NCBI GenBank assembly: GCA_003697125.1
Contig: RFGB01000079.1
Location: forward strand, 1-38,002
Origin: Alphaproteobacteria bacterium
GTDB lineage: Bacteria; Pseudomonadota; Alphaproteobacteria; Rhodobacterales; Rhodobacteraceae
Direction: 5' to 3'
DNA length: 38,002 nucleotides
A model generated the notes under the pieces. The model had not been told where the DNA came from. It did not search any database and worked only from the letters and a program-made list of their open reading frames with translations. How positions within the stretch are numbered: the first letter of the stretch is position 1; each line of letters starts with the position of its first letter. The position numbers and the translations under genes are program-made. Shown here one piece after another: positions 1 to 38,002 of this stretch.

Positions 1-230
1 AGATCGGGGCGCGGGCGCAGCGCCGACCAGGCCCCGCGCGGCAGGGCCGCCGCCGCCAGCGGCCCCGGCAGCCGCGCGCGCCATCCCTCCAGCCGCACCT
101 CGACCGTCTCGATCTCGACCGCGACGATGCGCGCCAGCGCCTCGGCAAGACCCAGCGCCTGGGTCAGGTTCGCCGGCCGCCCATCGGTCAGCACCCGGAC
201 CAGCCGCGCCGTTTTCGGATCTTGCGCCAT
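1..230 (-). CDS. Mitochondrial fission ELM1-family protein, N-terminal part (runs off window start)
   Basis: Reverse complement reads MAQDPKTARLVRVLTDGRPANLTQALGLAEALARIVAVEIETVEVRLEGWRARLPGPL..., with ELM1-like 'LTDGRPxNxxQALGLAEAL'; start codon at 228-230. Confidence 0.7.
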   Translation of the reverse strand, partial: MAQDPKTARLVRVLTDGRPANLTQALGLAEALARIVAVEIETVEVRLEGWRARLPGPLAAAALPRGAWSALRPRPD

Positions 231-242
231 CGTGAAAGATTC

Positions 243-269
243 TTGCCTTGGACGCGGCAAGCGTATAAC
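243..269 (+). promoter_or_regulatory. Candidate promoter of the Lrp/AsnC gene (TTGCCT ... TATAAC) overlapped by palindromes
   Basis: TTGCCT 243-248 and TATAAC 264-269, 15-bp spacer; palindrome AAGCGT-ATA-ACGCTT 259-273. Confidence 0.4.
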
Positions 270-311
270 GCTTCGCGTCAGGCCGCCACCGCCGCGCGGC
301 TGAGTGACATC

Positions 312-815
312 ATGGCAGGCACCAAGCTAGATCCCATCGACCGCAAGATCCTGGCCGAGCTTCAGGCCGACGGACGCATCACCAATGTCGAGCTGTCGCG
401 CCGCGTCGGCATCTCGGCGCCGCCCTGCCTGCGCCGGGTGCGCGCGCTGGAGGAGTCGGGGCTGATCCGCGGCTATCATGCCGATATCGACATGCGCGAG
501 CTCGGCTTCGAGGTGATGGTCTTCGCCATGGTCGGGCTGTCGAGCCAGGCCGAGGCGGATCTGACCGCCTTCGAGAACCGCGTCCGCGGCTGGCCGCTGG
601 TGCGCGAATGCCACATGCTGAACGGCGAGATCGACTTCATCCTGAAATGCGTGGCACCTGACCTGTCCACCTTCCAGCGCTTCCTGACCGAGGAGCTGAC
701 CGCGGCGCCGAAGGTGGCCAGCGTCAAGACCTCGCTGGTGATCCGCTGCGCCAAGGATCTGCCCGCGGTGCCCTTCGAGATCGTCGAGGAACGGGCGCGC
801 GGGCGGGATCGCTAG
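312..815 (+). CDS. Lrp/AsnC family transcriptional regulator
   Basis: MAGTKLDPIDRKILAELQADGRITNVELSRRVGISAPPCLRRVRALEESGLIRGYHADID..., a classic AsnC HTH plus RAM domain; internal ATG preferred over the longer ORF. Confidence 0.93.
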   Translation: MAGTKLDPIDRKILAELQADGRITNVELSRRVGISAPPCLRRVRALEESGLIRGYHADIDMRELGFEVMVFAMVGLSSQAEADLTAFENRVRGWPLVRECHMLNGEIDFILKCVAPDLSTFQRFLTEELTAAPKVASVKTSLVIRCAKDLPAVPFEIVEERARGRDR

Positions 816-1963
816 CCGGCGGGGCGGATCTCGAGATCGAGCGGCAGCGCCGAGAGCGGTTCGGCCCCGTTCTCGCCCACCAGCGAGCTGCGCCCCAGGC
901 ACATCGCCGCACCGCTGTCGCTGTCCATCAGGATCATGTGCAAGAACCAGACCTGACCCGGCGCGATGCGCACCCGACCGCCGGGAATGAACATCTGCGG
1001 TTCCATCCAGGACGGCGCGAAACGCGCGCCCAGCGCATAGCCGCAGGCATTCAGCCGGTGCGCCGAAAGGCCGTGCGAATCCAGCACCCGCGCATGTTCG
1101 GCAAACACCTCGCCCGTGGTCGCGCCCGGCTTCAGCGCCGCCTCGCAGGCCGCCAGCGCCTCGGCCGCGGCGGCATGCAGCGCGAGATGGCGCGCATCGG
1201 CCGTCCCCACCAGCACGGTGCGCATCAGCGCGGCATGGTAATGGCGCCACACCCCGGCCCATTCCAGGGTGATCTGGTCGCGCCCCGCCAGCACGCGCCG
1301 CCCGGAATGATAGCGGCACAACAGCGCATGATCGCCCGAGCCGATGACCACCGGATTGGCCGGATAGTCGCCGCCGCGGCGGAAGATCTCGCCCTGAAGC
1401 GCGGCGAGGATCTCGGCCTCGCTGCCGCCGCCGCGGATCAGCGGCAGCGCCGCGGCCCAGGCGGCATCGGCGATCTCGGCGGCGACGCGGATGCAGGCGA
1501 TCTCCTCGGCGGACTTCACCAGCCTCAGCCCCGGCACGATGTCGGAGGCCTCGACCAGCCGGGTGCCGCGCAGCGCCTGTTCCAGCTGGATCCAGTTGCG
1601 CGCCGTCAGCCCGTGGGTGGCGGTCTCGATGCCGACCCGGCCGTGCAGCACGCCGATCTCGGCCAGAAGCGCGCGCAGGTCCAGCGCGGGGTCGGCATCC
1701 TCGGCATCGGCCCATATGCGGATGTCGGGGATGTTCGAGGTGAGCTGCGCCTGACGCAGGTCGGCCGAGCGGGTGAGCAGGTGCATCCCCCCCGGATGCA
1801 CCACCAGGCACTGGAAGAAGCAATAGCCGAAGCTGTCATGCCCGGTCAGCCAGTACTGGCTTTCGGGGGCGAAGAGCAGCATCGCCTCGAGGTTGCGCCG
1901 CGCCATCTCGGCGGCGAGCGCCGAACGGCGGCGCGCGAATTCGGCTGTTGAGAAGTGCAGCAT
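812..1963 (-). CDS. M24 family metallopeptidase (Xaa-Pro dipeptidase-like)
   Basis: MLHFSTAEFARRRSALAAEMARRNLEAMLLFAPESQYWLTGHDSFGY..., creatinase N plus peptidase M24 body (RLVKSAEEIACIRVAAEIAD...). Confidence 0.88.
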   Translation of the reverse strand: MLHFSTAEFARRRSALAAEMARRNLEAMLLFAPESQYWLTGHDSFGYCFFQCLVVHPGGMHLLTRSADLRQAQLTSNIPDIRIWADAEDADPALDLRALLAEIGVLHGRVGIETATHGLTARNWIQLEQALRGTRLVEASDIVPGLRLVKSAEEIACIRVAAEIADAAWAAALPLIRGGGSEAEILAALQGEIFRRGGDYPANPVVIGSGDHALLCRYHSGRRVLAGRDQITLEWAGVWRHYHAALMRTVLVGTADARHLALHAAAAEALAACEAALKPGATTGEVFAEHARVLDSHGLSAHRLNACGYALGARFAPSWMEPQMFIPGGRVRIAPGQVWFLHMILMDSDSGAAMCLGRSSLVGENGAEPLSALPLDLEIRPAG

Positions 1964-1983
1964 TACCGGGTCTTCGCCTGGCT

Positions 1984-2733
1984 TCAGAGACGGATCACAG
2001 AGATGAGCCGGCCATAGTCGCGTCCGCCCGACTGGCTGGTCCGGCGCCAAGAGAAGAATCGTTCCGCATCGCCATGGGTGCAATGCCCCGTCCATTCCGC
2101 ATCCACCCCCGCCGCGCGCAGCCGGGCGAGGCAGAAGCCGGGCAGGTCGAACATCAGCCGGTCGCCCCGGCCGCCGGCGAAGAAGCGGGCATGGCCGGGA
2201 TCCTCGGCCATGAACGCGTCGAGGAAATCCGGGCCGACCTCATAGGCGCGCTGGCTGATGCAGGGGCCGACCGCGGCGCGGATGTCGCGCGCGCCCAGCG
2301 CGCGCATCGCCGCGATGGTCGCCTCGATCACCCCGCCCAGCGCGCCGCGCCAGCCGGCATGGGCGGCGCCGATCACCCCCGCGTCGGGGTCGGCCAGCAG
2401 GATCGGCGCGCAGTCGGCCGTCAGCACGCCCAGCCCCAGCCCGGCCCGGTCAGTGACCATCGCGTCGCCCTCGGGCCGAACCGCGGGCGGGGCGTCCAGC
2501 TTCACCACCCGCGCCGAATGGATCTGCGACAGGCTGACCAGCCGGCCGGGGTCGAGCCCCATCGCCGCGGCCACCGCGGCCCGGTTGGCCTGCACCGCGG
2601 CGGGGTCGTCCCCCGATCCCGGCCCGCAGTTCAGGCCGGCATAGACCCCTTGCGACACCCCGCCCTGCCGGGTGAAGAAGCCATGCGCCACCCCCAGCGC
2701 GGCGCTGCGGATCGGCCGGGGCGGAGCGGTCAT
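1984..2733 (-). CDS. pgeF: Purine nucleoside phosphorylase / YfiH (laccase-domain) family
   Basis: GVAHGFFTRQGGVSQGVYAGLNCG...VLTADCAPILLADPDAGVIGAAHAGWRGALGG...HCTHGDAERFFSWRR. Confidence 0.92.
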   Translation of the reverse strand: MTAPPRPIRSAALGVAHGFFTRQGGVSQGVYAGLNCGPGSGDDPAAVQANRAAVAAAMGLDPGRLVSLSQIHSARVVKLDAPPAVRPEGDAMVTDRAGLGLGVLTADCAPILLADPDAGVIGAAHAGWRGALGGVIEATIAAMRALGARDIRAAVGPCISQRAYEVGPDFLDAFMAEDPGHARFFAGGRGDRLMFDLPGFCLARLRAAGVDAEWTGHCTHGDAERFFSWRRTSQSGGRDYGRLISVIRL

Positions 2734-3800
2734 GGCGCGGCCTCCGCCAGGCCGGGCGGGGCGGGATCGCCGGCGCGGGTCAGCGCCAGCACCTTGAACA
2801 GGGTGCCCATCTGGTCGGGATGGGTCAGCCGTTCCAGCGCATCGGCGATGGCGTCGGCCGCGTCGGGCCGCGCGCGCGCCAGCGCCGCGGCGCGCTGGCC
2901 GATGCCCAGCGCCGCCAGCCATGCCCCCTGTTCGCGAAAACCCGCCGCGACCCGGCCGCCGGCGGCGGCGGCGCCGTCCGCCGCGGCCATGGCCAGGGCG
3001 CCGAACTGGACATGGGCGGTCAGGTCGGCCTCGCCGGGCCTCTCCAGCGGGTCGGCGAAGCCATGGCCGGAAACCGCCTGGAAGGTGTCTCCGGTGCCTT
3101 CCCATTCGCCATAGTCGATGATCAGCGCCAGCCCGCCATGGCGGACGAGGCGCGCGCCCAGCGCCTCGGCGATCGCCTCGCCGGGGGGCGACGTCTCCAG
3201 CACCGTGCCCGGCGGCGCGTCGATCCCCAGCGGCACCGGGGGCGACAGCGCGGCGACCAGCCGGCCCTGGTCGAGCGCGATCACCCGCTCGCGCCAGCCT
3301 TCCGCGGTGCGGTGATACTGTCGGATCGGCAGGGCGTCGAAGAATTCGTTGGCGACCAGGAACAGCGGCAGGTCGGGCAGGCCGTCGGGGCTGTCGGCCC
3401 AGTCGGCGCGCCGGCCGGCGAGCGTGCGGGCCTGGGCGGCGCGCAGCTGGGGGCTGGTCTCGACCAGCACCAGCCGCATCGCGTCATGGAAGCCGGGCAC
3501 CCGGGCGGTGGCGCGCAGGATGTCGGCCATCAGCGTGCCGCGCCCGGGGCCCAGCTCGGCCAGGCAGAAGGGGTCCGGGCTGCCGCGGTCGAGCCAGGCC
3601 TGCGCCAGCGCCAGGCCGATCACCTCGCCGAACATCTGGCTGATCTCGGGTGCGGTGGTGAAGTCGCCCCGGGCGCCGAGCGGGTCGCGCGTCATGTAGT
3701 AGCCATGGCGCGGATGGCCCAGGCACAGCGCCATGTATTCCGACAGCGGCATCGGCCCCTCGGCGGCGATGCGCCGGGCGATGATCTCGGTCAGGCTCAT
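2730..3800 (-). CDS. NDUFAF7/MidA-type class I SAM-dependent methyltransferase
   Basis: MSLTEIIARRIAAEGPMPLSEYMALCLGHPRHGYYMTRDPLGARGDFTTAPEISQMFGEVIGLALA...ELGPGRGTLMADILR. Confidence 0.92.
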   Translation of the reverse strand: MSLTEIIARRIAAEGPMPLSEYMALCLGHPRHGYYMTRDPLGARGDFTTAPEISQMFGEVIGLALAQAWLDRGSPDPFCLAELGPGRGTLMADILRATARVPGFHDAMRLVLVETSPQLRAAQARTLAGRRADWADSPDGLPDLPLFLVANEFFDALPIRQYHRTAEGWRERVIALDQGRLVAALSPPVPLGIDAPPGTVLETSPPGEAIAEALGARLVRHGGLALIIDYGEWEGTGDTFQAVSGHGFADPLERPGEADLTAHVQFGALAMAAADGAAAAGGRVAAGFREQGAWLAALGIGQRAAALARARPDAADAIADALERLTHPDQMGTLFKVLALTRAGDPAPPGLAEAAP

Positions 3801-4708
3801 GCCCCGCGCTCCCTTCGCGCCGCGTGGATCAGGAAGCCGATGCCGATCAGGATCATCGGCAGCGACAGGACCTGTCCCATGGTCAGGCCCCAGGCCTCGG
3901 CCCCGTGGCCCAGCCGGATCACATGGCCCCAGGGGTTGTCGGCGGTGACGAACTGGGCGTCACCCTGGCGGAAATTCTCGATCAGGCTGCGCGCCAGCCC
4001 GTAGCCCAGGAAGAACATCCCCGTCAGCCGCCCCGGATGGCGCAGCCAGCCGAAGCGCAGCGCCAGCACCCACATCACCACCAGCAGGAGCAGCCCCTCG
4101 GCCGCCGCCTCGTAGAGCTGGGAGGGATGGCGCGCGCAGACCGGGTCGGGCCAGCCGGGCGGGCATGTCCGCGCCGCGGCGCCGGGAAACACCATGCCCC
4201 AGGGCTGAAGCGTGGGGCGGCCCCACAGCTCGCCATTGATGAAGTTGGCAAGCCGGCCCAGCATCAGGCCCAGCGGGGCCACGCAGGCGACCGCATCGGC
4301 CACCTGCAGCAGCGGCGCCCCGGTCGCCCGGCACCACAGCACCGTCGCCACGATCACCCCCAGGAAGCCGCCGTGGAACGACATGCCCCCCTCCCACAGC
4401 CGCAGCACCGCCAGAGGGTCTGAGAGGAAATGCCCCGGCGCGTAGAACAGCGCATAGCCGAGCCGCCCGCCCGCCACCACCCCCAGCACCATCCAGCTCA
4501 GCAGCCGCTCGGGCGCGTCCGGGGTCATCGGCGGCACCGATCCGGGCCACAGCCCCGGCCGGCGCATCAGGAAGACCACCCCCCGCCAGCCGCCCAGAAG
4601 CCCCGCGATATAGGCCAGCGCATACCATCTGAGCGACAGCGTCACCCCGAACAGCTCGATCGAGAAGACCGCCGGGTCGATGCGGGGAAAGGAAAGATAG
4701 GCCGACAT
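3797..4708 (-). CDS. lgt: Prolipoprotein diacylglyceryl transferase
   Basis: MSAYLSFPRIDPAVFSIELFGVTLSLRWYALAYIAGLLGGW...GRLGYALFYAP...GGMSFHGGFLG...GRLANFINGELWGRPT...HPSQLYEA. Confidence 0.96.
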   Translation of the reverse strand: MSAYLSFPRIDPAVFSIELFGVTLSLRWYALAYIAGLLGGWRGVVFLMRRPGLWPGSVPPMTPDAPERLLSWMVLGVVAGGRLGYALFYAPGHFLSDPLAVLRLWEGGMSFHGGFLGVIVATVLWCRATGAPLLQVADAVACVAPLGLMLGRLANFINGELWGRPTLQPWGMVFPGAAARTCPPGWPDPVCARHPSQLYEAAAEGLLLLVVMWVLALRFGWLRHPGRLTGMFFLGYGLARSLIENFRQGDAQFVTADNPWGHVIRLGHGAEAWGLTMGQVLSLPMILIGIGFLIHAARRERGA

Positions 4709-4843
4709 GAATCCTCTACTGGCGCCGGGGTCTGGCCTGCCGCCCGCGGCCGCGCCTGTCAAGCGCCGCGGACGCCGCGGGGCGGTTGTGCCCGCGCTCG
4801 GCGCGGTCCATATTCCCCCCGGACGGCAGGGAAGGACAGCGCC

Positions 4844-5143
4844 ATGCAGCCCCGCAACCGGCTTCTCGACGATCTGGCCCAGCTGATGACCAACGCCATG
4901 GGCGTGGCCCAGGGCGCGCGCGAGGAGGCCGAGACGGTGGTCCGCGGCTGGGTGGACCGCTTCCTTGCCGACCGCAACCTGGTCACGCGCGAGGAGTTCG
5001 AGGCGGTCCGGGAGATGGCGCGCAGGGCGCGCGAGGAGAACGAGGCGCTGATGCGGCGGATCGCCGCGCTGGAGGCGCGAATCGGCGCGGGCGACGGCGC
5101 GGCGGGCGCGGATGGCGGCCGGGATGACCGGCAGGACGGCTGA
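4844..5143 (+). CDS. Accessory factor UbiK family protein (BMFP / DUF526)
   Basis: MQPRNRLLDDLAQLMTNAMGVAQGAREEAETVVRGWVDRFLADRNLVTREEFEAVREMARRAREENEALMRRIAALEARI. Confidence 0.85.
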   Translation: MQPRNRLLDDLAQLMTNAMGVAQGAREEAETVVRGWVDRFLADRNLVTREEFEAVREMARRAREENEALMRRIAALEARIGAGDGAAGADGGRDDRQDG

Positions 5144-5175
5144 CGGGACGGCCGGGCGCGGCGGGGAGGCGGGTG

Positions 5176-5943
5176 ATGGAACTTCCGGTCAACCGGTTCA
5201 GGCAGGCCCTGCATGCGCGTGCGCTCCAGCTGGGGTTCTGGTGCTCGCTGGCCTCGCCCGCGGCCACCGAGGCGCTGGCGCTGACCGGCCCTGACTGGCT
5301 GCTGATCGATACCGAGCACGCCCCCAACGAGCTTCCCGATGTCTGCCACCACCTGCGCGCGGTCCAGGCCGGCGGGGCGGCGGCGATCGTCCGCCCGGCC
5401 TGGAACGACCCGGTGCTGATCAAGCGGATCCTCGATGCCGGGGCGCAGAGCCTGATCGTGCCCTATGTGCAGGATGCCGCCGAGGCGGCGCGGGCGGTGG
5501 CGGCCACGCGCTATCCGGGCCGGGGGGGGATGCGCGGCGTGGCGGGGGCGACGCGGGCCTCGGGCTACGGGATGATCCCGGACTATCTGCACCGCGCCGG
5601 CGACCAGATCGCGGTGGTGGTCCAGATCGAGACCGCCGCCGCGGTGGCTGCGCTTGAGGAGATCATGGCCGTGGAGGGGGTGGATGGCATCTTCGTCGGG
5701 CCGTCGGACCTCTCGGCCTCGCTGGGGCATCTGGGCCAGCCCGATCACCCCGAGGTGCAGGCGGTGATCGACGACATCGCGCGGCGCGCGGCGGCGGCGG
5801 GCTGCGCGGCGGGCATCCTCGCCCGTTCGGCCGAGGATGCCCGCGCCGCGATCGCGCGGGGCTACTGCTTCGTCTCGATCGGCTCGGACCTGGGCTTCCT
5901 GGTCGCCGGGGCGGCGGCGCGGCTGCGCGACCTGCGCGGCTGA
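5176..5943 (+). CDS. HpcH/HpaI aldolase family protein
   Basis: GFWCSLASPAATEALALTGPDWLLIDTEHAPNEL...VQIETAAAVAALEEIMAVEGVDGIFVGPSDLSASLGHLGQ. Confidence 0.9.
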   Translation: MELPVNRFRQALHARALQLGFWCSLASPAATEALALTGPDWLLIDTEHAPNELPDVCHHLRAVQAGGAAAIVRPAWNDPVLIKRILDAGAQSLIVPYVQDAAEAARAVAATRYPGRGGMRGVAGATRASGYGMIPDYLHRAGDQIAVVVQIETAAAVAALEEIMAVEGVDGIFVGPSDLSASLGHLGQPDHPEVQAVIDDIARRAAAAGCAAGILARSAEDARAAIARGYCFVSIGSDLGFLVAGAAARLRDLRG

Positions 5944-5962
5944 CCCGGTCCGGCGCCCGGAT

Positions 5963-6601
5963 TCAGCCCGCGGGCGGCCCGATGCGGTCGGGATGGGCCG
6001 CGGCGACCGGCTCCAGCGCCTCGAGCCCGGCGGCGATCGCGGCGATGCGCGGCATCGGGGACAGGTCCACCTCCCAGCGGCGGGCGTTGTAGACTTGGGG
6101 CACCAGGCAGATGTCGGCCAGGCTGACCCGGTCGCCATGGCAGAACATGCCGGTGTCGGGATGGTCCAGCAGCGCCTCGACCGCCTGCAGCCGCGCCGGC
6201 ATGAAGGCGTGCATCCAGTCCTTCATCCCGATGCGCCCCTGGGCGATCTCGACCGCCCGCCTTGCCACCGACAGGTTCAGCACCGGGTGGATGTCCATGG
6301 CGATGGCATGGGCGATGGCGCGCACCCGGGCGCGGCCGGGCGGATCCTCGGGCAGGAAGCCCGCGGCGCGGGTCTCGTCGAGATACTCGATGATCGCCAG
6401 CGACTGGGTCAGCCGCAGGCGGTCGATCTCCAGCAGCGGAACGAAGCCCTGCGGGTTGCGGGCCAGATGCGCGGCGCCCTGCTGGGCCCCGGCCTGCAGG
6501 TCCACCTGCACCGAGCGGTATTCCATCCCGAGCAGGTTCAGCGCGATGCGCACCCGGTAGGCCGCCGAGGAGCGCCAGTAGTCATAGAGCACGACGGTCA
6601 T
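5963..6601 (-). CDS. maiA: Maleylacetoacetate isomerase (zeta-class GST)
   Basis: MTVVLYDYWRSSAAYRVRIALNLLGMEYRSVQVDL...NPQGFVPLLEIDRLRLTQSLAIIEYLDETR; next to hmgA and fah. Confidence 0.93.
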   Translation of the reverse strand: MTVVLYDYWRSSAAYRVRIALNLLGMEYRSVQVDLQAGAQQGAAHLARNPQGFVPLLEIDRLRLTQSLAIIEYLDETRAAGFLPEDPPGRARVRAIAHAIAMDIHPVLNLSVARRAVEIAQGRIGMKDWMHAFMPARLQAVEALLDHPDTGMFCHGDRVSLADICLVPQVYNARRWEVDLSPMPRIAAIAAGLEALEPVAAAHPDRIGPPAG

Positions 6602-7032
6602 TGCGACCCTCCCTTCTGCAATGCCTGCAGCGCCTCGCGCAGGGCGCTGGCGCGGGCGGGGCCCAGCCGGGCCTCGACCTCGGCCTCATAGGCGCGCGCC
6701 AGCGGCAGGATCTGGTCCACCAGCGCCCGGCCCCGGTCGGTCAGCGACAGGGCCACCAGCCGCCGGTCGCGGGGATCGGTCTTCTTGGCGATCAGCCCCT
6801 GCGCCTGAAGCCGGGCGGCGGCACGGCTGACCTTGGACTTGTCCATCGCGGCGCGCGCGTGGATCTCGCGCACGCCGACCGTGCCCGACTGGCTCAGATG
6901 CGCCAGCACGCGCCATTCCGCGACCGAGATGCCGAACCTTTCCCGATACAGCGCCGAGAACTCGCGGCTGGTCCGCTCGGCCAGCACGGCGAGCTGGTAG
7001 GGCAGGAATTCGTCCAGAACGAAATCGGTCAT
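6598..7032 (-). CDS. MarR family transcriptional regulator
   Basis: MTDFVLDEFLPYQLAVLAERTSREFSALYRERFGISVAEWRVLAHLSQSGTVGVREIHARAAMDKSKVSRAAARLQAQGLIAKKTDPRDRRLVALSLTDRG; divergent from hmgA. Confidence 0.92.
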   Translation of the reverse strand: MTDFVLDEFLPYQLAVLAERTSREFSALYRERFGISVAEWRVLAHLSQSGTVGVREIHARAAMDKSKVSRAAARLQAQGLIAKKTDPRDRRLVALSLTDRGRALVDQILPLARAYEAEVEARLGPARASALREALQALQKGGSQ

Positions 7033-7107
7033 CGGCCGGCCCCGTCGTTTCGGCTGCAATGAAGTCACGGCGCACCGGCCGATGCAAGCGGCGGGGCGGC
7101 AATTTCG

Positions 7108-7119
7108 TTGCACTTGCAA
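7108..7119. promoter_or_regulatory. Candidate MarR operator between marR and hmgA (TTGCA-CT-TGCAA), second half-site TGCAATGAA at 7055-7063
   Basis: Perfect 5-bp inverted repeat; TGCAATGAA occurs at 7055-7063 and 7115-7123, 60 bp apart, in the divergent intergenic region. Confidence 0.5.
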
Positions 7120-7194
7120 TGAATGCCGATTCGCGATAGAAGCGCGGGCAACGGGCCGGGGCAGGCGCCCCGGCGCTGGCAAGGGAGGATTGCC

Positions 7195-8550
7195 ATGAAC
7201 GTCGCGTCGCATCCCGACCGGATGATCCGTGCCACCGCGGCGCAGGGGACGCATCCCGGCTACATGCCGGGCTTCGGCAACGACTTCGAGACCGAGGCGC
7301 TGCCCGGCGCGCTGCCGCAGGGGATGAACTCGCCCCAGCGCTGCAATTACGGCCTCTATGCCGAACAGCTCTCCGGCTCGGCCTTCACCCAGCCCCGGCC
7401 GGAACGCACCTGGTGCTACCGGATCCGTCCCTCGGTGCGCCATGTCGGGCGCTTCTCGCGCATCGAACTGCCCTATTGGAAGAGCGCGCCCGCCATCCAT
7501 GACGACATCATCTCGCTGGGCCAGTATCGCTGGGACCCGCTTCCGCTGACCGAGGAGAAGCTGACCTGGCTGACCGGCATGCGCACCATGACCACCGCCG
7601 GCGACGTGAATACCCAGGTGGGCATGGCCAGCCACATCTACCTGGTCACCGAATCGATGGTCGACGAATACTTCTATTCGGCCGACAGCGAGCTTCTGAT
7701 CGTGCCCCAGCAGGGCCGGCTGCGCTTTGCCACCGAGCTGGGCGTGATCGATCTGGAGCCCACCGAGATCGCGATCATCCCCCGCGGTCTGGTCTATCGG
7801 GTCGAGGTGCTGGAGGGGCCCTGCCGCGGCTTCGTGTGCGAGAATTACGGCCAGAAGTTCGAGCTGCCGAACCGTGGCCCGATCGGGGCCAACTGCCTGG
7901 CCAATCCCCGCGACTTCAGGACCCCCGTCGCCGCCTTCGAGGATCGCGAGGCGAAGAGCCGCCTGGTCGTCAAGTGGTGCGGCAGCTTCCATGCCACCGA
8001 GATCGACCACAGCCCGCTGGACGTGGTCGCCTGGCACGGCAACTACGCCCCCTGCAAGTATGACCTGAAGGCCTACTGCCCGGTGGGCGCGATCCTGTTC
8101 GACCATCCCGACCCGTCGATCTTCACCGTGCTGACCGCGCCCTCGGGCCTGCCGGGCACCGCGAATATCGACTTCGTGCTGTTCCGTGAACGCTGGATGG
8201 TGGCCGAGAACACCTTCCGCCCGCCCTGGTATCACAAGAACATCATGTCCGAGCTGATGGGCAACATCTACGGCCAGTATGACGCCAAGCCCACCGGCTT
8301 CGTGCCCGGCGGCATGAGCCTGCACAACATGATGCTGCCCCACGGGCCGGACCGGCAGGCCTTCGAGAAGGCGAGCTATTCCGAGCTTGCCCCCGAGAAG
8401 CTCGACAACACCATGTCCTTCATGTTCGAGACCCGCTTCCCGCAGCATCTGACGCCCTTCGCGGCCACCGAGGCGCCGCTGCAGCAGGACTATGTCGACT
8501 GCTGGGCGGGGCTCGAGAAGAAGTTCGACGGAACCCCCGGCCTGAAGTAG
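7195..8550 (+). CDS. hmgA: Homogentisate 1,2-dioxygenase
   Basis: [59 protein letters not shown]...[10 protein letters not shown]-like region ([19 protein letters not shown]). Confidence 0.97.
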
Positions 8551-8575
8551 GACTCGAGGCGGCTCCGGCTGCATG

Positions 8576-8608
8576 CCGGCGGCGGGGGCGGGACCGCCCC
8601 GCCGCCGG
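8576..8608. other. GC-rich stem-loop between hmgA and fah
   Basis: CCGGCGGCGGGGGCGG-GA-CCGCCCCGCCGCCGG, one-base bulge, no U-tract. Confidence 0.5.
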
Positions 8609-8667
8609 TCCGGCCGCGGGGGCCGTCCGCGCCTGCTTGGCGGAACGAGGCAAGGAAGGGAGGCGTC

Positions 8668-9945
8668 ATGCCGCTCATGCGATCCTGGGTCGAGAGTGCG
8701 AACCGGCCCGAGACCCATTTCCCGCTGAACAACCTGCCCTGGGGGGTTTTCGCCGCCCATGGCGCCGAGCCGCGCTGCGGCGTGGCGATCGGCGATTTCG
8801 TCCTGGATCTGGCGGGGCTGGAGAGTGTGGGTCTGGTCGAGGCGGGCGGCACGCTGGCCCGGCCCGAGCTGAACGGCCTGATGGCGCAGGGGCCGGCGGT
8901 CTGGCGGGCGCTGCGCGCGCGGCTGCAGGAGATCCTGGCCGAGGACGGGGCCGACGACGCGCTGCGCGCGCGTGTCGCCCCATGGCTGGTGCCGATGGCC
9001 GAGGCGGTGCCCTGCATGCCCTTCCGCGTCCAGGGCTTCACAGACTTCTATGCCGGCAAGCACCACGCCATGAATGTGGGCACCATGTTCCGCGGCCCCG
9101 AGAACGCGCTGCCGCCCAACTGGCTGCACATGCCCATCGGCTACAACGGGCGCGCCTCGACCGTGGTGGTCTCGGGCACGCCGATCCACCGGCCGCTGGG
9201 GCAGATGCGCCCGCCCGGCGCCGAGATGCCGGTCTTCGGCCCGTCCCGGCGGCTCGACATCGAGCTGGAGCTGGGCAACGTGGTCGGCACCGGCAATCCG
9301 ATGGGCCGGCCGGTGACCGTGGCCGAGGCGGAGGGGATGATCTTCGGCCATGTGCTGCTGAACGACTGGTCGGCGCGCGACATCCAGGCATGGGAATACC
9401 AGCCGCTCGGCCCCTTCCAGGGCAAGGCCTTCGCCACCTCGATCAGCCCCTGGGTGGTCAGCCCCGAGGCGCTGGAGCCCTTCCGCTGCGCGGGCCCGGA
9501 GCGGGAGCGGCCGCTGCTGCCCTATCTGCACGAGCCGCGGCCGATGATGTATGACATCCGTCTCGAGGTGCATCTGCGTCCCGCGGACGAGGCGGATGCC
9601 ACGGTGATCTGCCGCACGAATTACCGCGAGATGTATTACTCCGCGCCCCAGCAGCTGGCCCACCACGCCGTCTGCGGCTGCGCCATGCGCCCGGGCGACC
9701 TGATCGGTTCGGGCACCATCTCGGGCCCGACGCGCGACAGCCGCGGCAGTCTTCTGGAACTGACCTGGAACGGGCAGGAGCCGCTGACCCTGGCGGGCGG
9801 CCAGACGCGCAGCTTCCTCGAGGATGGCGACAGCGTCACCCTGACCGGCTGGGCCCAGGGCGACGGCTACCGCATCGGCTTCGGCATCTGCGAGGGCACG
9901 ATCCTGCCCGCCGTCACGGAACCCGACTGGGAGGCATCCCGATGA
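8668..9945 (+). CDS. fahA: Fumarylacetoacetase
   Basis: MPLMRSWVESANRPETHFPLNNLPWGVFAAHGAEPRCGVAIGDFVLDLAGL...DFYAGKHHAMNVGTMFRGPENALPPNWLHMPIGYNGRASTVVVSGTPIHRP. Confidence 0.97.
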   Translation: MPLMRSWVESANRPETHFPLNNLPWGVFAAHGAEPRCGVAIGDFVLDLAGLESVGLVEAGGTLARPELNGLMAQGPAVWRALRARLQEILAEDGADDALRARVAPWLVPMAEAVPCMPFRVQGFTDFYAGKHHAMNVGTMFRGPENALPPNWLHMPIGYNGRASTVVVSGTPIHRPLGQMRPPGAEMPVFGPSRRLDIELELGNVVGTGNPMGRPVTVAEAEGMIFGHVLLNDWSARDIQAWEYQPLGPFQGKAFATSISPWVVSPEALEPFRCAGPERERPLLPYLHEPRPMMYDIRLEVHLRPADEADATVICRTNYREMYYSAPQQLAHHAVCGCAMRPGDLIGSGTISGPTRDSRGSLLELTWNGQEPLTLAGGQTRSFLEDGDSVTLTGWAQGDGYRIGFGICEGTILPAVTEPDWEASR

Positions 9946-10892
9946 GCAAACCCTTCGCCTCGGCCGGCGATCTGGCCGAAAAGACCGTCAGCTTCACCGA
10001 GATCGGCCCCGGCCTGCGGGCCTTCACCGCCGAGGGCGACCCCAACACCGGCGTCATCATCGGCGACGATTCGGTGATGATCGTCGAGGCCCAGGCCACG
10101 CCGCGCCTCGCCCGCAAGGTGATCGAGAAGGTGCGCGAGGTCACCGACAAGCCGATCACCCATCTTGCGCTGACCCATTACCACGCGGTGCGGGTGCTGG
10201 GCGCCTCGGCCTATGGCGCGCGCGAGATCATCATGTCCCACAAGGCCCGCGCCATGGTCGCCGAACGCGGCAAGGAGGACTGGGAGAGCGAGTTCGCCCG
10301 CTTCCCGCGCCTGTTCCAGGGCCATGAGGAGATCCCCGGCCTGACCTGGCCCACCACCACCTTCACCGGGCACATGACCGTCTATCTGGGGCAGCGCCGG
10401 GTCGACCTGATGCAGCTGGGCCGCGCCCATACCGCGGGCGACATCGTCATCCACGTGCCCGATGCCAATGTGATGTTCACCGGCGACATCGTGGAATACC
10501 GCTCGGCCTGCTATTGCGGCGACGGGCATTTCGGCGACTGGCCGGCGACGCTGGAGGCGATCCGCCGCTTCGATCTCGACGCCATCGCCCCCGGGCGGGG
10601 GGATGCGCTGGTCGGGCGCGAGATGGTCAACGCCGCGCTGGATTCCACCGCCGACTTCATCCGCACCACCTATCGGCCGGTGGCCCGCGTCGCCGCGCGT
10701 GGCGGCAGCCTGAAGGAGGCCTGGGACGCCTGCCGCGCCGCCTGCGATCCCAAGTTCTCGGATTACGCGATCTACGAACACTGCCTGCCGTTCAACGTCG
10801 CCCGCGCCTTCGACGAGGCGCAGGGCATCGACACCCCGCGCATCTGGACGGCCGAGCGCGACCGCCAGATGTGGCAGGCCCTGCAGGGCTGA
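9942..10892 (+). CDS. MBL-fold metallo-hydrolase-like protein with atypical metal motif
   Basis: ALTHYHAVRVLGASAYGA (usual HxHxDH), AHTAGDIVIHVPDANVMFTGDIVEYR; start overlaps fah stop. Confidence 0.85.
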   Translation: MSKPFASAGDLAEKTVSFTEIGPGLRAFTAEGDPNTGVIIGDDSVMIVEAQATPRLARKVIEKVREVTDKPITHLALTHYHAVRVLGASAYGAREIIMSHKARAMVAERGKEDWESEFARFPRLFQGHEEIPGLTWPTTTFTGHMTVYLGQRRVDLMQLGRAHTAGDIVIHVPDANVMFTGDIVEYRSACYCGDGHFGDWPATLEAIRRFDLDAIAPGRGDALVGREMVNAALDSTADFIRTTYRPVARVAARGGSLKEAWDACRAACDPKFSDYAIYEHCLPFNVARAFDEAQGIDTPRIWTAERDRQMWQALQG

Positions 10893-10928
10893 GGCGGGGA
10901 CCGGGCAGGCGGCACAGGGGGGAACGAC

Positions 10929-12548
10929 ATGGTTGCGGTCCGCTACAAGACGGCGTTCCAGCTCTATCCCTATCAGCGCTCGCCGGACCAGGACCTCAGC
11001 ACGCCGGTCCGCCACCCGGTGGTCATCGTCGGCGGCGGGCCGGTGGGCATGGCGCTGGCGCTGGATCTGGGGCTGAAGGGCATCCGCGTGGTGGTGCTCG
11101 ACGACCACGAAGGCGTCGGAATGGGCTCGCGGGCGATCTGCTTCGCCAAGCGCACGCTGGAGATCTGCGACCGCCTGGGCTGCGGCCAGCCGATGGTCGA
11201 CAAGGGCGTGGTCTGGAACCTGGGCCGGGTGTTTCGCGACACCCACGAGCTCTACAGCTTCAACCTGCTGCCCGAGGACGGCCATCGCCGCCCCGCCTTC
11301 ATCAACCTGCAGCAGCCCCATTTCGAACGCTTCATCGTCGAACGGATCCGCGAGGTGCAGGCCCGCGGCGCCCCGATCGAGATCCGCGGCGTCAACCAGG
11401 TCATCGGCGTCGAGCCGCGCGGGGATCATGTCGCGCTGGAGATCGACACCCCCGACGGCCCCTACCGGGCCGAGGCCGACTGGCTGGTCGCCTGCGACGG
11501 GGCGCGCTCGCCGGTGCGCGAGATGCTCGGCCTGGGCTTCAAGGGGCGCGTCTTCCAGGACAACTTCCTGATCGCCGATGTGCGGATGAAGGCGGATTTC
11601 CCGACCGAGCGCTGGTTCTGGTTCGATCCCCCCTTCAACCGCGGCCAGTCGGTCCTGCTGCACAAGCAGCCCGACGACATCTGGCGCATCGACTTCCAGC
11701 TGGGCTGGAACATCGACCGCAAGGCGGTGGTCGAACCCGAAAGCGTGCTGGCGCGGGTGCGCGCCATGCTGCCCGACACCCCGGTCGAGCTGGTCTGGAC
11801 CTCGGTCTACACCTTCCAGTGCTGCACGATGGAGCGCTACCGCCACGGGCGGGTGTTCTTCGCCGGCGATGCCGCGCATCAGGTCTCGCCCTTCGGCGCG
11901 CGCGGGGCCAATTCCGGCATCCAGGACGTGGACAACCTGGCCTGGAAGCTGGCCCTGGTGCTGCGGGGGCAGGCGGGCGAGGCGCTGCTGGACAGCTATG
12001 ACCTGGAACGCCGCCACGCGGCCGAGGAGAACATCCTCAACTCCACCCGCTCGACCGACTTCATCACCCCCAAGACCCCGGTCAGCCGCATGTTCCGCGA
12101 CGCGGTGCTGGACCTCGCCGAACGCGCGCCCTTCGCCCGCAGCCTGGTCAATACCGGGCGGCTGTCGGTGCCCGCGGTGCTCGACGGCTCGCCTCTGAAC
12201 GGGCCGGACGATGCGGCCCTGCCCGCCCGCACCCGCCCGGGCGCGCCGGCGGTGGATGCGCCGACCGAGCGGGGCTGGCTGCTGGGCCTGCTGGGCGACG
12301 AGTTCCGCCTGCTGTGCCTGAACACCGAACATCCGGCGGTCACGGTCGGCGGCGTCACCGCCGCGCCGGTGCAGCTGTCCACCGAGGGCTGGCCGCATCT
12401 GGCCGAGCGCTGGCTGGGCGATGCGCCGCGCGCGGTCTGCCTGATCCGGCCAGACCAGCATGTGGCGGCGCGCTGGATCGATCCCGCGCCGGGCGCGGTG
12501 GCCGCCGCGCTGGCGCGTGCCATGGGGCTTGCCGATGCTGAAGCTTGA
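10929..12548 (+). CDS. FAD-dependent aromatic monooxygenase (MhpA/PHBH-like, group A)
   Basis: PVVIVGGGPVGMALALDLGLKGIRVVVLDDHEGVGMGSRAICFAKRTLEICDRLG...WLVACDGARSPVREMLGL...VFFAGDAAHQVSPFGARGANSGIQDVDNLAWKLALVL. Confidence 0.92.
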   Translation: MVAVRYKTAFQLYPYQRSPDQDLSTPVRHPVVIVGGGPVGMALALDLGLKGIRVVVLDDHEGVGMGSRAICFAKRTLEICDRLGCGQPMVDKGVVWNLGRVFRDTHELYSFNLLPEDGHRRPAFINLQQPHFERFIVERIREVQARGAPIEIRGVNQVIGVEPRGDHVALEIDTPDGPYRAEADWLVACDGARSPVREMLGLGFKGRVFQDNFLIADVRMKADFPTERWFWFDPPFNRGQSVLLHKQPDDIWRIDFQLGWNIDRKAVVEPESVLARVRAMLPDTPVELVWTSVYTFQCCTMERYRHGRVFFAGDAAHQVSPFGARGANSGIQDVDNLAWKLALVLRGQAGEALLDSYDLERRHAAEENILNSTRSTDFITPKTPVSRMFRDAVLDLAERAPFARSLVNTGRLSVPAVLDGSPLNGPDDAALPARTRPGAPAVDAPTERGWLLGLLGDEFRLLCLNTEHPAVTVGGVTAAPVQLSTEGWPHLAERWLGDAPRAVCLIRPDQHVAARWIDPAPGAVAAALARAMGLADAEA

Positions 12549-12738
12549 TCCGAACCTGCCCGACCCCGACGGTTTCTATGCCGAGCTTCTGGCCGCGCAT
12601 GAGGGGCTGACCGAAGCCGAGAGCCACGCGCTGAACGCCCGGCTGGTCCTGATCCTGGCCAATCACATCGGCGACCGCGCGGTGCTGGCCGAGGCGCTGA
12701 CGCTGGCGCGCGAGACCGCCGCGGGGGGGCGCCGGTGA
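12535..12738 (+). CDS. DUF2783-like small protein
   Basis: MLKLDPNLPDPDGFYAELLAAHEGLTEAESHALNARLVLILANHIGDRAVLAEALTLARE; translationally coupled to flanking genes. Confidence 0.8.
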   Translation: MLKLDPNLPDPDGFYAELLAAHEGLTEAESHALNARLVLILANHIGDRAVLAEALTLARETAAGGRR

Positions 12739-13142
12739 TCCCGGGGCTGGGGGCGATCCTGGAAACCTGCATCTATGCCCCCGATCTGGACGCGGCCGAA
12801 GCCTTCTATGGCGGCATCCTGGGGCTGCGCCGCCATGCGCGCGCGGGCGACCGGCATCTGTTCTATCGCTGCGGGGGGCAGATGCTGCTGATCTTCAACC
12901 CCGCGGCCACCGAACGGCCCGATCCCGCCGCGCCGCTGCCGGTGCCGCCCCATGGGGCGCGGGGGCCGGGGCATCTGTGCCTGCGCAGCAACGATCTGGA
13001 CGCGACGCGCGCGGCGCTGACCGCGGCCGGAATCCGGATCGAGGCCGAACTGACCTGGCCCGGCGGCGGCCGGTCGATCTATGTCCGCGATCCCGCCGGC
13101 AATTCGGTGGAATTCGCCGAGGCCCGCATCTGGGGGCTGTAG
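12735..13142 (+). CDS. VOC (glyoxalase/bleomycin-resistance fold) family protein
   Basis: ILETCIYAPDLDAAEAFYGGILGLRRHARAGDRHLFYRCGGQMLLIFNP...IYVRDPAGNSVEFAEARIWGL. Confidence 0.9.
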   Translation: MIPGLGAILETCIYAPDLDAAEAFYGGILGLRRHARAGDRHLFYRCGGQMLLIFNPAATERPDPAAPLPVPPHGARGPGHLCLRSNDLDATRAALTAAGIRIEAELTWPGGGRSIYVRDPAGNSVEFAEARIWGL

Positions 13143-13145
13143 CGC

Positions 13146-13586
13146 TCAGACGCGCCGGCGCGGCATCCAGGGGCGGAACGGGCCGCCGGACGGGGCGAGC
13201 CTTTCCTCCACACAGCCCAGCGGGTCCAGCCCGAGGCGGGCCAGCGGCGGCGGCGCGGACGGGTCGTGGAACGCCCCGCACAGCCGGTAGCGCCCGGCGG
13301 ACAGGCGGCGATAGCCAAGCCCGTGCCCGCGGGCGGCGGCGGTCAGCGCCTCCTCTCCCGCAAGGGTGCGGCACAGGCCGGGCAGGGCGTCGGGATCGAC
13401 CCTTGCCGGCAGCGCGCCGACCCGCTGCGCGGTGCAGCGGACCGCGGCGCGCACCGCAAGGAACGCCCGGGCGCGTTCGGCATCCGCGCTGGCCGCCTGC
13501 AGCGACACCAGCCCCCCCGCGGCGCCATGGGCCAGCGCGGTGGCAAGCGCGAGCGTCAGGCAGAACCTCGCAACGGCTCGAAACAT
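13146..13586 (-). CDS. Hypothetical exported protein
   Basis: MFRAVARFCLTLALATALAHGAAGGLVSLQAAS... signal-like N-terminus; GGAG 7 nt upstream of ATG; convergent with VOC gene. Confidence 0.65.
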   Translation of the reverse strand: MFRAVARFCLTLALATALAHGAAGGLVSLQAASADAERARAFLAVRAAVRCTAQRVGALPARVDPDALPGLCRTLAGEEALTAAARGHGLGYRRLSAGRYRLCGAFHDPSAPPPLARLGLDPLGCVEERLAPSGGPFRPWMPRRRV

Positions 13587-13601
13587 CACGCAACTCCGCA
13601 T

Positions 13602-13645
13602 CGCCGCAAATCCGCCCCAATTTCGCCACAATTGCGCCGCGATTG
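13602..13645. repeat. Four tandem 11-bp direct repeats (CGCCNCAATTG-like) in divergent intergenic region
   Basis: CGCCGCAAATC / CGCCCCAATTT / CGCCACAATTG / CGCCGCGATTG, contiguous. Confidence 0.8.
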
Positions 13646-13757
13646 CAACCCTTCCGCCGCCGGCCCGGCGGGCGGGGCGGGAAATCGCCATGGACGCCGA
13701 TGCGCGGATCGCTAGGCTGGGGCATGATTCTGGAATTCGGCGACGAGGAGCCTTGCC

Positions 13758-16058
13758 ATGATGAAGTTCGGCGTGAGCCAGCCTGTCCGGCGCAAGGAGG
13801 ATCAGCGCTTCCTGACCGGGCATGGCCGCTACATCGACGACATCGCCCCGCGCCAGGCGCTGCGGCTGGTCGTGGTCCGCTCGCCGGTCGCCCATGGCGT
13901 GATCCGCCGCCTCGACGTCTCCGCCGCCCGCGGCGCCCCTGGGGTGCATCTGGTGCTGACCGCGGCCGATCTGGCGCCCGGGCTCGACAACCGGATCGAG
14001 TTCATGGTCACCCAGAACCGCGACGGATCGAAGGCCGCCGCCCCGCTGCATCCGATCCTGGCGACAGACCGGGTGCGCTATGTGGGCCAGCCCGTGGCCG
14101 CCATCCTCGCCGACAGCCTGTCCCATGCGCGCGATGCGGCCGAGCTGGTCGAGCTGAAGATAGACGAGCTTCCCGTGCACATGGAACTGGCCCCGGGCGG
14201 ACCCGCGCTGCATGAGGAGGCGCCCGACAATGTCTGCTTCGACTGGGCCATCGGCGACGAGGCGGCGACCGAGGCGGCCTTCGCCCGCGCCGCGCATCGC
14301 GTGCGGCTGGATCTGGTGGACAACCGCGTGATCGCCAATCCGATGGAGCCGCGCGGCTGCTTCGCCGAATGGGACGGCAGCCGGCTGCACCTCGCCTTCT
14401 CGGGGCAGGGGGTCTGGGGCCTGAAGGCCGAGCTCGCCCGCAAGATGGGGCTGGACGAATCCGCGGTCCGGGTGACCAATCCCGATGTCGGCGGCGGCTT
14501 CGGGATGAAGGCCTTCGCCTATCCCGAATATTTCCTGTGCGCCGAGGCCGCCCGGCGGCTGGGCCGCCCGGTGCGCTGGATGGCCGAGCGGGGCGAGGGG
14601 ATGCTGTCCGACTATTCCGGGCGCGACCATGTCTCGGTGCTGGAGGGCGCCTTCGACGCCGATCACCGGCTGATCGCGCTGCGCTATCTCAACACCGTCA
14701 ATCTCGGCGCCTATTGCGCCCCCTTCGGCCAGGGCGTGCCGACCTTCGCGGCCAGCCGGGTGCTGACCTCGGTCTACGACGTTCCCACCGCCTTCATGCA
14801 TGTGAAGGGGATCTTCACCAACACCACCCCGGTCGACGCCTATCGCGGCGCCGGCCGGCCCGAGACGATCTACGCGGTTGACCGGCTGATGGACCATGCC
14901 GCGCGCGAGCTGGGCCTGGACCCGATCGCGCTCAGGCGCCGCAACTTCATCCCGCGCGAGAAGTTCCCCTACAAGACCGTGTCGGGAGAGACCTATGACG
15001 TGGGCGATTTCGGCCGGGTGCTGGACCGCGCGCTGAAGGAGGCGGACGTCGCCGGCTTCCCCGCCCGGCGCGCCGAGGCCGCCCGCCGGGGCAGGGCCCG
15101 CGGCATCGGCATCTGCTACTACATCGAATCGATCCTCGGCGCCCAGAACGAGACCACCCGGATCGAGTTCGCCGATGACGGGATGGTCAACCTCTATGTC
15201 GGCACCCAGTCGAACGGGCAGGGGCACGAGACGGTCTTCGCCCAGATCCTGCATCAGCGCAGCGGCATCCCCTTCGAGAAGATCCGCTTCGTCCAGGGCG
15301 ATTCCGACCTGATCGCGACCGGCGGCGGCACCGGGGGATCGCGCTCGGTCACCATGCAGGGCAACTCGATCAACGCCACCGCCGACCTGATGGTGAACCG
15401 CTTCATGGCGCTGGCCGAGGAGGAGCTGGAGGCCGCCGCGGCCGACATCCATTTCGAGGATGGCGTCTTCCGCGTGAAGGGGACCGACCGGACCTGCGAT
15501 CTGATGACGCTGGCCGAACGGGCCCGGCGCGAGGGGCGCGCGGAGCTTCTGGTGACCGAGCACGAGAACACCGTGCCCGGCCGATCCTTTCCCAATGGCT
15601 GCCATGTCGCCGAGGTCGAGGTCGATCCCGAGACCGGCCAGACCCGGGTGGTGAAATACACCGTGGTCGACGACTTCGGCGTGCTGATCAATCCGATGCT
15701 GGCCGAGGGGCAGGTCCATGGCGGGGTGGTGCAGGGGATCGGCCAGGCGATCACCGAGCATGTCGTGCACGATGCCGACGGCCAGCTTCTGACCGCCAGC
15801 TTCATGGACTATGCCATGCCGCGGGCCGACGACGTGCCGATGATCCCCTTCCATGCCGAGCTGGTCCCCTCGACCGCCAACGAGATCGGCATGAAGGGCT
15901 GCGGCGAGGCCGGCACCGTCGGCGCGCTGGCGGCGGTGACCAATGCGGCGCTGGACGCGCTGTGGCCGCTGGGGGTGCGGCGGGTCGACATGCCGATGAC
16001 ACCCCTCGCCATGTGGCAGCGCATCCGGGCGGCCGAGCGCCAGCGGGCGGCCGAATAG
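13758..16058 (+). CDS. Xanthine dehydrogenase/CoxL-type molybdopterin-binding subunit (form II-like)
   Basis: SQPVRRKEDQRFLTGHGRYIDDI...TNPDVGGGFGMKAFAYPEYFL...TPVDAYRGAGRPETIYAVDRLMD...GGGTGGSRSVTMQG...KGCGEAGTVGALAAVTNA. Confidence 0.95.
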   Translation: MMKFGVSQPVRRKEDQRFLTGHGRYIDDIAPRQALRLVVVRSPVAHGVIRRLDVSAARGAPGVHLVLTAADLAPGLDNRIEFMVTQNRDGSKAAAPLHPILATDRVRYVGQPVAAILADSLSHARDAAELVELKIDELPVHMELAPGGPALHEEAPDNVCFDWAIGDEAATEAAFARAAHRVRLDLVDNRVIANPMEPRGCFAEWDGSRLHLAFSGQGVWGLKAELARKMGLDESAVRVTNPDVGGGFGMKAFAYPEYFLCAEAARRLGRPVRWMAERGEGMLSDYSGRDHVSVLEGAFDADHRLIALRYLNTVNLGAYCAPFGQGVPTFAASRVLTSVYDVPTAFMHVKGIFTNTTPVDAYRGAGRPETIYAVDRLMDHAARELGLDPIALRRRNFIPREKFPYKTVSGETYDVGDFGRVLDRALKEADVAGFPARRAEAARRGRARGIGICYYIESILGAQNETTRIEFADDGMVNLYVGTQSNGQGHETVFAQILHQRSGIPFEKIRFVQGDSDLIATGGGTGGSRSVTMQGNSINATADLMVNRFMALAEEELEAAAADIHFEDGVFRVKGTDRTCDLMTLAERARREGRAELLVTEHENTVPGRSFPNGCHVAEVEVDPETGQTRVVKYTVVDDFGVLINPMLAEGQVHGGVVQGIGQAITEHVVHDADGQLLTASFMDYAMPRADDVPMIPFHAELVPSTANEIGMKGCGEAGTVGALAAVTNAALDALWPLGVRRVDMPMTPLAMWQRIRAAERQRAAE

Positions 16059-16092
16059 CCGCCCCGCACCCGGCGCCGGGTCAGCAGGCGGC
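16058..16092. terminator. Stem-loop between convergent genes
   Basis: GCCGCC...ACCCGGCGCCGGGT (16068-16081 perfect palindrome)...GGCGGC; no U-tract. Confidence 0.4.
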
Positions 16093-16566
16093 GGGACGGG
16101 CGAGGGTGAAGGCCGGCGGCGGGCGGCAGCGCGCGAAGGGGAAGGGCGGCGCCGCCGCCCGCGCCAGGCCGAAGGGGTCGCCCGCCAGCACCGCGGCAAC
16201 CTCGTCCGCCGCGCGCAGGCGCGGCCGGCATTCCCAGTCCGCCGGTCCCAGCATCTCCGGCGCGCGGGGGCCGAAATAGCGGCACAGCATCTCGCCCGCG
16301 CGGGTCATGTGCGCGCCCATGTTGCGGATGCGGAAGCCATCCTCGATCCGCCACAGGCCGTGGACCAGCCCCCCCTGCGGCGCCCACAGCACCGCGCGGC
16401 CGCCGGCGGCCAGGTATTCCACCCGGAACCCCTCGGCAGGATCGAACAGCAGATAGGTGTGTTCCGCCGCCGGATAGTCCGCGACGGCGGGATCGCGGAT
16501 GATGTCCGAGGGGTAAGGACCGCTGCAGGCGGCCAGGATCAGCAGCAGCAGCGTGGCCATGCGCAT
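16081..16566 (-). CDS. Hypothetical lipoprotein
   Basis: MRMATLLLLILAACSGPYPSDIIRDPAVADYPAAEHTYLLFDPAEGFRVEYLAAGGRAVLW...; lipobox LAAC. Confidence 0.75.
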   Translation of the reverse strand: MRMATLLLLILAACSGPYPSDIIRDPAVADYPAAEHTYLLFDPAEGFRVEYLAAGGRAVLWAPQGGLVHGLWRIEDGFRIRNMGAHMTRAGEMLCRYFGPRAPEMLGPADWECRPRLRAADEVAAVLAGDPFGLARAAAPPFPFARCRPPPAFTLARPAAC

Positions 16567-16640
16567 CGGTGTCCGTCTCCGCCGGTTGGCCGGTCGGCGC
16601 CATCTGGCCGCGGGAAGGTGAAGAAAGCCTGAAGACCGGA

Positions 16641-17597
16641 TCAGCCCGCGGCGGCCGGCAGCGTCCCGGCCGACCAGTCCCAGGTCAGCCAGGCCACGCC
16701 GGCGAGGATGAGCACCAGCACGCCCCAGGCCCGCCACAGGAGCCAGATCGCCCGCCTGAGGTCGCGCTGGGTCAGCGCGCGGCGGGCGCGGCCGTTGATC
16801 CAGGGGTCGTCGGTGACCTCGCCATCATAGACCCGCGGCCCCGAGGTGGCGATTCCCAGCGCCCCGGCCATGGCCGCCTCGGGCCAGCCGCTGTTGGGGG
16901 TGACATGCAGGCTGGCATCCGAGAGCATGACGTCGCCCGCGCTCTGCCGAAGCGCGGCGATCATGATCAGCCCGCCGGCGATGCGCGCCGGGATCCAGCC
17001 CATGCGGTGCTTCAGCGCCGCGGCGAAGCGGCCGAAATCGACATGGCGTTCGTCCACATGGCCGATCAGGCTGTCGGCGGTCTGCACGACCCTGTAGACC
17101 GCGAGCCCCGGCAGGCCGAGCAGGAGGAACCAGAAGGCCGGGGCGACCAGATCGTCGAGAAAGCCCTCGGCCCCCGCCTCGATCGCCGCGCGGGCGACGC
17201 CGCTCTCGTCCAGGTCATGGATGTCGCGCGCGGTCAGCCGCGCCACCGCCCCGCGCGCCGCCTCGATGCCCTCGGCGAAGCCGCGCCGCACCGCCCACAG
17301 CCGGCGCATCAGGCTGCCATGGGCGATGAGGATCGCCGCCCCCGCCGCCTCCAGCAGGCCGTGATCGGGAATCATCTCGACCAGCCCGCCCGCGGCGGCG
17401 GCGGCGAGCGCGAGCAGGGCGACGAGGATCCCCCCCCGCAGCGCGCGGTGCCGGCCGCGGTTGAAGCGGGCGTCGGCGCGGGCGATGATGCGCCCGGCCA
17501 GGGCGACGGGATGGGGGATTCGCGACCACAGCCGGGGGGGATCGCCGAACAGCGCATCCAGAAGGATCGCGGCGAGCAGCATCTCGATGTGGTTCAT
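16641..17597 (-). CDS. cbiB: Adenosylcobinamide-phosphate synthase
   Basis: MNHIEMLLAAILLDALFGDPPRLWSRIPHPVALAGRIIARADARFNRG...ARDIHDLDESGVARAAIEAGAEGFLDDLVAPAFWF. Confidence 0.94.
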   Translation of the reverse strand: MNHIEMLLAAILLDALFGDPPRLWSRIPHPVALAGRIIARADARFNRGRHRALRGGILVALLALAAAAAGGLVEMIPDHGLLEAAGAAILIAHGSLMRRLWAVRRGFAEGIEAARGAVARLTARDIHDLDESGVARAAIEAGAEGFLDDLVAPAFWFLLLGLPGLAVYRVVQTADSLIGHVDERHVDFGRFAAALKHRMGWIPARIAGGLIMIAALRQSAGDVMLSDASLHVTPNSGWPEAAMAGALGIATSGPRVYDGEVTDDPWINGRARRALTQRDLRRAIWLLWRAWGVLVLILAGVAWLTWDWSAGTLPAAAG

Positions 17598-17716
17598 CGC
17601 CCGGCGCGCTCCCCCTTGCGGCGCTGGTCCCCAGGCCCGGCCTTCGCCAACCTAGGGTTGCGACGTTAACGGATTGTTAGGAGTTGTATAAAATTCTACA
17701 TATTGCGCGAGGGGAA

Positions 17717-17736
17717 CGCGCGGCGAAAGCCGCGCG
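17717..17736 (+). promoter_or_regulatory. Perfect 8-bp hairpin with GAAA tetraloop, 19 nt upstream of the receiver-domain gene
   Basis: CGCGCGGC-GAAA-GCCGCGCG. Confidence 0.6.
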
Positions 17737-17755
17737 ATGGCGCATCGGGTGGAAC

Positions 17756-18148
17756 ATGAGAGTCCTCATCGTCGAGCACAACGCGGATCTCGGCCGGATA
17801 TGGGGGCGGTTTCTCGAACGCCGGGGGATCGCCGTCGATCTGGCCACCAATCTGGAGGAGGCAGTCAAGTTACTGAGATTCAACGATTATGATGCGCTGG
17901 TCCTGCAGCTGGTCCTGCCCGATGGCGGCGCGATCGCGATTTCCGACTATGCGACCTATCGCAACCCCGACATCGCCATCATCACCGTCACCAATTCGGG
18001 CTTCTTTTCGGACGGGTCGGTGTTCGATCTGATTCCCAACGCCCGGTCGATGGTCAGCACGCCGCTTCGGCCCGATGACCTGGCGGCGATGATCGAGCAT
18101 TTCACCGCCGCCCGCAGCCGGTCGCATCAGGCCTTGCGCCGCGCCTGA
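17756..18148 (+). CDS. Response-regulator receiver-like protein lacking the canonical phospho-Asp
   Basis: MRVLIVEHNADLGRIWGRFLERRGIAVDLATNLEEAVKLLRFNDYDALVLQLVLPDGGAIAISDYATYRNPDIAIITVTNSGFFSDGSVFDLIPNARSMVSTPLRPDDLAAMIEHF. Confidence 0.82.
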   Translation: MRVLIVEHNADLGRIWGRFLERRGIAVDLATNLEEAVKLLRFNDYDALVLQLVLPDGGAIAISDYATYRNPDIAIITVTNSGFFSDGSVFDLIPNARSMVSTPLRPDDLAAMIEHFTAARSRSHQALRRA

Positions 18149-19134
18149 TCGGGCGCGGCCGCGCCCCGTCCGTGCGGCGCGGTCCAGTCCATGTCCGGTC
18201 CGATCGGGATGATCCGGTGCGGATTGATGCTGTCATGGCTGTAGTGATAGTGCCGGGTGATGTGGGCGAAGTCGGTCGTCTCGGCCACGCCCGGCCACTG
18301 GTAGAGCTCGCGCGCATAGGCCCACAGGTTGGGATAGTCCACGAGCCGCCTGCGGTTGCACTTGAAGTGGCCGTGATAGACCAGGTCGAAGCGCAGGAGC
18401 GTGGTCAGCAGCCGCCAGTCCGCCTCGGTCACTCGCGCGCCGGTCAGATAGCGGCTGGCGGCCAGATGCCCCTCCAGCCAGTCCAGCGTGGCGAACAGCG
18501 CCCGCACCGCCTCGTCATAGGCCGCCTGCGTGGTGGCGAAGCCGGCGCGGTAGACGCCGTTGTTCACCGTCTCGTAGATGCGCGCATTGATCGGTTCGAT
18601 CGCCGCCCGCAGATCCTCGGGCCAGAAATCGGCGCGGTTGCCGGTGATGTGGTCGAAGGCCGAATTGAACATCCGGATGATCTCGGATGATTCGTTCGAC
18701 ACGATGGTGCGGCGCTGCCGGTCCCACAGCACCGGCACGGTGACCCGGCCCGAGCATTTCGGGTCCGCGGCCAGATAGACCTCGCGCAGGAAGCGGCAGC
18801 CCAGCACGCTGTCGCCGGTCGTGCCGGGGAAGTCCGTGGCGAAGGTCCAGCCGTCCTCCAGCATGTCGGGATGGACGACATCGACGCTGATGTGGGGCGC
18901 AAGCCCCTTCAGCGCGCGGAAGATCAGCGTGCGGTGCGCCCAGGGGCAGGCCAGCGAGACATAGAGGTGATAGCGTCCGCTCTCGGCGGGAAAGCCCCCC
19001 TCGCCCGACGGGCCAGGCGCGCCGTCCGGCGTGATCCAGTTGCGAAACCGCGTGGGCTGGCGCCGGAACCGCCCCCCGCTGGCGCCGGTGTCATACCAGC
19101 CCGGCCGCCAGACGCCATCGACAAGCTGTCCCAT
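18127..19134 (-). CDS. Glutathionyl-hydroquinone reductase-like GST (YqjG/PcpF family)
   Basis: MGQLVDGVWRPGWYDTGASGGRFRRQPTRFRNWI...SGRYHLYVSLACPWAHRTLIFRALKGL...SSEIIRMFNSAFD; 22-bp tail-to-tail overlap with the receiver gene. Confidence 0.93.
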   Translation of the reverse strand: MGQLVDGVWRPGWYDTGASGGRFRRQPTRFRNWITPDGAPGPSGEGGFPAESGRYHLYVSLACPWAHRTLIFRALKGLAPHISVDVVHPDMLEDGWTFATDFPGTTGDSVLGCRFLREVYLAADPKCSGRVTVPVLWDRQRRTIVSNESSEIIRMFNSAFDHITGNRADFWPEDLRAAIEPINARIYETVNNGVYRAGFATTQAAYDEAVRALFATLDWLEGHLAASRYLTGARVTEADWRLLTTLLRFDLVYHGHFKCNRRRLVDYPNLWAYARELYQWPGVAETTDFAHITRHYHYSHDSINPHRIIPIGPDMDWTAPHGRGAAAPDQARRKA

Positions 19135-19212
19135 GTGCCATCCCTTCTGCCATCGGCGCGATCCTGCCGCGCCGCCGCCGCCCCGCGCAAGCCCGCCCGG
19201 ACGGCCCGCGGG

Positions 19213-19710
19213 TCAGCGCAGCGCGCGCGCGGCGATGGCGGCGAAGGCCGCGTCGAGCTCCTCGGCCGCCCGGGCCAGTTCCGCACCGCCCTCGTCCAGA
19301 TAGGGGGCCAGCACATGGCTGGGCCGCTTCCAGGCCAGCGTCGCGGTGCCGTCGGGATTCTCGGTGACGTAGAAGCGGATCGGTGCCTCGATCATCGCCG
19401 CCGTGGACAGCCGCAGGATGCGCACCGCATAGTCGTTGCGAAACACCCCCAGCACCCGGTTGCCGGGGATGGCGATGCCGCGGCTGCGGGCGGCCTCGGT
19501 GGGGCCCGCCTCGGTCACCAGCCCGAACCCCTCGGCCCGGATCGCCCCGCGCAGGCGCGCGAGCAGGCCGGGATAGTCCAGCCCGGTGGCGATCACCTCC
19601 CAGCCCGGGCGCGGCGTCAGCGGCCCCGCCGGCGCGGCGCCCGCCACCATCCCCGCCATCATCCCCGCCGCCAGCAGGGCGCGGGCCGTCGCGATCAGCC
19701 ACCGGGTCAT
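19213..19710 (-). CDS. DUF302 domain protein with signal peptide
   Basis: MTRWLIATARALLAAGMMAGMVAGAAPAGP...GWEVIATGLDYPGLLARLRGAIRAEGFGLVTEAG...RVLGVFRNDYAVRILRLSTAAMIEAPIRFYVTE. Confidence 0.85.
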   Translation of the reverse strand: MTRWLIATARALLAAGMMAGMVAGAAPAGPLTPRPGWEVIATGLDYPGLLARLRGAIRAEGFGLVTEAGPTEAARSRGIAIPGNRVLGVFRNDYAVRILRLSTAAMIEAPIRFYVTENPDGTATLAWKRPSHVLAPYLDEGGAELARAAEELDAAFAAIAARALR

Positions 19711-20876
19711 GTCCGTTCTCCCTGAAGGGCGGGCGTGGCCGGATCCATCCCCAGCCATGCCCGCAGCCGCACCGCCAGCGCCGAACCCGCCATCGCCCAG
19801 GCCAGCCACCACAGCCCGTGCAGGCTGCCCGAAGTGACCCCGCCCAGATAGGCCCCGATGTTGCAGCCATGGGCGAGACGGGCGCCATAGCCCATCAGCA
19901 GCCCGCCGGCGATGGCGGTGGCGATGTCGCGCCCCGACAGGCCGGCGCGGGGGCGGAAGCGCCCGGCCAGCCCCGCCGCCAGAAGCGCGCCGGCCATGAT
20001 GCCGAGATTGGATGCGTTGACCGGCGCCGAGAGCGGCCCCCCGGCCAGATCCGCCGCCCGCCAGCCCTGCCAGTAGTCCAGCGCCGCGGGGTCGAGCCCC
20101 AGCGCCTGGGCCGCCTGCGCGCCCCAGACCGCGAAGCCATAGGTCACGCCCCACGGCTGGCCCAGAACGGCGAACCACAGCGCGCCCACCGCCGCCAGCA
20201 CGGCCGCCCCGGCGGTCAGGCTCCACGGGCCGCGCAGCAGGCTGACCGTGCGGCCCATCGGGGCAAGGCCGCCATGGCGCCGCCATTCGATCAGCGCCGT
20301 CAGCAGGCCGAGCGCGCCCAGCAATGCCAGCATCGCCGCCAGCGCCGCCGGCCAGCCGAGCGCCGCGATCAGCGAATAGCCCGCCCGGCTGCCCGGCAGG
20401 GCCGCCCAGACCGGCCAGTGCCATGTCGCCCAGGCCGAACCGGCGATGAAGGCGGCCAAGGTCAGCAGCATCCGCACCGACCCGCCCCCTGCGGCATAGA
20501 GCGTGCCCGAGGCGCATCCGCCCCCGAGCTGCATGCCGATACCGAAGGCGAAGGCGCCGATCGCCGGGGCAAGCCCCACCGGCATCACCACCCCGCGCGC
20601 CTGCCCCGCGCCGATCAGCGGGAAGGAGACGAGGCAGATCAACCCGATCAGCAGGAACTGCGCCCGAAGCCCCGCCCCGCGCCGCGCGCGCAGGAAATGC
20701 CGCCAGGCGGAACTGAAGCCGAAGGCCGCGTGATGCAGCGCAAGCCCGGCCAGCATCCCGATCAGCGCCGCCGCGCCATGGCGCGGCCCCTGTGCGGCCG
20801 CAGCCAGCCACAACAGCCCCGCCCCCGCAAGCGCGGTCGCCACCACCGGCAGCTGAATCCGTCCCGTCCCGGTCAT
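19707..20876 (-). CDS. YeeE/YedE (TsuA-like) sulfur-compound transporter
   Basis: GIGMQLGGGCASGTLYAAGGGSVRMLLTLAAFI and GARLAHGCNIGAYLGGVTSGSLHGLWWL motifs, multi-TM. Confidence 0.92.
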   Translation of the reverse strand: MTGTGRIQLPVVATALAGAGLLWLAAAAQGPRHGAAALIGMLAGLALHHAAFGFSSAWRHFLRARRGAGLRAQFLLIGLICLVSFPLIGAGQARGVVMPVGLAPAIGAFAFGIGMQLGGGCASGTLYAAGGGSVRMLLTLAAFIAGSAWATWHWPVWAALPGSRAGYSLIAALGWPAALAAMLALLGALGLLTALIEWRRHGGLAPMGRTVSLLRGPWSLTAGAAVLAAVGALWFAVLGQPWGVTYGFAVWGAQAAQALGLDPAALDYWQGWRAADLAGGPLSAPVNASNLGIMAGALLAAGLAGRFRPRAGLSGRDIATAIAGGLLMGYGARLAHGCNIGAYLGGVTSGSLHGLWWLAWAMAGSALAVRLRAWLGMDPATPALQGERT

Positions 20877-21094
20877 CTGGCCGCATCCCTCGCCGCCCCG
20901 GCTTCATCTTCGCGCAACCGCATCTTCGCGCGACGGCCGCCCCGCGTTACCCCGCATGCCGCGCCCATGCGGTCACAAGCGGGTGAGGCGGGCGCGCCTT
21001 GCCGGCCGCGCCATGCCATAGTCGGCGCAGGGTTCCGGCTGCGCGCCGGGGATTCGCCGCCCCGGGCGCAGCGAGGGAACAGGACGGGTGTCAG

Positions 21095-22444
21095 ATGCAG
21101 CATGACGTGAACGGTCTTGCCGTGGCGCTGCCCGATGCGGCGCGCGCGGCGGACTGGAACGAGGTCCAGCGCGGCTTCCTCGCCCATGCCGCCAGCACCG
21201 CCGCGGCGCTGGAACGCGTGCTGGCCGCGGCGCCCGACTTCGCGCTGGGCCATGCGGCGCGCGGGCTGTTCCTGCTGCTGCTGGCCCGGCGCGAGCTGCT
21301 GCCCGAGGCATGGGCCTGCCTGCGCCGGGCGCGGGCAGGCGTGGCCGATGCCCGCGCCGGCCATCACATCCGCGCCCTGCGCGCGGCGCTGGGGGGGCGG
21401 CTGCGCGCGGCCGCCGACATCCTCGACGACGCGCTGGCCATCTGGCCGACCGATGCCCTGGCGATGAAGCTGGTGCAGGCGCTGCGCTTCATGGCCGGGG
21501 ATCGCGCGGGGATGCGCGCGTCGCTCGAATCGATCGCGCCGCAATGGCAGGATCATCCGCTGCGGGGCTATCTGATGGGCTGCATGGCCTTCGCGCTGGA
21601 GGAGGCGGGCGACTGGCGCCGCGCCGAGGCGCTGGGGCGCGAGGGGCTGGCGCTGGCCCCGGACGATGCCTGGGGGCTGCATGCGGTCGCCCATGTGATG
21701 GACATGACCGGCCGGCCCGGGGACGGCATCGCCTGGCTGGGCGCGCAGCCCGAACGCTGGGCGCACTGCAACAACTTCGGCTATCACGTCTGGTGGCACC
21801 TGGCGCTGTTCCACCTCGACAGCGGCGCGCGGGATGCCGCGCTCGCGCTCTATGACCGGCGGGTGCGCCCCGAGCCGACCGACGATTTCCGCGACATCGC
21901 CAATGCCGCCTCGCTGCTGATGCGCTTCGAGATCGAGGGCGTGCCGACCGGCCGGCGCTGGGAGGAGCTGGCCGATCTCGCCGCCCGGCGGATCGATGAC
22001 GGCATGCTGGTCTTCGCCGACCTGCACTATCTGCTGGCGCTGCTGCGCGCCGGCCGCGCGGCCGAGGCCGACGCGCTGGTCGCCCGCATCGCGCGCGATG
22101 CCGCCAGTCCCGGCGGGCATGAACAGCACGAGGTCGCCGCCTTGGCCGGGCTGCCGCTGGCGCGCGGGCTCAAGCTGTTCCGCGACGGCGCCTTCGGCGC
22201 GGCGCTGCGCCAGCTGCGCGCGGGGCTGGCGCGCCAGCAGGCGCTGGGCGGCAGCCATGCCCAGCGCGACCTGTTCTGGCGGCTGACGGTCGAGGCGGCG
22301 CTGCGCGCGGGCGATGTCACCGCCGCCGCGGCGCTGCTGGCCGAGCGCGGCCTTGCGCGCGGCAGCGCCGACCCCTACACCCGGCGCTGCATGGCGCGCA
22401 TCGCCGCCCGCCGGCGGGCGCTGGCCGGGGTGGCGGCCGCGTAG
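21095..22444 (+). CDS. TTC38-like tetratricopeptide repeat protein
   Basis: WPTDALAMKLVQALRFMAGDRAGMRASLE...LGREGLALAPDDAWGLHAVAHVMDMTGRPGDGIAWL...HCNNFGYHVWWHLALFHLD. Confidence 0.85.
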   Translation: MQHDVNGLAVALPDAARAADWNEVQRGFLAHAASTAAALERVLAAAPDFALGHAARGLFLLLLARRELLPEAWACLRRARAGVADARAGHHIRALRAALGGRLRAAADILDDALAIWPTDALAMKLVQALRFMAGDRAGMRASLESIAPQWQDHPLRGYLMGCMAFALEEAGDWRRAEALGREGLALAPDDAWGLHAVAHVMDMTGRPGDGIAWLGAQPERWAHCNNFGYHVWWHLALFHLDSGARDAALALYDRRVRPEPTDDFRDIANAASLLMRFEIEGVPTGRRWEELADLAARRIDDGMLVFADLHYLLALLRAGRAAEADALVARIARDAASPGGHEQHEVAALAGLPLARGLKLFRDGAFGAALRQLRAGLARQQALGGSHAQRDLFWRLTVEAALRAGDVTAAAALLAERGLARGSADPYTRRCMARIAARRRALAGVAAA

Positions 22445-22454
22445 GACCGGGGCG

Positions 22455-23983
22455 ATGAGTGGCGAGCCGAACAGGGCACGGGACCCGCGCCTCGACTTCT
22501 TCCGCGGGCTGGCGATGTTCATCATCCTGCTGGCTCATACCCCGGGCAATGGCTGGACGCTGTGGATCCCCGCGCGGTTCGGCTTCTCGGACGCCACCGA
22601 GATCTTCGTCTTCTGTTCGGGCTTCGCCTCGGCGCTGGCCTTCGGCGCGATCTTCCTGCGCCGCGGCTGGCTGATCGGCACCGCCCGGATCGCCTGGCGC
22701 ATCTGGCAGGTCTACTGGGCGCAGATCGGCATGGTGCTGGCCACCGCGCTGCTGCTCTATCTGGTGGACCGTCAGGGCTGGGGCGACCCGGCGATCCGCT
22801 ATGTGGCGCGCGTGCCGCTGCCGCCACTGTTCGAGGATACCGGCGAGGCGCTCCTGGGTCTTGCCACGCTGACCTGGGTGCCGAACTACTTCGACATCCT
22901 GCCGATGTATCTGGTGATCCTGGCGATGGTGCCGGCGGTGATGGCGATCCGGCGCATCGCCGGGGCGGGGGCGGTGGCGGTGGTGCTGGCGGCGATGTGG
23001 CTTGCGACCAATCTGGGGCTGATGGATCTGCCCTCGCGGCCCTGGGCGCCGGACATCCCGTGGTTCTTCAACCCCTTCGCCTGGCAGCTGGTCTTCTTCA
23101 CCGGCTTCGCGCTTGCCATGGGCTGGCTGCCCGCCCCGCCGGTCAGCCGGCGCCTGGTGCGGCTTGCCGCGGCCTATGTCCTGCTGACCCTGCCCATCGC
23201 CTGGTTCCGCATCCATCAGGGGCTGTGGCTGCCCGATGACTGGCTGGTGCAGGACTGGATCGCCGAGCTGCGGGCGCTGAGCGAACCGCTGTGGTGGAAG
23301 ACCTGGCTGGGGGCGGCGCGCTATGTGCATTTCCTGGCGCTGGCCTATCTGGCCTGGGTGGCGGTGGGGCCGGGGGGGCGGCGGCTGAGCGAGGGCTGGG
23401 CGCCGCCGGGGCGGCCCTCGGCGGCGGTGCAGTGGCTTGCCGCGGCGGTGGCGCTGGCCACGCTGCCCTATTCTGGATCGACGAGATCGCCCGCCTCTCG
23501 CCGGCGCTGGACCGCTGGCTGTATCACCAGCTTTCGGTCACCGCGACGCGCTGGCTCGGGACCGATCTCCTGGTGCCCGGCGAGCGGATCGGCATGGTGC
23601 AGCTGGCCCATCTGCTGGCGCTGGTGGTGCTGGGCTGGGCCGCCATCGGCCCGGGCGGGCGCGCCTTCGTGACCGGCGCGGGGTTCGTCCGGCTGGTGCC
23701 GGTGATCCGCAAGGTCGGCTCGCAGTCGCTGGCGGTGTTCCTGGTCTCGATGGTGCTGGCCCAGGCCAATGGCGTGATCCTCGACCGGATCGGCAGCGGG
23801 TTCTGGGCGCTGTGGCTGGTCAATCTGTGGGGCTTCGCGGTGCTGGTGGGGGTGGCGTATCTTGCCGGCTGGTTCCGCAGCCAGCCCTGGCGCGCGCGCC
23901 AGGCCGCCCCCGCGGCCGGTCCCCGTCCCGCGCCGGAGCGCGGGGCGGGCGGGGCCGCGGCGCTGGGCCTGTCCGCGCGCTGA
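22455..23983 (+). pseudogene. opgC: OpgC-domain membrane acyl/succinyltransferase, apparent -1-type frameshift near 23465
   Basis: Frame of 22455 carries RDPRLDFFRGLAMFIILLAHTPGNGWTLWIPARFGFSDATEIFVFCSGFASALAFG...; the downstream half (FWIDEIARLSPALDRWLYHQLSVTATRWL...RKVGSQSLAVFLVSMVLAQANGV) is in the frame of ORF 23291-23983. Confidence 0.8.
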
Positions 23984-24006
23984 GCGCGCCCCGCCCGCGG
24001 GCGGGG
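23975..24006 (+). terminator. Tandem hairpins at end of opgC
   Basis: GCGCGC-TGA-GCGCGC (stop codon in loop) then CCCCGCCCGCGGGCGGGG (18-bp perfect palindrome). Confidence 0.5.
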
Positions 24007-24054
24007 TGCCGCCACGTCTTGCGCCGGGGCGGATTCTCGATCAGGTTCTTCCGG

Positions 24055-24669
24055 ATGCGGGGCGGGACGGTCCTGCCCGCGCCGTCCAGCGACGGGGAGC
24101 GCACCGGGTTGCAGACGCCTCTGGGTTACAGCCTGCCGCAGAAGATCCTGCACTGGGCCGTGGCGGTTCTGGTGATCGGGATGGTTCCCGCGGGGATCGT
24201 CATCTCGGATTTCGACAACAAGCCCTGGGTCGAGGCGTATCTTGGCCCCGGCGGGTTCGACCGGCTCTACGATCTGCACAAGAATGTCGGCGTGATCGTG
24301 CTGGCGCTGGTCGCGATCAGGCTGGCGGTGCGCGCGGTGCAGGGCCAGCCGCCCTATTATCCGCCGCTGCCCGTGGCGCTGCGGATCATGTCCCGGGCGG
24401 TGCACTGGGCGCTCTATGCGCTGCTGATCGCCGCGCCGCTGATCGGCTGGATCGGGGTCAGCGCCTATCCCGCGCTGCCCGACTTCTTCGGGCTGGGGCG
24501 GCTGCCGGCGCTGACCGGCCCCGACCGCGCGCTGGCCGAATCCCTCTTGCGGCTGCACGGGGTGCTGGGCATCGCGATCGGCGTGCTCGCGGTGGTGCAT
24601 GTGCTGGCCGCGCTGTGGCACGGCATCATCTGCCGCGACGGCGTGCTGGCGCGGATGACCTGGGGCTGA
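24055..24669 (+). CDS. Cytochrome b561-family protein
   Basis: TPLGYSLPQKILHWAVAVLVIGMVPAGIVISDF...YDLHKNVGVIVLALVAIRLAVR...MSRAVHWALYALLIAAPLIGWIGVSAY...LHGVLGIAIGVLAVVHVLAALWHG. Confidence 0.9.
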   Translation: MRGGTVLPAPSSDGERTGLQTPLGYSLPQKILHWAVAVLVIGMVPAGIVISDFDNKPWVEAYLGPGGFDRLYDLHKNVGVIVLALVAIRLAVRAVQGQPPYYPPLPVALRIMSRAVHWALYALLIAAPLIGWIGVSAYPALPDFFGLGRLPALTGPDRALAESLLRLHGVLGIAIGVLAVVHVLAALWHGIICRDGVLARMTWG

Positions 24670-24685
24670 CGGCCGGGCGTCAGCC
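24664..24685. terminator. Bidirectional stem-loop containing both convergent stop codons
   Basis: GGCTGACG-GCCGGG-CGTCAGCC, perfect 8-bp stem. Confidence 0.55.
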
Positions 24686-25462
24686 GGGCGGCAGGGCGAG
24701 GATGTCGCAATGGCCCACGCGCACCTCGCGCGCGGCGCGGCGGGCGGCGTGCCAGTGGCCGAGCGTGGCCGGGTCCAGCGCGCCGGTCTCGGCCACCGCC
24801 GCGGCGGCACCGTCGGCCAGCGCCGCGATCAGCGCGGCGTCGCGCGGACCGAGCCGCCACGGGCTTTGCGCCACCCGCACCCGCCAGCCCCGCGCGGCCA
24901 GCATGCCGGCCAGCGCCGCGCCCGCCTCGGGGCCCAGCGCCGGGCCCGATCCCAGCCCCTTGTTGCGGCGCATGTGGCGGTGAAAGGCGGCCAGCGCCCG
25001 CGCCTCGGCGGGGTGCGGCGGGGTCCAGCTTTCCTGCCCGTCATAGCTGAGCGCGACATAGACCGCCGCGCCGGCCGGCACCGCCTGGCCCAGGCGCGTC
25101 AGCCAGTCGCGGCTGGCGAGATCGATCAGCGCGGTGGCGGTGACGATGTCGGCGGGCCTGGCCAGCACCGTCTCGAGCGCCTCGGCCAGATCGGCGCGCA
25201 GGAAGCCAAGCCCGGGCCGGCCCGCCGCCGCCCGCCGCGCGCGGTCGAGCAGCGCGGGATCGGCATCCACCATCAGCCACTGCGTGCCGGGGGGCAGGGC
25301 CGGGGCCAGCGCCCGCCAGCTGGCGCCGGTGCCGCAGCCCAGATCGGTGACGCGCGCCGGGCGGCCCGCCAGCCAGGCGGCCAGTTCGGCCACCAGCCCC
25401 GGGTCGCGCGCCGCCCTGTCGGCGGGCTCGCGCAGCGCCAGCCAGTCGGCGGAAAAGCTCAT
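24680..25462 (-). CDS. Class I SAM-dependent methyltransferase
   Basis: RVTDLGCGTGASWRALAPALPPGTQWLMVDADPALLDRARRAAAGRPGLGFLRADL. Confidence 0.88.
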   Translation of the reverse strand: MSFSADWLALREPADRAARDPGLVAELAAWLAGRPARVTDLGCGTGASWRALAPALPPGTQWLMVDADPALLDRARRAAAGRPGLGFLRADLAEALETVLARPADIVTATALIDLASRDWLTRLGQAVPAGAAVYVALSYDGQESWTPPHPAEARALAAFHRHMRRNKGLGSGPALGPEAGAALAGMLAARGWRVRVAQSPWRLGPRDAALIAALADGAAAAVAETGALDPATLGHWHAARRAAREVRVGHCDILALPPG

Positions 25463-26487
25463 CGCGCCACCCGCCGCAGCACCGCGGCGACGCGCCGGGC
25501 GGTCTCGACCCAGCCCGGCAGGCCCAGGGCATGGGCCCGCCCCGCCGCGGCCATGGCGTCGGCCCGCGCGCGGTCCGAGATGAGCGTCCCCAGCGCGTCG
25601 GCCAGCGCGTCGGGATCCTCGGGCGGCACCACCAGCCCCGCCGCCGCCGGCACCAGCCAGGGCACCGCCCCGGCTCGGGCGGCCACCAGCGGAAGGCCGC
25701 GCATCATCGCCTCGGCCAGGACCATGCCATAGCCTTCGTGGCGCGAGGGCAGGCAGAAGATGTCCGCCCCGGCATAGAGGGCGTCGCGCCCCGCCGCATC
25801 CACCGCGCCGCGGATGGTGATCCGCGCGCCCAGCGGTTCGGCCAGCCGGCGCAGCCGGGCCGCCCATGCCGGGTCGCGATCGTCGGGCCCGGCGATCACG
25901 CAGCGCCAGTCGGGCCCGGTGATCCGCGCCAGCGCCGCGATCAGCAGGTCATGGCCCTTGCGCGGCGTGAGCGAGCCCAGCGACAGGATCACCGGCGGCG
26001 CGCCGCGGCGCGGGGCGGGCGGGGCCGGTTCGATCCCGGGGGGCGCGACGGTGATCCGCCCCGGCGGCACGCCCAGATCCGCGACGTCGCGCAGCGTGGC
26101 GGGGCTGGGCACGATCACCGCCGCGGCCAGCGCCAGCGCCGCCGCCTCGCTGTCGCGCAGGCGCGCCGCCTCGGCTGCCGACAGCCCGGTCTCGCGCCAC
26201 AAGGGATGATGGCACAGCGCCACCACCGGCCCGGGCGCCGCGCGCAGCAGGTCGGGCGGCATCGCGCCCAGCGCCAGGCCGTCGATCAGCACCAGCCCGG
26301 ACAGCCGCGACAGAAGCCGGGCGGTCCGGTCGAGTTCGGCCGCATCCGGGCGCGGAAAGCCCGCGGGCAGGCTGACCAGATCGAGTGTCAGCCCCGCGGC
26401 CGGTGCCGCGGCCAGGAGCGCGCGCGCATAGGCATAGCCGCCGGTCGGCGTGTCGATCGGTCCCGGCACCGCGAAGGCGGCGCGCAT
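25459..26487 (-). CDS. Glycosyltransferase family 4
   Basis: ILSLGSLTPRKGHDLLIAALARI...YAGADIFCLPSRHEGYGMVLAEAMMRGLPLVAARAGAVPWLV. Confidence 0.92.
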   Translation of the reverse strand: MRAAFAVPGPIDTPTGGYAYARALLAAAPAAGLTLDLVSLPAGFPRPDAAELDRTARLLSRLSGLVLIDGLALGAMPPDLLRAAPGPVVALCHHPLWRETGLSAAEAARLRDSEAAALALAAAVIVPSPATLRDVADLGVPPGRITVAPPGIEPAPPAPRRGAPPVILSLGSLTPRKGHDLLIAALARITGPDWRCVIAGPDDRDPAWAARLRRLAEPLGARITIRGAVDAAGRDALYAGADIFCLPSRHEGYGMVLAEAMMRGLPLVAARAGAVPWLVPAAAGLVVPPEDPDALADALGTLISDRARADAMAAAGRAHALGLPGWVETARRVAAVLRRVAR

Positions 26488-26490
26488 CGG

Positions 26491-26877
26491 TCAGATCTCG
26501 CGTTCGAGGCTGGCGCGCGCCACATGGCTTTCATGCAGCGTCACCCGCAGGCGGGTCAGGCCGTCCGCCCCCTCGCCCAGCTCGTGGCGCCGCGCGAGGA
26601 TGCCCTCGAGGATATGCCGGCAGAGCCATTCGGTGGTGGTGATCTCGCCGGGGAACAGCCGGTCGAGATTGGCATAGCCGAGCGGCGCCAGCACCGCCTT
26701 CAGCACCGCATGGGCCCGGCCGATGTCGACCACGACATTGTGGCGCGTCAGCTCGGGGCGGAAGAAGGCGACATCGACGACGAAGGTCGCGCCGTGCAGC
26801 CCCTGGGCGGGGCCGAAGAAGGGATCGGGCAGGGAGTGGGCGACCATGATGTGGTCGCGGACCTCGACGCTGAACAT
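26491..26877 (-). CDS. 6-pyruvoyl-tetrahydropterin synthase / 6-carboxytetrahydropterin synthase homologue, divergent active site
   Basis: MFSVEVRDHIMVAHSLPDPFFGPAQGLHGATFVVDVAFFRPEL...VVVDIGRAHAVLKAVLAPLGYANLDRLFPGEITTTEWLCRHI...LRVTLHESHVARASLE. Confidence 0.85.
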   Translation of the reverse strand: MFSVEVRDHIMVAHSLPDPFFGPAQGLHGATFVVDVAFFRPELTRHNVVVDIGRAHAVLKAVLAPLGYANLDRLFPGEITTTEWLCRHILEGILARRHELGEGADGLTRLRVTLHESHVARASLEREI

Positions 26878-26895
26878 GAAGCGGCTCCGTGCGGG

Positions 26896-27882
26896 TCAGG
26901 ATTCCTCGGACCGGGCGGGATAGCGCACCGCGACGCCGATGCAGCCGCGGTTGTCGGGCGACAGCAGGCCCGGCAGCGCCGCGGGCAGGTCGTCGAAGGC
27001 GACCTCGTGGGTGATCAGCGCATCCAGCGCCGGATCGTCGAGCAGCGCCAGCGCGCGCGCCAGCCTGTCGCGGGGGGTGAGGCTGTCGCGCCGGGACGGC
27101 GCCACCGCGCCCACCTGGCTCGAGATGATCCTCAGGCGGCGGGAATGGAAGGCCCCGCCCAGCGGCACCGGCACCATGGCGTCGCCATACCAGCTCATCT
27201 CGATCAGCCGACCCTCGAAGCCCAGCGCGGCCAGCCCGTCGGCAAGCCCCGCGGCGCTGGCCGAACAGTGGAACACCAGATCGGCATCCTCGATCCCCGC
27301 GGTGGAGGTGGCGAAGCTCACGCCAAGTTCATGCGCGACCCCTCGCCTTTCGGCAAGGCGGTCGATAAGGATCACCTGACAGCGGCCCAGGGTGGCGGCC
27401 AGCCGGGCGGTCAGGCAGCCGACCGTGCCGGCCCCGATCACCAGCACGCGGCTGCCGGGGGCGGGTTCGGCATCCCAGATGGCGTTGAGGGCGGTTTCCA
27501 TGTTGGCGGCGAGGATGGCCCGGCGCGGGGGCACCGCCCCGGGCAGGGGCAGCAGGTCGCCGGGCGCGGCGCGGAAGGCGGTCTGATGGGGATGCAGCGC
27601 GAAGACCATGCGGCCGGCCAGCGCGGGCGGGCCGGCCTCCACCAGGCCCACGGCGGCATAGCCGTATTTCACCGGGAAGGGGAAGGTGCCCTCCTGCCTC
27701 GGGGCGCGCATGCGCCCATGCTCGGAAGGCGGGACGCGGCCCTCGGCCACCAGCCTTTCGGTGCCCCGCGACAGGCCGGACCACAGCGTGCGGACCAGCA
27801 CCTCGCCCGACCCCTCGGCCGCCGGCGCGATCACCGACCGGCCGGGGGCGACATGCCACAGCGCGCGGGGCATTGCTGGCAT
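26896..27882 (-). CDS. Medium-chain (zinc-binding type) dehydrogenase/reductase
   Basis: VRTLWSGLSRGTERLVAEGRVP...FPFPVKYGYAAVGLVEAG...GSRVLVIGAGTVGCLTARLAATL...FHCSASAAGLADGLAALGFEGRLIEMSWYGD. Confidence 0.88.
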   Translation of the reverse strand: MPAMPRALWHVAPGRSVIAPAAEGSGEVLVRTLWSGLSRGTERLVAEGRVPPSEHGRMRAPRQEGTFPFPVKYGYAAVGLVEAGPPALAGRMVFALHPHQTAFRAAPGDLLPLPGAVPPRRAILAANMETALNAIWDAEPAPGSRVLVIGAGTVGCLTARLAATLGRCQVILIDRLAERRGVAHELGVSFATSTAGIEDADLVFHCSASAAGLADGLAALGFEGRLIEMSWYGDAMVPVPLGGAFHSRRLRIISSQVGAVAPSRRDSLTPRDRLARALALLDDPALDALITHEVAFDDLPAALPGLLSPDNRGCIGVAVRYPARSEES

Positions 27883-27942
27883 CTCCCTGGCGTCTGTCCG
27901 CCGCCGGACCGCGCGGCGGGCGCATGATTCGGAACCCCGGCC

Positions 27943-29745
27943 ATGAAGCATGATCCGCATTCCCCTGTCACCGCCCCCGCGGCGATGACGCCCGCCGGGC
28001 TGCAGCCGGCCGCGCTGCTGGCCCGGCGCCGGCGCCTGGTGGCGGCGCTGAACGTCCTGACCATGGCGGGGCTTTCGGCGGCGATCATCCGGATCCTGGG
28101 CGCGGATGGCTGGAGCGCGCCGGATCTCGTGATCCTTGCGGGCTTCCTGATCGGCGCGCCGTGGACGGTGCTCGGCTTCTGGAACGCGGTGCTGGGGCTG
28201 TGGCTGCTGCACGGGGCGCGCGACGGGCTGATGCGCGCCGCGCCGCATCTGGCCGCGGCCGATGCGCCGCTGCCCGAGGGGCGGGTGGCGCTGTTGATGT
28301 TCCTGCGCAACGAGGATCCGGAAAGGGCGCTGGCGCGGCTGGCGGCGACGCGGGCCTCGCTGGATGCCACCGGCGAGGGGCACCGCTTCGACGTCTTCGT
28401 GCTGTCGGACAGTTCCGACCCCGCGATCGCGGCGGAGGAGGAGCGCGTCTTCGCCCGGGCGCGGCCGCTTCTGGGGGCGGGGGCGGTCTATCGCCGGCGT
28501 GCGCGGAACACCGGCTGGAAGGCGGGGAACATCCGCGACTGGATCGAGCACCGGGGCGGGGCCTATGCGTTCTTCCTGCCGCTGGATTCCGATTCGCTGA
28601 TGTCGGGGCCGATGATCCTGCGCATGCTGCGGATCATGGGCGCCCATCCGCGGCTTGGCATCCTGCAAAGCCTGGTGGTGGGCACGCCCAGCACCAGCGC
28701 CTTCGCCCGCATCTTCCAGTTCGGCATGCGCCACGGCATGCGCAGCTACACCATGGGATCGGCCTGGTGGCAGGGTGACTGCGGCCCCTACTGGGGGCAC
28801 AACGCGCTGATCCGCACCGCGCCCTTCCGCGATCACTGCGCGCTGCCGGTCCTGCCGGGGCGCGGTCCGCTCTCGGGTCACATCCTCAGCCATGATCAGA
28901 TCGAGGCGGTGCTGATGCGCCGGGCGGGCTGGGAGGTGCGGGTGCTGCCCGTCGAGGGCGAGAGCTGGGAGGACAACCCGGTGACGCTGCTCGACTTCAC
29001 CCGGCGGGACCTGCGCTGGTGCCAGGGGAACATGCAGTACTGGCCCTTCCTGGCGATGCCCGGCCTGCCGCCGGCCAGCCGTTTCCAGATCCTTGCCGCG
29101 ATCATGATGTATCTGGCCGCGCCGGCCTGGATGCTGATGACCCTGGCCGCGGCCTGGAAGCTGCTCGTCGGCGACATCGCCGGGATCGACTTCGCGCTGG
29201 GCATGGCGATGTTCTTCATCATGTTCGCGGTCAGCCTGTTCCCGAAGATCGCTGGCTGGCTCGACATCGCCCTGCGTCCGGGCGGCGCGGCCGCCTATGG
29301 CGGGCGGGGCCGGTTCGCCGCCGGGGCGCTGGCCGAGACGGTCTTCTCCATGCTGCTCGCGCCCGTGGTGGCGTTCCGCGTCACGCTGTTCCTGGCGGGG
29401 CTGCCGTTTGGCCGGCGCATCGTCTGGGCGGGGCAGCAGCGCGATCCGCGGGCGCTGTCCTGGGCCGAGGCGGCGCGCGGGCTGTGGCCGCAGACCCTGT
29501 TCGGGCTGGTGCTGGCGGCGGCGATCCTGGCCGCGGCGCCCGACGCGCTGCCCTGGGCCGCCCCGGTGCTGGCCGGGCTGATCCTGGCGATCCCCTTCGC
29601 GGTCCTCACCGCCCATCCCGGCTTCGGGACATGGGCGGCGCGGGCGGGGCTGTGCGCGATTCCCGACGAGCGCGCGCCCCACCCCTGCCTGGCGGCGCTC
29701 TCCGGGCGGCTGCCGGACCTGCCCGTCCCCACCGCCGCCGCCTGA
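27943..29745 (+). CDS. opgH: Osmoregulated periplasmic glucan glucosyltransferase
   Basis: FLRNEDPERALARLAATRASLDATGEGHRFDVFVLSDSSDPAIAAEEE...NTGWKAGNIRDWIEHRGGAYAFFLPLDSDSLMSG...GPYWGHNALIRTAPF...ILSHDQIEAVLMRRAGWEVRVLP...LRWCQGNMQYW. Confidence 0.96.
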   Translation: MKHDPHSPVTAPAAMTPAGLQPAALLARRRRLVAALNVLTMAGLSAAIIRILGADGWSAPDLVILAGFLIGAPWTVLGFWNAVLGLWLLHGARDGLMRAAPHLAAADAPLPEGRVALLMFLRNEDPERALARLAATRASLDATGEGHRFDVFVLSDSSDPAIAAEEERVFARARPLLGAGAVYRRRARNTGWKAGNIRDWIEHRGGAYAFFLPLDSDSLMSGPMILRMLRIMGAHPRLGILQSLVVGTPSTSAFARIFQFGMRHGMRSYTMGSAWWQGDCGPYWGHNALIRTAPFRDHCALPVLPGRGPLSGHILSHDQIEAVLMRRAGWEVRVLPVEGESWEDNPVTLLDFTRRDLRWCQGNMQYWPFLAMPGLPPASRFQILAAIMMYLAAPAWMLMTLAAAWKLLVGDIAGIDFALGMAMFFIMFAVSLFPKIAGWLDIALRPGGAAAYGGRGRFAAGALAETVFSMLLAPVVAFRVTLFLAGLPFGRRIVWAGQQRDPRALSWAEAARGLWPQTLFGLVLAAAILAAAPDALPWAAPVLAGLILAIPFAVLTAHPGFGTWAARAGLCAIPDERAPHPCLAALSGRLPDLPVPTAAA

Positions 29746-29746
29746 G

Positions 29747-29775
29747 CCGCCGCGCCCCCGGGGCGGCGGAATTTT
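29747..29775 (+). terminator. Rho-independent-like terminator after opgH
   Basis: CCGCCGCGCCCC/GGGGCGGCGG stem (2-nt bulge) followed by AATTTT. Confidence 0.55.
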
Positions 29776-29794
29776 CGGCATGACAATCGCACCC

Positions 29795-29820
29795 GATCGT
29801 TGCATCAATGCACGGCGATC
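29795..29820. promoter_or_regulatory. Nested inverted repeat upstream of dgcN (candidate operator)
   Basis: GATCG-t-TGCAT-CA-ATGCA-cgg-CGATC. Confidence 0.45.
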
Positions 29821-29835
29821 CAGACCGGGTGTGCG

Positions 29836-30837
29836 ATGATCGAAGCTCCGTATCTTCTGTTCCTGGGCGATGCGCCCGACCCTCTGGCGGCCAAGGTGGC
29901 CCAGGGCATCCGCGACTGGCGTCCGGATGCGGCCGTCGGCCAGTACCGGATGGAGGGCTGCCGGGCGGATCTCGGTCTTCCCGACATGACGATTGCCGAG
30001 GCGGTCGCCGCGGGGGCGAAGACCATGGTGATCGGGGTCGCGAACCGCGGCGGGGTGATTTCCCCATCCTGGCTGTCGGTTCTGGAGGAGGCGCTGGGCG
30101 CGGGCCTGGATCTCGCGTCGGGGCTGCACACGCTTCTGCGCGACGAGCCGGTTCTGGTCGCGGCGGCGCGCGCCCATGGGCGGCGTCTGCTGGACGTTCG
30201 GGTGCCTGACCGGCGCTATCCGATCGCCAATGGCCGGAAGCGGCGGGGCATGCGGCTGCTGGCGATGGGCACGGACTGTTCCTGCGGCAAGATGTACACC
30301 GCCCTGGCGATGGAGCGCGAGATGCGCGCGCGGGGGATGAAGGCGACCTTCCGCGCCACCGGCCAGACCGGAATCCTGATCACCGGGTCCGGGGTGCCCC
30401 TGGATGCGGTGGTCGCCGATTTCATGGCCGGCGCGGTGGAATGGCTGACGCCGGACAACGACCCCGATCACTGGGATCTGATCGAGGGTCAGGGCAGCCT
30501 GTTCCACCCGTCCTATTCGGGGGTGACGCTGGCGCTGCTGCATGGCGGCCAGCCCGATGCGATCGTGCTGTGCCACGAGCCGACGCGGGCGCATATGCGG
30601 GGGCTGCCGGATTATCCGCTGCCCTCGCTCGAGGAGCTGCGGTCGCTGTCCGAGACGCTGGGCCGGCGGGTCAATCCCGCGGTCAGGACCGTCGGGGTAT
30701 CGGTCAACACCGCCGGGCTGGATGCCGATGCGGCGCGGCGCTATCTGGCCGAGACCGAGCGGCGCATGGGCCTGCCGGCGGTGGACCCGTTCCGCGACGG
30801 GGCGGGGCGGCTGGTGGACGCGCTGGCATGCGGCTGA
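29836..30837 (+). CDS. dgcN: DUF1611-family protein, DgcN-like N-acetyltransferase
   Basis: YLLFLGDAPDPLAAKVAQGIRDWRPDAAVGQYRM...KRRGMRLLAMGTDCSCGKMYTALAMEREMRARGMKATFRATGQTGILITGSGVPLDAVVADFMAGAVEWL; followed by dgcA-like gene. Confidence 0.88.
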   Translation: MIEAPYLLFLGDAPDPLAAKVAQGIRDWRPDAAVGQYRMEGCRADLGLPDMTIAEAVAAGAKTMVIGVANRGGVISPSWLSVLEEALGAGLDLASGLHTLLRDEPVLVAAARAHGRRLLDVRVPDRRYPIANGRKRRGMRLLAMGTDCSCGKMYTALAMEREMRARGMKATFRATGQTGILITGSGVPLDAVVADFMAGAVEWLTPDNDPDHWDLIEGQGSLFHPSYSGVTLALLHGGQPDAIVLCHEPTRAHMRGLPDYPLPSLEELRSLSETLGRRVNPAVRTVGVSVNTAGLDADAARRYLAETERRMGLPAVDPFRDGAGRLVDALACG

Positions 30838-31805
30838 CGGTCCGGGCCGAGAGCTTTCCGGTCGCGGGGGTGTTCGCGATCTCGCGCGGGTCGCGGCGCG
30901 AGGCGCGGGTGCTGACGGTGACCCTGGAACGCGACGGGATCACCGGCCGGGGCGAATGCGTGCCCTATGCCCGCTATGGCGAGAGCATGGAGAGCGTCGA
31001 GGCGCAGATCCTGTCGGCCGAGGCGGCGATCGCCGGGGGCTGCGACCGTCTGGGCCTTCTGGCGGAACTGCCGGCGGGCGCGGCGCGCAACGCGCTGGAC
31101 TGCGCGCTGTGGGACTGGCATGCCAAGGCCGCCGGCCGCCGGGTCTGGGAACTGGCCGGCCTGCCCGAACCCGAGCCGGTGGTCACCGCCTACACGCTGT
31201 CGCTGGATGCGCCCGATGCGATGCGCGCCAAGGCGGCCGAGAATGCGTGGCGGCCGCTCCTGAAGATCAAGCTGGGGGGTGGCGCGGACCTGGACCGGCT
31301 GCGGGCGGTGCGCGAGGGTGCCCCCGATGCGCGGCTGATCGTCGATGCCAATGAGGGCTGGACGCCCGAGGCCTATCTTGCCCTGCTGCCCGCGCTGGAG
31401 GCGGCGGGCGTGGCGCTGATCGAACAGCCCTTCCCCGCGGGCGAGGATGCGGCGCTGGACAGCCTGCCGCGGCCGATTTCGGTCTGCGCGGACGAGAGCT
31501 GCCACGACCGCGCCAGCCTGGCCGCGCTGAAGGGGCGCTACGACATGGTCAACATCAAGCTCGACAAGACCGGCGGGCTGACCGAGGCGCTGGCGCTGGC
31601 CGAGGCGGCGCGCGCCGCGGGCTTCGGCATCATGGTGGGCTGCATGCTGGGCAGCTCGCTGGCCATGGCGCCGGCACATCTCCTGGCCCAGGGGGCCGAT
31701 GTCGTCGACCTGGATGCGCCGCTGCTGCTGGCCGCCGACCGCGACCCGCCGGTCCGCTATGCCGGGGCGCGGATGCATCCGCCCGAAGCCGCATTGTGGG
31801 GGTGA
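30828..31805 (+). CDS. dgcA: Enolase-superfamily racemase/epimerase, DgcA-like
   Basis: FAISRGSRREARVLTVTLERDGITGRGECVPYARYGES...LLKIKLGGGADLDRLRAVR...LIVDANEGW...CADESCHDR...VNIKLDKTGGLTEAL; overlaps dgcN stop. Confidence 0.9.
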   Translation: MRLTVRAESFPVAGVFAISRGSRREARVLTVTLERDGITGRGECVPYARYGESMESVEAQILSAEAAIAGGCDRLGLLAELPAGAARNALDCALWDWHAKAAGRRVWELAGLPEPEPVVTAYTLSLDAPDAMRAKAAENAWRPLLKIKLGGGADLDRLRAVREGAPDARLIVDANEGWTPEAYLALLPALEAAGVALIEQPFPAGEDAALDSLPRPISVCADESCHDRASLAALKGRYDMVNIKLDKTGGLTEALALAEAARAAGFGIMVGCMLGSSLAMAPAHLLAQGADVVDLDAPLLLAADRDPPVRYAGARMHPPEAALWG

Positions 31806-31807
31806 GG

Positions 31808-32662
31808 ATGGGCCGCATCGTCCATGTCAATGGCGACTTCCTGCCCGAGGAGGAGGCGCGGATTCCGATCTTCGATCGCGGCTTCCTGTTCGCCGACGCG
31901 GTCTACGAGGTCACCTCGGTGCTGCGCGGCCGCCTGGTCGACTGGCCGGGCCATGTCGCGCGGCTGAAGCGGTCGCTGGCCGAACTCGCCATCCCGATGC
32001 CCCGGTCCGAGGCGGAGCTGCTGGCCATCCACCGCGAGCTGATCGACCGCAACCGCCTCGGCGAAGGCGTCGTCTACATGCAGGTCACCCGCGGGGTGGC
32101 CGACCGGGACTTCGCCTGGGAGGCGGGGATGACCCCCGGCCTGGTGCTGTTCACCCAGGCCAGGCCGCTGATCGACAACCCCGCCGCGGCGCGCGGGCTG
32201 CGCGTCGCCCTGATGCCCGACCTGCGATGGGCAAGGCGCGACATCAAGACGGTCCAGCTCCTCTACCCCGCCATCGCCAAGATGCGGGCCAGGGAGCGCG
32301 GATGCGACGACGCCTGGCTGGTCGAGGACGGGCTGGTCACCGAGGGGACCTCCAACAATGCATGGATCATCACCCGCGGCGGCGAGATCGTGACCCGCGA
32401 CCTGTCCAGCGCCATCCTGCACGGCGTCACCCGCGCCGCCATCCTGAACATCGCCGCCGCGCTGGGCCTGAAGGCCACCGAGCGCCCCTTCACCCCCGAG
32501 GAGGCCCGGGACGCGGCCGAGGCCTTCACCACCTCCGCATCCGGTTTCGTCATGCCGGTGATCGAGATCGAGGGAACCCCCGTCGGCGATGGCCGGCCGG
32601 GACCCGTCACCCAGCGCCTGCGCGCGGAATACATCCAGAGGGCGCTCGAATCCCTCACCTGA
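31808..32662 (+). CDS. D-amino-acid transaminase (class IV PLP aminotransferase)
   Basis: MGRIVHVNGDFLPEEEARIPIFDRGFLFADAVYEVTSVLRGRLVDW...VVYMQVTRGVADRDFAW...RRDIKTVQLLYPAIAKM...VTEGTSNNAWII. Confidence 0.92.
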   Translation: MGRIVHVNGDFLPEEEARIPIFDRGFLFADAVYEVTSVLRGRLVDWPGHVARLKRSLAELAIPMPRSEAELLAIHRELIDRNRLGEGVVYMQVTRGVADRDFAWEAGMTPGLVLFTQARPLIDNPAAARGLRVALMPDLRWARRDIKTVQLLYPAIAKMRARERGCDDAWLVEDGLVTEGTSNNAWIITRGGEIVTRDLSSAILHGVTRAAILNIAAALGLKATERPFTPEEARDAAEAFTTSASGFVMPVIEIEGTPVGDGRPGPVTQRLRAEYIQRALESLT

Positions 32663-32677
32663 GCGGCGAGCCCCCCC

Positions 32678-34012
32678 TCAGCCCAGATCGGCGCAGGCCG
32701 CGTCGAAATCGGCGCTGAGGATCATGGATGCAAGGGTGCGCAGCTCGTTGGTGGTGGTGCCCGCCCGGCGGGTCAGCGATTCCAGGGTCGCGAGATCCAC
32801 CCACAGCCCGAAGGGATGGCGCTGGCGCGGCGGCGTGCGGGGCACAAGGCGGACGCGATAGACGGTCTCGGCACGCATGAAGCGCCCGCCCTCGTCGCCC
32901 TGATGCAGCACCGCCAGGTCGCGCCCGCGGCGGCGGCCGGCCAGCTCGGCCAGCGGCGGCGGGGTCTCGAAAGCGGAATGCAGCGACGGGCCGAATTCCG
33001 CCCGCCCGCCGAAGCCCGGCTCGCGCAGGATGCGCAGGAACACCTGCGCCACCCCGTCCTGCAGGCGCATCAGCAACACCGCCTCGGCCGGCCGGTCCTG
33101 CACCAGGAAGGGCTGGCACCAGCGGGGAACCTCGCGGTCGCGCGCCGCGACGGCATGCAGCGCGACGCCGGTGCCGGCATGGGTGACCAGCCGGCTGTCG
33201 CCCGGGCGCCAGCCCGGCAGTTCGGGCAGGCCCACCAGCCGCAAGCGCGGCCACCGGGCGGGGCCGGCGTGGTTCAGAAGCCTTGCCGGACCCGGTGCCG
33301 CGATCCGGTATGAGCGTGCGAGGCAGCCCGCCCGGAACAGCGGTCCGCCCCCGGCCAGAAGCGCCCAGGGGGCCGAGGCGATCACCGAGCGCGCGTCGGT
33401 GTTGACCAGGTGCGAACTGCCCAGAAGCCGGCGCAGGGCGCGGCCGGAGGCCCAGCGCCAGTTCTCGCCGGTCCCGGGTTCGGGCGCGGATCCGGGCGGC
33501 AGGGCCAGGACGCTGTTGCGGTTGAACTTCCACAGGAAGCGCGTGCCCTGTTCGGAATGGGGCGCATCCGACAGGAAGGCGCCGCCGGCGCGGAACAGCT
33601 CCAGGAAGCGGGTGGGCCGGCCGCCATGCAGCCGCATGTAGTTGCTGCGCGTGGCCTGAAGGCTGGGGGCGAATTCGGTGCCGCGCATGTTGCCGGGCTC
33701 GGTCTTGGCCTGCAGCAGCCATTCGATGTCGTCGCGCCCCCGGCGCACCAGAAAGCCGAGCCAGCCGAGCTCGGGCTGGTCGATCATCGGCTGCACCCCG
33801 CCCTGCAGGCCAAGGGTCCCGTCGGGATCGGCCAGGCCCACCACCAAGAAGAAGCGGCCGGTGCGATGGACCAGCCGCCCCCGGTCCAGCCGCCAGTCCG
33901 GGCAGTCCGCCAGGCGGACCGGCCGCGTGGACAGGCCGCTGGCCGCCCGTGCCGCCTCGAGCCAGGCGATCAGGGCCGCCTCCTCGGCCGCGGGGTCCTG
34001 GCCAGTGCTCAT
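32678..34012 (-). CDS. NDP-hexose 2,3-dehydratase family protein (tandem-domain)
   Basis: QPELGWLGFLVRRGRDDIEWLLQAKTEPGNMRGTEFAPSLQATRSNYMRLHGG...QGTRFLWKFNRNSVLAL...SSHLVNTDARSVIASAPW; second half repeats the fold: MRLQDGVAQVFLRILREPGFGGRAEFGPSLHSA. Confidence 0.82.
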   Translation of the reverse strand: MSTGQDPAAEEAALIAWLEAARAASGLSTRPVRLADCPDWRLDRGRLVHRTGRFFLVVGLADPDGTLGLQGGVQPMIDQPELGWLGFLVRRGRDDIEWLLQAKTEPGNMRGTEFAPSLQATRSNYMRLHGGRPTRFLELFRAGGAFLSDAPHSEQGTRFLWKFNRNSVLALPPGSAPEPGTGENWRWASGRALRRLLGSSHLVNTDARSVIASAPWALLAGGGPLFRAGCLARSYRIAAPGPARLLNHAGPARWPRLRLVGLPELPGWRPGDSRLVTHAGTGVALHAVAARDREVPRWCQPFLVQDRPAEAVLLMRLQDGVAQVFLRILREPGFGGRAEFGPSLHSAFETPPPLAELAGRRRGRDLAVLHQGDEGGRFMRAETVYRVRLVPRTPPRQRHPFGLWVDLATLESLTRRAGTTTNELRTLASMILSADFDAACADLG

Positions 34013-35004
34013 CCGAGCTGCGCCCGCGCCGCGGCGATCATCGCGCCGAGATCGGGCTGTTCGGTCAGCCGCTCGCCGGTGCGGCGCATCAGCACCTCGC
34101 CGATCAGGCTGGGCCCCTCGCCCCGCGCCGCGGCGGTCATGTCGGCGATCGGAATCCCGCTCGCCCGCTCGATGGCGGCGTGGCGCGCCATGCCGCTGCC
34201 CGTCGGCGGCGGATCGAAGGGCCGCGCCATGCCCAGCGCCGCGGCCAGCCACAGATCATCGGCGATCATCGCCTTCAGCTCGGCGCTGCGGCCGCCGCGC
34301 ATCATCGCCACCCATTCCTCGGCGAAGGGCGCGTCGCCCGAATAGGCGTGGCCGGCCGCAACCATCCGGTCCTTCAGCACGGTGATCTCGGTGCCGCAGA
34401 CCAGGCGCAGCCCCGCCCGCCAGGCCCGGGCGCAATAGTCGATCAGCGGGACCAGCCCGCTCTGCCCGGCCAGGCGCATCGGACCCAGCCGCGCCAGCGC
34501 CTCGGCGCGCGCGATCCAGGCGCTCAGCGGCTCGGCATAATGGCGCGGGCCGTCCAGCGCCCCGGCCAGGCTGCGCGCGGGTGGCGAGGCCTCGGTGAAG
34601 ATCGCCCGGTCGTAGCGCGCGCCGCGGTTGGTGAAGAAGGCCGCCCGGGCCCAGTAGAGATCGCCCCCGCGCGACAGCGCGTCCAGCCCGCGTTCCAGAT
34701 GGTCGGGGAACCAGTAGTCGTCGTGATTGAGGAACGCCAGCAGCGGCGTGCGCGCCAGCGCCATCCCCACCGAATTGGGTCCGGCCTGTTCCCCGAAGCG
34801 GGCGGGAAGGTTGACGAAGCGGATCCGGGGATCGCCCAGCGCCGCCACCCGTTCGGCACTGTCATCGGTGCAGCGGTCGCCGATCACCAGCGCCACCCAG
34901 TCCTGCACGCTCTGGCCGATCAGCGTGCGCAGGCAGCGCTGCAGCACCGCCGCCCGGTTGTATGTGGCACAGACCACCGTTATCCGCGTATCGTCGCGCC
35001 CCAT
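34009..35004 (-). CDS. Glycosyltransferase family 2
   Basis: ITVVCATYNRAAVLQRCLRTLIGQSVQDWVALVIGDRCTDDSAERVAALGDPRIRFVNLP...LLAFLNHDDYWFPDHLE; stop overlaps next ATG. Confidence 0.92.
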   Translation of the reverse strand: MGRDDTRITVVCATYNRAAVLQRCLRTLIGQSVQDWVALVIGDRCTDDSAERVAALGDPRIRFVNLPARFGEQAGPNSVGMALARTPLLAFLNHDDYWFPDHLERGLDALSRGGDLYWARAAFFTNRGARYDRAIFTEASPPARSLAGALDGPRHYAEPLSAWIARAEALARLGPMRLAGQSGLVPLIDYCARAWRAGLRLVCGTEITVLKDRMVAAGHAYSGDAPFAEEWVAMMRGGRSAELKAMIADDLWLAAALGMARPFDPPPTGSGMARHAAIERASGIPIADMTAAARGEGPSLIGEVLMRRTGERLTEQPDLGAMIAAARAQLG

Positions 35005-35129
35005 GCCCCTTCCGGCCGACAGGCTGTTGCCGCGCCGACGCTAGGCGCGCCGCGCCGTTCAGGCAAGCCGGCCCGCGCCCCCGCCGCGGCGGCTGGCGGT
35101 GTCCCGGCGGGCGTGATACGGAAGGCGCC

Positions 35130-37370
35130 ATGAAACGGGTGCCAAGCCGCGAGGAGATCCTCGCCTGGGTTCAGGCCAATCCGCAGGCGGCGGGCCGGCG
35201 GGAGATCGCGCGCGCCTTCGGTGTCAAGGGTGCCGAGCGGGCGGCGCTGCGCGAGACCCTGCGCGAGATGCAGGCCGAGGGTCTGCTCGCACGTGAGCGC
35301 AGGAGCTATCGCGCCGCCGGCAGCCCGCCGCCGGTGGCGGTGCTGGTGGTCGAGGCGCCCGATGCCGATGGCGACCTCTGGGCGCGGCCGCAGCACTGGG
35401 AAGGCCCCGAGTCCGCCCCGCCGATCGAGCTGCGCCCGGGGCCGAAGGATCCCGCCTTCGGGCCCGGCGACCGGGTTCTGGCCCGCATCGCGCCGGGTCC
35501 CGATGGCGGCTGGCAGGCCCGGCCGATCCGCCGGCTGGCCGCGGGGCCGCGGCGGATCCTCGGCATCTACCGGCGCGGCGAGCGCGGCGGCTGGATCGAG
35601 CCGGTGGACCGTCGCGAGCGCCATGAATGGCTGGTTCCCGCCGGCGAGGCGGGCCATGCCCGGGATGGCGAGCTGGTCGAGGCCGAGGCGCTGGGCCGGC
35701 CCGGCACCGGCGCGGCGCGCGCGCGCGTCACCGCCCGGCTGGGGGATCCGGCCGCGCCGCGCGCGGTGTCGCTGATCGCGATCCATGCCCGGGGAATCCC
35801 GCTCGACTTCTCCGAGGAGGCGGAGGCCGAGGCGGAGGCCGCCGAGCCGGTCGGGGCCGAAGGGCGGGACGACCTGCGCCATCTGCCCTTCGTCACCATC
35901 GACCCCGAGGATGCCCGCGACCATGACGATGCGGTTGCCGCCGAGCCCGACCCCGATCCCGCCAATCCGGGCGGCTGGATCGTCTGGGTCGCGATCGCCG
36001 ATGTCGCGGCCTATGTCCGCCCCGGATCGGCGCTGGACCGCGAGGCGCGGCTGCGCGGCAATTCCACCTATTTCCCCGACCGGGTGGTCCCCATGCTGCC
36101 CGAAAGGCTGTCGGGAGATCTGTGTTCGCTGCATGCGGGCGTGGACCGCCCCTGCATCGCGGTGCGGATGGTTCTGTCGGAAGCGGGCGCGCTGCGCGGC
36201 CAGAGCTTCCGGCGCGGGGTGATGCGCTCGCGCGCCGCGCTGACCTATGACCAGGTTCAGGCCGCCCGCGACGGCCGGCCCGACGCGGTCACCGCCCCGC
36301 TTGCCGATGCGGTGATCGCCCCGCTCTATGGCGCCTATGCCGCCGCGGCCCGGGCGCGGGCGGCGCGCGCGCCGCTCGATCTCGACCTGCCCGAACGGCA
36401 GGTGGTGCTGTCCGAGCGCGGCGAGGTGCAGGCGGTGACCTTCCGCGCGCGGCTGGAGGCGCACCGGCTGATCGAGGAGTTCATGATCCTCGCCAATGTC
36501 GCGGCGGCCCGAACGCTGGAGGCCCGGCGCCGGCCCTTCCTCTATCGCGTCCATGAACCGCCCTCGGCCGACAAGCTGGCCGCGCTCGCCGAACAGGCCG
36601 AGGCCTGCGGCCTGGCCTTCGCCCCGGGGCAGGTGGTGCGCACCGCCCTGTTCAACCGCCTGCTGCAGCAGGCGGCGGGCAAGGATTTCGCCGAGCTGAT
36701 CCACATGGCGGTGCTGCGCACCCAGACACAGGCCTATTACAGCCCGCGCAATCTGGGCCATTTCGGGCTCAACCTGCCATCCTATGCCCATTTCACCTCG
36801 CCGATCCGGCGCTATGCCGATCTGGTGGTCCACCGCGCGCTGATCGCCGCACATCGCTGGGGTCCCGATGGCCAGACCGAGGAGGAGGCGGCGGAGCTCG
36901 CGCGGATCGCCGAGCACATCTCCTTCACCGAGCGCCGCTCGATGGATGCCGAACGCGACACCATCGACCGCTATCTGGCCGCCTTCCTGGCCGAGCGCGT
37001 CGGCGCGACCTTCCCCGGGCGGATATCGGGAATCACCCGGGTGGGGCTGTTCATCCGCCTCGACGAGACCGGGGCCGACGGCCTCATTCCCGTCTCGACG
37101 CTGGGGCACGAGTTCTTCCATCACGATCCCCATGCCCAGACCCTGACCGGAGAGCGGTCGGGCCGGGTGTTCGCGCTGGGACTGCCGGTCACGGTGCGGC
37201 TGGTCGAGGCGGTGCCGGTGACGGGCGGGCTTCTGTTCGAGCTGGTGGAGATCGCCGGCGAGCGCGCGCCGCCACATCCGCCGCTGCATCGCGGCAGGCC
37301 GGGCCGCCCGCCCCGGCGCGGATCGGGCAAGCGGCGCGTGCTGCGCCGCAAGGGCACCGGCGGGGGCTGA
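35130..37370 (+). CDS. rnr: Ribonuclease R
   Basis: FVTIDPEDARDHDDAVAAE...LRGNSTYFPDRVVPMLPERLSGDLCSLHAGVDRPC...SYAHFTSPIRRYADLVVHRAL...C-terminal S1 domain VGATFPGRISGITRVGLFIRLDETGADGLIPVS. Confidence 0.96.
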   Translation: MKRVPSREEILAWVQANPQAAGRREIARAFGVKGAERAALRETLREMQAEGLLARERRSYRAAGSPPPVAVLVVEAPDADGDLWARPQHWEGPESAPPIELRPGPKDPAFGPGDRVLARIAPGPDGGWQARPIRRLAAGPRRILGIYRRGERGGWIEPVDRRERHEWLVPAGEAGHARDGELVEAEALGRPGTGAARARVTARLGDPAAPRAVSLIAIHARGIPLDFSEEAEAEAEAAEPVGAEGRDDLRHLPFVTIDPEDARDHDDAVAAEPDPDPANPGGWIVWVAIADVAAYVRPGSALDREARLRGNSTYFPDRVVPMLPERLSGDLCSLHAGVDRPCIAVRMVLSEAGALRGQSFRRGVMRSRAALTYDQVQAARDGRPDAVTAPLADAVIAPLYGAYAAAARARAARAPLDLDLPERQVVLSERGEVQAVTFRARLEAHRLIEEFMILANVAAARTLEARRRPFLYRVHEPPSADKLAALAEQAEACGLAFAPGQVVRTALFNRLLQQAAGKDFAELIHMAVLRTQTQAYYSPRNLGHFGLNLPSYAHFTSPIRRYADLVVHRALIAAHRWGPDGQTEEEAAELARIAEHISFTERRSMDAERDTIDRYLAAFLAERVGATFPGRISGITRVGLFIRLDETGADGLIPVSTLGHEFFHHDPHAQTLTGERSGRVFALGLPVTVRLVEAVPVTGGLLFELVEIAGERAPPHPPLHRGRPGRPPRRGSGKRRVLRRKGTGGG

Positions 37371-37377
37371 GCCCCCG
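37361..37377 (+). terminator. Hairpin with rnr stop codon as its loop
   Basis: CGGGGGC-TGA-GCCCCCG. Confidence 0.4.
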
Positions 37378-37400
37378 GGGTCGCCCCGTCCGCCGCGGAT

Positions 37401-37430
37401 CTTGAAACCGCCCCGCTCCGCGCCCAGATT
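37401..37430 (+). promoter_or_regulatory. Candidate sigma-32 (RpoH) heat-shock promoter for hsp20
   Basis: CTTGAAA (37401-37407), 15-nt spacer, CCCAGATT (37423-37430). Confidence 0.55.
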
Positions 37431-37505
37431 CCCGGCGCGGCTGCCGGTTCATCCGGGGCCGCGGCAATGGCGCATGGCCCGCCCGCGACGGGGGGCCGCC
37501 CGAGC

Positions 37506-37526
37506 AATCGCTTCGATGGGAGGATT
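37506..37526 (+). promoter_or_regulatory. ROSE-like RNA thermometer hairpin sequestering the hsp20 Shine-Dalgarno
   Basis: AAUCGCU-UCGAUGGG-AGGAUU: UCGCU motif opposite AGGA, directly before ATG at 37530. Confidence 0.55.
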
Positions 37527-37529
37527 CGG

Positions 37530-38002
37530 ATGCGCAGCTTCGATCTGACACCGCTCTACCGTTCGACGGTCGGCTTCGACCGCTTCGCCAACCTGATCGA
37601 GGCCATGCTGGCCAATGGCGAGGCGGGGCAGGGCTATCCACCCTACAACATCGAGAAGACCGGAGAGGACAGCTATCGCATCACCGTGGCCGTCGCCGGG
37701 TTCTCGGAGGACGAGCTGACGGTGGAGGCGCGCGAGAATGTCCTGGTCATCTCGGGCCGCAAGGCCGAGGAGGAGGGCGAGCGGACCTTCCTGCACCGGG
37801 GCATCGCCACCCGGGCCTTCGAACGCCGCTTCCAGCTGGCCGACTATGTGCGTGCCGAAAGCGCCCGCATCGAGAACGGCCTGCTGCATGTGGAACTGAA
37901 GCGCGAGGTGCCCGAGGCGCTGAAGCCGCGGCGCATCGAGATCATGACGCCCGAGCGGGCGGGCGCCGGCTCCGCGCCGCAGATCGCCGGCGAGACCCGG
38001 CC
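37530..38002 (+). CDS. Small heat shock protein Hsp20/IbpA family (runs off window end)
   Basis: MRSFDLTPLYRSTVGFDRFANLIEAMLANGEAGQGYPPYNIEKTGEDSYRITVAVAGFSEDELTVEARENVLVISGRKAEEEGERTFLHRGIATRAFERRFQLADYVRAESARIENGLLHVELKREVPEALKPRRIEI. Confidence 0.95.
   Translation, partial: MRSFDLTPLYRSTVGFDRFANLIEAMLANGEAGQGYPPYNIEKTGEDSYRITVAVAGFSEDELTVEARENVLVISGRKAEEEGERTFLHRGIATRAFERRFQLADYVRAESARIENGLLHVELKREVPEALKPRRIEIMTPERAGAGSAPQIAGETR

Follow-up and report, generated by a model that had tools for sequence, protein, structure and literature searches.

The 128-residue protein encoded by the second gene of the operon described below belongs to PTPS-IV, an already known, SCO6650-type subfamily of PTPS/QueD homologues, and the conserved pathway that surrounds it is the more interesting question. 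This subfamily has lost one Zn ligand and the usual catalytic residues. We put a probability of about 0.6 on the reading that it instead provides a metal-free site that takes a 2-amino-4-oxo pyrimidine or pterin derived from the RibA branch, the product of which would then be glycosylated and methylated. The window, the whole 38,002-nucleotide stretch of alphaproteobacterial DNA analyzed here, contains the following features.

26491..26877, minus strand: PTPS-IV protein, 128 aa, with H14, FGPAQ (21-25), HGA (28-30), Y68-x-x-L-D72, TTE (81-83) and E116
26896..27873, minus strand: zinc-binding-alcohol-dehydrogenase-like protein (ADH), distantly BchC-like; first operon gene, 18 nt before the PTPS gene
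25459..26487, minus strand: GT4 family glycosyltransferase, 3 nt after the PTPS gene
24680..25462, minus strand: class I SAM-dependent methyltransferase, with a 4-nt overlap between its ATG and the GT4 stop
24055..24669, plus strand: cytochrome b561, convergent with the operon; conserved cassette neighbor
27943..29745, plus strand: OpgH/MdoH glucosyltransferase, divergent from the operon; conserved neighbor at 65/80 alphaproteobacterial loci
23893..24135, no strand: site between opgC and cytochrome b561 where the sister species carries the cassette RibD_C reductase, absent in the window

Residues that define the PTPS-IV protein

The open reading frame is intact, with an ATG start and a GGAG about 8 nt upstream, and its GC3 of 0.90 fits what coding genes of such a GC-rich genome should show. 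It is the sole COG0720 gene in this genome, which is 95% complete. The protein matched PF01242 (E=2.1e-15; 57.2 bits against a curated cut-off of 22.4), and its AlphaFold model (pLDDT 95.3) had the tunneling fold, with 3D7J as the best PDB match (TM 0.95) followed by QueD/PTPS structures, the best matches all being PTPS/QueD; the protein thus belongs to this superfamily. However, it scored 30.2 bits against the QueD equivalog model, far under the cut-off of 89.25, and 21 bits against the 6PTHBS model (cut-off, 125).

We mapped the residues by a profile alignment that included rat PTPS (1B66) and QueD of E. coli (4NTK). As shown by this alignment, rat C42 corresponds to A24, H48 to H28, H50 (the third Zn His) to A30, and D88-H89 to G67-Y68, and rat T105-T106-E107 is retained as T81-T82-E83. 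In a joint alignment, H14 corresponds to H23, and E116 is the C-terminal anchor Glu. The first-pass annotation had proposed the replacement of the catalytic Cys by Ala, of the second His of HGH by Ala, and of Asp-His by Gly-Tyr, with H14, H28 and the C-terminal Glu kept; the alignment bears out this entire list. Accordingly, none of the canonical motifs was found in the protein: it reads AxxxHGA and GY in place of the QueD (PTPS-I) CxxxHGH with three Zn His and the catalytic D-H, and it carries neither the PTPS-II motif CxxxxxHGH (profile alignment) nor the PTPS-III motif ExxHGH, where its sequence is Q25-G-L-H-G-A. The protein still resembles PTPS-I in fold (TM ~0.76), H14, H28 and E116, but lacks the Cys and the third Zn His and has Tyr for the catalytic His; it resembles PTPS-II (rat/human 6-pyruvoyl tetrahydropterin synthase) in fold and in the TTE/Glu pterin-site residues, but C42, H50, D88 and H89 are all replaced. 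The predicted pterin-recognition residues, Glu116 and TTE 81-83, are kept, whereas the catalytic Cys, Asp and His and one of the Zn ligands are lost, so that the protein should be unable to run the Zn-dependent PTPS or QueD reaction. From these residues, PTPS-IV proteins probably bind no Zn and have no PTPS activity.

The closest solved structure by both sequence and fold is SCO6650 (PDB 3D7J, a 2008 crystal structure from Streptomyces coelicolor), which matched the window protein with E=1.6e-34 by sequence and with TM 0.95 and 55% identity to the model. Both share the FGPAQ, HGA, Y..LD and E motifs; SCO6650 is, however, actinobacterial, and related Streptomyces cassettes contain a creatininase and a Met-type RibA, neither of which is present in the window. 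SCO6650 was reportedly found to have no Zn, no catalytic triad and no PTPS activity, with the pterin pocket retained. The FGPAQ at residues 21-25 is the published signature of PTPS-IV (COG0720/IPR007115, cluster 62; 561 sequences; PMC5445326). This signature and the match to SCO6650 indicate that the core of the finding is already known at the family level; the subfamily had been described, and the earlier reading of this DNA did not place the protein there.

We compared the protein with 94 relatives from alpha- and gammaproteobacteria and actinobacteria, including SCO6650, and with 24 canonical homologues from the window's bacterial family. H14, A24, H28, A30, Y68, D72 and E116 were invariant in 94/94 relatives (joint alignment), while the canonical homologues had H, C (23/24), H, H, H, N and E (23/24) at these positions, with DH at 67-68 and H at 30 in all 24. 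This refines the reading of Asp-His as Gly-Tyr: Tyr68 is fixed, whereas residue 67 is variable (N in 58, K in 15, A in 13, and G in 2 of the 94). Among 38 diverse members, F21, G22 and A24 were invariant and P23 and Q25 reached at least 90%. Across phyla 22 columns were invariant, and the window protein keeps them all. The polar conserved positions without a canonical counterpart include R7 (for Glu/Gln), Y68, D72 and the nearly invariant Q25. No replacement Zn ligand was found among the invariant columns. The 94 PTPS-IV rows formed one clade apart from the canonical homologues (support, 100/100), and a single PTPS-IV group was recovered in 100% of 200 bootstrap trees. The fixation of the altered residues in the 94 relatives and this single clade indicate that the changes define a subfamily and do not reflect decay, which is rejected as their cause. 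Apart from residue 67, the altered residues are conserved and not scattered, and no orthologue with the canonical residues was found; the earlier suggestion of a different reaction or a non-enzymatic role therefore stands.

A conserved cassette and its association with RibD_C and RibA

The window genes follow an operon-like order, ADH, PTPS (second gene), GT4 and methyltransferase, with the spacings listed above, and the same gene order recurs across alphaproteobacteria. The ADH scored 54.6 bits against the BchC model, under the cut-off of 291. At 80 alphaproteobacterial loci, some cut by contig ends, we found the methyltransferase at 72, ADH at 67, OpgH at 65 and cytochrome b561 at 49. The GT4 gene between PTPS and methyltransferase is missing from some Rhodobacterales cassettes, and other lineages add a CDP-alcohol phosphatidyltransferase and an LPG-synthase-type membrane protein. 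Outside the alphaproteobacteria, we found the cassette on a plasmid of a gammaproteobacterium (Chromatiaceae) and in the actinobacteria Streptomyces and Microbacterium. At least 524 loci with a PTPS-IV relative were seen in one bacterial-genome scan, usually within a conserved operon; a literature search turned up no phenotype linked to the cassette. OpgH, which is followed by DgcN (27943-30837, plus strand, for the pair in the window), is strikingly conserved beside the PTPS-IV operon of alphaproteobacteria for no obvious reason.

Published neighbors of the PTPS-IV cluster include PF00925 (RibA) and PF01872 (RibD_C) (PMC5445326). Many of the relatives resemble cluster 62 in this respect, with RibD_C at 35/80 and RibA at 33/80 loci, many of which are cut by contig ends. 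In contrast, neither is adjacent to the window PTPS gene; this neighborhood is a statistical feature of PTPS-IV and not a defining residue feature. When cassette-type RibD_C was defined by at least 45% identity and at least 168 bits, it was present in 17/21 PTPS-IV genomes compared to 1/28 without PTPS-IV, with the window genome excluded (Fisher p=1.5e-8, a value that overstates independence because the genomes are akin to one another). The single positive genome among the 28, G163, belongs to the same genus as the window, and the contig in question breaks off within the cassette methyltransferase gene; PTPS-IV may therefore well be present in this genome. Furthermore, RibD_C is unlinked on the chromosome in two genomes (G084 and G102), indicating that the association is not merely one of gene order.

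The cassette RibD_C is nearest to the archaeal stand-alone reductase 2AZN, and no Pfam match to a deaminase domain was found in it. Without the deaminase, the 2-amino group should survive, and the conserved Glu of the PTPS pocket would read it. Two Streptomyces cassette RibAs (L119:14479-15138 and L150:14265-14867) have Met at the position of E. coli Tyr105 (M120 in L119), and a creatininase adjoins the Met-type RibA in both. Where the motif is readable in the other cassette RibAs, the residue is Tyr and the locus showed no creatininase. SCO6655, which has Met120, makes a formylated pyrimidine, from which the creatininase homologue ArfB removes the formyl group. Met-type RibA with creatininase is thus the pattern expected if the RibA product were formylated and then deformylated by an ArfB-like creatininase. 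Taken from two loci and this known chemistry, the pattern fits a shared 2,5-diaminopyrimidinone intermediate. Toxoflavin-type pathways branch from RibA/RibD, with a dedicated RibA copy, a RibD-type reductase and a methyltransferase feeding a non-flavin product; they are not known to have a PTPS-like, GT4 or dehydrogenase component.

The window genome and alternative readings

The sister species (G163) has the order TPR-opgC-RibD_C-cytochrome b561-methyltransferase. No RibD_C remnant was found in the ~240 bp between opgC and cytochrome b561 in the window, and no cassette RibD_C elsewhere in its genome, where the search returned the housekeeping RibD (37% identity) and an unrelated weak RibD_C-like frame on another contig (C166). 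The opgC-like acyltransferase gene (22455-23983, plus strand) is interrupted near 23471, where it appears to have lost 1 nt compared with the sister genome (L152); the cause is either local decay to a pseudogene or an assembly error. The RibBA of the riboflavin operon (L123:1678-2793, on G000:C25) has no GCH II Zn motif in its C-terminal domain, and a stand-alone RibA on contig C197 (L124:4786-5997) has it; the latter is therefore the only functional-looking GTP cyclohydrolase II in the genome. With the cassette RibD_C gone, either housekeeping enzymes would have to supply the upstream steps or the pathway is in decay.

This last point raises the question of whether the PTPS gene is itself a decaying pseudogene or cassette relic in this strain, for which the RibD_C loss, the nearby opgC frameshift and a long terminal branch of the protein (0.67) could be cited. 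We regard this as very unlikely, as the reading frame is intact with coding-like GC3, all 22 subfamily-invariant residues are kept, and the operon partners are intact and in the same order as in relatives. That the protein works as a QueD or PTPS with catalytic residues supplied from other positions is more improbable still. The fold is the same and no other COG0720 gene exists in the genome, but no new invariant Cys, Asp or His replaces the lost ones. In addition, the window genome contains no real QueC (a match of 21.6 bits across 61 residues); there is thus no queuosine pathway that would need the PTPS-IV protein, and a QueD role is rejected for this genome. Four genomes with QueC (G054, G151, G195 and G266) keep a canonical homologue alongside PTPS-IV. 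One exception was observed, G261, in which QueC is present and the only COG0720 protein detected is of the PTPS-IV type, leaving its QueD step unexplained. A role in cofactor F420 synthesis has the least probability of all. 'PTPS-IV' has been tied to F420 from unpublished data (PMC5041015), but that statement concerns an archaeal cofactor and may mean sequences other than the FGPAQ group. Moreover, CofD was absent from 15/15 PTPS-IV genomes tested, with methanogen and haloarchaeal controls positive; the F420 link therefore does not hold for these bacteria, and such a role is rejected for them.

Alternatively, the protein could be a non-catalytic pterin binder, a carrier, scaffold or regulator serving the neighboring enzymes, which we consider doubtful though far from negligible. 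The catalytic Cys and His and one Zn ligand are lost in 94/94 relatives and the Asp in 93/94 with the pterin anchors kept, and the reported lack of PTPS activity of SCO6650 points the same way. Nevertheless, the 22 columns invariant across phyla include R7, Y68 and D72, with Q25 nearly so, and invariant polar positions without a canonical counterpart suggest new chemistry over mere binding. Some Streptomyces copies also do not lie beside the enzymes that such a binder would serve. These plasmid copies (L120, L147 and L148) are near genes for cupin, MBL-fold, MEKHLA and BTAD-regulator proteins.

Proposed function of the cassette

For the metal-free site, the fixed R7, H14, Q25, H28, Y68, D72, E83 and E116, which do not in themselves prove catalysis, would most likely form a pocket for a 2-amino-4-oxo pyrimidine or pterin. 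Starting from GTP, the route to this substrate would run by way of GTP cyclohydrolase II; the deaminase-less RibD_C, present in most carriers, would then convert the 2,5-diamino-6-ribosylamino- to the ribitylamino-pyrimidinone phosphate. The dehydrogenase, GT4 glycosyltransferase and methyltransferase of the operon would tailor the substrate into a glycosylated, methylated pterin-like product. Counted against this proposal are the window genome's lack of a cassette RibD_C and of an operon-side RibA, its long PTPS branch, and the Streptomyces copies outside any cassette. More specifically, and only tentatively, PTPS-IV might convert 2,5-diamino-6-ribitylamino-pyrimidinone, the product of RibA and RibD_C, in a new reaction that needs no metal, with the cassette making an undescribed glycosylated, methylated pterin-like metabolite. 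Since several cassettes encode a CDP-alcohol phosphatidyltransferase and membrane proteins of the LPG-synthase type, this metabolite may be lipid-linked and exported, and it may be redox-coupled through cytochrome b561.

PTPS-IV relatives are labeled '6-carboxytetrahydropterin synthase' in databases, and their residues argue against this label. The cassette inventory points to a concrete candidate pathway of RibA, RibD_C, PTPS-IV, dehydrogenase, GT4 and methyltransferase, with a creatininase as an optional member after RibA. Assigning the function correctly would mend an annotation error that is widespread, and it could bring to light a pterin-type cofactor or signal not described before.
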